Assembly: GCF_900206265.1 (NCBI RefSeq)
Contig: NZ_LT907782.1
Span: 1 to 64,000, forward strand
Origin: Nitrosomonas ureae
GTDB lineage: Bacteria > Pseudomonadota > Gammaproteobacteria > Burkholderiales > Nitrosomonadaceae
Length of the DNA: 64,000 bases
Direction: 5' to 3'
Part shown: positions 1 through 64,000 of the stretch, piece after piece
How the letters are laid out: the number at the start of each line of letters is the position of its first letter
Numbering within the stretch: position 1 is the stretch's first letter
Position numbers and translations under genes: made by a program
The notes under the pieces: model-generated
Seen by the model: only the letters and a program-made list of their open reading frames with translations
The model's database searches: none
What the model was told of the DNA's origin: nothing

Positions 1-262
1 GCCCTGTTGCAAAAATGTACAGAGCAAGACGTAAAGTAAACTGCATCGGATCATCACAAAAATAAACGGGTGAATCATATCTCAATCCACTTCAGATCTG
101 CCATAACCCGTTGACTGAGAAACTATCTACTGCATTGGTAATAGAGCGCTATATGACGACTATTCATGTTTCAGCAATAAAGGGGATGATTCCTTCCTTA
201 TTCCCAATATTGGATTCAGATAATACCAATGATAATTCATTCATGGAAATTTGGAGCTTGCC
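1..262. other. Non-coding leader before flhB
   Basis: No convincing coding frame is visible. The first bases (GCCCTGTTGCAAAA) resemble the terminal repeats of some insertion sequences, so an element may end at the window edge, but its partner lies outside and cannot be checked. A GGAG ribosome-binding site for flhB sits at 253-256. Confidence 0.35.
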
Positions 263-1402
263 ATGTCTGAAGAAAGTGATTTAGAACGTACGGAAGAGGC
301 CACGCCCAGGCGCCTGGAGAAGGCGCGGGAAGAAGGCCAGGTGGTGCGTTCTCAAGAGCTTACTTCATTTACTTTGTTGATGGCTGCAGCTGTCGGGATA
401 TTGATGCTGGGCTCGGCTTTAATGGAAAAGCTGGTGAAAATCATGCAATCCGGTATGCAACTGGATCGGGAACTGGCGTTTCAGTCTGAATTGATGATCA
501 ATCGTTTTTATGAATTTGCGATTGAAGGTTTGATCTCGATGGCTCCATTGCTGTTTTTGCTTTTGGTCGTAGCATTTTTTGCTCCCATGCTGCTGAGTGG
601 CTGGCTTGTCAGTGCTAAGGCGGTTATTCCCGATTTCAAACGCATTGATCCGATAAAAGGTTTTGGTCGTATTTTCTCAATGCGTAGCCTGATAGAACTT
701 GTTAAGGCCATCCTTAAAACCATACTCATCGGAGGGGTGGCGGCATTGGTTATTTGGCATAACAAAGACTCCGTGATGGCGTTGCTAACAGTATCTATTG
801 ACTTGGGAATTAGCCGCACCGGTGATTTCCTGGCAATGAGCTTTCTGCTGATTATCAGCGCAATGATCATAATAGTTGCGGTTGACGTGCCTTTTCAAAT
901 TTGGGAACACGCGAAGCAATTACGTATGACGAAAGAAGACGTGCGTAAAGAATACAAGGAAAGCGAAGGCGATCCATACGTTAAGGCCCGCATCCGTAAC
1001 CTGCAAAGGGAGGCGGCACGCCGTCGCATGATGTCTGAAATTCCCAAAGCAGATGTCATTGTCACCAATCCTACACACTATGCCGTGGCATTGCGTTATC
1101 AGAGTAACATGCGTGCCCCCAAAGTTGTTGCTAAAGGAGTGCATTTACTGGCTGCACGTATTCGGGAGATCGCTACGGAGCATCGCATACCCATTCTTGA
1201 GGCACCGCCCCTTGCACGGGCTTTGTATCACCACACGGAACTGGAAAGCGAAATACCGGAAAAACTGTATACCGCAGTGGCCGAGGTTCTGGCTTACGTT
1301 TTTCAGTTACGGCGATATAAAGAATATGGCGGTACTGAACCGAGGCCACCGGTTGATGTGCCTGTTCCGGAGGAGCTGGATCAGGCGAACCTTGCGGTTT
1401 AG
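263..1402 (+). CDS. flhB: Flagellar export switch protein FlhB
   Basis: FlhB is the inner-membrane component of the flagellar type III export gate that switches substrate specificity from rod/hook to filament proteins. The N-terminal half carries the charged leader (ERTEEATPRR) and four hydrophobic segments, and the cytoplasmic half contains the autocleavage motif Asn-Pro-Thr-His at residues 269-272, the position known in Salmonella. A TTG lies in frame 12 bases upstream, but the ATG at 263 is preceded by GGAG at 253-256 and gives the family-typical MSEESD-type start, so I prefer it. It leads the block flhB-flhA-flhF-flhG-fliA. Length (about 379 residues) is normal. Confidence 0.96.
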   Translation: MSEESDLERTEEATPRRLEKAREEGQVVRSQELTSFTLLMAAAVGILMLGSALMEKLVKIMQSGMQLDRELAFQSELMINRFYEFAIEGLISMAPLLFLLLVVAFFAPMLLSGWLVSAKAVIPDFKRIDPIKGFGRIFSMRSLIELVKAILKTILIGGVAALVIWHNKDSVMALLTVSIDLGISRTGDFLAMSFLLIISAMIIIVAVDVPFQIWEHAKQLRMTKEDVRKEYKESEGDPYVKARIRNLQREAARRRMMSEIPKADVIVTNPTHYAVALRYQSNMRAPKVVAKGVHLLAARIREIATEHRIPILEAPPLARALYHHTELESEIPEKLYTAVAEVLAYVFQLRRYKEYGGTEPRPPVDVPVPEELDQANLAV

Positions 1403-1456
1403 TTGAATGGGTAGCCTTTAAATTAATTTTTCTTTAAGTTTTTTATTGCGGAAACT

Positions 1457-3538
1457 ATGAATACTGCGATTGCATTGTCATCTTTAGCAAATATTAGTAA
1501 TTTCAGGACCTTGGCTGGACCGGTTCTGATTATTATGATCCTGGCCATGATGGTGTTGCCATTGCCGCCTTTTATACTGGATCTATTGTTTACCTTTAAT
1601 ATTGCTATCGCCATTATTGTGCTCATGGTGAGTTTATACACTAAGAATCCGCTTGATTTTGCAGTATTCCCGACCATCCTGCTAATTACAACTTTATTAC
1701 GATTATCGTTAAATATCGCTTCAACCCGGGTTGTTTTGCTTGATGGACATACCGGGCCTGATGCTGCCGGTAAAGTGATCGAGGCATTCGGACACTTTCT
1801 GGTGGGTGGGAATTATGCAGTCGGTCTGGTGGTATTCATCATTCTGGTAGTCATCAACTTCGTCGTGATTACAAAAGGTGCGGGGCGTATCGCTGAAGTC
1901 AGCGCGCGTTTTACACTGGATGCCATGCCCGGCAAACAAATGGCTATTGATGCCGATCTGAATGCTGGATTAATTGGCGAGGAAGAAGCGCGTAAACGTA
2001 GGCAGGTTATTTCTCAGGAGGCCGATTTTTATGGATCCATGGATGGTGCCAGTAAGTTTGTGCGCGGTGATGCGATTGCCGGCATATTGATTATGCTGAT
2101 TACCATTGTCGGTGGATTGACGGTCGGTGTCATGCAGCACGATATGGAATTAAGCTCAGCAGCGAAGAACTATACTTTGTTAACGATTGGTGATGGTCTG
2201 GTGGGTCAAATTCCGGCATTGATTATTTCTACCGCTGCGGGTTTGGTGGTGAGCCGTGTGACGACTGATCAAGATCTGGGTGAGCAGGTTTTAAGTCAGC
2301 TATTTAATCAACCGCAAGTATTGGTGATTACCGCCACAATTTTAGCTGTGATGGGACTTATTCCGGGAATGCCGAATTTTGTGTTTCTTTTTATTGCTTC
2401 CGCCCTGGGTGCAATAGCGTATTGGAAGAAAAAAACCCCAATCACGCAACCGATTGAGCCTATTGTTCCGGAAATACCAACGATTGAAAAGACTGATGCC
2501 AGTTGGAATGATGTAACTCCAATCGATACATTAGGACTAGAAGTCGGCTATCGTTTGATTCCTTTGGTCGATAAAGCGCAGCAAGGGGATCTGCTCAAAA
2601 GAATTAATGGCATACGCAGGAAATTTGCTCAGGAAATCGGCTTTCTCCCACCTGTGATACATATCAGGGATAACCTGGAGCTACGACCTAACGCTTATCG
2701 TATTACGTTAAAAGGTTCCGTCATTGGTCAGGGGGAGTCCTACTCCGGTATGTATCTGGCGATAAATCCAGGACAGGTCACGATGCAATTACCCGGCACA
2801 GCTACCAATGACCCGGCATTCGGGTTGCCGGCAGTGTGGATCGAAGCTGCTTTCCGTGAACAGGCACAATTGCATGGCTACACTGTGGTTGATGCCAGCA
2901 CGGTAGTAACGACGCATATCAATCACTTGATCCATGCGCACGCTGCTGAATTATTAGGCAGACAGGAATTGCAGAAATTACTGGATCATCTTAATACACA
3001 ATTTCCCAAACTTATTGAAGATCTGGTTCCAAAATTATTACCGCTCTCAACGGTGCAGAAAGTTTTGCATAACTTGCTGCAGGAGAGTGTTCATATCCGG
3101 GATATGCGTACCATTATCGACGTTTTGACTGAGCATGCAGTTCAAACCCAGGACGCTATCGAGCTGACTGCAATTGTCAGAACAGCCTTGGGGCGCGCTA
3201 TTCTCGATCAATACTATCCTGCAGGCTCAGATGTGCAGGTGATGAGTTTGCATCACGAATTGGAAAATATTCTTAGCCAGGTAATGCAAACTGGCGCAGG
3301 GCAAGGCGCCGGGATTGAGCCCGGGCTTGCCGATACGTTGTTGAAAGAAGCTCACAGTGCAGCACAGCAGCAAGAGAAGCTCGGATTGCCGATTGTATTG
3401 CTTGTTCCGGGGGCTATTCGCTTTTTACTGGCTAGATTTTTACGCCGAGCACTGCCTCAATTAAGAGTATTGGCTCATTCCGAAATTCCCGATTCAAGAA
3501 GAATCAAGATCACTTCCGTCGTTGGAGGTAACAAATGA
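1457..3538 (+). CDS. flhA: Flagellar export gate protein FlhA
   Basis: FlhA is the large export-gate subunit of the flagellar secretion system; its cytoplasmic domain binds chaperone-substrate complexes. The 693-residue protein has about eight hydrophobic segments in the first 330 residues, the FHIPEP family signature (EVSARFTLDAMPGKQM) near residues 144-160, and a C-terminal cytoplasmic domain. Length is family-typical. The gene starts 54 bp after flhB and its stop overlaps the flhF start by 4 bp (ATGA), indicating translational coupling. Confidence 0.97.
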   Translation: MNTAIALSSLANISNFRTLAGPVLIIMILAMMVLPLPPFILDLLFTFNIAIAIIVLMVSLYTKNPLDFAVFPTILLITTLLRLSLNIASTRVVLLDGHTGPDAAGKVIEAFGHFLVGGNYAVGLVVFIILVVINFVVITKGAGRIAEVSARFTLDAMPGKQMAIDADLNAGLIGEEEARKRRQVISQEADFYGSMDGASKFVRGDAIAGILIMLITIVGGLTVGVMQHDMELSSAAKNYTLLTIGDGLVGQIPALIISTAAGLVVSRVTTDQDLGEQVLSQLFNQPQVLVITATILAVMGLIPGMPNFVFLFIASALGAIAYWKKKTPITQPIEPIVPEIPTIEKTDASWNDVTPIDTLGLEVGYRLIPLVDKAQQGDLLKRINGIRRKFAQEIGFLPPVIHIRDNLELRPNAYRITLKGSVIGQGESYSGMYLAINPGQVTMQLPGTATNDPAFGLPAVWIEAAFREQAQLHGYTVVDASTVVTTHINHLIHAHAAELLGRQELQKLLDHLNTQFPKLIEDLVPKLLPLSTVQKVLHNLLQESVHIRDMRTIIDVLTEHAVQTQDAIELTAIVRTALGRAILDQYYPAGSDVQVMSLHHELENILSQVMQTGAGQGAGIEPGLADTLLKEAHSAAQQQEKLGLPIVLLVPGAIRFLLARFLRRALPQLRVLAHSEIPDSRRIKITSVVGGNK

Positions 3539-4836
3539 AAGTAAAGCGTTATATTGCATCTACATCCCGAGAAGCCATGCGCCAGGTTAAAGAAGAGCTT
3601 GGCGACAATGCCGTCATATTGTCCAATAGAAAAACCAGAGATGGTGTGGAAATCATGGCATTGGCTGATTCTGAAATGTCTAATCTAGTGCCATCACAGC
3701 CCTTACCTGCTTCACCTTCAGCGAATGCTGCTTACTATGAACAAAATAAAGAACTGAGTAAAGAAATCGCTTCTGCTGAATCATATTCGGAATTGCTTGC
3801 GTTAACGAGTGATCAGGAAGGCATCAGAAAAAGCACGAATGATGTAATGACAGCTTCATTTGCACGCGACATTATTGCTGAAATTCAAGCCATGAAAAAT
3901 GCGCTGGAAGATCAGTTGAATGCTGTTGCATGGGGAAATTTTATCCAACGTAAGCCGGAGAAATTGAAACTGCTTCGCACTTTGCTGGATTCAGGTTTTA
4001 GCCCGTTATTATCACGCCGGTTAGTGGAGAAATTACCCCCTGAGCTTGATTACGAGTTGAGTCTGAAGCAGGCAATGTCGGCATTAGCTTTTAATCTACA
4101 TACTGTTGCCAGCGATGAAATAATAGAAAAGGGCGGCATTTATGCATTGATCGGCCCCACAGGCGTTGGTAAAACGACTACGACTGCAAAATTGGCGGCT
4201 CGTTGTGTAATCCGGCATGGCGCGGATAGGGTGGCATTACTCACGACTGACAGCTACCGCATTGGTGGTCATGAACAGTTGAGAATCTATGGGCGATTAT
4301 TAGGTATTCCGGTGCGTACGATTAAAGATACTGAAGATTTGCAATTGACACTATCGGAACTGAGAAACAAGCATATGGTGTTAATTGATACTGTTGGGAT
4401 GAGTCAGCGTGATCAAATGCTTGCCGAGCAGATTACCATGTTGAGTAATTGTGGTACCGATATCAAACGCATGCTGATATTAAGTGCTGCATCCAATGGG
4501 AAAACACTGGATGAGGTGATTTCTGCCTATCATAAAAATGGTATTTACGGCTGTATCATCACAAAAGTCGATGAAGCTGCGAGCTTGGGTGTGGCACTGG
4601 ATGCCGTTATTCGCAGAAAATTAGTGCTGCATTATGTCGCCAACGGACAGAAGGTTCCGGAAGATATTCACGCAGCTAATCCGCGTTATTTATTGCATCG
4701 TATTTTTAAATCCACTCCTGGTGATTCGGCTTTTACTTTGCAAGATGCCGAATTTGCTTTGGTAATGGCGACAAAGAATAGTACTGAAACAGTGCAAACT
4801 GGAAAGAAATCATCGGCGGGATTCTTCCATGACTAA
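3535..4836 (+). CDS. flhF: Flagellar SRP-like GTPase FlhF
   Basis: FlhF is an SRP-family GTPase that controls where, and how many, polar flagella are built. The N-terminal region (MKVKRYIASTSREAMRQVKEELGDNAVILSNR in part) matches the B domain. The P-loop GPTGVGKTTT is near residues 206-215, followed by DSYRIGG, DTVGM and TKVDE motifs of the NG domain. It overlaps flhA by 4 bp and flhG by 8 bp. The presence of both FlhF and FlhG suggests polar flagellation. Confidence 0.95.
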   Translation: MKVKRYIASTSREAMRQVKEELGDNAVILSNRKTRDGVEIMALADSEMSNLVPSQPLPASPSANAAYYEQNKELSKEIASAESYSELLALTSDQEGIRKSTNDVMTASFARDIIAEIQAMKNALEDQLNAVAWGNFIQRKPEKLKLLRTLLDSGFSPLLSRRLVEKLPPELDYELSLKQAMSALAFNLHTVASDEIIEKGGIYALIGPTGVGKTTTTAKLAARCVIRHGADRVALLTTDSYRIGGHEQLRIYGRLLGIPVRTIKDTEDLQLTLSELRNKHMVLIDTVGMSQRDQMLAEQITMLSNCGTDIKRMLILSAASNGKTLDEVISAYHKNGIYGCIITKVDEAASLGVALDAVIRRKLVLHYVANGQKVPEDIHAANPRYLLHRIFKSTPGDSAFTLQDAEFALVMATKNSTETVQTGKKSSAGFFHD

Positions 4837-5725
4837 ATTGATGCTACACGATCAGGCGATGGGGTTACGCAAACTACCATCATTCCAGGCACCTGATTCA
4901 GCTCGTGTTTTTACTATCGCAGGAGGAAAGTCCAGAATTGGAAAAACCAGTATTGTTGTGAATCTGGCCGTCGCTTTGGCTCGGAAGGGACGGCGCGTAT
5001 TGCTGATTGATGAGAATCCTTGTCATAACAACATTTGTACCAATCTGGGATTGCGGGCACGCTTTGATTTACTCCATGTGATTTATAAGGATAAAAAGTT
5101 AAACCAGGTACTTTTGCAGGGTCCTGAGAATATCGCCATATTATCCGCCATGCGCGGTATCCATGCACTAAACAAGTTGAATCCGCTCGAACAAGACTGG
5201 CTTGTCAGAAGTTTCTCAGAGTTAACTCATTCCGTTGACATTGTTTTGATAGATACGGCTATTGCAGGAACAACACATGTATTACCACTAAGTTTGGCCT
5301 CGGAGCAGGTGATGATGGTGATCTCGGGATCAGCCGCATCCCTTACGGGTGCGTATGTACTGATTAAGATCATGAGCCAGGAGTATACGAGAAGGCATTT
5401 TCTCATATTGGTGAATAAGGCGGGGTCGGAAGCTGAATCGTTTGCAATTTACCAAAATTTTTACAAAGTAGCTCGTCAATATCTATCGGTAACGCTTGAA
5501 TATGCTGGCTATATTCCAAACGACGAGAGATTGCGCAGTTCAACACAATTATGTAAGCCTGTGCTGGAAACATACCCGTCTTCACAGGCTGCAATTTGTT
5601 TTGGGCAGGTAGTGCAAAATATTTTACGCTCCTCTTGCCCAGATAAGTATCACGGGGGGATTGATAATTTCATACAACGATTGATTCAAACAAGTCATCT
5701 GAGTATGGCCAATTTTATGGTGTGA
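4829..5725 (+). CDS. flhG: MinD-like ATPase FlhG (FleN), flagellar number regulator
   Basis: FlhG/FleN is a MinD/ParA-type ATPase that counteracts FlhF and limits flagellar number. A deviant Walker A motif is seen at residues 31-40 (GGKSRIGKTS; signature lysine kept, though the usual KGGVGKT is written K-S-R-I-G-K-T), followed by VLLIDENPC (Walker A') and VLIDTA. The 298-residue length fits. It overlaps flhF by 8 bp and its stop overlaps the proposed GTG start of fliA. An in-frame ATG at 4841 is an alternative start. The gene is otherwise ordinary. Confidence 0.92.
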   Translation: MTKLMLHDQAMGLRKLPSFQAPDSARVFTIAGGKSRIGKTSIVVNLAVALARKGRRVLLIDENPCHNNICTNLGLRARFDLLHVIYKDKKLNQVLLQGPENIAILSAMRGIHALNKLNPLEQDWLVRSFSELTHSVDIVLIDTAIAGTTHVLPLSLASEQVMMVISGSAASLTGAYVLIKIMSQEYTRRHFLILVNKAGSEAESFAIYQNFYKVARQYLSVTLEYAGYIPNDERLRSSTQLCKPVLETYPSSQAAICFGQVVQNILRSSCPDKYHGGIDNFIQRLIQTSHLSMANFMV

Positions 5726-6447
5726 TTGATATGTATACTGCGACTGGAACTAAAGCAATTGATAAAGATCAGTTTATAGCTGAATTTACGCCACTGGTGA
5801 AACGTATTGCCTACCACATGATGACTCGATTACCCGCTAGTGTTCAGGTTGATGATCTGATTCAAGCCGGTATGATTGGTTTGCTAGATGCTATCAATCG
5901 TTATGAGGGTTCATACGGGCGGCAATTTGAGAGTTATGCGGCACAGCGCATACGGGGTTCAATATTGGATGAGTTGCGCGAGGCGGATTGGTTGCCGCGC
6001 AGTATACGAAAAAAAATGCGCCGTATTGAAGCAGCTGTGAATTTATTAGAACAGCGCAATGGTTGCGCGCCTAATGAACTGGATTTGGCCAAAGAATTAG
6101 ATATGTCACTGGACGAATACCATGAGACCTTGCAAAGCGCACGAGGTGCACAATTAATTTATTACGAAGATTTTCAACAAGATGATGAAGAGCCTTTCTT
6201 GGATCGTTTATTTATCAACTCTGAGGGAGATCCCTTAAATGCGCTGTTGGATGAGAATTTTCGCAACCAGCTAATTGCCGCGATTGATAATTTGCCTCCC
6301 CGGGAAAAACAAATGATGGGGATGCATTATGAGCAGGAAATGAATTTAAGAGAGATAGGCGAAGTGCTTGGAGTCAGCGAGTCCAGAGTTTGTCAACTGC
6401 ATACTCAAGCTGTTGCAAGGCTTCGCAGTCGTTTGAGAAATCTTTGA
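5722..6447 (+). CDS. fliA: Flagellar sigma factor FliA (sigma-28)
   Basis: RNA polymerase sigma factor for late flagellar and chemotaxis genes. Region 2 (LVKRIAYHMMTRLPASVQVDDLIQAG in part) and region 4 (LPPREKQMMGMHYEQE...LGVSESRVCQLH in part) are clear. Two starts are possible: GTG at 5722, overlapping the flhG stop, or ATG at 5731. The N-terminus MIDMYTATG from the GTG aligns in length with known FliA N-termini (MNSLYTAEG), so GTG is chosen. A sigma-28 type promoter upstream of flgM in this window is a likely target, and FlgM is its anti-sigma partner. Confidence 0.95.
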   Translation: MIDMYTATGTKAIDKDQFIAEFTPLVKRIAYHMMTRLPASVQVDDLIQAGMIGLLDAINRYEGSYGRQFESYAAQRIRGSILDELREADWLPRSIRKKMRRIEAAVNLLEQRNGCAPNELDLAKELDMSLDEYHETLQSARGAQLIYYEDFQQDDEEPFLDRLFINSEGDPLNALLDENFRNQLIAAIDNLPPREKQMMGMHYEQEMNLREIGEVLGVSESRVCQLHTQAVARLRSRLRNL

Positions 6448-6510
6448 GAAGCAAGAAATACTGATTATCCGGTGATCTGATTGGATTTTGGGATGAATAA
6501 AAAATCAAAG

Positions 6511-7251
6511 ATGGATGTGAATAGTGTCGCCGGTATTGTATTGGCTTTTGTTGCGATCATCGGCGGGCAATTTCTTGAAGGAGGGCATGTAGGATCTTTA
6601 CTGCAGGTAGCAGCTTTTCTAATTGTTATGGGAGGGACTATTGGCGCTGTGTTATTGCAAAGCCCAGTCAAAGTTTTCGTTAATGGAGTGAAAATGGTCA
6701 GTTGGGTGTTTTACCCGCCTGAAAACTCTCCCCAGATTTTAATTAAGCAAGTTGTCAATTGGTCTAATATTTCACGCAAAGAAGGCATGTTGGCGCTGGA
6801 ATCGTATATACCTGCAGCCAAAGACACATTCTCAAAAAAAGGCTTGCAATTGCTTGCTGATGGCAGTACGCCGGAGAAATTACGCGAAGTCTTGGAAATT
6901 GATATCACGGCCTTAGAGACACATCAACGGCAATCCGCACGAATCTGGGAAGCAGCTGGTGGTTATGCGCCCACCATTGGCATTCTGGGCGCTGTGCTGG
7001 GTCTGATTCATGTAATGGAAAATTTATCGGATCCCAGTTTGCTGGGTAGCGGCATTGCAGTGGCTTTTGTGGCAACCATTTATGGTGTTGGATTGGCCAA
7101 TCTCGTTTTCTTGCCAATTTCAAATAAGCTGAAAAATATTATTGGTGAGCATGTCGTTATGCAAGAAATGCTGATGGATGGCTTTGTCGCGATCGCAAAC
7201 GGTGAGAATCCTCGACTGATAGAAAGCCGATTGAAAGGATACTATATTTAA
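6511..7251 (+). CDS. motC: Flagellar stator protein MotC (MotA/PomA family)
   Basis: MotA-type proton channel subunit of a second-type stator, paired with the MotD-type gene downstream. The protein begins with a membrane segment (IVLAFVAIIGGQFLEGGHV) and a second one follows; a large cytoplasmic loop and two later helices (ILGAVLGLIHVM and VAFVATIYGVGLANLV) complete the four-helix MotA fold. A TTG and an ATG lie 30 and 18 bases further upstream in frame, but the ATG at 6511 gives the 246-residue length and MDV start typical of MotC. It is 36 bp before motD. Confidence 0.9.
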   Translation: MDVNSVAGIVLAFVAIIGGQFLEGGHVGSLLQVAAFLIVMGGTIGAVLLQSPVKVFVNGVKMVSWVFYPPENSPQILIKQVVNWSNISRKEGMLALESYIPAAKDTFSKKGLQLLADGSTPEKLREVLEIDITALETHQRQSARIWEAAGGYAPTIGILGAVLGLIHVMENLSDPSLLGSGIAVAFVATIYGVGLANLVFLPISNKLKNIIGEHVVMQEMLMDGFVAIANGENPRLIESRLKGYYI

Positions 7252-7287
7252 TACTCTTCAAGTGTTGATTTAATCATAAGCTATTGA

Positions 7288-8082
7288 ATGATAAATAGAA
7301 GAAAGAAAATAAATGAGAGTCCGCTCGAAAATCAGGAGCGCTGGCTTGTTTCCTATTCGGATTTTATAACCTTATTATTTGCTTTTTTCGTAGTAATGTA
7401 TGCAGTTTCATCGGTAAATGATGGAAAATATCGTGTGTTAAGTTCTTCATTGGTTACCGCGTTTAAAAATAGCAGCTCATCTATTTCTGAATCTCCACAA
7501 ACGACTGAGTTTTCACCGCTTCAAAATGAGCATTCAAATCAGGACAGCTTGATCAAGCTTGCAGATAATTTCAGTAATCAGAAAGCAAGAAAGCAAGAGA
7601 AAATGAAAGGTATGGCTAAGAATATTCTCCATGCGCTGGAACCATTGGTGAAGAATGGCCAAGTGAGAGTGACCCAAAATTCTTTAGGAATCACAGTTGA
7701 AATTAATGCCAGTGTTCTTTTCTCACCAGGGCAAGCTAAGCTTGCCGAAAACTCTATCTTATCACTTCAAGCGATTGCAAATGTGATCAAAGGCCACGAG
7801 CATGAAATTAATGTAGAAGGCCATACAGATAATTTACCTATAAATACAGAGAATTTTCCATCAAATTGGGAGTTATCTTCCGCACGTGCAAGCAGTGTAA
7901 TCAGGCTATTCATTGAAAAGGGCGTTGAAGCTCATCGGCTTACTGCAATAGGTTACGGTGAAAATAGACCAATAGAAAGCAATGAGACATTTGAAGGAAG
8001 AAAAAGAAATCGTCGCGTGACGGTCATGATCTTGTCGACGGATCCTGATAAGATAACGGAAATTCCCATCGCTGAAAATTAA
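7288..8082 (+). CDS. motD: Flagellar stator protein MotD (MotB family, OmpA-like)
   Basis: MotB-type stator subunit that anchors the motor to peptidoglycan. It has the MotB plug region with one membrane helix (about residues 25-45, SYSDFITLLFAFFVVMYAV) containing the proton-carrying Asp of YSDF, then a linker, and a C-terminal OmpA-like peptidoglycan-binding domain (about 150-250) with NVEGHTDNLP and NRRVTVMIL. The pairing with motC-type gene and the sequence start (NESPLENQERWLVSYSD) fit MotD. The convergent flgN ends 118 bp downstream. Confidence 0.92.
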   Translation: MINRRKKINESPLENQERWLVSYSDFITLLFAFFVVMYAVSSVNDGKYRVLSSSLVTAFKNSSSSISESPQTTEFSPLQNEHSNQDSLIKLADNFSNQKARKQEKMKGMAKNILHALEPLVKNGQVRVTQNSLGITVEINASVLFSPGQAKLAENSILSLQAIANVIKGHEHEINVEGHTDNLPINTENFPSNWELSSARASSVIRLFIEKGVEAHRLTAIGYGENRPIESNETFEGRKRNRRVTVMILSTDPDKITEIPIAEN

Positions 8083-8200
8083 GTGAAGGGATTCCTGAAT
8101 AGCTATGATTTCGGGCGACTTATAAATATATAGTATATAGTGGATTTGATTTAAGAATACGTATTTCTATTCTCGGAAGAGATTGTTCAAGGGGTATACC

Positions 8201-8665
8201 TTAGATATAGGTCTGACCTTTAGGTCCATAAAGTGCAACATTACCAGCTGCTCCATGAAGCGCAGCAAAAGACCGTAGATTGTGTTGCAGTCGGTTTGCA
8301 ATAATCAAGCCATTAGAATGAGTGAATTGTTGGGCCGTTTTGGCAAGATTTAATAATTCTTTCCATAAAGCTTTTATTTCGGAGAAACTGGAGTTTTGTA
8401 CCGCTAATTCATTTAGCCAAGAGTCTATACTCTTTCTTTCTGAAGGCAGTCCTATTTTCAGGAAAAAAACGTTACGATCATTATCGTGTTGTATTAGTTC
8501 TTGGATCAGTTTTATTTTATTGGAAGCGAGGCGATCTATTTCTTCTAGTCTTCCTTCAATAAGGGCACTTTCTTCTTTTTTAAGGATTTCTATAAAAATA
8601 CGTAGTGTATCGCTTTCGGTTTTCAATTCATTCATGAAGCGCGTAAAGTCTGTGTGGCAAGACAT
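8201..8665 (-). CDS. flgN: Flagellar chaperone FlgN
   Basis: FlgN-family export chaperone for the hook-filament junction proteins FlgK and FlgL. The 154-residue protein is predicted helical throughout with heptad-like regions (ESDTLRIFIEILKKEESALIEG) and a C-terminal NGLIIANRL element typical of the family. The start ATG at 8665 overlaps the flgM stop (TGATG); a GTG one codon earlier is an alternative. The gene is convergent to motD and forms a two-gene unit with flgM. Confidence 0.88.
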   Translation of the reverse strand: MSCHTDFTRFMNELKTESDTLRIFIEILKKEESALIEGRLEEIDRLASNKIKLIQELIQHDNDRNVFFLKIGLPSERKSIDSWLNELAVQNSSFSEIKALWKELLNLAKTAQQFTHSNGLIIANRLQHNLRSFAALHGAAGNVALYGPKGQTYI

Positions 8666-8970
8666 CACGCAGCACCTTTTTTGGATTGAATCAACTCTTT
8701 TACTGTTTCAAGCAATCTGTCGGCAACTACTTCCGGATTAATTTGAAAATTTCCTTCACTTATAGCTTGTTTTATTTCCTGAACACGTGCTGTATTTACA
8801 ATTGAGCCATTTTCAGTAGTACTGTCGATTGTTTGTAGTTTTGTAGCATTAGGACTTAAATGCACATTATTTTCTTGGTTCGTACTCGGATTCGGTGTGA
8901 TATCAGTACGTCTTTTTCCATCATTAACAGATACAATTGATACGGGCTGTAAAGATTTATCTATTTTCAT
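8665..8970 (-). CDS. flgM: Anti-sigma-28 factor FlgM
   Basis: FlgM binds FliA and is exported once the hook-basal body is complete. The 101-residue protein has a disordered, polar N-terminal half and the conserved helical C-terminus (RVQEIKQAISEGNFQINPEV in part, then VADRLLETVKELI) that contacts sigma-28. It is preceded by a sigma-28 promoter-like sequence at 9004-9030 on the same strand, giving the expected autoregulatory loop, and overlaps flgN. Confidence 0.9.
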   Translation of the reverse strand: MKIDKSLQPVSIVSVNDGKRRTDITPNPSTNQENNVHLSPNATKLQTIDSTTENGSIVNTARVQEIKQAISEGNFQINPEVVADRLLETVKELIQSKKGAA

Positions 8971-9003
8971 TTTTATAACCTCATGGCGAATTCATTAAAT
9001 ATT

Positions 9004-9030
9004 TTATCGACATCTTTATTTAGAACTTTA
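9004..9030 (-). promoter_or_regulatory. Sigma-28 (FliA) promoter for flgM-flgN
   Basis: Read on the minus strand, TAAA (9027-9030) is followed after exactly 15 bases by GTCGATAA (9004-9011). The FliA consensus is TAAA-N15-GCCGATAA, so only one position differs. The distance to the flgM start at 8970 leaves a leader of about 25 bases. The assignment is from consensus match and context; no transcript data were used. Confidence 0.75.
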
Positions 9031-9187
9031 GAATTAAAGTGCTTGCTGAAGCTCTGGATTATTAGAGAAAATGATTTACAATAGTCCTACGGTGTTAGTT
9101 GGTAGGAAGTTTAGGAGCTTTAAAGAAAATATATTTTTCGACTAGCTTCCCGATAGCCATGTTAATGTTATCTCTTGTTGTAAACCT

Positions 9188-9955
9188 ATGGTATTACCTT
9201 ATATCAGTAGTAAAATGTCTATAATATTCAAAGCAATTGTGAGTGCATTTCGTGATTTATTTCGTTTAAGAATTGCATGGATTACTGTTTGGCCGATTAT
9301 AGCTTCATTACTGTTTTGGTTGATAGTTGGATTTGTTTTTCAGGATAATTTTTCTAAAATAATTTATCAGATTTTGGACAAAATTGGTGTCGGTGAGTGG
9401 CTGCAAAATTTGGAATCAGATTGGATTGCATCGATAGTTCTAGGTTTATTTGATATTTTAGTACTTATTCCTCTTGTAATCGTTACGACACTGATTATTA
9501 CGGCCATATTTGTATTGCCGGCATTAATTGGTTTGGTGGCGCGCCGTTTTTATCCCGATTTGAAGCGTGAATATGGAGGGTCTATTAGTGGCAGCATTGT
9601 CAATGCGGTAATCGCCAGTATTGTTTTTATATTCATCTGGATAGTTTCGTTGCCATTGTGGGCGGTTGGAGCAGGAATTATTATCCCTTTCGTGGCCGCA
9701 GCTTTTATGAATCAACAATTATTTCGCTATGATGCGTTATCGGAGCATGCCACCAAGCACGAAATTAACAAAATTTGCTCAGAGAACAGATATTCATTAT
9801 GGGGGCTCGGGCTGTTGACGGGCTTGGTGCAATTTATACCTTTTCTTAATTTATTGGCTCCAATTTTTACTGCACTTGCGTTTATTCATTTTGGACTAGA
9901 GCATCTAAAACTTTTGCGCGCGAAAGAAATGGCAAAACAAAATATTAATCAATAA
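9188..9955 (+). CDS. EI24-domain (CysZ-like) membrane protein
   Basis: Integral membrane protein of the EI24 family, to which the sulfate permease CysZ belongs. Four or more hydrophobic stretches are visible (AWITVWPIIASLLFWLIVGF; LFDILVLIPLVIVTTLIITA; IVFIFIWIVSLPLWAVGAGI; LLTGLVQFIPFLNLLAPIFT). The FNQQLFRYDAL-like element (here MNQQLFRYDALSEHA) is typical. An in-frame ATG at 9215 would give the more common MSIIFKAI start; neither start has a strong ribosome-binding site. Function as a sulfate transporter is not shown by sequence; many betaproteobacterial members are uncharacterised. Confidence 0.8.
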   Translation: MVLPYISSKMSIIFKAIVSAFRDLFRLRIAWITVWPIIASLLFWLIVGFVFQDNFSKIIYQILDKIGVGEWLQNLESDWIASIVLGLFDILVLIPLVIVTTLIITAIFVLPALIGLVARRFYPDLKREYGGSISGSIVNAVIASIVFIFIWIVSLPLWAVGAGIIIPFVAAAFMNQQLFRYDALSEHATKHEINKICSENRYSLWGLGLLTGLVQFIPFLNLLAPIFTALAFIHFGLEHLKLLRAKEMAKQNINQ

Positions 9956-10020
9956 AAAATAAACTTTCAGATACTCAAACAGATTTCTTTTTTTGATCAA
10001 GTTTCTAATCAGCTGTGAAC

Positions 10021-10845
10021 ATGCATAGTTGGGATCCAAATTTTATGGATCTTTCGCCTATATTTGAACCATTTGCATATTTGAGAAAGGATTTCTCAAA
10101 TATGCAGTACTGGCCTGAACCTAATGAGCTTAACAAATTATGTCCCATGTCAAATCAACAAATATATACTCGATCAGGTAAATCTATTTTATTTATACCC
10201 CAGGTAATTGTGAAACATTACCATGGACAACCTTATGAATCGAGAATTTTTTTGACTGGTCAAGTGCAAACTAGAGCTAATAATTGGCATGATTTTTTTA
10301 ATGCTTTAGTGTGGAAAATACTGCCGCGTGCTAAATCAGCGCTTAATCAATTGCATTATCAAGCACAACTGTCTGAGTTAGCGATTAAAGCAGAAAATAG
10401 GTGCAAATTAAGAGACGCAGCAACGCTATTCGATGAATCTGGCGTCATTATCATCAGCAGTCATGAATTATTGATTCGGCTAATAAAAGGCTTTGAGTGG
10501 AAAGAATTGTTTTGGCGGCAGCGTACCACCGTATTATCATCAATGCGATTTTTTGTTTTTGGCCACGGAATATACGAAAAAGCATTAAACCCTTTTATCG
10601 GTATGACTGGTAAAGCAATTATTTTCAAGGTAAAGGAAGATTTTTTCTTGCAAGATTTATTTAATCAACTCCACTCAGTGGATTTAATGCTGGAACAATT
10701 TTTGCTCTGCAGACTGTCATCTAGTGCAGATCTGACGCCAATCCCATTGTTAGGTTATCCGAAGTGGGATGCGAATAATTGCCATGAATCCTATTATGAA
10801 AATAAGGAATATTTTCGTGATCGTCGTCAATTTAAGTGCACTTAA
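10021..10845 (+). CDS. DUF3025 family protein
   Basis: A conserved betaproteobacterial protein of unknown function. The recognisable core is the sequence SGKSILFIPQ followed by TGQVQTRANNWHDFFNALVW and PRAKSALNQLHY, matching the DUF3025 pattern with its Asn-Trp-His-Asp and Asn-Ala-Leu-Val-Trp residues. It has no signal peptide or membrane helix, so it is probably cytoplasmic. A GTG two codons upstream (10015) is an alternative start. It stands alone between the EI24 gene and the disrupted rhodanese gene. Confidence 0.75.
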   Translation: MHSWDPNFMDLSPIFEPFAYLRKDFSNMQYWPEPNELNKLCPMSNQQIYTRSGKSILFIPQVIVKHYHGQPYESRIFLTGQVQTRANNWHDFFNALVWKILPRAKSALNQLHYQAQLSELAIKAENRCKLRDAATLFDESGVIIISSHELLIRLIKGFEWKELFWRQRTTVLSSMRFFVFGHGIYEKALNPFIGMTGKAIIFKVKEDFFLQDLFNQLHSVDLMLEQFLLCRLSSSADLTPIPLLGYPKWDANNCHESYYENKEYFRDRRQFKCT

Positions 10846-11015
10846 AAAAATTACATTCTATTTTGAATAACTTATAATTAATAGAAAATTGAAATGAGAA
10901 TACTCTTAGTAGCGCTATTAATTGCGTTATTTTTCATTGTCACTATATCTAAGGCGGATAATTTTTCGCCGGAAAGCGCTGAAGGTGCTCGTGCTGTAAG
11001 TACAGAAACGGCTAA

Positions 11016-12189
11016 GGAAACACTGATCTATTCGATCACATCGAATAGATGTTGCAGAGGTTTGATAAATACATGGCTATAGATAAATGGAATAGAGCGA
11101 TGCAATCAAGCTTTTCTGACCTGGAATATGCGGCAAAGAAGAAACAAACCCGACGAGATCGTTTTTTGGATGAAATTGAAGCTGCAACACTTTGGGCATC
11201 TGTGTTGAATGTTATTGCGCCGTACTATCCGGTTAGCGGTAGGCGGGATCACCCACCGACTGGTCTGGAACGGATGCTGATGTATGTTGTGCAACAGTGC
11301 TTTGGTTTTTCGGATGAAGGCACGGAAGATGCTGTATATGATAGCCAAGCCATTCGTCACTTTGTGGTAGTGATCTGAATCGGGAAGCGGCAGCGGATGC
11401 GACGACTCTGCTGAGATTTCGTCATTTACTGGAAGGGCATCCTCTGACGGAATCGATCTTTGATGCAATCAGCTGAACGTGGATTATTTCATCGCGAAGG
11501 CACGATTGTTGATGCTACGCTGATTTCAGCCCCTCTTTCGACTAAGAACAAGGAACGGGCGCGCGATAGCGAAATGCATCAAACCAAGAAAGGCCAGCAA
11601 TGGCACTTCGGCATGAAGGTACACATCGGTGTCGATGCGCAATCAGGGCTTGTTCACACCCTGATCGGGCAGCCAATGTCCACGATGTTACTCAGGCACA
11701 GGCGCTGCTGCATGGTGATGGAACCGATGTGTTTGGTGATGCGGGCTACCCAGGCATTGAAAAACGACAAGAGAATCCTGAATTGCCCGTAACCTGGCAT
11801 ATTGCAATGCGTCCTTCCAAGCGCAAGGCATTGCCCAAAACAACAGCAGGCGAACTGATGGGAAGCTTGAACATGCAAAAGCCAGCATTCGCGCCAAGGT
11901 TGAGCATCCCTTTCATGTTGTAAAGAATCTGCTCATGCACCGCAAAACCCACTACAAAGGAATGGCCAAAAATAACGCTCAGATGTTTTCACTGTTTGGG
12001 CTTGCCAACTTGCTGCTGGCTCGCCGGTGGTTATGTAGCTCAGCCAGCCGGATTGCGTCTTAAAGACAAGAATTGAGGGAAATAATGCAAGAAATAGCGC
12101 AATTCAAGCCAGAATATGGCAAATTCTAACCTAATATCCCAAAACCGTTCGCTTAGCCCCTGGGGTGCGGTGTATTAATCAGTGTTTTC
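11016..12189 (+). mobile_element. IS5-family insertion sequence, degenerate
   Basis: The element is bounded by inverted repeats GGAAACACTGAT (left) and the complement of ATCAGTGTTTTC (right), with a 4-bp direct repeat CTAA at 11012-11015 and 12190-12193, matching the YTAR target of the IS5 group. About 1.17 kb long. The transposase frame inside is broken. A stretch of its right end (about 12070-12189) is repeated in inverse orientation at 24608-24714, which identifies a second copy. Confidence 0.85.
11049..12063 (+). pseudogene. IS5-family transposase, frameshifted
   Basis: DDE transposase in at least three frames. The first segment (11049-11378) has SFSDLEYAAKKKQTRRDRFL and GLERMLMYVVQQCFGFSDEG, the IS5 N-terminal domain. 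The second (from about 11460) has [20 protein letters not shown] with the first catalytic Asp, then [20 protein letters not shown] with the second. The frame then shifts near 11670 to [15 protein letters not shown], and again near 11860 to the C-terminus HPFHVVKNLFMHRKTHYKGM, AKNNAQMFSLFGLANLLLAR ending at 12063. Transposition by this copy alone is unlikely. Confidence 0.88.
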
Positions 12190-12564
12190 CTAAATTACTT
12201 TTTTCGATAAGGAATATTTATTTTTTGATGTTAGAAGCTTGAATGATTATAGAATGGGACATGTTCCTGGTGCGTATCATCTTTCTGTAGAAAGTGATTT
12301 TGATGAGCAAAAATTAAGTGGGATAGTAAAAAGATCAACTTGTTGTTATGTATTGTAACGGTACTTCGTGCCTGGGTAGCTCAATTACGATAGAAAAAGC
12401 AATTGGGTGGGGATGGACAAATATTTTATTATCCTTGGATGAGTTTCTTGTAGAGATTTTGATGAAAACGCTTTTATTTAGAGTAGCGGTTATGTATTTT
12501 TGCGAACCAGGTACGTATTTTGTTAAAATGTAATGTTAAATTTACTAATTTATTGGAGTATTTA

Positions 12565-12990
12565 ATGGCAATTGAAAGAACCTTATCAATTATTAAACCG
12601 GACGCTGTTGCAAAAAATGTGATTGGGCAGATTTATTCTCGTTTTGAATCAGGTGGCTTAAAAATTATTGCCGCGCGCATGGTACATTTGTCACAATCTG
12701 ATGCAGAGCAATTTTACGCAGTGCATCGTGAGCGGCCGTTTTTTAACGATCTGGTTAGCTTTATGATATCCGGGCCTGTGATGGTACAAGTACTGGAAGG
12801 AGAGGATGCAATTAAGAAAAACCGCGATTTAATGGGTGCAACCGATCCCAAGAAAGCTGAAAAAGGAACTATTCGTGCTGATTTTGCTGATAGCATTGAT
12901 GCCAATGCAGTGCATGGCTCAGATGCATTAGAAACGGCAATGGCCGAAATTGCCTGTTTTTTCCCCACATTAAATGTTTATTCTCGTTAA
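12565..12990 (+). CDS. ndk: Nucleoside diphosphate kinase
   Basis: Transfers the gamma-phosphate between nucleoside triphosphates and diphosphates through a phosphohistidine. The 141-residue protein starts [15 protein letters not shown], and the active-site segment [12 protein letters not shown] carries the catalytic His. The ATG at 12565 has GGAG at 12555-12558; an upstream in-frame ATG has no such site and would add 15 unrelated residues. It opens the run ndk-rlmN-pilF-rodZ-ispG-hisS-yfgM-bamB-der, a conserved order in betaproteobacteria. Confidence 0.97.
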
Positions 12991-13010
12991 AAGTAATGAG
13001 TATCTAAATC

Positions 13011-14111
13011 GTGTCGGTTAATTTGTTAAATTATGATAACAAAAGTCTAGTTGATTTTTGTACTGAAATTGGTGAAAAGCCTTTTCGTGCAAGGCAATTA
13101 TTGCGGTGGATTCACCAGTTTGGCATAGCTGATTTTGATTTAATGAGCGATCTGGCAAAAAGTTTGCGCGAGAAGCTTGCCACGCAGGCGGTTATTGAGC
13201 TGCCAACGATTATGTCTGATTATGTGGCAGCCGATGGCACACGTAAATGGTTGTTATCAGTTGGTGCAGGAAATGGTATAGAGACTGTCTTTATTCCAGA
13301 AATTAGTCGTGGCACTCTATGTATTTCAAGTCAGGTTGGATGTGCATTGGCTTGCACTTTCTGTTCTACAGGAAAGCAAGGATTTAATCGCAATTTAACT
13401 GTTGCCGAGATTATCGGACAGTTATGGATCGCAAATAAGATGCTTGAAACTTGTGGTGATGATACAAAATTACAAACCAAAAGAGCGGTTACTAATGTTG
13501 TCATGATGGGCATGGGTGAGCCGCTGGCCAACTTTGAGAATGTTGTAACAGCCCTAGATTTAATGTTGGATGATCATGCCTATGGTCTTTCCCGGCGCCG
13601 TGTAACGGTTAGTACTTCCGGGCTAGTGCCTGCTATCGATCGATTACGTGAGCGTTGTCCGGTTGCTTTGGCTGTTTCATTACATGCTCCGAATGATACG
13701 TTGCGCGATCAACTGGTTCCAATCAACAAGAAATACCCGATTAAAGAGTTATTGGCCGCTTGTCAGCGTTATTTGTCGGCTGCGCCCAGAGATTTTATAA
13801 CTTTTGAGTATGTCATGCTCGATGGTGTTAATGATAGTGTAGCGCATGCGTGCGAGCTTGTGAAATTGGTACAAGACATTCCCTGTAAGTTTAATTTAAT
13901 TCCGTTCAATTCTTTTTCAGATTCTGGATATAAGCGTTCATCAACTGAAGCAATAAGAGTGTTTCGTGATGTGTTAGTGCACGCAGGGCTTATTACAACT
14001 GTCAGAAAAACACGGGGCGATGATATCGCGGCTGCTTGTGGTCAGCTTGCTGGTCAGGTGAAAGATAAAACGCATCGTTTGACTCGATTAAAAATCGAAA
14101 CGATCCAGTGA
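13011..14111 (+). CDS. rlmN: Dual-specificity RNA methyltransferase RlmN
   Basis: Radical-SAM enzyme that methylates C2 of adenosine in 23S rRNA (A2503) and some tRNAs (A37). The Cys-x3-Cys-x2-Cys cluster [15 protein letters not shown] is near residues 110-125, and the [11 protein letters not shown] and [11 protein letters not shown] motifs follow. The start is GTG at 13011; length 366 is normal. The TGA stop overlaps the GTG start of the pilF gene (GTGA). Confidence 0.97.
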
Positions 14112-14887
14112 AATTATATTCGCCCTTATTATTTCTATTTCTCATAGGGTTGGGTAGCTGTGTACAGCACAATGCAGAAACCGGGATGCCCATTCAGGAT
14201 AAGGGAGATCGTGCATTACAAAGCGCAAAAATTCATACAGAGTTGGCGGCTGAATATTTTTACCGGGGGCAATTGGATGTGGCAATTGAGGAAGTTAATG
14301 AGGCATTGAAGGCACAATCGAATTATGCGCCTACATACAGTGTGTTAGGGCTTATAAATATGACCTTAAATGAAAACAGTAAAGCGCTAGAAAATTTTGA
14401 GCGAGCTATTCGAATGGCACCAAGAAACCCAGAAATTAATAATAATTATGGGTGGTTTTTATGTCAGCGTTTTCCGCAACGCATGGATGATGCCATTAAT
14501 CATTTTATGGTAGCTGCTAGAGATCCCCTTCATTCAACACCCGAAATGTCTTACACTAATGCCGGGATCTGTGAAACTAAACGTCAAAAATACATTGAAG
14601 CGCAGTTACTTTTTCAAAATGCATTATCAATCCAGTCCAATTATTCACCTGCAATTATTGGACTGATCGATATTGATTTTGAACGCGGAAATTTGACAGA
14701 GGCAAGGTCTAAACTTTCTCAGTTTCTGCAAAATTATGCACCTACAGCCGAAAGTTTATTGCTGGGAATAAAGATTGAGCGAGCCTTGGATAATCAACTG
14801 GCAGTTGATAGTTATATCTATCAACTGCAAAAGCATTTTCCTGAATCCAAAGAAGCCGTGTCGATTCGAGAAGGAAAGATCAGATGA
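14108..14887 (+). CDS. pilF: Type IV pilus assembly lipoprotein PilF/PilW
   Basis: Pilotin-like lipoprotein with tetratricopeptide repeats that helps PilQ secretin assembly and pilus stability. A signal peptide with lipobox (GLGSC, Cys at about residue 18) is followed by TPR units beginning at [20 protein letters not shown], and further at [20 protein letters not shown]. Start is GTG, overlapping rlmN by 4 bp; the stop overlaps the rodZ start (ATGA). The gene's position between rlmN and rodZ is typical for proteobacteria. Confidence 0.92.
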
Positions 14888-16110
14888 CGAATGTTAATGA
14901 TGAAATGAACAAGAATGTAAATCAACACGCTGAAGATATTGATTCCATTACATCTGATTCTAGTATAACAACCGAAAATCATTCACCTGGATACGATACT
15001 TCAAAGTCGCATCAGGGAGTACACGAAAATATGCAAAATTCGGAAACGAGGAGTATCGAATCAGTTATTGGAGAGCAATATAACAATCTCGATTCAATTG
15101 CTTCAAATTTAAACGTTCATCACCATGAACATATCGAGGTAAGTAATAACCATAATGAGATAGTAAGTAGTCTTGATCATATAAACCCCCAAAATGAATT
15201 AAATGATATTGATTCTATGGGCATTGTGCAAAGTGTTGGGCATTTGCTGCGCAGGGCAAGAGTTAGGAAGAATATGAGTATTGAGGATGTATCAAGGCAG
15301 TTGCGTCTTTCAATACAACAAATTGAAGCAATTGAAAACGAGGATTTTGAGAAGTTGCCTGGAAAAACATTTTTACGCGGGTTTATTCGTAATTATGCCA
15401 ATCTTGTGCAACTAAACCCCATGCAATTATTACAATTACTTCCAGAGTCAACTCGAATAATATCGACCTATGAGCGGACTCCATTTAGAAATAAACAAAT
15501 ATCGTTTTCTTCAAGTCGTGAGAACTCTGGTAATAACTCACTTGTGATCGCCATTATTTTAGCTATTATGGTTTTAGGCACATATTTTATTTTTGAGAAT
15601 AATGGATGGAATAAAGATTCTAATATCAGTTCGGTGGGTAGCGCCGCGCAGTTAGAATCTGGCACAACTTCCATGGAGATTCGATTGCCAATGTCAACAG
15701 TTGTAGATAATACCGTGAACTTGCCGATAATGTCATCAATGACCCCTACTAACACACTTAACGATCCGGGAAAGGCAGTAGCAGAACTAAATGCAAAAAC
15801 TGAGCTTATTCCAGCTGAAGAAAATATTATTGCTCAATCTAATGAGTTGCAGAACGAAAAAACCAGCGATTCAGGTAATTTATATTTTAAATTTATAGCG
15901 GACTCATGGGTGAAGGTGGTAGATGCTAAGGGTGTTGCTTTGTTTGAGCAGCTTATGAAAGGTGGTAGCGAGCAAATTGTCGTAGGTAAAAGACCGCTAT
16001 CGATTGTTATAGGCAATGCATCGGGTGTTAATCTCACCTATAATGATAAGGAAATTAATATTTCTTCTTATAAAAAGCAGGATGGGACCGCGCGCTTTAT
16101 ACTTGAGTAG
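14884..16110 (+). CDS. rodZ: RodZ-like cell-shape protein with long N-terminal extension
   Basis: RodZ couples MreB to the membrane and cell-wall machinery. The cytoplasmic helix-turn-helix domain spans about residues 115-185 ([55 protein letters not shown]), a single membrane helix follows at about 218-236 ([19 protein letters not shown]), and the C-terminal periplasmic DUF4115 beta-domain is at about 325-405 ([20 protein letters not shown]). Unusually, some 115 polar residues rich in Asn, Ser, His and acids precede the HTH, which normally begins near residue 15-20. It overlaps pilF by 4 bp. Confidence 0.9.
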
Positions 16111-16145
16111 GCGTACTTGCAATCTTTAGACCTTATACAATAATT

Positions 16146-17384
16146 ATGTCTGAAAACAGTTTTTCGATAAATCGCCGATCTAGCGTAGGTGTTCGGGTTG
16201 GTTCTGTAATGTTGGGTGGTGGTGCGCCAGTCGTGGTGCAATCAATGACTAATACTGATACAGTTGATGAAGTTGCTACTGCGGAACAGGTTGCGCAATT
16301 AGCGCGTGCTGGGTCTGAGTTGGTTCGAATCACTGTCAATTCAATGGAGGCCGCAAAGGCGGTAGCGGCAATTCGTGCGCGTCTCGATGAAATGGGATGC
16401 CATGTTCCCTTGGTTGGAGATTTTCATTTCAATGGGCATAAATTGCTCACCAGTTATCCCGAATGCGCTAAAGCTTTAGCAAAATTTCGCATCAATCCGG
16501 GAAATGTTGGTTATGGTAAGAAACGTGATGAGCAATTTACTACCTTGATTGAAACAGCTTGTAAGTACGATAAGCCTGTGCGCATCGGCGTGAATTGGGG
16601 AAGTCTTGATCCCGAAATGCTGGCGCGCATTATGGATGAAAATGCCGCTTCAAGTAATCCGCAAGACGCAAAGTATGTAATGCGGGAAGCATTGATTATA
16701 TCGGCATTGGAAAGCGCAGCAAAAGCAGAGGAAATCGGGCTTAACCGCAATAAGATTGTACTCTCTTGCAAAGTAAGTGGTGTACAAGATTTGATTAGAG
16801 TATACCGCGATTTGGCTGCACGTTGCGATTATGCGTTACATTTGGGATTAACAGAGGCAGGGATGGGTTCTAAAGGCATAGTAGCGTCTACAGCGGCATT
16901 GTCTGTCCTTTTACAGGAAGGAATTGGTGACACTATTCGCATTTCATTGACCCCGGAACCAGGGGGGACACGCTCACGTGAGGTGATTGTAGCTCAGGAA
17001 ATTCTGCAAACCATGGGGCTACGCGCATTTGTTCCGCTAGTTGCTGCTTGTCCAGGGTGCGGACGTACAACCAGTACCTATTTTCAGGAATTAGCCGAAA
17101 GTATCCAGGCTTATGTGCGTGATGAGATGGTGGTTTGGCGCAAACAATACGATGGCGTCGAAAATATGACGCTAGCTGTGATGGGGTGTGTAGTAAATGG
17201 TCCGGGAGAAAGCAAGCACGCTAATATTGGAATTAGTCTGCCAGGTTCTGGTGAAACCCCAGTGGCACCTGTGTTTGTCGACGGACAAAAAACCGTAACG
17301 TTAAAAGGCGATAATATCGCCAATGAATTTCGTGCAATTGTTGATCAATATGTAAGTGAGAAGTACCCGAGAAAAGTAGTCTGA
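16146..17384 (+). CDS. ispG: 4-hydroxy-3-methylbut-2-enyl diphosphate synthase IspG
   Basis: Iron-sulfur enzyme of the MEP isoprenoid pathway that converts methylerythritol cyclodiphosphate into HMBPP. Conserved blocks: [11 protein letters not shown] at the N-terminus, [12 protein letters not shown](V)G, and the cluster-binding cysteines in [10 protein letters not shown] and [10 protein letters not shown]. Length 412 is typical of the shorter bacterial form. The ATG of hisS shares the last base of its stop (TGATG). Confidence 0.97.
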
Positions 17385-18658
17385 TGGCTAGCAGTGTTAA
17401 AGCAATTCGTGGAATGAATGATATTCTCCCGGAAGAATCTTATCTCTGGGAATATTTTGAACAGATGGTGCGGCAGTGGCTTACTGCTTATGGGTATCGG
17501 AATATTCGTACCCCGATTGTCGAGCAAACCGATTTGTTTATTCGCTCTATTGGTGAAGTAACTGATATTGTTGAGAAAGAGATGTATACTTTCATCGATC
17601 ATCTCAATAATGATAGCTTGACGCTGCGGCCTGAAGGCACTGCGTCATGCGTGCGAGCAGCTATTGAGAATAATCTTTTGTATGCTGGACCGCAAAGATT
17701 GTATTATGCGGGACCGATGTTCCGGCATGAACGCCCACAAAGAGGGCGTTATCGTCAATTTCATCAGGTCGGCGTGGAAGCATTGGGTTATGCTGGTCCA
17801 GATATCGATGCAGAATTAATAGTGATGTGTGTTCGATTATGGGAATTATTGGGAATCTCGGATCTGCGTCTGGAAATAAGTACGCTGGGAAACACTGAAT
17901 CACGCGCATTACATCGTTCGCGACTACTCAAATACTTTGAGAGACACCGTGATAATTTGGATGAAGATTCATTACGACGTCTATATGTCAATCCCTTGCG
18001 CATACTCGATAGTAAAAATCCAGAAATGCAACAAATTATTGAGAATGCACCAAAGTTGATTGATGACTTGGATCCTGAATCATGTAGCCATTTTGAATCC
18101 TTGCAAAGAATATTACGTGAGCGAGGCATTAATTATAATATTAACTTGCGTTTGGTAAGGGGATTGGATTATTACAATCGCACTGTATTTGAATGGGTTA
18201 CCGATAAATTAGGTGCACAAGGAACAGTTTGTGCTGGTGGGCGCTATGATGGCTTAGTAGAGCAGGTGGGAGGAAAATCCACTCCGGCTTGCGGTTTTGC
18301 TATGGGAGTAGAACGATTGTTGTCGTTGATGCAAGAATGTGGGAAAAAGATTCAACAGCCAGTTCCTGATATTTATATTGCTTATCAAGGTGATGAGCAG
18401 GTCATGGATTATGCTTGGAAGTGTGCGGAATTTCTTCGTGATGAGGGATTCGATGTTATTTTGCATTGCGGTGGCGGCAGCTTTAAATCTCAGATGAAAA
18501 AGGCTGATTCATCTGGTGCTGTTTATGCATTGATTATCGGGAATGATGAATTCAGGGCGCAACAAGTAACTATTAAGCCATTGCGTGATCTGATTGAACA
18601 AGTAAGTCTGAAATTAAGCGAGGTTGCTGAAATAATTAATAAAAAAGATTTGTATTAA
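17384..18658 (+). CDS. hisS: Histidyl-tRNA synthetase
   Basis: Class II aminoacyl-tRNA synthetase charging tRNA-His. Motif 1 region [12 protein letters not shown], motif 2 [13 protein letters not shown] with [20 protein letters not shown], the HisA signature [15 protein letters not shown], and motif 3 GGRYDGL...[10 protein letters not shown] are all present. The C-terminal anticodon-binding domain starts around residue 330. Length 424 is usual. It is translationally coupled to ispG. Confidence 0.97.
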
Positions 18659-18688
18659 CAATAACGCAGAATTAACCAAGGAAATGCT

Positions 18689-19327
18689 ATGGTAACTTAT
18701 AATCATGAAGATCAGGAAAAGGTTGATGGGTTTAAAGGTTGGTGGGACAAGTATGGGACTGCGATTGTTATTTTCATGACAGTAATGTTAGCAACTGCCG
18801 GAGCTATAAAGGCTTGGGAGTATTACCAGAAAAAGCAGGCACAGCAGGCGGGGGATTTATACGTTTTGTTGAAGCAGGTCCAAGCAGGCAATGATTCAGA
18901 AAAAATTAATGATACGGCTCAGTTGCTTATGCAAGGTTATTCCTCCAGTGGCTATGCGCCACGCGCTGCATTGATTGCAGCACAAGCCGATGCTCATGCA
19001 GGGAATAATAAGCGGGCGATACAAAACTTACAATGGATTCTTGATCATGCAAAAGAAACCGAGATGCGTGATTTGGCTCGATTGAGAATCTCGGGGATTT
19101 TACTCGATGAAGGAAAATACGATGAAGCATTAAGGTTTTTAGATGATGGATATAGTGAAGCTTTTTCTGGGTTATATTTGGACCGTAAGGGAGATATCCA
19201 GGTAGCTACACAGAGAATTTCTGAAGCGCGTTTAAGCTATCAGGAAGCTATAAATGCGCTTGATAAGAGTAATAATTACTATAACATTGTACAAATGAAA
19301 TTGGATGGACTGGGCAATTCTGAATAA
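18689..19327 (+). CDS. YfgM-like ancillary SecYEG/BamB-associated protein
   Basis: Membrane-anchored periplasmic TPR protein of the YfgM (DUF2133) family, reported in E. coli to associate with the Sec translocon and chaperone network. It has a short cytoplasmic N-terminus, one membrane helix (about residues 24-45, GTAIVIFMTVMLATAGAI) and TPR-like helices after it. AAGGA upstream at 18677-18682 supports the ATG at 18689. The 3' end overlaps bamB by 23 bp. Confidence 0.88.
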   Translation: MVTYNHEDQEKVDGFKGWWDKYGTAIVIFMTVMLATAGAIKAWEYYQKKQAQQAGDLYVLLKQVQAGNDSEKINDTAQLLMQGYSSSGYAPRAALIAAQADAHAGNNKRAIQNLQWILDHAKETEMRDLARLRISGILLDEGKYDEALRFLDDGYSEAFSGLYLDRKGDIQVATQRISEARLSYQEAINALDKSNNYYNIVQMKLDGLGNSE

Positions 19328-20561
19328 GAATTTAACAATTGTTGAATCGAATTTTACTAGGTGCAGGCGATTTTTTTCGTTCTGGATAGTATTTTTCTTA
19401 CTACTGTCAGGTTGTAGTAATACGATGAATCCATTTGATATGCGTATTGTTGAAGCAATGAGTACGCAACTATCAGATATGTTTGTCACAGATGAAGTCA
19501 TTGTTTATGAAAAGGAAGAACTCGATGCTTTAAAATCCGTTGATCCAATTCCATTGAAATGGAAGAATAAAGTCAGTGAAAATGAAATTGCTTCATTCTA
19601 TGTTGTCTATGAAAATGATGCAGTATATTCAGCTGATGAAGCTGGAAAACTTACAAAATATGAAGCAGCAACGGGTAAGCAATTATGGCAAGTCAAAACT
19701 AAGCATAGGTTTTCCGCTGGCGTAGGTGTTGGAGAAGGACTTATTCTGATCGGGACTTTTAAAGGTGAAGTACTTGCTTATAATGAATCTGGTCATATGC
19801 TATGGCAAGCATCAGTCACCAGTGAAATCTTAAGTCCACCTCAGGTGCAAAATAATATAGTGGTTGTGCGAACCGTTGACGGCAGAATATTTGGATTAGA
19901 TGCTATTGATGGAAAACGAAAATGGATTCATCAAGGAGCAACTCCTCCATTGACGGTGCGAAGCACTGCAGGAATAACACTTGCGCATGGTGCTGTATTC
20001 GCGGGTTTCCCTGGAGGGAAAATGGTGGCAATGAGCTTGTTTAATGGCAATATTGGATGGGAAGTTGCCGTTTCCCACCCACGGGGCGTTACGGAGCTCG
20101 AACGCATGACAGATATTACCAGTGTACCTGTGGTTAACGATAGGTTGGTTTGCGCGGTTGCGTATCAAGGACGTGTGGCATGCTTTGCCATCAATGATGG
20201 CACTCAAATATGGACTCGTGAGTCTTCCAGTAGTGCAGGCTTGGTAATGGATAGTGATTATGTTTATGTAACTGAAGATAAAGGTATTGTTTCTGCGTAT
20301 GATTTGCTCAGTGGAGCCAGTGTATGGAAGCAGAGTAGACTTGGTAGTAAGAAATTAACGAAGCCTATTATCAAGGGGCAGTATATAGTTGTTGGAGATG
20401 ATCAAGGAAATGTTAGTTTGCTACGAAACTATGATGGAGTTTTAATTGCCCGCTCAGCTACCGATGGTAGCATGATTCAGAATCCTGCTTCTTCATTGCC
20501 TGATGGTTTTGTAGTTCAAACGGCAAAGGGTGGAGTATACGCTTATAGTACACAATTTTAA
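19305..20561 (+). CDS. bamB: Outer-membrane assembly lipoprotein BamB
   Basis: Beta-propeller lipoprotein subunit of the BAM complex that inserts beta-barrel proteins into the outer membrane. The signal peptide ends in a lipobox LLLSGC. Repeated PQQ-like blades follow (YSADEAGKLTKYEAATGKQL, LIGTFKGEVLAYNESGHMLW, TVDGRIFGLDAIDGKRKW). The ATG at 19305 overlaps yfgM by 23 bp and gives a long n-region (about 22 residues) before the hydrophobic core; a later non-ATG start is possible. Position just before der is conserved. Confidence 0.93.
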   Translation: MDWAILNKNLTIVESNFTRCRRFFSFWIVFFLLLSGCSNTMNPFDMRIVEAMSTQLSDMFVTDEVIVYEKEELDALKSVDPIPLKWKNKVSENEIASFYVVYENDAVYSADEAGKLTKYEAATGKQLWQVKTKHRFSAGVGVGEGLILIGTFKGEVLAYNESGHMLWQASVTSEILSPPQVQNNIVVVRTVDGRIFGLDAIDGKRKWIHQGATPPLTVRSTAGITLAHGAVFAGFPGGKMVAMSLFNGNIGWEVAVSHPRGVTELERMTDITSVPVVNDRLVCAVAYQGRVACFAINDGTQIWTRESSSSAGLVMDSDYVYVTEDKGIVSAYDLLSGASVWKQSRLGSKKLTKPIIKGQYIVVGDDQGNVSLLRNYDGVLIARSATDGSMIQNPASSLPDGFVVQTAKGGVYAYSTQF

Positions 20562-20645
20562 TAACTCTTCTAAATTCGTCTAGAATCTTCAAGATACAGC
20601 GTATCTTTATTAATGTCACTGCCCTGAAGAAAGCTGTAAATATTC

Positions 20646-22040
20646 ATGAAACCTACACTTGTTTTGGTTGGTCGCCCTAATGTGGGCAAATCTACTTTGT
20701 TTAACCGGTTGACTCGTACCCGTGATGCTATCGTTGCTGATATCCCAGGCTTGACGCGAGATCGGCATTATGGTGCCGGTAGAGTAGGAGATAAACCTTA
20801 TTTGGTCGTGGATACCGGCGGTTTTGAGCCTGTAATTAAAGAGGGTGTTTTGTATGCCATGGCAAAGCAGACGATTCAAGCGATTGATGAAGCAGATAAA
20901 GTATTGTTTATTGTCGATGGTCGCCAGGGGTTGACTGCGCATGACAAAATTATTGCTGAGCAACTACGCAAATCTGGACAGAAAATTCTACTGGTTGTAA
21001 ATAAAACAGAAGGCATGACGACTACTGTTGTCACAGCAGAATTTTTTGAGCTAGGTCTGGGTGATCCCTGTGCGGTATCAGCGATGCATGGTGATAACAT
21101 CCATGAGTTGGCAGACTTAGCATTGGCGGATTTTCCAGAGGTTGTAGAAGAATCTGCAAGCAAGCATCCTAAAATTGCCATTGTTGGTCGTCCCAATGTT
21201 GGAAAATCCACACTTATTAATACTCTGCTGGGAGAAGAGCGAGTCATTGCCTTTGATCAACCTGGCACAACGCGAGATAGTATCTACGTTGATTTTACGC
21301 ATAAAGACAAACAGTATACGTTGATCGATACAGCAGGATTGCGACGTCGTGGTCAAGTGCATGAAACTATAGAAAAATTCTCAGCTATCAAAACACTGCA
21401 GGCTATTGAAGATGCCAATGTAGTTGTATTGATACTAGATGCTAGAAATGAGATCTCTGATCAAGATGCTCATATTGCTGGGTTCATACTGGAAACGGGG
21501 CGTGCGCTAGTCATCGCCATCAATAAATGGGATGGCTTGGATGAATACCAGCGCGCTACTATCAAGAGTGACTTGAGTCGCAAATTAGCTTTTCTGAGTT
21601 TTGCACAATTGCATTATATCTCTGCGCTGCATGGTACCGGGATGAAAAAATTGTTGCCGTCTATAGATATAGCATATGCGGCAGCTATGGCTGATTTGCC
21701 GACTCCGAAGTTGACGCGGGTTTTGATTGCTGCAGTCGAAAAACATCCCCCACCACGTGGTGGTATGTCACGTCCCAAAATGCGTTATGCGCATCAAGGC
21801 GGATCCAATCCACCTTTGATTATTGTACACGGTAGCATGCTGAATCATGTGCCGGAAACCTATCGTCGATATTTGGAAAATACATTTCGTGAAACTTTTA
21901 AGCTATGGAGTACTCCATTACGGGTTGATTTTAAAATTGGCCATAATCCATATGCTGATAAAAAACCTGCTCCACCAACTGAAGCAGAAGCGAGACGTGC
22001 ACATAGCCGCAGACGGCGGAATCGGAAAAAATATGGATAA
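20646..22040 (+). CDS. der: Ribosome biogenesis GTPase Der (EngA)
   Basis: Double-GTPase needed for 50S subunit maturation. Two G domains in tandem: the first P-loop GRPNVGKST at about residues 8-16 with DTGGF, the second GRPNVGKST at about 180-188 with DTAGLRRRG and NKWDG. A C-terminal KH-like domain follows, ending in a basic tail ([15 protein letters not shown]). Length 464 is normal. It closes the housekeeping run and is followed by 1.4 kb without genes. Confidence 0.97.
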
Positions 22041-22390
22041 ATGTAAGATGTGTGTTCAATAGTTCATGGTGGAATCAAAGTGATTATTCAGTGAAAATAC
22101 AGATTAGGATAAGACAATTAAACTATGAGAAATGAGCATTGATTAGTTCTCGTTTTGGATTATGGGAAGTTTTGATTAAGTGAATCTCACTACTCCCATA
22201 GTATCAAAGCGCCAAAAAAGTATAGATAGAGTGTCTTACTACTTGAAAAAAAGTACTCGAATTAAAGACAACAGCAATTGACGTGGGAGTGTGTAGTGTT
22301 TGTATCGCGAGATGAAGGGAACTATATGAACTTGCGATTCTCCGTGGTCTTGCCAGGGGGAACATTATAGTTTTTTTGTTTTTGAAGTCA

Positions 22391-22470
22391 GCGTAGCGCG
22401 CCGTTTTTGATTTTCTGCGCCGTAATACCCCGCGGTCTTGCCGCGGGAATAGGTGCAGGGCGCGCGAAGC
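22391..22470. repeat. REP-like nested palindrome
   Basis: An outer pair of arms (GCGTAGCGCGCC at 22391-22402 and GGGCGCGCGAAGC at 22458-22470) encloses an inner stem CCCGCGG/CCGCGGG (22429-22435 and 22441-22447, loop TCTTG). A weaker relative, CTCCGTGGTCTTGCCAGGGGG, lies about 90 bases upstream near 22338. The pattern of a GC-rich palindrome in AT-rich intergenic DNA fits repetitive extragenic palindromes; a comparable element is at 62070-62165. Confidence 0.5.
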
Positions 22471-22714
22471 AAATTTATTGTTCTAGTGTGGTGGCAAGTG
22501 GATTTTTTTTTGGCTTCGATAAGTAAGATAACAAGTATTTACGAGTCTTGTTTGGTTTACGGAATATGTGTAGTCATTAGCTTTGCCAAGAAAAGGCCGA
22601 ACTAGAGAATTGATCGCATTACACATTATATGTAGCAAGATGTCGCTATTATAGCCTTATCGAAACAGACGAATAAAAAGTATTTTTGCCTATCGCAAAT
22701 AAGTTTAAGGGAAA

Positions 22715-22752
22715 AACTAGTGGTCTCGACACACAATGACGAGACACTAGTT
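22715..22752. repeat. 13-bp perfect-but-for-one-bulge hairpin
   Basis: Left arm AACTAGTGGTCTCG (22715-22728) pairs with right arm CGAGACACTAGTT (22740-22752) with a single bulged G and an 11-base loop. No T-tract follows, so it is not a typical intrinsic terminator. It could be a protein-binding palindrome, an element end or a stable RNA stem. Nothing nearby tells which. Confidence 0.6.
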
Positions 22753-23446
22753 AGACCGTGAATGACAAAACCTGACATAGAGTTCGCTGGATTGATGGAA
22801 CGTATTCAGAGATTTTATCAGGGACAGGGGAGATTGGATTATAGCCACAAATCTTGATTTCTTATTTCTTATCAAATCATTCAGTAGGCATTTATGTCAG
22901 TTTTATCATGTGGGTTTTGTCACATTCCAATTATGTAGATTTTGTTAGAATGTAATGCAACTCAATAGATCAATTAAGAATTAGCTGACAGTTTGGAATT
23001 TGTGAACTAGATTAGCGTGACGATTAATTTTTATATTAAGGAATCCATCAATAAAAGGAGAGCATTTCTTACCTGTGACAATTTTCACAAATGACATTAA
23101 AATATTTAAAGTTATATCAGGAAAATCCGTATTTATTCTTTAATTAGATAATAAAATACTAAATTAGTATGCAATGAGAAAGAAATTTTTAATGATTACT
23201 TTTAATATTGAGCCATAGTATTTTAATTATTAATTACACATCAATAAAATAAAAATTCTAAGCAGAGAAAACCTTATTAAAGGTTGCATCATTTTAAACA
23301 AATACACTTTAACGATTGTAGGGTTTATCTAAAATTTTTTATATAATATGTATCTATTCAATGAGTTAAATAATATTCTCTTGCAGTAAAATGAAGAGAT
23401 AAATGTTAAAATAAATACGTAGCAAACCTGTTTAAAGGTAAAGATA

Positions 23447-24607
23447 ATGGCCAACAAAGCAGAGCAAGCACTAGTAAGAATTTCGCATAAACATAAAAAT
23501 GTTATCAATGTGCTAGTAATCGTTGACAAATATGTTTCTGGTAAGACTTTGAGGAATATAGCTGAAGAATGGGAATATAATATCATTGGTATTTGTACTT
23601 CGAGCCAAGAAGCTTTAGTAAGAATAAATAAAGATAAGCCAGATCTTATTTTAACGGATATGGAATTAAAGAATTGTGATGGAATAGATTTGGCACAAAA
23701 TCTACAATCGGATAATGTGAATCTTTGCATATATTTTACGGCCTATGCTAGTGACTCACTTGTGCAACATGTAACAATGATTGCTACTGCGATGGGCTGT
23801 AGTATCAATAAGTATGATACAGAGAAGAGATCTGCTGATTTTGAGTCTTGTTTTTGTCAGCATTTTGGAATTAATGATACTAATAGTACGGTTAATCAGT
23901 TTGCAGTGCAGTCGATTAAAGTTCTGCTGGTCGATGACCAACAAATAGTACTCTGGGGATTGGAGAAATTAATAAATAGTAAACAGCCAAGAATGGTGGT
24001 TATTGGCACAGCATCAAATATTTCCGATGCTAAGCGACTTGTGATTGAGAAGAGACCTGATATTCTTATATTAAATACATATCTGAATGATATTGATTGT
24101 GTAAATTACATTCCAGATTTTTCTAATAATGGGAATACACGAGTGGTGATTTTTACCGATACACATGATAAAGAGGTAATTGATCGTGCGGTACTAAGTG
24201 GTGCTCGTGGTATTGTTCATAGAAAAGAATCGACGCAAACGATGCTTAGAGCTATAGAAAAAATTCATGATGGTGAATTATGGCTTGACCGAATAACAAC
24301 AGGTCGAATTTTGCTTCATAATTCACGCATAAGAAGTAAATTTTCTCCTGATACTAATACTAACAAGATTACGATGCTGACTCGTAAGGAGTGTACAATT
24401 CTTAGAGCATTCTCAGATGGGACTGGTGGAGAGCAAAACAAGCAAATTGCTGCGAAATTATGCATGAGTGAACATACTTTGCGTAATCACTTAACTTCTA
24501 TTTTTAGCAAATTGGGAATTAAAAATAGATTCAGTTTATTTGCTTATGCTAAGCAACATTTTCAACATATAGAATCAACCGTAGGTAGGTCGTTGAATGA
24601 GTATTAG
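23447..24607 (+). CDS. LuxR-type response regulator with two receiver domains
   Basis: A 386-residue protein with two CheY-like receiver domains and a C-terminal NarL/LuxR helix-turn-helix (about residues 305-372, LTRKECTILRAF...NKQIAAKLCMSEHTLRNHL). Receiver 1 (about 20-120) keeps the phospho-acceptor Asp71 (LILTDMEL) but has only one acid in the usual Asp-Asp pair (VDK, D27). Receiver 2 (about 157-275) keeps the acid pair D163-D164 (LLVDDQQ) and Lys260, but has Asn210 (LILNTYL) where the phosphorylated Asp should be. So only receiver 1 looks phosphorylatable. No histidine kinase is adjacent. The TAG stop lies in the TTAG target site of the downstream IS5 remnant. Confidence 0.82.
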   Translation: MANKAEQALVRISHKHKNVINVLVIVDKYVSGKTLRNIAEEWEYNIIGICTSSQEALVRINKDKPDLILTDMELKNCDGIDLAQNLQSDNVNLCIYFTAYASDSLVQHVTMIATAMGCSINKYDTEKRSADFESCFCQHFGINDTNSTVNQFAVQSIKVLLVDDQQIVLWGLEKLINSKQPRMVVIGTASNISDAKRLVIEKRPDILILNTYLNDIDCVNYIPDFSNNGNTRVVIFTDTHDKEVIDRAVLSGARGIVHRKESTQTMLRAIEKIHDGELWLDRITTGRILLHNSRIRSKFSPDTNTNKITMLTRKECTILRAFSDGTGGEQNKQIAAKLCMSEHTLRNHLTSIFSKLGIKNRFSLFAYAKQHFQHIESTVGRSLNEY

Positions 24608-24920
24608 GGAAGCGCTGATTAATACATCCCCCCAGGGGCTAAGCGAACGGTTTTAGGATATTAGGTTAGAATTTGCCATATTCTGGCTTGAATTGCGCTA
24701 TTTCTTGCATTATTTGTAGTAGTCGCAACCTGATCTGACAGTTACCCGATTTGATGATGTGCCTGTTAGATCAAATTCAGTTATTCAAAGCGTTGATTTT
24801 ATCGTTCCATACCTCCCTTCCGTCAATTAAAGTTTGCATTGGGGTGCGACCACAGCACATCTTGCCTTGATGAGTTATCGCACTGTTGTAATACACCATC
24901 CAGTCATCCAGATTGTCAAT

Positions 24921-24963
24921 CGGCATTGAAAACTTTCCAGGTATCGGCGTCGAAAAGTTTCCA
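24921..24963. repeat. Tandem IS21-type terminal repeats
   Basis: Two 19-bp near-identical copies, CGGCATTGAAAACTTTCCA (24921-24939) and CGGCGTCGAAAAGTTTCCA (24945-24963), spaced by 24 bp start to start. Multiple short internal repeats of this TGGAAA-TTTTC-A-GCCG kind are characteristic of IS21-family ends. No istA or istB gene is present, so this is an orphan end inside the IS481 remnant. Confidence 0.5.
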
Positions 24964-25084
24964 CACGGTATAGTTGATTAATCGGTTTTTATACATTTTT
25001 TACGATGCTTGAATCGATAAGAATCATTGCCAGTTTCGATGATGTGGTAATCCCCCCATTATTAACCGAAGTTAAAAGTAGAGG

Positions 25085-25915
25085 TTAATGCGCTAACTGA
25101 GCGAGCTTTTGTTTTGGTGTTATTCCTCCAATGGCCGTATTAGGCTGTTCATGATTATAGGTCCACAACCATTTTGTTGCATAGTCCTGAACTTCGGCGA
25201 TTGACTCAAAGCAGTGCTGGCTTAACCAGTCATAACGTACGGTTCTGTTGTAACGTTCAATGTAGGCGTTTTGCTGAGGTTTGCCGGGCTGTATGAATTC
25301 CAGCTGTATGCCGTTCTTTGCCGCCCAGGCAGAGAGTAAGCCGCTGATGTACTCAGGGCCGTTGTCACAGCGAATCCGCTTTGGCTTGCCGCGCCATTCG
25401 ATCAGGCGATCCAGCGTGCGTATGACGCGCCCTGCAGGTAAGGAGAAATCCACCTCCATTCCCAATCCTTCACGATTGCAGTCGTCCAGTATATTGAGTA
25501 ACCGAAAGCTGCGGCCATCTTCCAATTGGTCATACATGAAATCCATTGACCAGGTTTCATTGATGGTTAACGGTACCGCCAGCACTTCCGGCTTGTCACG
25601 TTTGAGCCGCTTTCTCGGCTTGATCCGCATGTTCAGTTCCAACTCCCGGTAAATACGATAAACACGCTTGTGGTTCCAGAAAAAACCTTTTACATTGCGT
25701 AAGTACAGAAAGCATAAACCAAACCCCCAGTTTCGCTGATTGTGCGTCAACCGCAGCAGCCAATCGGCAATGATACGGTTATCAGCATTGAGCCTGGCTT
25801 GATAACGGTAACATGTTTCGCTGATATCATAGATCTCACACGCCAGGCGGATACTGATCCTTTTTTGCTTAACAACCTGTTTAGCCATGTCGCGCCGCTG
25901 CCAGGGCGCTACCAC
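25085..25915 (-). CDS. IS3-family transposase OrfB
   Basis: Integrase-core transposase of 276 residues. The N-terminal HTH_21 region ([20 protein letters not shown]) is followed by the rve domain with catalytic Asp in [17 protein letters not shown], the second Asp in [12 protein letters not shown], and the Glu in [19 protein letters not shown]. The start overlaps orfA by 7 bp, as needed for the programmed frameshift that makes the OrfAB fusion in IS3 elements. No internal stops. Confidence 0.9.
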
Positions 25916-26175
25916 TTTTTTTCGAGGGCTTCCTTACGTAGCTCGGATTTTAACCGTTCCTCAGCATACATCTTTTTCAACCAGCGATTCTCTTCTTCAA
26001 GTTCCTTGAGTCGGGCTATCATTGATGCATCCATACCGCCGTATTTGCTGCGCCATTTGTAAAATGTCGCATTACTCATACCGTGTTCACGGCACAATTC
26101 AGGCACCGGCACTCCTCCCTCGGCCTGTTTGAGTATCGCCATGATCTGGCTGTCACTGAATTTCGATTTCTTCAT
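25909..26175 (-). CDS. IS3-family transposase OrfA
   Basis: An 88-residue DNA-binding subunit with the HTH_Tnp_1 domain ([40 protein letters not shown]) followed by a leucine-zipper-like coiled coil ([20 protein letters not shown]). It resembles the IS407/IS51 group. A ribosome-binding site (AGGAGA) lies just before the ATG. It overlaps orfB in a different frame. Confidence 0.9.
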
Positions 26176-26250
26176 TGCAGAATCTCCTGTCTATATAAAT
26201 TACAAGAAAATTCTACTTCTGACTCCTGTTATTTTCTGGGGGGATTACCA

Positions 26251-26600
26251 GTTGTGCCTCTTCAATGGTTGCAAAGTCATTCATCCCCAACCATTCATGC
26301 CGAACAGTTCTGTTATAGCGTTCTACATAAGCATTTTGCTGTGGCTTTCCTAGCTGAATGTAATCAAGCTGTATTCCTCGAGTTTCTGCCCAATAACAAA
26401 GGGTTGCACTGATATTTTCCGGCCCGTTATCACAACGAATCTTCCTGGGTTTGCCACGCCATTCGATAATCCGATCCAGAGCCCGCGTAACGCGTTCTGA
26501 TGGAAGCGATACATCCACTTCGATTCCTAACCCCTCACGGTTAAAGTCGTCCAATACATTAAAGGTTCGAAAAGACCTGCCATTGGTGAGCTGATCAGCC
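26251..26600 (-). pseudogene. IS3-family OrfB fragment (C-terminal part)
   Basis: A second IS3-type transposase piece in frame with the IS481 core by chance: [40 protein letters not shown] and [20 protein letters not shown], ending at ATIEEAQL where the complete IS3 copy begins. It is similar to but distinct from the intact OrfB. The N-terminal half and the end are missing. Confidence 0.8.
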
Positions 26601-27552
26601 ATAAAGATGGACTGGTAAATCTTGCGTCGGAATGCCACCTGGTAGAATTCCTGCAAGATGGTTTTGTGGAAACGCTCGCAAATACCGTTGGTCTGCGGAT
26701 GATTGGCTTTCGTTTTGGTATGCTCAATGTCATTGAGTGCCAAATAGAGCTGATAATCGTGATGTTCCGGTTTACCGCAATATTCAGTACCGCGATCGGT
26801 GTCTTGGTGGTATACAGCTTGGCGGCCGCCCACTTGGAATAAGTGTCGACGAAAGTCTGCTGATAAATCCGTCCCACGCCCTTGAGAGTGCCGACGTAGA
26901 AGGTATCCTGACTACCGAGATACCCAGGATGAGCGGTATCAATCTCGCCATGAGCAACATCATCGTCTTGTTTCTTCTCCAATGCCTGCACCTGTGCTTC
27001 GGTCAGCACCGCTCCGGTCTCGGAGATATGCCTCTCCAAGGCCGATAGACGCTTCTTGACGCGACTCCAGACTTTGTCGCAGCCACACTGAACGAACACC
27101 GGACGGAGAAACAAAGATTCCGCGTTTGCGTAGTTCGTTGGAAACACGAACCTGACCAAAGGCCGGTTGTTCCAGAGCAAAAGCCGTGACCGCTGCTTCC
27201 GTTGCTTCTTCAACACGGTTCTTGATGTTGGGCTTGCGGCGATTTGCATCAATCAGTGCCTCAACACCATCTGCTTCAACGGCAGCTTGATAGCGATAGA
27301 AAGTATCGCGAGAAAACCCATCACCTTGCAGGTGCGCGATACATTGCCAAGCTCGGCTGCTAAATTAAGCTAGCCAATCTTGTGTTTGATGACTTTCTGT
27401 TGAACACTACTCATGGGATTACTCCTTTGCGCTTTCGCGCTTGGTTGATAAAGTTTCTCACCTCTATCAAACCGGGTAATCCTACCCTTTGACAAGACCT
27501 ACTGTCAGATCAAGTCTGAACTACTACACATTATTCCCCTTAATTTTTGTCT

Positions 27553-27770
27553 TTAAGACGCAATCTGGCTGTCAGAGTTACATAACCACCGGCGAGCCAG
27601 AAGCGAGTTGGCAAGCCCAAACAGTGAAAACATCTGAGCGTTATTTTTGGCCATTCCTCTGTAGCGGGTTTTGCGGTGAATGAACAGATTCTTTACAACA
27701 TGAAAGGGATGCTCACCCCCTGGCGCGAATGCCGACTTTTGCATGTTCAAGCTTCTCCATCAGTTTGCCT
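27553..27770 (-). pseudogene. IS5 transposase C-terminal fragment
   Basis: Encodes MEKLEHAKVGIRA-type sequence followed by HPFHVVKNLFIHRKTRYRGM and AKNNAQMFSLFGLANSLLAR, nearly identical to the C-terminus of the transposase at 11049-12063. It belongs to the IS5 copy interrupted by IS481 and is truncated at 27770. Confidence 0.85.
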
Positions 27771-27982
27771 AGGTAATCCTCCCATTTTTAACAGGAGCTT
27801 GCAGATGAATCAATTTGCAACTTTGAGGAAGCGCAACTCACCGTAACACAATGGTTTTGGGTTTACAATAATGAGCATCCGAGTAGGGCAACTCGGAGGT
27901 ATCACGCCAACCATGAAACTGGCAGATGCTTTTAAACTAAAACCCAATACTGCAAGTTTCTATTAAACTGGGAGGATTCCCA
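27771..27982 (+). mobile_element. Internally deleted IS3-family derivative
   Basis: Ends GGTAATCCTCCCA (from 27772) and TGGGAGGATTCCCA (27969-27982) are inverted repeats of the same type as the complete IS3 copy. Inside only the last part of OrfB remains (ATFEEAQLTVTQWFWVYNNE, then, after a frameshift, GGITPTMKLADAFKLKPNTA), joined directly to the leader end. About 210 bp, so MITE-like in structure. Confidence 0.6.
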
Positions 27983-28163
27983 TGCCGTCCCTCTCCACGC
28001 CAGCGGATAAAATGACGGTGAATGCTACTCTAAAAAATCTCATATCTGTTGTCTCATGACTATACGATCTAATAGGGTGTTCAATTTTATTGGGTTACGA
28101 CATCTTGTACTTACAGACAGAAATTCTTCAATTTTTAAAGTTCGTGCAATATTCACAGGATGA

Positions 28164-29171
28164 TCATTGCTCACCACTCAAAACCACGCGGTATTTGGCA
28201 TTACCGCTAGCCAATCTGGCGAGAGCTTCATTAACTTGATCCATGCGGAAAATTTCCACAATAGGCTCGATTTTGTGTTGTTCTGCAAATTGCAGCATGG
28301 TGGCAATGCTGGCGGGGCTGCCGACAGGGGAGCCTGAGATCGTACATTGGTTGGAGATTACTGGAAACACATTGATTTCCAGTGGCTCAAGAGGTACGCC
28401 CAGAAGATGTAAGCGGCCTTTGGGACGCAGGGTTGCGATATAGGCATTCCAGTCGAGTTTTACATTGATCGTTGCTAGAATTAAGTCAAAACGGTTTGCT
28501 GCAGTTGCAAGCTCGACCGGATTTCTCGTATCCAGCACATCGTGTGCACCCAGTGTTAGCGCCTCCTTCTTTTTGTCTTCACTGGATGTAAAGGCTGTTA
28601 CCCGGCAGCCCCATGCTTTCAGAAATTGCAATGCGATATGACCTAATCCGCCGATACCGATGACGGCGACGGCAGCAGTGGGCGGGATATTGAATTGCAG
28701 GAGGGGGTTAAAAACAGTGATCCCCCCGCAGAAAAGTGGTCCTGCGCTGTGTACGTTGAGACCTTGCGGCAATGCCACGATGCTGGTTGCACTGGCGCGT
28801 ACGTAATCGGCAAAGCCACCGTGACGACCGACAATGGTGGCCTCTGGTTGAGTGCAGAGGTTATGGTCACCGGACAGACAACTATGGCAGGTCATGCAAT
28901 AGCCCGCATGCCATCCTAGGCCAACGCGTTGCTTTAATGAGAAATTTTTTACATGTGTACCTTTGGCTGAGATTGTTCCAATGACTTCATGTCCTGGCAC
29001 AAATGGATACTGAGTAATTCCCCAGTTGTTATGCAACATGCTGAGGTCGCTCTGACACAAACCACAAAATTCAACCGCGATCTCAACATCATGATCACCC
29101 AGCGGTCCAGGATCGTATTCAAAAGGCTGAAGTTTTCCACCCGCCTCGGATGCGGCGTAAGCTCTGATCAT
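28164..29171 (-). CDS. Zinc-dependent alcohol dehydrogenase (YahK/CAD-like)
   Basis: Medium-chain NAD(P)-dependent alcohol/aldehyde reductase of 335 residues. Catalytic zinc ligands are in CGLCQSDL and GHEVIG, structural zinc cysteines in CMTCHSCLSGDHNLC, and the Rossmann motif is VIGIGGLGHIALQ. The pattern matches the cinnamyl-alcohol-dehydrogenase-like group containing E. coli YahK; substrate is unknown. It lies alone next to the IS cluster, transcribed toward it. Confidence 0.9.
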   Translation of the reverse strand: MIRAYAASEAGGKLQPFEYDPGPLGDHDVEIAVEFCGLCQSDLSMLHNNWGITQYPFVPGHEVIGTISAKGTHVKNFSLKQRVGLGWHAGYCMTCHSCLSGDHNLCTQPEATIVGRHGGFADYVRASATSIVALPQGLNVHSAGPLFCGGITVFNPLLQFNIPPTAAVAVIGIGGLGHIALQFLKAWGCRVTAFTSSEDKKKEALTLGAHDVLDTRNPVELATAANRFDLILATINVKLDWNAYIATLRPKGRLHLLGVPLEPLEINVFPVISNQCTISGSPVGSPASIATMLQFAEQHKIEPIVEIFRMDQVNEALARLASGNAKYRVVLSGEQ

Positions 29172-29364
29172 GATTATTCCTTTTATAGTGATTAATCTTT
29201 GAAGCCAAATGTTTTGTAAAAACCTTGAGCGGTTATTTGAAAAAACACGCTGACTATCGTTTATTATTACTGCTTTTTAGGTAAAGGGTGTGCGATTTTT
29301 ATCGCTGGTACTGGATTGGAATCGTGCTGCAGACAACCCAAACTAACTAATTTCGGGCTTAAAC

Positions 29365-29637
29365 ATGGATTACAAAATACTATTAATGGTTTTTGCTACG
29401 GTATTTATCGCGGAGTTGGGCGACAAAACGCAATTGGCGACTCTGCTGTTTGCTGCTGACAAGGAGGTGAGCAAATGGACGGTGTTTATCGGCGCATCAC
29501 TTGCGCTGATTGCAACTTCCGCGATTGGTGTGCTTGCGGGTAGTTTTATTTCAGATCACATCAGCGCAAAACATCTGCACTATACTGCAGGAGTAGGGTT
29601 TATCCTGATTGGTGTGTGGACGTTGATAAGGACCTAA
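29365..29637 (+). CDS. Half-size TMEM165/Gdt1 family Mn/Ca exporter
   Basis: A 90-residue membrane protein carrying a single copy of the family signature Glu-x-Gly-Asp-(Lys/Arg)-Thr (here FIAELGDKTQLATLL near residues 13-27). Three hydrophobic segments are seen. Full-length members contain two inverted copies; half-size bacterial versions probably work as dimers. Members export Mn or Ca. No second half-size gene is adjacent. An obvious yybP-ykoY manganese riboswitch was not seen upstream. Confidence 0.85.
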   Translation: MDYKILLMVFATVFIAELGDKTQLATLLFAADKEVSKWTVFIGASLALIATSAIGVLAGSFISDHISAKHLHYTAGVGFILIGVWTLIRT

Positions 29638-29691
29638 TTCAAATTCAAAATGATAATTAAAGTGATTTCGCTGAGCTCGCCGTGGGAAGAA

Positions 29692-31038
29692 TTAGTGTTG
29701 CTTGTTTTTCTTTAGACGCAGAACGACACACAGACCGCCGGTTGAATTATTCTCAATTAACAACTCCCCGCCATAAACCTGGATGATATCGCGCACAATC
29801 GCTAAGCCGATGCCGTGACCGGGCGTGGATTGATCGGCGCGCACGCCGCGTTCGAGAATTCTGGCGATCTCAGGAGACCGAATTCCGGGGCCGTCATCTT
29901 TGACCTGGATGATTACATGATTTTCCTGATAGCCCGCGGATAAATGGATGTTCTGACGGCACCATTTAAAAGCATTGTCGATCAAATTACCTAGTAATTC
30001 CATTAAATCTCCTTCGTCGATCTGCAAGCCAATAGTTTCATCGATTTCAATTGTGATGCATGGATTCTTGTCGCGATAGGCTTTCGTCACGGTGTTGATT
30101 ATTCGGTCGATTATCGGGCGTAGCATGATCAACCCCATACCCGGGGAGCTGCCAGCCGTTGCGGCACGGCGCAATTGATACTGGATGGTGTTATCCATGC
30201 GGTCAATTTGTTCCTGAATCGTTTTTTGCCGGATGGTTTCATCTTCTTCGCTTTGGATTGTACCCTGCAAAACGGCGAGCGGTGTTTTGAGGCTGTGCGC
30301 CAAGTCTGCAAGACCATTACGATAACGTTTCTGCTGCTTATGTTCGTGGTTGATCAAAGAGTTGATGCTATCGGTTAATAATTGTATTTCACGAGGATAA
30401 TTACCTTTCAGTTTTTCCTGTTGCCCAGACTCTATTGCAGCAAGCTCAGTCGATACCTTGCGTAGCGGTTGTAAGCCCCAATGCAATACCAGCATTTGTG
30501 TTGCTAATAGGAAAATGGCCATGATACTCAACCAACCCCACAAATCTTCCCGATAGCGTTCAACTTGCGCTTCAAACAGCACGCTATCGGTAATAACAAT
30601 AAAAGTCAGCGGATAATCTCCGGTAGGGGTTTTCCAGGCAACACCATAACGATAAATAAAATACGACTCATCATTGAGCGTGATGTGGCTAAATTCTTTT
30701 TTACCTTTCTCCAATAAAGCGATAGGCGGCATGGGTTTATTAAGCGATGAATTGGAGCGCCAGGAAATAGTATTAGTGGGATCGATAATATATGCGTAGG
30801 TGTCTGAATTGACATGACCGAGCTCAGCATCGAGCAAATTGGTTGGTACATCCAGCCCGCCGGAACCTTCTACTTCGGTGTCTCCCATGAGCATGAGCAG
30901 CTTGGCAAATAGCCGATCTTTTACGCCCAAACGCGCACTATCATAAAAAGCACGGTCCAGAGTCAGCGCAATTCCCATGATAAAAACCAGCAGAACCAGG
31001 GTTGCGCTGAATAGGATGCGCCGGTTTAATGACATCAT
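29692..31038 (-). CDS. PhoQ-like sensor histidine kinase
   Basis: Membrane histidine kinase of 448 residues. Two membrane helices (about 8-26 and 168-190) flank a periplasmic sensor domain with TYAYIIDPTNTISWRS. The HisKA segment GLADLAHSLKTPLAVLQGT holds the phosphorylated His, and HATPase motifs NLIDNAFKWC, VKDDGPGI and GHGIGLAIVRDI follow. Overall organisation resembles PhoQ. It overlaps the regulator gene by 4 bp, so the pair is co-translated. Confidence 0.9.
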   Translation of the reverse strand: MMSLNRRILFSATLVLLVFIMGIALTLDRAFYDSARLGVKDRLFAKLLMLMGDTEVEGSGGLDVPTNLLDAELGHVNSDTYAYIIDPTNTISWRSNSSLNKPMPPIALLEKGKKEFSHITLNDESYFIYRYGVAWKTPTGDYPLTFIVITDSVLFEAQVERYREDLWGWLSIMAIFLLATQMLVLHWGLQPLRKVSTELAAIESGQQEKLKGNYPREIQLLTDSINSLINHEHKQQKRYRNGLADLAHSLKTPLAVLQGTIQSEEDETIRQKTIQEQIDRMDNTIQYQLRRAATAGSSPGMGLIMLRPIIDRIINTVTKAYRDKNPCITIEIDETIGLQIDEGDLMELLGNLIDNAFKWCRQNIHLSAGYQENHVIIQVKDDGPGIRSPEIARILERGVRADQSTPGHGIGLAIVRDIIQVYGGELLIENNSTGGLCVVLRLKKNKQH

Positions 31039-31721
31039 GACGATTTATTGCATTCCAGGGTAAAGCGATAACCGCGGCCGCGCATGGTTTCAATGGGATT
31101 CAAAGTGCCATCGGGATCGAGTTTGCGGCGCAACCGGCCGATCATGACCTCAAGCACATTACTGTCGCGATCTTCGTCGTGTGGATAAAGGTAGTCGGAT
31201 AATGTGTGCTTGGAGAGAATCTCGCCGTGATGGCGTACCAATTCTTCCAGCAGGCGATATTCAAACGAGGTGAGCTCGATTTCTACCTCGTTGATGGCAA
31301 CGGATTGAGTCGTGACATCCACTGTAATGGGGCCACATTTTAAGAGTGTCTGCGGTATGCCGGTCGCACGACGCAGCAATGCTTTTACTCTGGCCAGCAA
31401 TTCTTCCATTTGAAATGGTTTGGTCAGATAATCATCCGCACCCATTTCCAGACCTTGTACTTTATCTTGCCAACTGCTGCGAGCGGTCAGGATAAGAATG
31501 GGCAGCAGATTACCCTGTTCACGCAGCGCTTTTATAATTTCCAGACCGGATTTTCCGGGCAAGCCGATATCAATGATGGCGGCATCCAGAGGGTATTCTG
31601 AAGCAAGAAATAGGCCTTCATCGCCATCGCTGCATGTGTCGATCATATAGCCCGCGGTTTCCAGCCGCTGACGAATCTGGTTTTGTAACCTGATTTCATC
31701 TTCAATGACCAGAATGCGCAT
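31035..31721 (-). CDS. PhoP-like response regulator (OmpR family)
   Basis: 228-residue regulator with a receiver domain (VIEDE acid pair, phospho-acceptor Asp51 in AAIIDIGLPG, Lys in DYLTKPF) and a winged-helix DNA-binding domain (about 128-222, LTSFEYRLLEELVRHHGEIL and VMIGRLRRKLD). An AGGAG site precedes the ATG. Acts with the downstream kinase; the PepSY protein encoded 71 bp upstream on the same strand is probably part of the unit. Confidence 0.93.
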   Translation of the reverse strand: MRILVIEDEIRLQNQIRQRLETAGYMIDTCSDGDEGLFLASEYPLDAAIIDIGLPGKSGLEIIKALREQGNLLPILILTARSSWQDKVQGLEMGADDYLTKPFQMEELLARVKALLRRATGIPQTLLKCGPITVDVTTQSVAINEVEIELTSFEYRLLEELVRHHGEILSKHTLSDYLYPHDEDRDSNVLEVMIGRLRRKLDPDGTLNPIETMRGRGYRFTLECNKSS

Positions 31722-31792
31722 CGTTTACTCCTGAGATACCGGGTAAAAAAGATTAAACCTGTTTAAGGTCGTGAGTTTCATGTCCAATTGAA

Positions 31793-32101
31793 TTAGTGAG
31801 CGACTATCACAGAACCATCTTGTACATTGATCAGTACCGTCTGGATTGCGCCTTGGTCGCTGAGTATTTTAACGCGGTAGGTATGGCCGACCTGATTAAT
31901 CGCCAACACCCGACCTTTGAAATGTTGTTGTGCGATAAGAATCGCTTTTTGTTCTGTGATTCCGGCTGCTGTGCCGTTCCCGGTACTGATACGATGATAG
32001 TTTGCCAGGTTGTTTTGCCAGTCTGCTAGGGTTAGTGTGCTCGGGGCAATCAATGCCATCATCATTACTAAAACTTTCCACTTTCTATTCATATCGACCA
32101 T
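31793..32101 (-). CDS. Periplasmic PepSY-domain protein
   Basis: A 102-residue exported protein with a signal peptide (KVLVMMMALIAPSTLTLA) and one PepSY domain (about 45-100, ITEQKAILIAQQHFKGRVLA, YRVKILSDQGAIQTVLIN). PepSY proteins often accompany PhoPQ-type systems and may modulate periplasmic sensing. The ATG at 32092 is an alternative start. It is the first gene of the PepSY-phoP-phoQ unit. Confidence 0.87.
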   Translation of the reverse strand: MVDMNRKWKVLVMMMALIAPSTLTLADWQNNLANYHRISTGNGTAAGITEQKAILIAQQHFKGRVLAINQVGHTYRVKILSDQGAIQTVLINVQDGSVIVAH

Positions 32102-32172
32102 TCCATTTTCTGGAGATAGTAATCAAGCTGCAACAGGTATATTGTTTTAATACCTGTTGCTGACCGTGCTTG

Positions 32173-32487
32173 TCAGAAGCGTATCATAAAATCCATATTC
32201 CCGGCACCGATGCCCATTATCGCTTGAGGAAGGGGGATGTACACCGGTGCAGGATAGTAATTATAACTATATCGCGGCTGCGGATAGTAAGGTTGGTAAT
32301 AACCGCGAGGCTGGCTATATATATAACTATATCCACCATGATTGTGGTGATGGTGATGCCCATGACTATGTCCATGATGGTGTCTATGATGTCCTCTGCC
32401 TGCTTGTGCTAATGTTGGAGTAGCTAAAGTAATTGCAAATAGTATGCTAAGTAGCAGGCTGGTCAGTTTTGTTTTTTGAGCATCCAT
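32173..32487 (-). CDS. Secreted His- and Tyr-rich protein
   Basis: A 104-residue protein with a signal peptide (LLLSILFAITLATPTLAQA), a dense histidine cluster (GHHRHHHGHSHGHHHHHNHG, about residues 32-51) and a Tyr/Pro-rich tail. The composition suggests periplasmic or surface binding of Ni, Cu or Zn; no enzyme domain is visible. A clear ribosome-binding site (GAAGGAG) precedes the ATG. It lies just upstream of the PepSY-PhoPQ genes on the same strand. Confidence 0.8.
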   Translation of the reverse strand: MDAQKTKLTSLLLSILFAITLATPTLAQAGRGHHRHHHGHSHGHHHHHNHGGYSYIYSQPRGYYQPYYPQPRYSYNYYPAPVYIPLPQAIMGIGAGNMDFMIRF

Positions 32488-32656
32488 GATATTTCTCCTT
32501 CAGTTATTCGTTTTAGGTGTATTCCTGATGATGTCAATTTACATATGGCACCATGAATGGGAACTGAATGAGAAATGAAAGAGCGTAAAAAATCAGTTCT
32601 TGATATAAAGAATCGATTAAGAGTTACCGGTCAGAATGTGGAGATATGATCAATTT

Positions 32657-32700
32657 TCGGAGGGATCTCCGAATAAGGGCTCTGGATTTTTCCAGAGCCC
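32657..32700. terminator. Paired hairpins, probable terminator
   Basis: Two adjacent stems: TCGGAG-GGAT-CTCCGA (32657-32672) and GGGCTCTGGA-TTTT-TCCAGAGCCC (32677-32700, a perfect 10-bp stem). The second is strong; no long T-tract adjoins it. Placed between the minus-strand lipoprotein gene and the His-rich gene, it could end transcription from the lipoprotein. Confidence 0.6.
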
Positions 32701-32831
32701 AGTTGAAAACAGTTTTTTAAATTTCTGATTGCAATCTTTTTATCAAAAAGAAACAGCTAATTACTTGTTTTCTGATTTATTGCTGTGATTGCAATTTAAT
32801 TATTTGTTTTTCTTGGTTTTGCCAGAAAATT

Positions 32832-32963
32832 TTATTGAGAATCTCCCTCTTTATTATCTTTATAAAGGCTTGGTGGGTATTGGCCAGGCTTACCTTCGCC
32901 CCCACATGCGGTTAAAGGGAGTGTGAACGCTAAGAGAACTGCTGCTAATAGTAAATATTTCAT
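32832..32963 (-). CDS. Small lipoprotein
   Basis: A 43-residue protein starting at the ATG at 32963 with GGAGA upstream. It is a signal peptide (MKYLLLAAVLLAFTLPLTAC) with lipobox LTAC, followed by a short polar tail (GGEGKPGQYPPSLYKDNKEG). Such tiny lipoproteins of the LptM/YifL kind are common in proteobacteria, but the tail lacks a motif I can assign. The longer frame starting at 33035 lacks a ribosome-binding site. Confidence 0.65.
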   Translation of the reverse strand: MKYLLLAAVLLAFTLPLTACGGEGKPGQYPPSLYKDNKEGDSQ

Positions 32964-33750
32964 GAGAATCTCCTTTGTTATTAAAATTAAAAAATGTTTA
33001 TAAACAAATTTAATGTCACGTTGAAACTTTATCAATTACAAACCATATCTAAAATCTTTTTCCGGAATTAAGCCCTTCTAAAATACCAAAATATGGTTTT
33101 ATTCGAATAAGAAAAGCACTTACTCATATTTAGGATAACACTAAAAAAACGAGTATGGAATGGAAATGCATCAGATGACTGTGTCGTGGATGATATGGTG
33201 GAGTGTTTTATTTAGCGTTGGCAGCAAGGAATTTGATCTTTGTTATTGTAATTATTAGGTATTTATAGTATCGCCAGACACTATTAAATAAGAATAAGTT
33301 TTTCATATCAGCTGTCGGAATTTTTTACGTATTACAGGAATTTTTGATTTTGAATGAGAAAAGAAGCGGGTGCGGAAAGTTTTACCGGTTGCAAGGGGAT
33401 AAAAGCATGGTCTTTCTTTACTATGTTATTGGAGTGGAGACGGATATTGAGAAGGTAAATATATTATTTCTATTCATAAATCAGACGATAGAAGAGCAGG
33501 ATATCTGTTGGTTTATGATGTTATTAGTGACGTAATAACTTAATATGAGATAGTTGATTGATCATGCTTTGCGCATGAATACTTCGCCGGACTTCTGGTA
33601 ATTTGTTGTAGATAATGCTAAGCGAGCTCGATTGTGATGACATTCATAATCTTATCAGAAATAAGCTTGACACTTGTTTATGTCGCAAGCAAACTCAAGC
33701 GTATGCGTGTTACAGCTGTATGTATTAATTATTAATATGAGTTTATTTTT
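32964..33750. other. Long intergenic region with no clear gene
   Basis: About 790 AT-rich bases. A 63-codon frame at 33344-33535 has no domain, signal peptide or good ribosome-binding site and is not accepted. No tRNA, riboswitch or IS end was recognised. Confidence 0.5.
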
Positions 33751-34452
33751 ATGAGATTGGCTGAATTGATGTACAGGGATTTTTTTAACAAAACGTTTGA
33801 TCAGCTGAAAGCTTCGCTGCGCTTGCTGATCATTCCTTATATGATTGTGTCCGTTGCTCTTTTTTCGGTTTGGTTAATCAGCCGGCACTACGATATATTG
33901 ATCGATAATTTTTTCCGGGAACCGGCTGCAATACTTAAATTTAATCCGTTTCTCGGAATCATGTCCAATCTGGGCGTGTTGCTCTGGACATTCGCGGCAG
34001 CGATTTGCTTATTTGTGGCAGTGCTACTGATGAAAAATGGCAGCAGGAAGATCGGGGCATATTTGTTATATTCAGGAATACTGACCTTTGTGTTACTGGT
34101 GGATGATTTCTGCTTGCTGCACGAGCATATTTTTCCGCAATATTTAAATGTGTCCGAGAAGGTTTTTTATGGGGCGTATATTTTGGCAATGCTGTTCTTT
34201 TTTATCCTCTTTGCCAAGATTATTTTGCAGACGGATTACATCATTCTATTAATAGCGTGTGCTTTCCTGGCATTATCCATCGTGGCTGATTTGGTATTGC
34301 GACAAACAGGTATTGCAGTTTTGATCGAAGATGGTTTCAAGCTGTTTGGCATCGTCACGTGGTTGATTTACTTCTCTCGTACCTGCTATCAACAAACAGT
34401 GATATTACTCAAACAACCCAGCCAACCTGGAGCGGGAGTTGAAAGGGATTAA
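33751..34452 (+). CDS. Unknown polytopic membrane protein with DD-HE motif
   Basis: A 233-residue protein with about six hydrophobic segments (LLIIPYMIVSVALFSVWLI, VLLWTFAAAICLFVAVLLM, YGAYILAMLFFFILFAKIIL among them). Polar residues sit within or beside the helices: Asp-Asp then His-Glu in LLVDDFCLLHEHIF, and Glu-Asp in LIEDGFKLFGIV. This layout resembles metal-dependent intramembrane hydrolases (CREST/ceramidase type), but I cannot assign a family by eye. It stands alone beside the photolyase gene (convergent). Confidence 0.7.
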   Translation: MRLAELMYRDFFNKTFDQLKASLRLLIIPYMIVSVALFSVWLISRHYDILIDNFFREPAAILKFNPFLGIMSNLGVLLWTFAAAICLFVAVLLMKNGSRKIGAYLLYSGILTFVLLVDDFCLLHEHIFPQYLNVSEKVFYGAYILAMLFFFILFAKIILQTDYIILLIACAFLALSIVADLVLRQTGIAVLIEDGFKLFGIVTWLIYFSRTCYQQTVILLKQPSQPGAGVERD

Positions 34453-34479
34453 TCTGTCAGTTTCTTACCATTTATTCGG

Positions 34480-35784
34480 TTAGCCGATAGCCTGTTGATA
34501 TGTTTCTAAGCAGCGCGCCCGCGCGTCTGTGTGTTTAATCATCGGTGCTGGATAAGTTGGCGTGCTCCAATCGTTTACCCAAGTCTGAATATAGCTGAAG
34601 TTTTTATCGAATTTTTTGATTTGTGTTTCAGGATTGAAGATTCTGAAATAAGGCGCGGCATCCACACCGCAACCTGCCACCCATTGCCAGTTTCCAACAT
34701 TGCTTGCCATGTCGTAATCCAGTAATTTTTCTGCAAAATAGGCTTCTCCCCAGCGCCAATCGATCAATAGGTGTTTGCACAAAAAACTGGCGGTGATCAT
34801 GCGCACCCGGTTGTGCATGGTGCCGGTTGCATTGATCTGGCGCATGCCCGCATCAACAAGGGGATAACCGGTCATTCCTTTGCACCAGCGCTCGAAATCT
34901 GCTGCGCTATTGCGCCATTGAATGCGATCATAGCGCGGTTTGAAACTGCTATTTTGTGTATGCGGGAAATGCCATAGGATTTGACTGAAGAATTCGCGCC
35001 AGATCAGCTCATTGCCGAAGATATCGTTACTGGTGTTCAATGCTTGCTGAAATACTTGCCGAATACTAATCGTGCCGAATCGTAAATGTGGACCCAACAG
35101 CGATGTAGCGGTTAATGCAGGAAAATCCCTATCGTGTGCGTAATGTTGCAGTAGTTTCGTGTCCAATTGATGCGCTGGAATGGTTACGGCAGATCGCACA
35201 AAACCAATATCAGTTAGAGAGAGATTAGGTGAATGCAAATGCTTAATCATATTTCCCAATTTTTCCGAGGTTGAATAAGCTCTCAGTGTGGTCTCACTCT
35301 GAACCTTTCTCCATTTGTGCATATAGGGGGTATACACGACATAGGGGCCACCCGAATCCTTGGCGATCTCATTTTTCTCAAATAACACATGGTCTTTATA
35401 GGTATTAAAAGCCACCGATCGTGCTTTCAACCATTGACATACGGCTTCGTCGCGTTCGCGCGCGTAGGGTTCATAGTCGTGATTGGCATATACCGTTGTG
35501 ACAGAGTGTAACCGCAGGATTTGATCGAAAACTTCTACGGGGCTGCCATAATAGAGCGCGATCGAACTTGAATATTTTTTCTCCAGCTGCGTACGAAGGG
35601 TTTGCAAGGTGTCGTAGATGAAGGTAACACGTGCATCGTTTTCAGGTAATCCTGTCAAGATTGATGGATCAAAAATAAAAATCGGCAACACCGGTTGCCC
35701 GGATGCTAACGCATGTGACAATCCGACATTGTCATCCAGACGCAGATCGCGCCGGAACCAAAAAACAACCAGTGGTGTACTCAT
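34480..35784 (-). CDS. phr: Deoxyribodipyrimidine photo-lyase
   Basis: Light-dependent repair enzyme for cyclobutane pyrimidine dimers. The N-terminal photolyase domain starts VFWFRRDLRLDDN, and the FAD-binding domain contains ELIWREFFSQILWHFP, TGYPLVDAGMRQINATGTMH, and the stretch DYDMASNVGNWQWVAG. Length 434 is slightly short for CPD photolyase (about 450-480) but all core motifs are kept. It lies 32 bp downstream of the epimerase gene on the same strand. Confidence 0.93.
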   Translation of the reverse strand: MSTPLVVFWFRRDLRLDDNVGLSHALASGQPVLPIFIFDPSILTGLPENDARVTFIYDTLQTLRTQLEKKYSSSIALYYGSPVEVFDQILRLHSVTTVYANHDYEPYARERDEAVCQWLKARSVAFNTYKDHVLFEKNEIAKDSGGPYVVYTPYMHKWRKVQSETTLRAYSTSEKLGNMIKHLHSPNLSLTDIGFVRSAVTIPAHQLDTKLLQHYAHDRDFPALTATSLLGPHLRFGTISIRQVFQQALNTSNDIFGNELIWREFFSQILWHFPHTQNSSFKPRYDRIQWRNSAADFERWCKGMTGYPLVDAGMRQINATGTMHNRVRMITASFLCKHLLIDWRWGEAYFAEKLLDYDMASNVGNWQWVAGCGVDAAPYFRIFNPETQIKKFDKNFSYIQTWVNDWSTPTYPAPMIKHTDARARCLETYQQAIG

Positions 35785-35816
35785 CGATATGATATGACAG
35801 GTTTTAACGTGAAGAT

Positions 35817-36725
35817 TCAGCTTTCGGTAAACAAATCAGCCAGCGCAGCCGGTAAATGATCAAATTTGAATTTGAAGCCATAGTCTTCCAGAAGTCGTTT
35901 GGGTGTAATGTGATAGCTGTTTAAAGCTAACGCAGCGGCTTCGCCCAATGCCAGTTTCAGGATAAATGCCGGGGTGGGGAAGAAGGCGGAGCGATGCAGT
36001 GCCTTGCCAAGCGCAGTGGCAAATTCGCGATAGCGTACAGGATTGGGTGACACGGCATTCACCGGGCCATGATAGCGCGTATCCAGCGCAGCTTCGTAAA
36101 AGACCGAAACCAGGTCATCGATATGTATCCACGGTAACCATTGCCGACCATTGCCGACAGGTCCACCCAACCCTAGCTTGAATATCGGCAGGAGCTTTTT
36201 CAGCATGCCGCCATCGCCCAGTACGACACCGGTTCGAATACAGACCCGACGCACTTTGCTGTGTTCAATTCTGGAGGCTTCCTGTTCCCAGTCGTGGCAA
36301 AGAGCTTGCATAAAACTGAGCCTCTCCGGTATAACATAGGATTCGTCGTACAGATCATCGCCTGTGCCTGGATAAATGCCAATTGCTGAGCCGCAGACAA
36401 AGGTGTGCAGGCTTTCAGGTGCAGCAGCGACTAATTTGCGAGTGCTGAGGATACGTGAAGCATAAATCTCGTGCTTGCGTGCTTCGGTCCAACGGCCATT
36501 TCCCAGATTCTCACCCATCAAATTGATGATGATCTGACAATCGTGCAATGCCTCAACAGGGAAGTCTTGCGTCGCGTAGTCCCAATCAAATGCAGGGGCA
36601 TCGAGAGTGTGGCTTGCACGTTTGCCGTCACGGCTCAATATCCTGACCGTGTGATGTTCCCGCTGCAACCGTTGTACCAGATGATGGCCGATGAAACCTG
36701 TCGCGCCCGTTATAAGTATGATCAT
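35817..36725 (-). CDS. TIGR01777-family SDR epimerase (YfcH-like)
   Basis: Nucleotide-sugar-epimerase-like SDR protein with N-terminal Rossmann motif ITGATGFIGHHLV, the family element INLMGENLGNGRWTEARK, and a C-terminal DUF1731 region (LALNSYHITPKRLLEDYGFK). I place the start at the ATG at 36725; an in-frame upstream start would add 15 residues not seen in the family. Substrate unknown. Pairing with photolyase is common in proteobacteria. Confidence 0.87.
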   Translation of the reverse strand: MIILITGATGFIGHHLVQRLQREHHTVRILSRDGKRASHTLDAPAFDWDYATQDFPVEALHDCQIIINLMGENLGNGRWTEARKHEIYASRILSTRKLVAAAPESLHTFVCGSAIGIYPGTGDDLYDESYVIPERLSFMQALCHDWEQEASRIEHSKVRRVCIRTGVVLGDGGMLKKLLPIFKLGLGGPVGNGRQWLPWIHIDDLVSVFYEAALDTRYHGPVNAVSPNPVRYREFATALGKALHRSAFFPTPAFILKLALGEAAALALNSYHITPKRLLEDYGFKFKFDHLPAALADLFTES

Positions 36726-37035
36726 TTTGGTATGCTCATGGACAGATACGAAGATATATCCAGGATACACCTATTACTGATTTTTTTCAGTCCGGCTATG
36801 AGGGGATATTTGATTTTCTGTGTGCAAAAGTAGCTGGATCACTCCTGAAAATCGTTGAAGAAGGGGGTTAAACATAAATGGGCCATAAAACCCATTTACT
36901 TAAAAGCATTGAAGTAATTTTAGAGTTCTATACTTATTTGTATTTTGTTGTAAAATCATATCGGAACTTATAATTATGTTTGAGAACAATGTAATAAGTA
37001 GTAGATCCAAAACTTATTTCAGGGATGAACAAGAT

Positions 37036-37362
37036 ATGCTGTTTTCCAGTATTTTAATTATTTTAACCTTAACTTTATCCGCATGTTTGGCAGAAAGCCA
37101 TTTGCATCAGGCAATTAGATTTTCTGAGGCGTCGATAACCGCTAATGATGGAGCAACAATCGCAAAACACTCAACCACTGCAATAATTCATGCACTTTCG
37201 GTGCAAGATCAAGAATATATCTCTTCAGCTGGGCGTATTCATTTAACCATGGCCATTGTCAGTCTGGAGCAAGCGATTGAAAATGGAAATGACGATGAGG
37301 ATGATTCAGCAAGGAATGCTGCACGTGTCGCTATCGCTCATTTCAAAGAAATTAATAAATAA
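37036..37362 (+). CDS. SmbP-like small metal-binding protein
   Basis: About 108 residues, starting at an ATG with AGGGA upstream. A signal peptide with a lipobox-like end (TLTLSAC) precedes helices spaced with His and acidic residues (SHLHQAIRFSEASITANDGA, SAGRIHLTMAIVSLEQAIEN). The alternation of H/E helices at heptad spacing resembles Nitrosomonas europaea SmbP, a periplasmic Cu-binding four-helix protein, though histidines are fewer here. Function is inferred. Confidence 0.6.
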   Translation: MLFSSILIILTLTLSACLAESHLHQAIRFSEASITANDGATIAKHSTTAIIHALSVQDQEYISSAGRIHLTMAIVSLEQAIENGNDDEDDSARNAARVAIAHFKEINK

Positions 37363-37610
37363 TCTAATAAGTTAATCTGCAACACCTCAAGCGTGGCGTC
37401 GTCGACTGGCGCGCAGGGTATGACTCGAATAGTTTTCTTGGAAACTTACGGTAAAGAAATAGTCTTCCACAATGCCCTGCTTTTAACAGAAGCGTTAAGT
37501 ACGTTCTTTAGATTTAGAACCTAGTTCACATTTGTGAGCTTTTACAGGTTTATCTTTTTAGTTCCAGAATCTCTGATAAGAAACTCGGTTGCAAGCGATC
37601 AAATCTCTAT

Positions 37611-38792
37611 CTAATGCAAGTTCTTGCCATGACCTCTTGTCAGATAACTTTCCGATTGCATCTCCATCAAGCGTGAAATCGTGCGTTCAAATTCAAAGCT
37701 GATTTCCTCTCCGGTATATAGCGATTGCAGGGGTACAGCGGCTGAGCACAAGAATTTGACGCCATATTCATACAGCGCATCGATCAAATGGATGAAGCGC
37801 CTGGCTTCATTGCTGTTCTCCTGATTGAATTGCGGAATCGCAACCAAGATGACGGTATGATAGGTTCTGGCAATAGCGAGATAATCTGCAGCGCCAAGAG
37901 GGTTTGCACACAGGCGTTTAAACGAAAAAACAGCAACACCCCGCGCCGCTTTGGGAACGAACAATGTCCGGCCCTGCACCGTTAATTCTTCGCTGGGAAC
38001 CTTATCGCGGTCTTCCATACGGCGGTCGGTGAGACGGAAAAATGTGGCCGATAGCTCGTCCGTAGTGGCTTTATTAACCGGAAAGTAGTAAGTTTGCGCA
38101 CCTTTCAGGCGGTTATAGCGATAATCGACCGGGCTTTCCAGGGAAATGATCTCAAGCCTATCCTTTATTTGTTGAATGAATGGCAGAAAACGTTGGCGAT
38201 TCAAACCGTTCTTGTAGAGATCATCGGGAGGTCTATTCGAGGTTGTGACGACAACCACACCTTGCGCAAACAATTCAGTGAAAAGCCGGGTTAGTACCAT
38301 TGCATCAGCAATATCGGATACCTGGAATTCGTCAAAACATAATAACATCGAAGCATCGGCTATCTTTCTTGCGATCGCTGGAATAGGGTCAGCGTCGCTG
38401 GCGCGAAAGCCTTGTTGCGCACGTTCCCGAACTGAAAATTCATGCCAGTTCTTAAGCTGGGCATGAATATCCAGCATGAACTCATGGAAGTGAACGCGTG
38501 TCTTCGATGTGATGGGAATCGTGGTGTAAAACAGATCCATCAGCATGGATTTGCCACGTCCCACACCTCCATGAAGATAAATGCCTTTAGGCGCCGGATT
38601 ATTACTGCCAAACCAACGAAGCAATCGAATAGGCCATTTTTTTCCGATTGTGCGTGAGTTAATCAATTCACGATGTAATCGCTCCAGAGCGACAACCGCT
38701 TTGGCTTGATCGGCATCAGGTTGCAACTCGCCGGCGCTTATCAAGGCATGATATTCAGTTTCAGGGCTTTTCTGTGCGGGAGCATGTAACAT
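37611..38792 (-). CDS. zapE: Cell division ATPase ZapE
   Basis: AFG1-like AAA ATPase that acts at the division ring. Walker A GGVGRGKSMLMD (near residue 75) and Walker B LLCFDEFQVSD are clear, as is the sensor region VVTTSNRPPDDLYKNGLNR typical of the family. 393 residues, slightly longer than E. coli ZapE (375). Last gene of xthA-ampG-zapE, 6 bp after ampG. Confidence 0.93.
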   Translation of the reverse strand: MLHAPAQKSPETEYHALISAGELQPDADQAKAVVALERLHRELINSRTIGKKWPIRLLRWFGSNNPAPKGIYLHGGVGRGKSMLMDLFYTTIPITSKTRVHFHEFMLDIHAQLKNWHEFSVRERAQQGFRASDADPIPAIARKIADASMLLCFDEFQVSDIADAMVLTRLFTELFAQGVVVVTTSNRPPDDLYKNGLNRQRFLPFIQQIKDRLEIISLESPVDYRYNRLKGAQTYYFPVNKATTDELSATFFRLTDRRMEDRDKVPSEELTVQGRTLFVPKAARGVAVFSFKRLCANPLGAADYLAIARTYHTVILVAIPQFNQENSNEARRFIHLIDALYEYGVKFLCSAAVPLQSLYTGEEISFEFERTISRLMEMQSESYLTRGHGKNLH

Positions 38793-38798
38793 GTTTGA

Positions 38799-40175
38799 TT
38801 ATCGGGAGGAATAGGCAAACTTGGCTTGTCCGGCGAGCCAGACCAGGATCAGAACGGGCAGGCCCATGATAGCGGTAGCAATGAAGAAATTTTCATAACC
38901 GTAGGCATCAACAAATTGCCCGCTGAAACCGGCGATGAATTTTGGCAGCAGCAGCATGACCGAACTGAATAATGCATATTGCGTGGCTGAATAAGCCGAA
39001 TTGGTCAGGCCCGATAAATAAGCGATAAAAGCGCAGGAGGCGATACCTGCTGAAAGGTTGTCTGCCGAGATAGTAAAAATTAATCCACTGACATCATGAC
39101 CGCGCCCCGCGAGCCAGACAAACAGTAAATTGGTTGCGGCAGACAGCACGGCACCTAGAAACAGGGTACGCATGATGCCGATTTTGACCGTCAGCACGCC
39201 GCCGATTGCCGCGCCCACGATAGTCATGATCACGCCGTATACTTTTGAGATCGTGGCCACCTCTTCTTTGCTATATCCCATGTCGACATAGAAAGGATTA
39301 CTCATTACGCCCATCACGACATCGGAGATGCGATAGATGGCAATCAAACCCAGGATCAGTAATGCTTGCCGGCCATGACGCATGATAAAGTCGCGGAATG
39401 GCGCAATTAATGCGCCGTAAAGCCAGACCAGGATGCCGCCGATGCGGGGATGAAGATGCCAGGCTGCGATGGCTTGTTGTGCGATTTTTTCGTTGTCCGA
39501 GATTAACCGGCTATAGGGAACATTGGGCTCGCGAATGATCAGTGTAGTGGTAATACCCACGACCATGCTTGCTGCCATAATCAGATATGCGAAACGCCAC
39601 GGCGCATGGTCGTATGCATCTGTAGTGACATCAGCCGCCGCAGCAATCCACAATACGCCAGCAGAAGCCAGGATCATCGCGACGCGATAACCGGCTTGAT
39701 AGGTCGCGGCCATTGCGCCTTGCAATTCCACTGCAACGGCTTCGATGCGATAAGCATCGAGTGCGATGTCCTGTGTGGCGGAAGCAAACGCCACGGCAAG
39801 CGCAAAAAATACCAAATGAGTCAGATTCATGACAGGATCGGTGAATGCCATGCCTGTCAGCGCCATGGCAATGGTAATCTGCGACAGTAATAACCAGGCG
39901 CGGCGGCGCCCCAGCCATCGTGTCAACAGCGGCAGCGGCATTCGATCAACCAGCGGCGACCATAGCCATTTAAAACTGTAGGCCAAGCCGATCCAGCTCA
40001 GATGGCCGATGGTGGTGCGATCGATACCTGCCTCGCGCAACCAGAAAGACAACGTACCCATGATCAACAGCAAGGGTAATCCGGCGGAAAATCCCAGCGA
40101 CAGCATGCCCAGTACGCGGGGGTGGGTGTATACCCGCATCGCCTGCAACCAACCGGAAAATCCTGCAGATGTCAT
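38799..40175 (-). CDS. ampG: AmpG-family muropeptide permease
   Basis: Inner-membrane MFS transporter that imports GlcNAc-anhydroMurNAc peptides for cell-wall recycling. The N-terminal motif LGFSAGLPLLLIMGTLSFWL and GLAYSFKWLWSPLVDR are characteristic, with about 12-14 membrane segments over 458 residues. It overlaps xthA by 4 bp and precedes zapE by 6 bp. Its product links to the murein enzymes encoded at 44.8-47.1 kb, in the sense that both concern cell-wall turnover. Confidence 0.93.
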   Translation of the reverse strand: MTSAGFSGWLQAMRVYTHPRVLGMLSLGFSAGLPLLLIMGTLSFWLREAGIDRTTIGHLSWIGLAYSFKWLWSPLVDRMPLPLLTRWLGRRRAWLLLSQITIAMALTGMAFTDPVMNLTHLVFFALAVAFASATQDIALDAYRIEAVAVELQGAMAATYQAGYRVAMILASAGVLWIAAAADVTTDAYDHAPWRFAYLIMAASMVVGITTTLIIREPNVPYSRLISDNEKIAQQAIAAWHLHPRIGGILVWLYGALIAPFRDFIMRHGRQALLILGLIAIYRISDVVMGVMSNPFYVDMGYSKEEVATISKVYGVIMTIVGAAIGGVLTVKIGIMRTLFLGAVLSAATNLLFVWLAGRGHDVSGLIFTISADNLSAGIASCAFIAYLSGLTNSAYSATQYALFSSVMLLLPKFIAGFSGQFVDAYGYENFFIATAIMGLPVLILVWLAGQAKFAYSSR

Positions 40176-40945
40176 AATTCGTGATCGTAGTCGATAATCA
40201 GTGGTGCATGATCGGAAAAACGCTCATCTTTATAAATGGAAACCCTTTGTGCGAGTTGTGCGATAACAGGTGTGGCGATTTGATAGTCGATGCGCCAGCC
40301 TACATTTTTAGCCCAGGCTTGTCCACGGTTCGACCACCATGTGTACTGATCCGGTTCTGCGTTCAGACGGCGAAACACATCAATAAAACCGGAATTTTCC
40401 AATACATTGGATAACCATTCACGCTCTTCAGGCAAAAAACCGGAGTTTTTCTGATTGGAGCGCCAATTCTTGAGGTCGATTTCCTTGTGCGCAATGTTCC
40501 AATCACCGCATAAAATGATTTCCCGATTGCTAATCTTCAGGTTCTGCAATACCGGAAAAAATTTTTCCATAAAATAAAATTTTGCGGCTTGCCGATGTTC
40601 GCCGCTGGAACCGGACGGCAGATAGATCGAAATGATGCTTAAGTTGCCAAAGTCCGCTTGCAGAAAGCGGCCTTCGGCATCGATGTCGGCAATCCCGATG
40701 CCTTCGATGACTTGATCCGGTTTTTTGCGGGTATATATCCCGACACCGCTATAGCCTCTTTGTCCGGCGCAATGAAAGTAGCCGTGATAGCCATCCGGAG
40801 ATTGGATCGCGGGGGAAAGATCGGGCAGTTGCGCTTTTAATTCCTGGACGCAAACGACATCTGCTGATTGTGCTGCGAGCCATTGAAGAAAGCCTTTTTT
40901 AACAGCTGCGCGAATACCATTTAAGTTAAGCGTTATAATTTGCAT
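40172..40945 (-). CDS. xthA: Exodeoxyribonuclease III
   Basis: AP endonuclease/3'-exonuclease of the Mg-dependent EEP family, involved in base-excision repair. Conserved sites: LNLNGIRAA near the start, the catalytic [20 protein letters not shown] and YTWWSNRG, and a final [11 protein letters not shown]. 257 residues is normal. It starts divergently 26 bp from pyrE and overlaps ampG by 4 bp. Confidence 0.95.
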
Positions 40946-40971
40946 CTATCAATTTATGGGTTGATCCAGTT

Positions 40972-41616
40972 ATGTCTGATGATTTCCGGCAAGCCTTCAT
41001 TCAATTCGCTATTGCGCGCAAAGTATTATGCTTTGGTGAATTTAAAACCAAAGCGGGGCGCATGTCACCGTATTTTTTCAATGCAGGGCTATTTAACGAT
41101 GGTGATGCGCTGCGTAAACTCGGGCAATTTTACGCCAAAGCGATTGTTGCTGCAGCGCTTCCGTTCGACATGCTGTTCGGCCCGGCGTATAAAGGCATTC
41201 CGCTGGCCAGTGCGATTGTCATTGCACTGGCTGAGATGGGACATAACTATCCGTTCTGTTTTAACCGCAAGGAGGCCAAAGATCATGGCGAAGGCGGGGT
41301 GCTGGTCGGTGCACCGCTGAGCGGTCGAGTGCTGATTGTTGATGATGTCATTTCCGCAGGTACTTCGGTGCGTGAATCGGTCGAACTGATTAAGAACTCA
41401 GGCGCAACACCCTCCGGTGTCGTGATTGCGCTCGATCGTATGGAGCGAGGAATGGGAGAACTTTCTGCGGTTCAGGAAGTGCAGCAGATGCATGGTTTTC
41501 CGGTGACTTCAATTATCAATCTGGACGATCTGGTGGAATTTTTGCAGAATCATCGAGAATTCTTGCAGTATCTTCCTGCAGTCGAGCGCTATCGCGCACA
41601 GTATGGGATCAAATAA
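40972..41616 (+). CDS. pyrE: Orotate phosphoribosyltransferase
   Basis: Adds ribose-5-phosphate from PRPP to orotate in pyrimidine synthesis. The PRPP-binding loop [17 protein letters not shown] and the flexible catalytic loop [13 protein letters not shown] are present; [13 protein letters not shown] near the N-terminus is typical. 214 residues. Divergent from xthA. The reverse-transcriptase locus begins 124 bp downstream on the same strand. Confidence 0.96.
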
Positions 41617-41740
41617 TATTCTACGGGCTTATTTTTAAAAAGTAGGTGGGACAATTAAATTGAGAGTATTTTCATGACTGTAAACTTTTGGAATCTAGTT
41701 TTAATTTTTTTGTTTTCTCTTGTGAAATAAAGATTGCAGA

Positions 41741-43684
41741 ATGAGCAAGATTCAAGACGACATTATCAAGATTGCCTATAAGAAATTGAAACAGATGATC
41801 TATTACGAAAAGACTCATCTTTTTCTGCGGAAGCGTCTCGCCGAGTTTGAATGTACAGAAGATTTTGAAGAACGTCTCCGCATAATCGATACAGTTATAA
41901 AAACCAAAGTTCCCACGAAAGAAAAAGCCTTTCAAGATTGGCTAAATGAAATCAATTTTGTGTTGCTGCCCAAAGGAGTGAGCGGAATTGATTCACAGAG
42001 CGAAAAGGGTAAAGGCACCTATGTAACGAACGTGACCAGCCAAGAGAATTACAAAATTGAAAAGGTGAACTACATCTTCGACGGGCCGATTGAGCTACAT
42101 CTCATAGCGGTTCTTTGGTTGATGATTGATGGTTCGGAAATTGATAGTAAGCTGACACGGAATTGTATGGGCTCCCGTCTTCACCCACTTGTCGGGCAGG
42201 ATGAGGATCATTCCGCACAACTCTTCAAAAAGTATCATGAGTTGTATGCCAAATGGCGCGACGATGGTATCAAAAAAGCCCGAGACCTGCTTGTCAACGA
42301 AGAGCAAAGTATCTGCATCATCGCCTTAGATCTTCAGGAATATTATTATCGGGTGCAGATTGACTGGATAAAGCTGCGTACCCAGACTGTAAGGCCAAAT
42401 AAAACAACTGGATTCTATAAGACCGTATTCGCACGAGAAATACTCGGGTCTCAGTTATTTGATTGCATTGAAGCGATTTGCACTGCTTATCGACAGCGAA
42501 TCGCGCCTCAACTAAAAATTACTCATGGCGACATTCCAGATAATGCAACTTGTCTACCTATTGGCCTATGTGCTTCCCCACTGATTGCGAATTGGTATTT
42601 GAAAGAATTCGATGAAGCCATTTTGACCAAAGTTCGTCCTGCTTACTATGGTCGATATGTAGACGACATCCTTCTGGTAGTGACAAGCCAATTCGAGCCA
42701 ACTAACGATCCAATTAGAAGTTTTATGGAAGAGATTCTAGTAAATACTGGGGTCATGCAACATGATGTGAACAATTTACGATATGAGTTGACCGGAACAC
42801 CGGGGTTATTTTTACAGGAGCAGAAGTGTATTCTTCAATTTTTTGATGCTGGTCATTCCATTGCTGGGTTGGAAAAATTCCAGAAGGAGATTGAAGAAAA
42901 TGCAAGTGACTTTGCTATGCTTCCCGTAGAAGGGGACGAAAGCCCGGTTGAGCAGGTTGCTTACGATTTGCTTTATGATGGTTCAGTGAACAAGATTCGA
43001 AGCATCAAAGAGATTGCTGAAAATCGATGGGAGCTTGCTAAGCATCTTTCTAAACAGACACGACTATTTCTGGTGGCAGAAGGACGACTCGATACACAAA
43101 CGAGAAAGGAGCTGTTCCGATTCTTCAAGGGGCGAAATGCGATCGATTATTGGGATATGTGGGAGCGTGTCATTGCGTTCTTGGTGATTGCTGGGAATAA
43201 AAAGACCGTTGACGAATTTTGTAAGGCGATTAGAAGTGAAATAAAAAAGATGTCGTTTTCAAAATTAGATGATGGCAATATCTCAGACCTACTGAGGAGG
43301 GCAATGATGGCGCATCTTGATGTTTCGCTGGAAATGATCCACGCGGTGAGAGATACAGAGACTTCAAAAGACTCAGTACTTGAGCATTGGCGTACTTCGA
43401 ACTTAATTCGCCATCACTTGGTGGCGGTACCACTATTAAATTACACAGAATTTAATGGTGATCTCGCCATACCGGGTTATGTGGCCGATTTCATTCTTGA
43501 TGATCACAAGATCAAATGGAGTCCGCGTTTTGTTCATTTTGATGAGTGTTTGGGATTCAGCGACTCAGGTTATTTTGCGGTCACCGACGGTGATTCGATC
43601 ACGACAGCCAATCAGATTTACGCCAAATTTCATGGGTCAAGCGTTGAAGATGTAATCAGCGAATCTGCAGATGGCGAATTGTAA
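41741..43684 (+). CDS. UG/Abi-type (defence-associated) reverse transcriptase
   Basis: A 647-residue protein with reverse-transcriptase motifs: the metal-binding Asp197 in IIALDLQEYYYR (motif A), the LPIGLCASPLIANWYL block at about 272-287 (motif B), and the catalytic YVDD at 306-309 (motif C, both Asp present). The element NCMGSRLHP before motif A and the long region after the palm (about 350-647) are those of UG/Abi RTs, also called DRT. No maturase, integrase or msr/msd retron-like neighbour is seen. The nitrilase-like gene follows after 8 bp. Nitrilase-linked DRT groups (UG1, UG5) are known; in UG1 the nitrilase is fused, here it is separate. Anti-phage function is inferred. Confidence 0.88.
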   Translation: MSKIQDDIIKIAYKKLKQMIYYEKTHLFLRKRLAEFECTEDFEERLRIIDTVIKTKVPTKEKAFQDWLNEINFVLLPKGVSGIDSQSEKGKGTYVTNVTSQENYKIEKVNYIFDGPIELHLIAVLWLMIDGSEIDSKLTRNCMGSRLHPLVGQDEDHSAQLFKKYHELYAKWRDDGIKKARDLLVNEEQSICIIALDLQEYYYRVQIDWIKLRTQTVRPNKTTGFYKTVFAREILGSQLFDCIEAICTAYRQRIAPQLKITHGDIPDNATCLPIGLCASPLIANWYLKEFDEAILTKVRPAYYGRYVDDILLVVTSQFEPTNDPIRSFMEEILVNTGVMQHDVNNLRYELTGTPGLFLQEQKCILQFFDAGHSIAGLEKFQKEIEENASDFAMLPVEGDESPVEQVAYDLLYDGSVNKIRSIKEIAENRWELAKHLSKQTRLFLVAEGRLDTQTRKELFRFFKGRNAIDYWDMWERVIAFLVIAGNKKTVDEFCKAIRSEIKKMSFSKLDDGNISDLLRRAMMAHLDVSLEMIHAVRDTETSKDSVLEHWRTSNLIRHHLVAVPLLNYTEFNGDLAIPGYVADFILDDHKIKWSPRFVHFDECLGFSDSGYFAVTDGDSITTANQIYAKFHGSSVEDVISESADGEL

Positions 43685-43692
43685 GAGAAGAA

Positions 43693-44637
43693 TTGATGAT
43701 CTATAAGAAAATAAGTATAGGTTTTCATGAGACCGATCTTCATAAAATGCTACGCGTTGCAGTCGGGCATATGGCAGTTAATCCAGAGGATATTGAAAAG
43801 AGTTATTTAGAGACACCCAATACTTCCTTGAAGCGTCTTAAAAAGTTATCACAGTTATTGAACGATGTTCTCAGACATGGTGTTCGTCACCCCGAACAGC
43901 GGATTCACTTGTTGGTTCTACCTGAAGTCTCGGTGCCTCATTCATTTGCCACATTCCTTACCCGCTGGGTACGCGAACATCAAATCGGTATTATTTGCGG
44001 ATTGGAACATTTTGTTCGAAGTGGGGCAGCATGGAATGAATTGCTTGCAGCTTTGCCTTACCGTACACGGAATGGTACTAAGGCATGCGTTCCTATACGA
44101 CGACTAAAAAAACACTATTCTCCTGCCGAAGAGTTCGAATTACTCAATCATGATTTGAAGGTACCCAAGGTCGATTTAAAAAGTAAATACCAGTTATTTC
44201 AGTGGCGAGGCGCCAGCTTCGCAATCTATAACTGCTTCGAGCTTGCGTGCTTAGAAGACAGAGTTCTTTTTAAGGCAAAGGTCGATTTTATCCTATGTTC
44301 GGAGTTCAATCAGGATGTAAATTATTTTTCAAATATCGTGGAGTCGGCTGCACGTGATCTTCATTGCTATGTAATTCAAGTCAATAGCGCTCAATTTGGC
44401 GATTCTCGTGTCGTCAGTCCATCTAAAACTGAAAAGCTCAACCCGCTACGAATCAAAGGTGGTGACAATCAGACCTTTCTTACAATGGAGTTGCCGTTAC
44501 AAAAGTTACGGGCTCATCAATGTAGAGGGTATGGGTTGCAAAAAGAATCAGGAGACTACAAACCGACGCCGCCAGGATTTGATAGTAAACTTGCCAAAGA
44601 GCGTATTAAACTTGGATCGAAGAAGGTATCGCTATGA
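43693..44637 (+). CDS. Nitrilase-superfamily protein partnered with RT
   Basis: A 314-residue carbon-nitrogen hydrolase-like protein. The catalytic triad can be placed: Glu78 in LLVLPEVSVP, Lys139 or Lys140 in RRLKKHYSPAEEFEL, and Cys181 in IYNCFELACL. Thus it appears catalytically intact. The N-terminal 60 residues are extra compared with minimal nitrilases. Encoded 8 bp after the RT in the same direction, so probably co-transcribed and functioning together. Its substrate is not evident. After the TGA stop the same frame stays open for another 46 codons (see findings). Confidence 0.82.
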   Translation: MMIYKKISIGFHETDLHKMLRVAVGHMAVNPEDIEKSYLETPNTSLKRLKKLSQLLNDVLRHGVRHPEQRIHLLVLPEVSVPHSFATFLTRWVREHQIGIICGLEHFVRSGAAWNELLAALPYRTRNGTKACVPIRRLKKHYSPAEEFELLNHDLKVPKVDLKSKYQLFQWRGASFAIYNCFELACLEDRVLFKAKVDFILCSEFNQDVNYFSNIVESAARDLHCYVIQVNSAQFGDSRVVSPSKTEKLNPLRIKGGDNQTFLTMELPLQKLRAHQCRGYGLQKESGDYKPTPPGFDSKLAKERIKLGSKKVSL

Positions 44638-44697
44638 CTTAAAGCACATACCGCCATAGATGATTTTATTGTCCTTAAATCGGCTATAGATCAATAT

Positions 44698-44713
44698 GAG
44701 GGAAAACACCCTC
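44698..44713 (+). terminator. Weak hairpin after the RT-nitrilase operon
   Basis: GAGGG-AAAACA-CCCTC forms a 5-bp stem 61 bases after the nitrilase stop; an ATGAGGG/CCCTCctCAT extension with a bulge lengthens it. No T-tract follows, so termination is only possible. It could also be part of a small structured RNA. Confidence 0.3.
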
Positions 44714-44852
44714 CTCATTCATGTGAGAATATAATAGAATTAAATCTGCCGACTTTGGTCGATAGTGGCCTAGTAATTATCAGATAAATCAGTAATGCTT
44801 TCTACTAAATTCGGAAATTGATAATAATTACATGCTGGCAGGTTTATATTTT

Positions 44853-45446
44853 CTACCCCCCCCAAAAACGATAATTTCCTGTATCCAAATGAACAAAATT
44901 AGACGAGGGATAATAACCGACACCGCCTATTTTCAATGACAACGCGGCACTGCGCAAGTCGGATAATTTACGTCCCGGCAGGCGGATATCGATGGCTTTT
45001 CCATGTGTATGCAGGCTATTTTTGGCGACTCCGCCACTTTGCGCTGCCAGTTTGGCATTAGTGGCAGGAGAACGGTAGGCTGAGATCACATGGAATTCTT
45101 GATGGGTTCTCAATTTGTGTTGTAGCAGATGCAAAAAATCAAACAGCGTAGGATCGATCTTATATCGGTCACCGGTGCGATGGTCACGCAACACTTGGTT
45201 GATGACGCGCATACCTTCTGGAATGTAACGGCCATTGACCCAGAAAGTCGCTCGAGTGCGTTCACCGGTATGCAAATTAAGAAAGCTCAGTTTTTTTTCT
45301 AAAGGTTTTTTGATGGCCGCATGAACGGATGTGGCTGCCATGGGCAGTGCTAACAAAGTACATGTACTCAAGCTGGTTTTTAAAAAATTGCGGCGACTGG
45401 GTTCTGTTTCTGATAAATACGCTTGATCCAGAAATTTTCGTATCAT
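44853..45446 (-). CDS. YcbK/MepK-like murein endopeptidase (DUF882, M15A)
   Basis: A 197-residue exported peptidase with a Tat-type leader (SRRNFLKTSLSTCTLLALPM) and the M15A zinc motif HTHGKAIDIRLP together with a later HLDTGNYRFWGG. In E. coli YcbK (MepK) cleaves 3-3 crosslinks made by L,D-transpeptidases, which fits the LdtD-like gene directly upstream on the same strand (46 bp). Confidence 0.9.
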   Translation of the reverse strand: MIRKFLDQAYLSETEPSRRNFLKTSLSTCTLLALPMAATSVHAAIKKPLEKKLSFLNLHTGERTRATFWVNGRYIPEGMRVINQVLRDHRTGDRYKIDPTLFDFLHLLQHKLRTHQEFHVISAYRSPATNAKLAAQSGGVAKNSLHTHGKAIDIRLPGRKLSDLRSAALSLKIGGVGYYPSSNFVHLDTGNYRFWGG

Positions 45447-45492
45447 CGATTATTTTCTCCTGAAAATGCTGCGATTGTGTGCGAAAAATAAT

Positions 45493-47124
45493 TTACCAGC
45501 GAGCATGACGCAACGCACGTAAATCACGGTCATAGATATCCGGGTAGAAGTACACTTTCTCGTGTTCATCCGCCCAGGCCGTAATATACACCATGTAAAT
45601 CGGTAATGGTTTAGGTAAATGCGTAGTAATGGTCTTATCGCTTTCCAAATCCGCGCTAAATTTTTCCGGCAAGCTGGGTTGGTTCAGAGCAAAAGCCGCC
45701 AGCTCGAAGGGTTTTTCCAGACGTATGCAGCCCGAGCTGAAGGTTCTTATATCCTTTCTAAACAGTGATTTGGATGGCGTATCGTGCAAATAAATGCTGA
45801 ATGGATTGGAAAACATGAATTTGATTTTACCCAGCGCATTGTGACTGCCCGGATCTTGGCGCAGAAAATAGGGAAATCTTTGTTTGAGTTCATGCCAATC
45901 GATCATACCCGGATCGAGCGCCTGCGCACCGCGTTCCTGGGCGGGGTAGACCTTGAATCCGGCCGTTGTGAAATAAGTCGGATCTTGCTGCTGCTTGGGT
46001 AATAAATCCTTGCGTGCGATGCTCGCCGGAACATTCCAATAAGGATTCAACACCATATACGACAGCGCGCCATTAAAACTGGGCGTTGAGCGATAATCCC
46101 GCCCGACAATGATACGCATATTCAGAACTGGCTCGTCATTTTCAATAGCGGTGAGATAGAAGCCTGCGGTATTCACCAGCAGATGGCGTTGCCCCAGATT
46201 TCTGGGGAGCCAGCGCAGGCGTTCCATATTGATGCGCAGCTGGCGTATTTTCCATTCGAGTGGAATATTCAATGCATTAATGGTGTTTTTACCGATAATG
46301 CCGTCGGTATTCAAGCCATGTTGCGCCTGAAAGGCTTTGATGGCAGCAACCAGCTCAGTATCATAGAGTTGGTTTGCGTTGGGAATAAGACTGAATTCAG
46401 GCAAACCATCGGCGGTATAAGCTTGTGCTATGCGCTGGCGAATCAAAGGAATGCTTGGATAAGTGTCACCCGGCCGGATGGATGGTGAACTCGGAATACG
46501 AACCCATTCCGAAGTGTTTCTGAGGAGTTCCTGATAGTGCGCCAGGGTACGTTTGAGCAATTGATAATTGAGCGTTTGCGGAGACAATTTCTGTAGTGAA
46601 TCTTCCAAATGACCAGCGTATATGGCTGCTTGCAAGAATGCGACTGCATCAAAGTCGGCCCGTGGAATATGCCAATCGGGGTCGGCCGCAGTTGCGGAAA
46701 AACGACCACGGGATAAATCCGTGGCTAGCTTTAATACGGCGTGTGTCGTGCGGATCTCCAGGTCAGTTGCTGCTGATGAAGATTGATCGGAATTTTGTAG
46801 TAATTGCACCAAATGCTGTAATTGATAATCCTGGCTATTCAATCCTTCAGTTTCTGCACTGGCAATGAATGCCAATGCTATTTTCAGTTGCGGTGATTCT
46901 GATTCTCCCGAGAGCCATACCGGTTGATAATTCCTGGCAGCGTAGAACCGCTGTAAATCAGAATGTCCGGTCTTGTTTAACTCGATGGCGGAGTTGGATA
47001 GTTGCCGTTCAATTTCCTTTGAATCTATGAGCAGTGCGATTGAATGGATGGGATTGAATAGAAGGAAAAGATAGCAAAAATACCGGAGTGTCAGTAGAGA
47101 GATCTTGAGTTGATAGCGGATCAC
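45493..47124 (-). CDS. L,D-transpeptidase (YcbB/LdtD-like)
   Basis: A 543-residue periplasmic enzyme that forms 3-3 crosslinks in peptidoglycan. After an N-terminal hydrophobic leader there is a substrate-lid region (LQRFYAARNYQPVWLSG), a peptidoglycan-binding domain (about 245-290, VAAIKAFQAQHGLNTDGIIG) and the YkuD catalytic domain with YLHDTPSKSLFRKDIRTFSS then GCIRLEKPFELA (catalytic His and Cys). Length is a little shorter than E. coli LdtD (615). Confidence 0.92.
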   Translation of the reverse strand: MIRYQLKISLLTLRYFCYLFLLFNPIHSIALLIDSKEIERQLSNSAIELNKTGHSDLQRFYAARNYQPVWLSGESESPQLKIALAFIASAETEGLNSQDYQLQHLVQLLQNSDQSSSAATDLEIRTTHAVLKLATDLSRGRFSATAADPDWHIPRADFDAVAFLQAAIYAGHLEDSLQKLSPQTLNYQLLKRTLAHYQELLRNTSEWVRIPSSPSIRPGDTYPSIPLIRQRIAQAYTADGLPEFSLIPNANQLYDTELVAAIKAFQAQHGLNTDGIIGKNTINALNIPLEWKIRQLRINMERLRWLPRNLGQRHLLVNTAGFYLTAIENDEPVLNMRIIVGRDYRSTPSFNGALSYMVLNPYWNVPASIARKDLLPKQQQDPTYFTTAGFKVYPAQERGAQALDPGMIDWHELKQRFPYFLRQDPGSHNALGKIKFMFSNPFSIYLHDTPSKSLFRKDIRTFSSGCIRLEKPFELAAFALNQPSLPEKFSADLESDKTITTHLPKPLPIYMVYITAWADEHEKVYFYPDIYDRDLRALRHARW

Positions 47125-47327
47125 GCAAATTTCCTTTGTTAAGCCAATGTATTATGAGATGCTAGGATTTTAACATCAATGATAGTTGCTCAAGCATGTG
47201 CTTGAGAGGGATAATTTCCTCTCTTTTATCGATTTTTATTACTCTTTCAGACAGGATGTCTGTAGATTGTCGATTCAGGATTGCGATAGATATTCAGCTA
47301 CGAACATTGATACTGCCGAAGTGAACA

Positions 47328-49307
47328 TCATACCGCCCAGCATGAACAGCCGAGTGCACCCCAGAATCCACGCTGATCATCGGCGCTGACAGCAGCCTGA
47401 TATGCACGACCATGCGCATGGCCATGCACGGCACAACCGCTTCCGCAGCCACAGGTTGTTTGAGCAAATGGGTGTGAAGCTGCGGCGCTTGCTGCCGGTT
47501 TAAAATAACCGCCGAAATGATTTACCGGTGACCAATCCGGCATGGCTGGCGGCATAGGCGGAGAAAGCGCGTTGAATTCCTCGTCTCCATAAACAATTCG
47601 TCCGCCAACTATTGTGAGTACTGAGACAAGCTGCCTGATTTCGTCTTCCGGAATGCTGAAATAATCCGCGGATAGTACGGCGAGATCGGCGTATTGACCG
47701 GCTTTGATCTGGCCTTTGATACCTTCTTCGTTGGAGAACCAGGTATTTGCGTGCGTATAGAGACGCAATGCCGTTTCGCGATCAACCAGATTGGCCGCCG
47801 GATACAGCGGAAGGCCGCCCAGCGTTTTACCCGTCGTAAGCCAGTACAGCGCATTCCACGGGTCGTAGCTGGCTACACGGGTGGCATCAGTGCCTGCGCC
47901 AACTTTCACGCCCATCGCCAGCATGCGCTGATAAGGCGGTGTGCGCTCTGCAGCTTTGCTGCCATAGCGTTGAACAAAAAACTCACCTTGATAGGCCATG
48001 CGGTGCTGAATGGCGATGCCGCCACCAAGTCTTGCGATGCGCTCGAGATTAATATCGGTTACGGTTTCGGCATGATCAAAGAACCAGTGAATGCCATCGA
48101 AGGGAATATCCCGATTTACCTTCTCGAATACATCCAGTGCACGTGAAATGGTTTCATTGTATGTGGCATGCAGCCGGAACGGCCAGCGATTACTGGCGAG
48201 GATACGCACCACAGCCTCCAAGTCATTTTCCATGCTTGCTGCCATATCCGGGCGTGGCATGCGGAAGTCCTCGAAATCCGCAGCAGAAAATACCAGCATC
48301 TCGCCCGCACCGTTGTGGCGGTAATAACCATCGCCGTCGCCAGGTTTCAGCATTTTGGTCCATTTGGTGAAATCCGCAATTTCTTCTCCAGGTTTCTGTG
48401 TAAATAAATTGTATGCAATTCGTAGCGTCAGTTCGCCAGCTTGGTGCAGGTCCTCGATAATTTTGTAGTCATCGGGATAATTCTGATAGCCGCCACCGGC
48501 ATCAATTACGCTGGTTACTCCCAGGCGATTCATTTCCCGCATGAAATGTCGTGTGGAGTTGATTTGATAGTCATACGGCAGCTTAGGGCCTCTGGCGAGG
48601 GCTGAATACAGGATCAATGCATTGGGTTCCGCCAGCAGCAGACCGGTCGGTTCCCCGTTGGCATCCTTGGCAATCAGGCCACCCGGCGGATTAGGCGTAT
48701 CACGATCATAGCCGCAGGCGCGCAATGCCGCGCGGTTTAGCAAAGCACGGTCGTAGAGATGCAAAATGAAAACCGGAGTATCCGGCGCTACGGCGTTGAT
48801 CTCATCCAAAGTTGGCATGCGCCTCTCGGCGAACTGCATTTCAGTAAAACCGCCCACAACGCGTACCCATTGCGGCGCAGGTGTGCGCGCCACTTGCTCC
48901 TTCAAGCGGCGCATGGCGTCTGCCAGCGAAGGGATGCCGTCCCAACGCAACTCCAGATTGTAGTTGAGTCCACCGCGGATAAGATGTAAGTGCGAATCGA
49001 TTAATCCCGGAATGACGCGGCGGCGATTAAGATCAATTATTTGCGTAGCGCTATTGGCATGACGCATTACCTCGTAGTCGCTTCCTACGGCGATGAAATG
49101 ACCATCGGCAATGGCGACGGCTGTCGCTTGCGGATTTTGACGATCAAGCGTGGTCAATTGACCGTTACGCAGTATCAGTTGCGCTGAAATGTTATTCATT
49201 GAGGATCCTTTTGAGAGATCTGCAAATACACCAGTTTTAGAAAGCAGTAACGTGGCTCCGACCGCTTGCAGCACAAGGCGGCGCACATTTATCTTATTTT
49301 CACTCAT
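47328..49307 (-). CDS. YtcJ-like amidohydrolase with Cys/His-rich tail
   Basis: A 659-residue metal-dependent amidohydrolase. A hydrophobic leader (LVLQAVGATLLLSKTG) is followed by the beta-sandwich and the HxH motif in LIDSHLHLIRGG, then WFFDHAETV and GTDATRVASYDPW metal ligands of the TIM barrel. Unusually the C-terminal 60 residues contain CGCGSGCAVHGHAHG and end GCSCWAV, a possible metal-binding tail not part of the YtcJ core. Substrate unknown. Confidence 0.85.
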   Translation of the reverse strand: MSENKINVRRLVLQAVGATLLLSKTGVFADLSKGSSMNNISAQLILRNGQLTTLDRQNPQATAVAIADGHFIAVGSDYEVMRHANSATQIIDLNRRRVIPGLIDSHLHLIRGGLNYNLELRWDGIPSLADAMRRLKEQVARTPAPQWVRVVGGFTEMQFAERRMPTLDEINAVAPDTPVFILHLYDRALLNRAALRACGYDRDTPNPPGGLIAKDANGEPTGLLLAEPNALILYSALARGPKLPYDYQINSTRHFMREMNRLGVTSVIDAGGGYQNYPDDYKIIEDLHQAGELTLRIAYNLFTQKPGEEIADFTKWTKMLKPGDGDGYYRHNGAGEMLVFSAADFEDFRMPRPDMAASMENDLEAVVRILASNRWPFRLHATYNETISRALDVFEKVNRDIPFDGIHWFFDHAETVTDINLERIARLGGGIAIQHRMAYQGEFFVQRYGSKAAERTPPYQRMLAMGVKVGAGTDATRVASYDPWNALYWLTTGKTLGGLPLYPAANLVDRETALRLYTHANTWFSNEEGIKGQIKAGQYADLAVLSADYFSIPEDEIRQLVSVLTIVGGRIVYGDEEFNALSPPMPPAMPDWSPVNHFGGYFKPAASAAASHPFAQTTCGCGSGCAVHGHAHGRAYQAAVSADDQRGFWGALGCSCWAV

Positions 49308-49336
49308 GATGCATCATTCATCGCGAACTTGCTGAT

Positions 49337-49561
49337 TTACTTTTTGGTAATAGTAAAATAGCTTGTCATCAAATTGCGATAATTAGGCAAATGATTAGAG
49401 AATAAGGTGCCTAGGCCTTCGATATCGTTGCGCCAGTCGCGATGCAATTCGCAGGCTACGCCAAACCAGCTCATCAGCTGCACCCCGCTGCCTGCATGCG
49501 CATCCAGGCTGCATCGCGGGTTACTTCATTAAAAGTGCCGGAAGCATCAGTGACTATTATA
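49337..49561 (-). pseudogene. Isochorismatase-like hydrolase fragment (C-terminal)
   Basis: Encodes about 75 residues (VTDASGTFNEVTRDAAWMRM then WFGVACELHRDWRNDIEGLG, MTSYFTITKK at the end) closely matching the C-terminus of the intact hydrolase at 52749-53378. A single missing base near 49487 shifts the frame and the N-terminal two-thirds are absent. A decayed paralogue. Confidence 0.85.
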
Positions 49562-49580
49562 GATGATGAAATTTTATTGC

Positions 49581-49931
49581 TTAATACAGCGCGTAGAATC
49601 GATCACTGATGATTTTTCCATCCTTCCAGTGCTGAACTGCTACCTGATCAAATTTCTTGTGCCCAAGATCTTTGTGTTGATACTCGTAATGCCACTCGGT
49701 CATCGTTACGTTTTCACCAATAGCAGTCGATACAATCTCTGATTTGAGCCATGCTTCGACGCCCTCGAATAGCTCGGATTCCCGATCTTTGGCTTGTTTC
49801 AGTCCTTGTGCTACCACATCATTCTTTTCGATAACGATACAATCGGGATGATAATACTTATCCATCGATTCCAATATTTCGCCTTTGAGTATCATGTGAT
49901 TTAAATCGTCGAGTTTTTCTTCCAAAGTCAT
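49581..49931 (-). CDS. SnoaL-like (NTF2-fold) protein
   Basis: A 116-residue protein of the NTF2-like/SnoaL type: helical N-terminus (EEKLDDLNHMILKGEILESM), YYHPDCIVIEK, then beta strands VTMTEWHYEYQHKD and VAVQHWKDGKIISDRFYAL. Function unknown; such proteins bind small hydrophobic molecules. Start has AGAGGG upstream; four GAATT repeats sit just further up. Confidence 0.8.
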   Translation of the reverse strand: MTLEEKLDDLNHMILKGEILESMDKYYHPDCIVIEKNDVVAQGLKQAKDRESELFEGVEAWLKSEIVSTAIGENVTMTEWHYEYQHKDLGHKKFDQVAVQHWKDGKIISDRFYALY

Positions 49932-49945
49932 TTTTCGCCCTCTTT

Positions 49946-49965
49946 GAATTGAATTGAATTGAATT
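49946..49965. repeat. Pentanucleotide repeat (GAATT)x4
   Basis: Four perfect copies of GAATT, 15-34 bases upstream of the SnoaL-like gene start. Slippage here would change the promoter/leader spacing of that gene. Confidence 0.75.
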
Positions 49966-50019
49966 GGCTTAACAGATTTTGCTTCCTGATTGCCCGATCG
50001 AAAAAAATAGCAGACTGAT

Positions 50020-50240
50020 TTAATTTATGAAACGAACGCCTCCTGTTGCCAGCTCATAAACGCCTTCCACCAAGATCGCGCGTTTTTCTACAAGTATCCG
50101 TTGTCTTTCCGGAAGAGCGGCCTATCATCCATGAAACGCCGATTTCCATCCTTTAGTCGTGCCAGCGCTTCACTGGCGTCACGCGAGTAAGGTTCCGTGT
50201 CGACCGCTCCGGATAAAGGTGCTTCGGCTTTATGAAACAC
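50020..50240 (-). pseudogene. Beta-carbonic anhydrase deletion remnant
   Basis: The minus strand encodes SGAVDTEPYSRDASEALARL then KDGNRRFMDDRPLF, the N-terminal region of a beta-carbonic anhydrase (LxxLKxGNxRF motif), then a stop; in another frame VEKRAILVEGVYELATGGVR-FIN, the usual C-terminus (VxGxxYxLxTGxVxF). The zinc-binding middle (CxDSR, HxxC) is missing, so an internal deletion removed the active site. Only about 220 bp remain. Confidence 0.55.
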
Positions 50241-50345
50241 CCGAGATCAGAGACTAACTTTTTCATTTATAGAAAATTCCTCATCCATTGCATATTCCGA
50301 ATCTGATATTTATGCAAATTATATTTTAGGAGGCAACTAATCGTT

Positions 50346-50915
50346 TTAGCTCCGTAGCTTGCTGCCGGCTTGGACAAATTCGACAAACCCGGCAAGAAAA
50401 TTCTGAAGCTGCGTACGCGCTGCTTCATCTATCATTTCACCGGATTCGTTGAAGACGTGATGCGCCCGTGATACCAGTAGCCGTCCACCGTACCACGGAC
50501 GTGTGCCTAGTGTCCGCAACACGGGTAGCCAGGCATTTTGGGATAGGACTGTGCCGAACCCTCCGGGCGAGGCACCTATCACCGCAACCGGACGATTCCC
50601 GAAAATTCGCGCAATGTCGCTCGGTGGCCGCGATAACCAATCGATCGCATTTTTGAATACGCCTGGCATGGAACTGTTGTATTCAGGGGTAGCTAACAAT
50701 AATCCATCGGCAGCAGCAATCTGCTTTTGCAAAACAATCACTGCCTGAGGAATGCCTTCGCTGGCTTCGACATCAGCATCATAAAGCGGGATACCCTTAA
50801 GTGTCGCTATCTCCAGCGCAGCTCCGCTCGGCATCAATTCTGAGGCTGCACGTAACAGCGCAGTATTGAACGAAGCGCTACGCAAACTTCCTGTAATTCC
50901 GATGATTTTTATCAT
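50346..50915 (-). CDS. NADPH-dependent FMN reductase
   Basis: A 189-residue flavodoxin-like reductase with the FMN phosphate loop GSLRSASFNTALLRAA, the family segment TPEYNSSMPGVFKNAIDWLS and GASPGGFGT. Similar enzymes (ChrR/azoreductase type) reduce quinones or chromate. It lies downstream of the porin gene on the same strand. Confidence 0.9.
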   Translation of the reverse strand: MIKIIGITGSLRSASFNTALLRAASELMPSGAALEIATLKGIPLYDADVEASEGIPQAVIVLQKQIAAADGLLLATPEYNSSMPGVFKNAIDWLSRPPSDIARIFGNRPVAVIGASPGGFGTVLSQNAWLPVLRTLGTRPWYGGRLLVSRAHHVFNESGEMIDEAARTQLQNFLAGFVEFVQAGSKLRS

Positions 50916-51101
50916 AATGTCTTCCCGTTGTGTTGAGAGAAACCTAGAAATAGGCTATTTGCAGTAGCGCTGCATAGTGTAAAAATGTGCTGAGTGCAGC
51001 CGATTCATTTTTGTGTATAGCCTCTGAGCTTCTATAATAGACTGCATAGATTGTATTCATAATCGGGTATACATTTGGTAGCATGGTGATAAGCTGACCA
51101 T

Positions 51102-52460
51102 TCACCAGCGAAATGCCAAGCTTGTCATGAGGAAATTTACGTTCCTGCCACCAACCTGTGTCAAAGCTTCCCCTGCGTTGAAATGGATTGCGGCGGCACG
51201 AATTTCCCACTGTGGATGGAGACGATAACTGCCTTCCAGCTTGATTTGATCGCCGATATACCGGTCGGTTCCGATGGTCTCAGGTATCACGACCAATGGC
51301 GCGGGTGGTGTGTAAACCGCATCTTCCTTGTGATGTTTCCATAGGAAATTCCAGCCCAGAACGAATGTTAATGTAGGAACAGGCTTGATTGTCACAGTCG
51401 GTTGCATATCCATAGTATTGCCCGGTGCCAATAGTGCTGCTTCGCTGAAATAGGTGGGGTTGGGGTAGAGTGCGTTAAAGGTACCGAGCCGTCCGTCGCC
51501 AGGAGTTTTATCGCCGCTGGCAATATCCGCTTTCAGGCCGAGCCGTGGTGACCAAGGCAGTGTGGTGAAAGTAAATCCGGTATCGGAGGAAATTGTCCAG
51601 GCACGAATGGTCTGATTGCCGACACGGCCGGCTTGGAATATAGCCTCCGTGTTCCAGTCCCAGCCCTTAGCAGAACCAAAAAGCCGTGTGCCGAAAGAAT
51701 GCCTGTGTTCCTGCCCCTGCGCCGCTGCAAACAGTGCTTGATCTCGTTCGTAGCCAAGCCAGTAGAGATCGATCTTGAGGGGAGCAATACTTTCCGGGGT
51801 AAGTGTGGCATACAAGCCGTACAGGGCTTGCGACTTATTGACTGAGTCATCGAAGGTTCTCGGTCGGTTGAAAACCGGACGGAAGGCGAAGGCGTCGATG
51901 CGATATGATCCCCGCCGCCAGCCGGCGCGTGCGCCGTCGAAAGCGAGGCGAATATTGGGGCCCTCTCGCACTGCAATCAGACGCGAGGTGCCAAGCGTCA
52001 TTTCCTGCCGGCCGACACGAAGAGAAAACTTATCGCCGTTCCAGGCCAGGAAGCCTTGTTGCAAGTCAGGGTTGCTTTGATCGACGCTGATTGGTCCGCC
52101 GCGGCGCCCGGCTTCGTCATATGCCCCGAACTGTACGAACATCTGGGCGTGTTTGCCGACGCGCAGATCACCGTGCGCCATGCTTCGAAATAACGTTAAG
52201 CTGTCACCGCCAGTGTCGCTGCCAATACCAAAATTAAGAGGACGGTAATTGTCGCTGCGCACGCGTGCGTCAGCACCGAATGTTAGCGTGACAGCCTTAC
52301 CAATTCGCCAGCATTTGGGCGCAATTTTGTTGCAATCTGCGCCCCAATTTTCTTCGAATCGTAGCGGCAGATACTCGGATGCGGCCGTTGGCAATGACGC
52401 GATAAGCATTACAGCGGCAGCCAGGCTAACCTTGCAAGTTTTTGCCGTCTGCTGGTACAT
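51102..52460 (-). CDS. Outer-membrane beta-barrel porin (alginate-export type)
   Basis: About 452 residues starting at the ATG at 52460; a start 27 bases upstream is possible. A signal peptide (KVSLAAAVMLIASLPTAASE) is followed by alternating beta strands typical of the alginate_exp barrel family, with SLRVGRQEMTLGTSRLIAVR and the final aromatic residue (SLAFRW). The substrate is unknown; adjacent hydrolases suggest uptake or efflux of small organic molecules. Confidence 0.85.
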   Translation of the reverse strand: MYQQTAKTCKVSLAAAVMLIASLPTAASEYLPLRFEENWGADCNKIAPKCWRIGKAVTLTFGADARVRSDNYRPLNFGIGSDTGGDSLTLFRSMAHGDLRVGKHAQMFVQFGAYDEAGRRGGPISVDQSNPDLQQGFLAWNGDKFSLRVGRQEMTLGTSRLIAVREGPNIRLAFDGARAGWRRGSYRIDAFAFRPVFNRPRTFDDSVNKSQALYGLYATLTPESIAPLKIDLYWLGYERDQALFAAAQGQEHRHSFGTRLFGSAKGWDWNTEAIFQAGRVGNQTIRAWTISSDTGFTFTTLPWSPRLGLKADIASGDKTPGDGRLGTFNALYPNPTYFSEAALLAPGNTMDMQPTVTIKPVPTLTFVLGWNFLWKHHKEDAVYTPPAPLVVIPETIGTDRYIGDQIKLEGSYRLHPQWEIRAAAIHFNAGEALTQVGGRNVNFLMTSLAFRW

Positions 52461-52551
52461 AAAGATATGCCTTTTGCGGATAGCCATCCATCGGTTTGCC
52501 GAGCAGGTAAATCGGTGAAAATGCTCACTCTACTTGCCTTCTTCCAGCTTT

Positions 52552-52692
52552 TTATTCGAAGAATGTGGCGTTGTTGACCACTGCTTCGTTCGGGCGGGAA
52601 CGTACGGCCAGCAGTTGAAGGTGTTGATAGTCGATCAACAGCAAGGCGTGATTGTCGGGAGTTAACAATGTATCCGCCTGTTTGTTGTTCAT
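52552..52692 (-). pseudogene. Isochorismatase-like hydrolase, truncated N-terminal piece
   Basis: Starts at an ATG with GAGGAG upstream and reads MNNKQADTLLTPDNHALLLI then DYQHLQLLAVRS, corresponding to the first 45 residues of isochorismatase-like hydrolases (catalytic Asp of LLLIDYQ included), before a stop. Lies between the intact copy at 52749 and the porin gene. The rest is missing. Confidence 0.7.
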
Positions 52693-52748
52693 GATTGGCT
52701 CCTCGAATTTAGAATGTACGCCGTTGACGACTATCTCCACCACTGCGC

Positions 52749-53378
52749 TTACTTCTTAGTGATGGCGAAATAACTCGTCATCAGATTGCGGTAGTTCGGC
52801 AGGTAGCTGGAGAACAAAGCGCCCAAGCCTTCGACGTCGTTACGCCAGTCACGGTGTAATTCGCAGGCGACACCGAACCAGCTCATCATCTGCACGCCTG
52901 CTGCCTGCATACGCAACCAAGCAGAGTGGCGGGTTACTTCGTTGAAAGTACCGGAAGCATCAGTAACTACGAATACTTCATAGCCTTCCTCGATGGCGGA
53001 CAATGCCGGGAAGGCAACGCAAACTTCGGTGACCACACCGGCGATGATCAACTGCTTGCGGCCAGTTTTTTTGATCGCGTTAACGAAATCCTCATTGTCC
53101 CAGGCATTGATGTTGCCGGGGCGTGCGATGTAAGGCGCATCGGGGAATATTTCCTTGATTTCCGGAACCAATGGTCCATTCGGACCTTCCTCGAAACTGG
53201 TGGTCAGGATGGTTGGCAGCTTGAAATACTTACCGCAAGCCGTTAAGGCCAACACGTTATTCTTGAATTCATTCGGGGAGAAATCCTGCACCAGCGAGAT
53301 CAGACCGGCCTGGTGGTCTACCAGTAGTAAAGCAGCATCATCCTTGGAAAGCCGGTTGTATTTAAAAGTTTTATCCAT
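52749..53378 (-). CDS. Isochorismatase-family hydrolase (YcaC-like), copy A
   Basis: A 209-residue cysteine hydrolase with the family triad: Asp in LLLVDHQAGL, Lys of KTGRKQLIIAG region and Cys in GVVTEVCVAFPA. The DASGTFNEVTRHSAWLRMQA segment matches YcaC-type proteins. Substrate is not known. Forms a tandem with copy B; the broken copies at 49337 and 52552 are paralogues. Confidence 0.9.
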   Translation of the reverse strand: MDKTFKYNRLSKDDAALLLVDHQAGLISLVQDFSPNEFKNNVLALTACGKYFKLPTILTTSFEEGPNGPLVPEIKEIFPDAPYIARPGNINAWDNEDFVNAIKKTGRKQLIIAGVVTEVCVAFPALSAIEEGYEVFVVTDASGTFNEVTRHSAWLRMQAAGVQMMSWFGVACELHRDWRNDVEGLGALFSSYLPNYRNLMTSYFAITKK

Positions 53379-53464
53379 TTCTTTGCTCCTTGAAGTTATC
53401 GGTAATAAAGTATGCGACTTTTTGACAGTCCATCAGTCACTGGACTGCTATGGCAGATTCAAAC

Positions 53465-54097
53465 TTAATTCTTTGCTTTCTGTACTGCTTGTGCCTTGTC
53501 ATAGCTTTCGATCAGCAATCGGTAATGCAGCATCGGATAATCAGCGTAGAGATCGGCAAATTCCTTCGCCTCCGGCCGGTTCCAAGTCACTTGCAGTTCC
53601 GAAAGCACCGCAAGTGTGTCGATAGGAATTACACCTGCTTGCACAATACGAGCAACGGTCAATTCCGTGGCCATTTTACTCCAATTGCCTGATGCATCTA
53701 CCACGGCATATACTTTATAACCGGCTGCGACGGCACTGATGGAAGGAAAGGCCATGCACACGCTGGTCAGCGTTCCGGCAAGAATTAATGTCTTGCGGCC
53801 AGTGGCTTCGACAGCTTCGACAAAATCCGGGCTATCCCAAACATTAATTTCCCCACGGCGTCCTACATATTGCGCATGCGGAGCAGCTTGGTGTATTTCC
53901 GGAATCAGCGGTCCATTCGGGCCATCTGGAACAGATGCCGAGGTGATTACTGGCATCTTCAGTATGGTAGCGACTTTGGCAAGCGCAATGGCGTTGCGAC
54001 GCAAATCCGATACCGGAATATCTTTCACCAGTTGAAATAGGCCGCTCTGATGATCGATAAGCAGCATCAGGGCCTCGTCGGGATTAATATGGCTCAT
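53465..54097 (-). CDS. Isochorismatase-family hydrolase (YcaC-like), copy B
   Basis: Starts at the ATG at 54097 with AGGA upstream; the frame is open 17 codons further upstream without support. 210 residues with [15 protein letters not shown] (catalytic Asp), [19 protein letters not shown] (catalytic Cys). Only partly similar to copy A, so an older duplication. Confidence 0.9.
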
Positions 54098-54177
54098 AGT
54101 GTTTTCCTGTGATTTTGTTGCGATAAATAGATCACGATTTAACAGCAAAACTGCTTTGTAATCAGCTGCTGATGTTA

Positions 54178-55068
54178 TCAGTGTGATATTTTTCCCATTT
54201 TGCCATTTTGAAAATCAATTTTGGCTTGGCGTATTTCTTCCGCCGTATTCATGACAAATGGGCCACTGCCTGAGATGGGTTCATCGATCGGTTCACCGCA
54301 CAGCAGCAGTGCTGTTGTGTCGGGTGCACTTTCGATACGGATATGATTGCCTACCCGTTCAAACAGACCGACTTCCGCGGTACCAATGGTTTCATATCCA
54401 TTGACGCGTACCGATCCCTTGAGTACCGCCAATAGTGTGTTGTAACCATCAGGTATGGCAAGGTCGATGAGTTGTTCACCGGTCAAACGCAGATCCCAGA
54501 CGTTAATTGGCGTAAATGTGTGCGCGGGTCCTGCCGTTCCATCGAATTCACCGGCAATGACGCGCACGCTTCCTTGACCATTTGGCAGACTGACAGCAGG
54601 AATCTGACTGTCCAAAATACTTTGATAATGGGGCGGCGACATCTTATCTTTGGCTGGCAGGTTTACCCACAATTGCACCATCTCAAGCATACCACCATGC
54701 CGTGCAAAATCCCGGCCGTGAAATTCTTCGTGAACCAGACCGGAAGCCGCTGTCATCCACTGTACATCACCAGGGCCAATTTTACCGCCGCCGCCTGAGC
54801 TATCACGATGTTCCACTTCACCGCTATACACAATGGTGACGGTTTCAAAACCGCGGTGCGGATGTTCACCGACACCACGACGTTGTTCGGTCGGTGAAAA
54901 TTCCATCGGCCCTGCGTAATCAAACAGCAAAAAAGGACTGGTTGCGGATTCCAGCACTGAATAAGAAAACAGCGTGCGTACCGGAAAGCCATCACCGACC
55001 CAATGCTGATTTACATTTTTCTGAATGTGGAATAGCCTTTTGACAGATACTTCAGGTTCTTGGAGCAT
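54178..55068 (-). CDS. Pirin family protein
   Basis: A 296-residue bicupin with the pirin N-terminal signature [20 protein letters not shown] (metal-binding His residues) followed by [18 protein letters not shown], and a C-terminal pirin domain. Bacterial pirins such as YhhW can have quercetinase activity. First gene of the minus-strand cluster; HxlR regulator is divergent at 104 bp. Confidence 0.93.
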
Positions 55069-55172
55069 AATTGTTACCTCCTAAAATTTTTTATATGTGC
55101 ATTAGGTTAATCTAGCTGGGTTAAATTACAAGTACGCACAAAAAAGATACTGTCAAAAAAGGAAGATTCAAA

Positions 55173-55493
55173 ATGCCAATCAAAGAAGTGTGTTGTCCTG
55201 TTGAAATTACATTAAAAATAATTGGGGGGCGTTGGAAGGTTCTGATTATTCACCATTTGTTAAATAGAACGATGCGATTTAACGAGCTAGAAAGGAGCTT
55301 AACAGGGATTACCCACCGTACTTTAAGCCGGCAATTACGTGAAATGGAGGTGCATCAACTCATTGTCAGAAGTGACTTTAATGAAATTCCTCCACGCGTC
55401 GAATATTCGTTATCGCCGCTGGGGCATTCCCTTAAACCCATTCTGCTGTTGATGGATGAGTGGGGAAGGAAATATAGCGCTGTAGCCGAATAA
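55173..55493 (+). CDS. HxlR-family transcriptional regulator
   Basis: A 106-residue winged-helix regulator: EVCCPVEITLKIIGGRWKVL at the start with the family Cys, then GITHRTLSRQLREMEVHQLI and PPRVEYSLSPLGHSL. HxlR proteins often sense reactive electrophiles through that Cys. Divergent from the pirin-hydrolase cluster, which it probably controls. Confidence 0.92.
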   Translation: MPIKEVCCPVEITLKIIGGRWKVLIIHHLLNRTMRFNELERSLTGITHRTLSRQLREMEVHQLIVRSDFNEIPPRVEYSLSPLGHSLKPILLLMDEWGRKYSAVAE

Positions 55494-57294
<1,801 letters not shown>

Positions 57295-57374
57295 TCCAAA
57301 TCCCAAAAATATGAAGCAAGCTAATTGATTAATTAGAATAAATTTTCTTACAACGTAAAAAATTCCGTTTATGG

Positions 57375-57403
57375 CTTGAAATTTTATCTAGCAATCCCAA
57401 TAT
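57375..57403 (+). promoter_or_regulatory. Sigma-32 heat-shock promoter for grpE-dnaK-dnaJ
   Basis: CTTGAAA (57375-57381) and CCCAATAT (57396-57403) are separated by 14 bases. The sigma-32 consensus is CTTGAAA-N13/14-CCCCATNT, so the match is nearly complete. The grpE start follows some 25 bases later. Assignment is by consensus; no transcript data. Confidence 0.78.
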
Positions 57404-57428
57404 CGCCTGCACACTCATAGGAGGTATG

Positions 57429-58022
57429 ATGCAAAGCCCAGAAAATACAAACAACCCGGAAAACAATCAACCTGATATGGCTGATATTAAAGAAGAAGTT
57501 AATGTTCCTGGTATAACCAGCGATGCAACCATTCAAACAGGTGAAATTAAAAGCTCACAACCCAGTCTCGAGGATTTGTTGAAAGCAGCCGAGAACAAAG
57601 CAGCCGAACATCAGGATGCTTGGATGCGCGCAAAAGCTGAAACTGAAAATATCCGCAAGCGCTCCCAAAATGATATTGCAAATGCACATAAATACGCCAT
57701 CGAGAATTTTTCTACTGAATTACTAACCGTAATGGATAGTTTGGAGGCTGCATTGGCAGTTGAAAATGCCAGTGTAGAGAGTTTTAAGAATGGAGTTGAG
57801 TTGACCCAGAAGCAGTTGATGAGTGTGTTTGATAAATTCAACATAAAGGTGATTGATCCAGCCGGAGAGAAATTTGATCCTCATCAGCATCAGGCAATGT
57901 GTATAGTCGAATCGGAGTTGACTCCCAATACGATTGTTCAGGTCATGCAGAAAGGCTATAAGCTGCATGAACGCATTATTCGTCCTGCACTTGTGTCGGT
58001 TTCGAAAGCTCAAGGTTCTTGA
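57429..58022 (+). CDS. grpE: Nucleotide exchange factor GrpE
   Basis: Releases ADP from DnaK. 197 residues: an acidic disordered N-terminus, a long coiled coil (about 50-110, [20 protein letters not shown]) and the beta-domain (about 140-195, [35 protein letters not shown]). AGGAGGT at 57419-57425 directly abuts an ATG at 57426; the second ATG at 57429 has better spacing (3 bases), so it is chosen, though either may serve. Confidence 0.95.
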
Positions 58023-58090
58023 ATTTTTATCAAGTATCTCCATTTCAAAACTAATAGATAAACAGAATAATCTCTTAAAAGGATCTAAAT

Positions 58091-60025
58091 ATGGCAAAAA
58101 TTATCGGTATCGATTTAGGTACTACCAACTCCTGTGTTGCTGTGATGGAGAATGGCAAGCCAAAAGTTATTGAGAACTCGGAGGGCACACGGACAACGCC
58201 TTCTATCGTTGCTTACACTGAAGATAATGAAGTGCTTGTGGGTGCTTCAGCCAAACGTCAGGCGATTACCAATCCCAAAAATACTTTGTTTGCTGTGAAA
58301 CGGCTTATTGGGCGTCGTTTTGATGAAGAAATGGTTCAACGGGATATCAAGATGGTGCCGTATAGCATTGTCAAAGCGGATAACAATGATGCATGGGTGG
58401 AAGTGCGTGGTAAGAAAATTGCACCTCCCGAGGTATCTGCGCAAGTGCTAATGAAAATGAAAAAAACCGCCGAGGATTATCTGGGTGAGGCGGTGACCGA
58501 AGCGGTGATCACAGTGCCCGCTTATTTTAATGATTCGCAACGTCAAGCCACAAAAGACGCGGGGAGAATTGCCGGCTTGGAGGTGAAGAGAATTATTAAT
58601 GAGCCAACTGCTGCTGCGTTGGCATTCGGGTTGGATAAGAAAGAAGGCGACCGGAAGATTGCAGTGTACGACTTAGGCGGGGGTACTTTTGATATTTCTA
58701 TCATTGAGATTGCTGAAGTCGAGGGCGAGCATCAGTTTGAAGTGTTGGCAACCAATGGTGATACATTTCTTGGGGGCGAAGATTTTGATTCACGTGTGAT
58801 TGAATACCTGGTGGATGAGTTCAAGAAAGAAAGTGGTATTGATTTGAAAAAAGATATGCTGGCATTGCAACGTTTAAAAGATGCCGCAGAAAAAACCAAA
58901 ATCGAATTGTCATCCAGTCAGCAAACTGAAGTCAATTTGCCTTACATCACTGCGGATGCATCCGGACCGAAACATCTGGCTGTCAAGATAACGCGTGCCA
59001 AGCTGGAAAGTCTGGTGGAAGACTTGATAGAGCGCACTGTCGGGCCTTGCCGCACGGCAATTAAAGACGCCGGCCTGACTGCTTCGGATATTGATGATGT
59101 GATTTTGGTCGGTGGGCAGACTCGCATGCCGAAAGTTCAAGATAAAGTTAAGGAGATATTCGGTAAAGAACCACGTAAGGATGTAAATCCTGATGAAGCA
59201 GTAGCTGTTGGTGCGGCTATTCAAGGTGGAGTGTTGAAAGGCGACGTGAAGGATGTGCTGTTGCTCGATGTGACGCCTTTGTCGCTGGGTATCGAAACGC
59301 TGGGTGGTGTAATGACCAAGCTGATTCAGAAAAACACTACGATTCCAACCAAAGCGCAACAGGTATTCTCTACTGCGGAAGACAATCAAACCGCGGTAAC
59401 GATTCATGTGCTACAGGGTGAGCGTGAGATGGCTTCCGGCAATAAAAGCCTGGGGCAATTTAATTTGAGTGATATTCCACCTTCACCACGGGGTATGCCG
59501 CAGATCGAAGTGACGTTTGACATTGATGCTAATGGTATTTTACATGTATCGGCTAAAGATAAGGCAACCGGTAAAGAGAATAAAATCAAGATTCAGGCTA
59601 GCTCAGGTTTGTCGGATGATGAGATTGAACGGATGGTGAAAGATGCGGAGGCGCACGCTGAAGAAGATCACAAAGCTTTAGAGTTGATTTCAAGCCGTAA
59701 TCAGTGTGATGCGATGATCCACTCCGTTAAGAAATCCTTGAAGGAACATGGTGACCAGTTAAGTAGTGAGGAGAAAGCTAAAATTGAGGCTGCATTGAAA
59801 GATGCTGAAGATGTGCTCAAAGCTGATAATAAAGACGAGATTGATGCAAAAACGCAGGCTTTGACCGAGGCGGCGCATAAGTTGGCTGAGAAGATGTATC
59901 AACAAAAAGAGTCGCAGGAACCGCAAGCGCAATCTGGATCCGACTCGACGTCTGGCCACAGTGAGAAACCAGTCGAAGGCGAAGTGGTTGATGCAGAATT
60001 TGAGGAAGTGAAGAACAAAAAATAG
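58091..60025 (+). CDS. dnaK: Chaperone DnaK (Hsp70)
   Basis: 644-residue Hsp70. The ATPase domain starts [16 protein letters not shown], with [15 protein letters not shown] and [14 protein letters not shown]; the substrate-binding domain contains [17 protein letters not shown], and the lid ends in [16 protein letters not shown] precedes the ATG. Part of the heat-shock operon with grpE and dnaJ. Confidence 0.98.
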
Positions 60026-60044
60026 TTTTCTTCGAAGCATAAGG

Positions 60045-60096
60045 AGCGCAGAAGCGCATGAAGAGGATATTGAATCTCTTCTGCGCATTCTGCGCT
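60045..60096 (+). terminator. Long hairpin between dnaK and dnaJ
   Basis: AGCGCAGAAGCGCATGAAGA... (60045 on) pairs with ...TCTTCTGCGCATTCTGCGCT ending at 60096; the arms share AGCGCAGAA and GAAGAG with a central mismatch and an asymmetric GCGCA/TGCGCA block. Followed by TTAATATTT, a weak U-tract. It may act as an attenuator that lowers dnaJ relative to dnaK or stabilise the upstream message. Confidence 0.65.
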
Positions 60097-60172
60097 TTAA
60101 TATTTGATGCGGGATAAGAAACATCGTATAAACCTAAACTCCATAAATTAATCACGGTAGCGGAAAATCAAT

Positions 60173-61282
60173 ATGAGTAAGCGCGATTACTATCATGTTC
60201 TCGGTGTCAGTCGTGAGGCTGACGAGAATACAATAAAGAAAGCTTATCGTAAGCTGGCAATGAAATACCATCCAGATCGGAATGCTGGCGATGTTAAGTC
60301 GGAAGAGATGTTTAAAGAAGCTAAAGAAGCTTATGAAGTATTGACTGATTCTAATAAACGCGCAGCTTATGATCAATTCGGCCATGCGGGCGTCGATGCA
60401 AATGCAGCAGGTGGAGGTGGTGCGCAAGGTTTCAGTGATGCATTCAGCGATATTTTCGGGGATATTTTTGGTGGCCGTAGCTCTCGATCAAATATGCATC
60501 GTGGCTCCGATTTGCGCTATAACCTGGAGATCACTCTGGAGCAAGCTGCTCATGGAACCGAAACAAAAATTCGTATCCCTACCATGGAAAATTGTGAGAC
60601 TTGTCATGGCAGCGGCTCCAAGCCGGGTAGTTCGCCCAAAACTTGTCCTACTTGTAACGGCCATGGACAGGTAAGAATGCAACAGGGTTTCTTCTCGATT
60701 CAACAAACTTGCCCCAAATGCCATGGAAGTGGGAAGGTAATAGTGAATCCTTGCACATCGTGCCATGGAAATGGACGCATAAAACAACAGAAAACACTCA
60801 ATGTAAAAATTCCGGAAGGTGTTGACGATGGTGATCGCATTCGCATTTCTGGAGAGGGTGAGGTTGGCATTAACGGTGGTCCGCCGGGTGATCTCTATGT
60901 CGTGGTTCATTTGTCGGCGCATTCGGTTTTCCGGCGTGATGGCGATAATCTGCATTGTGAAATTCCTATTAGTTTTACCGTAGCTGCACTGGGAGGAGAA
61001 ATAGAAGTGCCTACACTTGATGGGCACGCCAAGATTAAGGTGCCAGAAGAAACTCAAACGGGTAAGATTTTTCGTTTGCGTGGTAAAGGGATTAAAGGAG
61101 TGCGTAGTCATGATAAAGGTGATTTACTTTGTCATGTCGTTGTGGAAACCCCGGTTAAGTTGACCGCACGGCAAAAAGAATTGTTGGAAGAATTGGAGTC
61201 TATCAGTCTCAAAGACGGTCCTCGTCACAGTCCTCGCGCTAAATCATGGATGGATAAAGCGCGAGAATTTTTCTCTGAATAG
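60173..61282 (+). CDS. dnaJ: Chaperone DnaJ (Hsp40)
   Basis: 369-residue type I J-protein. J domain ([11 protein letters not shown] triad near residues 32-34), a Gly-rich linker, four CxxCxGxG zinc repeats ([32 protein letters not shown]) and the C-terminal substrate-binding domain. Follows dnaK by 147 bp with the hairpin in between. Confidence 0.98.
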
Positions 61283-62267
61283 GACGGAGCTATCTAGTTA
61301 TTAAGGTGCTGCGGCAGGTATTTGGCTAAACTGATCATAGCGTCGTAATAGTTGCAGATGATTTTGTATGAATTGTTATGTAGATTAGAATCAACCTAGA
61401 ACTCTTCACTGGATTTTTGTTACCTGTAAACGGGATTCCTTGCGGGGTATTCGGAGAAGTCAAATTTTTCCCGATGTCCGTATGAATCAGCGTAATAGCG
61501 ATATTGCGTCTTTTCTGGGATTGATTGGATAATCGACGGGAATAATTGTGCCCTGATTATGATGTGTTGTTTTGCCACTTATCCTGCGTTTTCCTTTTAC
61601 TGACCTATTTAGGATTTTCGGATAGTTGCATCGGTAACCAGTTCCGCGTTGACCAACGCATTGTAGATACGATTCATTGATCCCGTTTATTAAACAATAT
61701 CAGTTATTGGTGGTGCAGTAGTTCTACAATCTTTTTCCTCTGAATTCACCTCAAATATTTAAAATCTGTAAAGCAATTTGTGGGTAAATTTCCGCTAATA
61801 AATTCATATTTCTTCCAAATAAAGTGACATCAGCCAAATTAATGGAAAAGGATATGCTTATTTTGTCGATAGTCAGATAACTTATGAATCTGTAAGCATG
61901 AAGATTTATATGGCGTTTATGTGATTCTTTAACGCTTATTGTTATTTTGTTTTATAGATTATCCACCGCCAGAATTAATTTTCGAATACTAGAGGGTCTT
62001 GTATTACAGTAAAAGGAGATACTGCTACCATATCATGATAACCCATTTTTAATTTAATCTCTGCGGGTTTAATTCCCCGCCCCCTTGGGGCGAAAGCTGG
62101 TTGAAAACCAGCAGATTGTAGAGCGCAGTTAATACCCCGCTGCTTGCGGCGGGGTGCTTTATTTGACATGATTTAATGAGATAAATATTAAAAATATCCG
62201 ATTAGGATCTATCTACAAAATTGTGCATTAAAGTAAATGAATAGTGCGATTGCAGATATAAATAAAT
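61283..62267. other. 1-kb intergenic region before comEC
   Basis: No protein frame is convincing in the first 750 bases. The last 200 include the REP-like element at 62070-62165. No tRNA or riboswitch recognised. The region may contain remnants of an unidentified gene. Confidence 0.45.
62070..62165. repeat. REP-like multi-hairpin element
   Basis: Three stems in succession: CCCCGcccccttGGGG, CTGGTT-gaa-AACCAG (about 62097-62112) and CCCCGC-tgcttgcg-GCGGGG (62135-62154). On the minus strand it reads KAPRRKQRGIN and AFAPRGRG, a recurring translation of repeats of this type in many bacteria, so the 64-codon frame here is not a gene. Confidence 0.6.
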
Positions 62268-64000
62268 TTGAAGAATACGTGTGTAAGATTAAATATCCTG
62301 GTGTTTGTTTTGGGTGTTGGCTGGCTACAGCATCAACCGGCATTGCTGGAAATAGAATGGATTGGGCTGTTGTTGTCAGTCGCAGTTACAGCTGGAATAT
62401 TGGGTTTTTCTCAATTAGCAAATCATCTTGTAATAAGCAGAATCTTGTTGGGTATTTTCTTTCTTATATTTGGATTTTGCTGGGCGGCAATTTTAGCGCA
62501 TTGGCGTTTGGACGATTCCCTACCTCATGTCTGGGAGCGTAAGGCTATCCAAATAGTTGGTGTGATAGCCACTGTACCGCAAAAAAGTGATAGAAGAGTG
62601 CGTTTTCAGTTTGATGTTGAGCATGTGAATACTGAGGGTGCGATTGTGCCCAAGCGGATTGCATTATCTTGGTATAAAGTGCGACAATCGGGAGCTACTC
62701 AAGTAGTATTGCCTGTAGTCAGGGTAGGTGAACGTTGGCGGTTGACGGTGCATTTGAAACGACCGCATGGCAATCAGAATCCGCATGGTTCCGATTTTGA
62801 AAGATGGGCGTTGGAACGTAATATCCGGGCCATTGGATATGTTCGTGTATCATCGGATAATCAACGTCTGCACCCTATGGTGCAACATCCTGCATATTGG
62901 ATAGCGCATATTCGTGAGGGGATTCAACATCGTTTTGCTGCGAGCCTAGCCAATCAAGCTTATGTGGGAATATTGCAGACATTGGCAACGGGTGATCAGA
63001 ATGCAATTCCTCGTGATCAATGGCGAGTATTTACACGTACTGGAACCAATCACCTGATGGCGATTTCCGGTTTGCATATCACGATGATTTCTAGTTTGGC
63101 ATTCGTAGTAGTATATTGGTTATGGCGTTGGAATACTTATCTCACATTACGTCTGCCGGCGCGGCGTATTGCTGCGATGGCTGGATTGATTGTAGCCTTA
63201 GGCTATGCTGTACTTTCTGGTTTTGCAATTCCGGCGCAGCGGGCATTTTATATGCTGGTGGTAGTGGCGATTGTGTTATGGATAGGACGTCAGACAAGTG
63301 TAACCACGGTGTTGGCATGGGCGCTTTTTGGGGTGATATTGTTAGATCCTTGGGCAATTTTAGCTCCTGGATTCTGGTTATCCTTTGGTGCAATTGCCGT
63401 CATAATGCTATTAACTGCCGGTCGGATCGGAAAAATACATTGGCTTAGTAGTTGGTTGCGGATTCAATGGGCTATTACGTTGGGCTTAATTCCTTTATTG
63501 TTGGCATTATTTCAGCAGGTATCCTTAATATCACCGGTCGCTAATGCAATTGCCATTCCTCTGATAAGCCTTATAGTGGTTCCGTTAACATTGTTAGCTA
63601 CCATACCTGTATTCGATTTTATGTTACCGTTCATCCATGACGTATTAAGCGTCATTATGGTAATTCTGCAGTCATTGAGCAATTTATCGCATACGGTGTG
63701 GCAGCAGCATTCTCCACCAATGTGGGCAATAAGTGTAGCGGTTATAGGGGTTGTGTGGATGTTGTTGCCGGGAAGCCTAGGAGTAGGGTTTTTTTCTGGT
63801 TTTCCCGCGCGTTGGTTGGGTGTAATTGCAGTATTACCTGTGTTTCTGGTTAAACCGCCTCAACCAAAAACCGGGGAACTGTGGCTGACTGTGCTTGATG
63901 TGGGTCAAGGACTTGCGGTTGTGGCTCGTACCGAGCATCATGCATTACTATTTGATACGGGCCCTGAGTTCGGTGAGATCGACAGTGGTAATCGTATTAT
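62268..64000 (+). CDS. comEC: DNA-uptake channel protein ComEC, N-terminal part (partial)
   Basis: The open frame runs to the window edge; no stop is seen. Transmembrane helices begin with NILVFVLGVGWLQHQPALLE, followed by the DUF4131 region (IGLLLSVAVTAGILGFSQL, RRVRFQFDVEHV), then the competence domain with NHLMAISGLHITMISSLAF, and from about 63890 the start of the metallo-beta-lactamase-like domain (TVLDVGQGLAVVARTEHHAL, LFDTGPEFG). There is no ATG in frame near the start; an in-frame stop at 62259 sets the limit, and TTG at 62268 or GTG at 62301 are candidates. ComEC transports single-stranded DNA across the inner membrane. Confidence 0.88.
   Translation, partial: MKNTCVRLNILVFVLGVGWLQHQPALLEIEWIGLLLSVAVTAGILGFSQLANHLVISRILLGIFFLIFGFCWAAILAHWRLDDSLPHVWERKAIQIVGVIATVPQKSDRRVRFQFDVEHVNTEGAIVPKRIALSWYKVRQSGATQVVLPVVRVGERWRLTVHLKRPHGNQNPHGSDFERWALERNIRAIGYVRVSSDNQRLHPMVQHPAYWIAHIREGIQHRFAASLANQAYVGILQTLATGDQNAIPRDQWRVFTRTGTNHLMAISGLHITMISSLAFVVVYWLWRWNTYLTLRLPARRIAAMAGLIVALGYAVLSGFAIPAQRAFYMLVVVAIVLWIGRQTSVTTVLAWALFGVILLDPWAILAPGFWLSFGAIAVIMLLTAGRIGKIHWLSSWLRIQWAITLGLIPLLLALFQQVSLISPVANAIAIPLISLIVVPLTLLATIPVFDFMLPFIHDVLSVIMVILQSLSNLSHTVWQQHSPPMWAISVAVIGVVWMLLPGSLGVGFFSGFPARWLGVIAVLPVFLVKPPQPKTGELWLTVLDVGQGLAVVARTEHHALLFDTGPEFGEIDSGNRI

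Follow-up and report, generated by a model that had tools for sequence, protein, structure and literature searches.

A two-gene UG5 reverse transcriptase-nitrilase pair in Nitrosomonas ureae, a probable DRT1-like anti-phage system

The reverse transcriptase and nitrilase genes

We examined a 64,000-nucleotide stretch of the Nitrosomonas ureae genome (contig NZ_LT907782.1, positions 1 to 64,000, hereafter the window) and identified a pair of co-directional genes on the forward strand: a reverse transcriptase (RT) open reading frame (41741-43684, +) that encodes 647 amino acids, followed by a stand-alone nitrilase-family open reading frame (43693-44637, +). The PADLOC model RT_UG5_small matched residues 3-642 of the RT over nearly the full length of the profile (1076.6 bits, E = 0). 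Second and third came UG5 models again, of RT_UG5-nitrilase (407 and 327 bits); the best other model reached 51 bits, and Drt1a scored 50.9 bits. A sequence-only reading of this DNA had assigned the RT to the UG/Abi type, which these matches confirmed and narrowed to UG5. Grouping with retrons or group II introns was ruled against by scores far under the respective cut-offs (retron_St85, 33.1 bits, cut-off 235; group II model, 25.8 bits, cut-off 300). By its profile matches, then, the enzyme is a UG5 RT, that is, a member of class 3 of the UG/Abi RTs, and neither a retron nor a group II RT.

All motifs that had been named in the RT were present: the YVDD motif at residues 306-309 (42656-42667, +), whose D308 and D309 align with D324 and D325 of DRT1; the catalytic Asp197 (codon 42329-42331, +), invariant in 25 aligned rows (20 UG5 RTs and 5 DRT1 homologues); and the NCMGSRLHP and LPIGLCASPL blocks, which begin at residues 141 and 272. 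Identity of the RT to its homologues was 57-58% for five of them and 45% for a sixth. Variation was higher at third codon positions than at the first and second (for example, 0.32 versus 0.11 and 0.06 when the RT genes of the relatives L005 and L006 were compared), indicating that both genes of the pair are under selection. An AlphaFold2 model of the RT had a pLDDT of 50.5, so it was not used for fold search.

The nitrilase is 314 amino acids long when read from TTG 43693 and 313 when read from ATG 43696. The ATG is better spaced behind a GAGAAG sequence at 43685-43690 (judged by eye) and is the likelier start. The 8-bp distance between the genes given by the sequence-only reading thus applies to the TTG start and becomes 11 bp with the ATG; residues below are numbered from the TTG. 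The protein matched the C-terminal part of the PADLOC RT_UG5-nitrilase model (322.4 bits, E = 2e-96). Pfam CN_hydrolase gave a weak match below its cut-off (E = 0.03), and a search of the protein against NCBIfam gave zero matches. Its AlphaFold2 model (pLDDT 81.8) returned the nitrilase-superfamily fold in fold searches; the DRT1 structure, PDB 9yfd, was not among the 50 matches listed in two such searches, a result that is silent on the fold of 9yfd itself.

Glu78 (43924-43926, +), the catalytic Lys139 (44107-44109, +), Glu146 (44128-44130, +), which is the second glutamate of the tetrad and lies seven residues past Lys139, and the catalytic Cys181 (44233-44235, +), which aligns with C1116 of DRT1, were each invariant in nine of nine aligned nitrilases. 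In the DRT1 alignment, an equally spaced Lys-Glu pair lies one column off Lys139 and Glu146 (by eye). Glu78, Lys139, Lys140 and Cys181, as listed earlier, are all in place, and the choice left between the two lysines falls to Lys139, since position 140 is variable (Asn in L007, L010 and L011; Arg in L079). Sequence and structure model agree in assigning the second protein to the nitrilase superfamily, with a predicted Glu-Lys-(Glu)-Cys active site. Near its C-terminus, a KPTPPGF stretch (residues 290-296; 44560-44580, +) is partly invariant: K290, T292, P293, P294 and F296 were found in all nine aligned nitrilases, and the other fused UG5 proteins keep only part of it, as KPxPxG(F/Y). By analogy with DRT1, this stretch may be an active-site lid.

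A variable insertion site behind pyrE

The pair is bordered by pyrE (40972-41616) on one side and by an opposite-strand gene (44853-45446) on the other; gene names such as pyrE were assigned by reading of the sequences. The DNA match to the two nearest relatives breaks off at 41617 and picks up again at 44851, which places the pair inside an insert of about 3.2 kb (41618-44850, no strand assigned), in which 124 bp precede the RT and 213 bp follow the nitrilase. No flanking repeats of a mobile element were seen around the insert, and promoter-like and terminator-like sites were no more numerous than in shuffled sequences. We found 60 pyrE-bearing relatives and fetched the neighbourhoods of 20 of them; the gap between pyrE and the next conserved gene could be bounded in 12, where its length was between about 15 bp and 6.9 kb and it held different cargo. 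The insertion site behind pyrE thus varies within the genus, in agreement with the insertion suggested by the sequence-only reading. In one relative (genome G070), the gap contained a 92-aa SEFIR/TIR-like frame beside a 906-aa frame (by eye), cargo that hints at a recurring defence site.

A search of window positions 30001-56000 with the Hsd proteins of a relative (L007) found no restriction genes. The only Rfam match in the window was psRNA2, a proteobacterial small RNA (27416-27580, +; 132.7 bits). Three matches to ammonia monooxygenase (PF02461) were detected in the same genome, and the host is therefore probably an ammonia oxidiser.

Split and fused forms

This kind of association between RTs and nitrilases has been described before: PMC8934634 records UG1 and UG5 as nitrilase-associated, and PADLOC has a UG5_small model. 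The latter is a 631-position profile of the RT alone, without the following nitrilase. A PADLOC model of RT-associated nitrilases, RTasNitrilase, also matched the window protein (125.4 bits), but only over positions 169-396 of 397 and far less well than the fused UG5 model. Within the 907 positions of RT_UG5-nitrilase, the RT covered 20-616 and the nitrilase 636-899, and the break therefore falls in the linker. The pair corresponds in sequence to the two halves of the fused UG5-nitrilase, cut at the linker, and its identity as a UG5 RT-nitrilase is close to certain. Fused UG5-nitrilases (L010, L011, L078, L080, L081 and L083-L090) have the same two domains and catalytic residues, but in one chain of about 1000-1190 aa. 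Identity of the window pair to the nearest of these (L010 and L011) was 28-35% for the RT and 38-41% for the nitrilase over the matched parts.

A scan of genome contigs seeded with short peptides detected five close relatives (57-59% identity) and two distant fused ones, and a scan of viral contigs with the nitrilase detected one more pair (L079). The viral scan with the RT alignment gave no match, though L079 holds an RT; because a true member was missed, the numbers of loci given here are minimum values. In all seven split loci, including that of N. ureae, the nitrilase gene directly follows the RT gene, so the split pair proposed for the window recurs in relatives. The two frames overlap by 4 bp in five loci and are 4 bp apart in one and 8 bp apart in N. 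ureae; in L009, an alternative start exists 6 bp earlier. The nitrilases of the split relatives were 68-71% identical to the window protein. Split pairs occurred in Verrucomicrobiota, Lentisphaerota, Nitrospirota and Pseudomonadota and on the viral contig, and this spread over four phyla indicates that the cassette has moved widely.

Phylogenetic trees were built for 20 RTs and 20 nitrilases, all of them UG5 (7 split and 13 fused; one broken fused sequence was omitted). The split form made up one clade in each unrooted tree (support 99/100 for the RT and 98/97 for the nitrilase), and in both this clade adjoined the fused Bacillota proteins L010 and L011. The two trees joined L010 and L011 differently and differed in minor branches, and the program warned of long branches. 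Trees without an outgroup fit either a single fission or an ancient pair that was later fused.

Among 369 genomes of the class, a single one had the split form, namely that from which the window comes; the form was found in 0 of 84 other genomes of the genus searched, 6 of which contained the fused form. Neither the RT nor the nitrilase matched phage records, and plasmid records held distant relatives only (2 and 10 records). Elsewhere, a fused UG5 gene in genome G738 (L082) is broken by stops, its longest frame being 594 aa.

Gene neighbourhoods of the relatives

Defence-type genes adjoin four of the seven split loci. Three pairs (L005, L006 and L007) are embedded in type I restriction operons that are related to one another, with an hsdS-type gene on one side and hsdR on the other; HsdM and HsdR of L005 and L006 share 68-84% identity with their L007 counterparts. 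HsdS of L007 gave no Pfam match and was named by its likeness to the L005 and L006 proteins. All three loci show 4-bp overlaps at both ends of the RT gene, with the preceding hsdS-type frame at its start and with the nitrilase frame at its end, so that a non-coding RNA would not fit there. A pPIWI-associated nuclease is also present in L005 and a Schlafen AlbA gene in L006. On the viral contig, two successive CAP12-type TIR genes (PF10137; L079 1963-3836) are located directly upstream of the pair, and a Schlafen-group helicase downstream. For L008 and L009, one neighbour each was compared with Pfam, which gave no match and a Lon protease, respectively, and nothing defence-like. The Hsd proteins of L007 also served as queries against 14 fused loci, of which one had HsdM- and HsdR-like genes and another (L083) an HsdM-like match alone. 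The former is in the same genus as N. ureae (L090, genome G007), and its fused UG5-nitrilase lies behind the two Hsd-like genes.

Similarity to DRT1 and a candidate priming serine

A related protein is DRT1 (UG1), which, according to PMC13275509, makes DNA without a template on its own serine 402, requires the active sites of both RT and nitrilase for defence, and forms idle filaments held by the self-made DNA. Against T4, the phage helicase Dda is reported there to be needed and insufficient alone. The C1116A mutant is described as losing defence while DNA synthesis continues, the DNA is given no further role beyond assembly and perhaps sensing, and what the nitrilase acts on is posed by the authors as a question still to be answered (PMC13275509). 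The same source reports template-free, protein-linked DNA synthesis by purified DRT5S and DRT5L, which are probably UG5-small and UG5-large.

Profiles of the window family found both parts of DRT1 (PDB 9yfd), with E values of 2e-8 and 1.3e-8, and the functionally required D324/D325 and C1116 of DRT1 align with D308/D309 and C181 of the window pair. The likeness thus covers the RT plus nitrilase make-up and these residues, to which the alignment adds S402 and S389. In contrast, sequence similarity to DRT1 is remote (profile E about 1e-8), and DRT1, by definition a one-chain fusion, has 1229 aa with the nitrilase covalently joined to the RT, whereas the window has 961 aa in two chains encoded by two genes, with the nitrilase separate.

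Ser389 of the RT (42905-42907, +) is proposed as the DNA-priming serine. We aligned 20 UG5 RTs (7 split and 13 fused) with 5 DRT1 homologues in four alignment modes. S389 was the only Ser or Thr of the window RT that never varied across the 20 UG5 RTs, and its column was serine in 20/20 UG5 RTs and 5/5 DRT1 homologues; 13 to 15 columns were invariant in all 25 rows, D197, D308 and D309 among them. Other candidate primers, Y408, Y412, S373 and S415, were dropped, all of them being variable in fused UG5 proteins. Inclusion of the 9yfd segment placed S389 opposite S402 in each of the four class 3 alignments. Nine other RTs then served as controls (plasmid RTs with an annotation and further RTs from this work); with them, S389 fell on S402 in two of three alignments, and in the third a glycine two residues earlier took the S402 column. 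Across these three alignments, 1, 4 and 3 of the nine control RTs had serine in the S389 column. Searches for the control families Drt3a and Drt2 gave 0/299 and 1/299 genomes. By eye, six of the nine control RTs had an LG motif between the motif-6 lysine and the thumb helix, and eight had a glycine at this site; the LG motif was absent from all ten class 3 rows inspected.

According to PMC13275509, conservation of S402 does not extend to other class 3 DRTs. The S389-S402 alignment runs against that statement, and we propose S389 as a shared priming serine. The match offers a one-residue test of common DNA priming across class 3 systems.

Proposed mechanism and alternatives

We consider the pair to be a two-gene class 3 UG/Abi system (UG5-small, DRT1-like) that acts against phages by a DRT1-style mechanism, with a probability of roughly 60% (about 55-65% for the mechanism as a whole). 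The anti-phage role is suggested by family membership and by the defence-type genes beside four of seven loci; among the open-licence papers searched, no phage test of a UG5 system was found, and a query on restriction operons with RTs of this type gave one unrelated paper. The RT tag, the effector nitrilase and their control in trans are inferred from the profile matches to DRT1 in both halves. Most likely, the RT would make untemplated, protein-primed DNA and keep the separate effector nitrilase inactive until infection. The RT would start DNA on its own serine, proposed to be S389, without an RNA template and add a short stretch; the DNA-bearing RT would then bind the nitrilase non-covalently and keep it idle within an assembly. 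Replication of the phage would disturb the DNA or the RT-nitrilase assembly, and the freed nitrilase would hydrolyse an essential metabolite, bringing growth of the infected cell to a halt (abortive infection).

Instead of killing, the nitrilase might make a small activator, or it might edit a nucleotide-like signal, the RT or the DNA attached to the RT, with the DNA made by the RT as effector. An effector role of the DNA product itself has been argued for some other DRTs. Such a role would suit a nitrilase that is a separate enzyme and, within the split form, more conserved than the RT (68-71% versus 57-58% identity to the window protein), as well as the undefined substrate of the DRT1 nitrilase. 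However, the DRT1 C1116A mutant loses defence with its DNA synthesis intact, and the DRT1 DNA has no role found past assembly, except perhaps in sensing (both PMC13275509); we regard this alternative as unlikely. The sequence-only reading had considered that the nitrilase may act on RT products. Nothing was found in favour of this, and by analogy with DRT1 as described in PMC13275509, control of the nitrilase by the DNA is the likelier arrangement.

It is quite improbable that the pair is a horizontally moved relic or a metabolic pair outside defence that gives its host no phage protection. The copy does stand alone amid housekeeping genes, and none of the 84 other genomes of the genus has the split form, but neither frame is interrupted, the catalytic residues are all in place, codon-position bias shows selection, and relatives are found within type I restriction operons in three cases and beside TIR genes in one. 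Least credible of all is a class 2-like system, in which an adjacent non-coding RNA would serve as the template, as in DRT2 or DRT9. The 124 bp upstream of the RT and the 213 bp behind the nitrilase could hold an RNA, and an undescribed one would escape Rfam; yet the sole Rfam match of the window lies far from the pair, the overlaps at both ends of the RT frame leave no such space in three of seven loci, and the nearest RT families are class 3.

A more specific version of the DRT1-like mechanism is tentative, and we hold it to be doubtful as a whole: that class 3 DRTs share an ancestral priming serine and a shortened thumb lacking the LG motif, and that in the split form the DNA-bearing RT leashes the nitrilase as a toxin. 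If true, the pair would resemble a toxin-antitoxin-like retron without RNA, the antitoxin being a protein that carries its self-made DNA. The natural separation of the nitrilase also makes it possible to study the presumed effector without the RT, and the RT without the presumed effector.

Additional reverse transcriptases and a Drt1a-like frame

We also observed other genes of this kind. A 298-aa frame in genome G510 (L102; C2:218730-219611) matches only the last 280 positions of Drt1a, and the match contains two stops; it is possibly a remnant or a split DRT1. The genome of the window itself contains a second defence-type RT of 514 aa (C1:2910178-2910669), which matched PADLOC RT_UG14 with 719.2 bits, and a third RT of 339 aa (C1:1154368-1154904), which is followed by a sulfatase-modifying-factor-like gene and reads like part of a diversity-generating retroelement.
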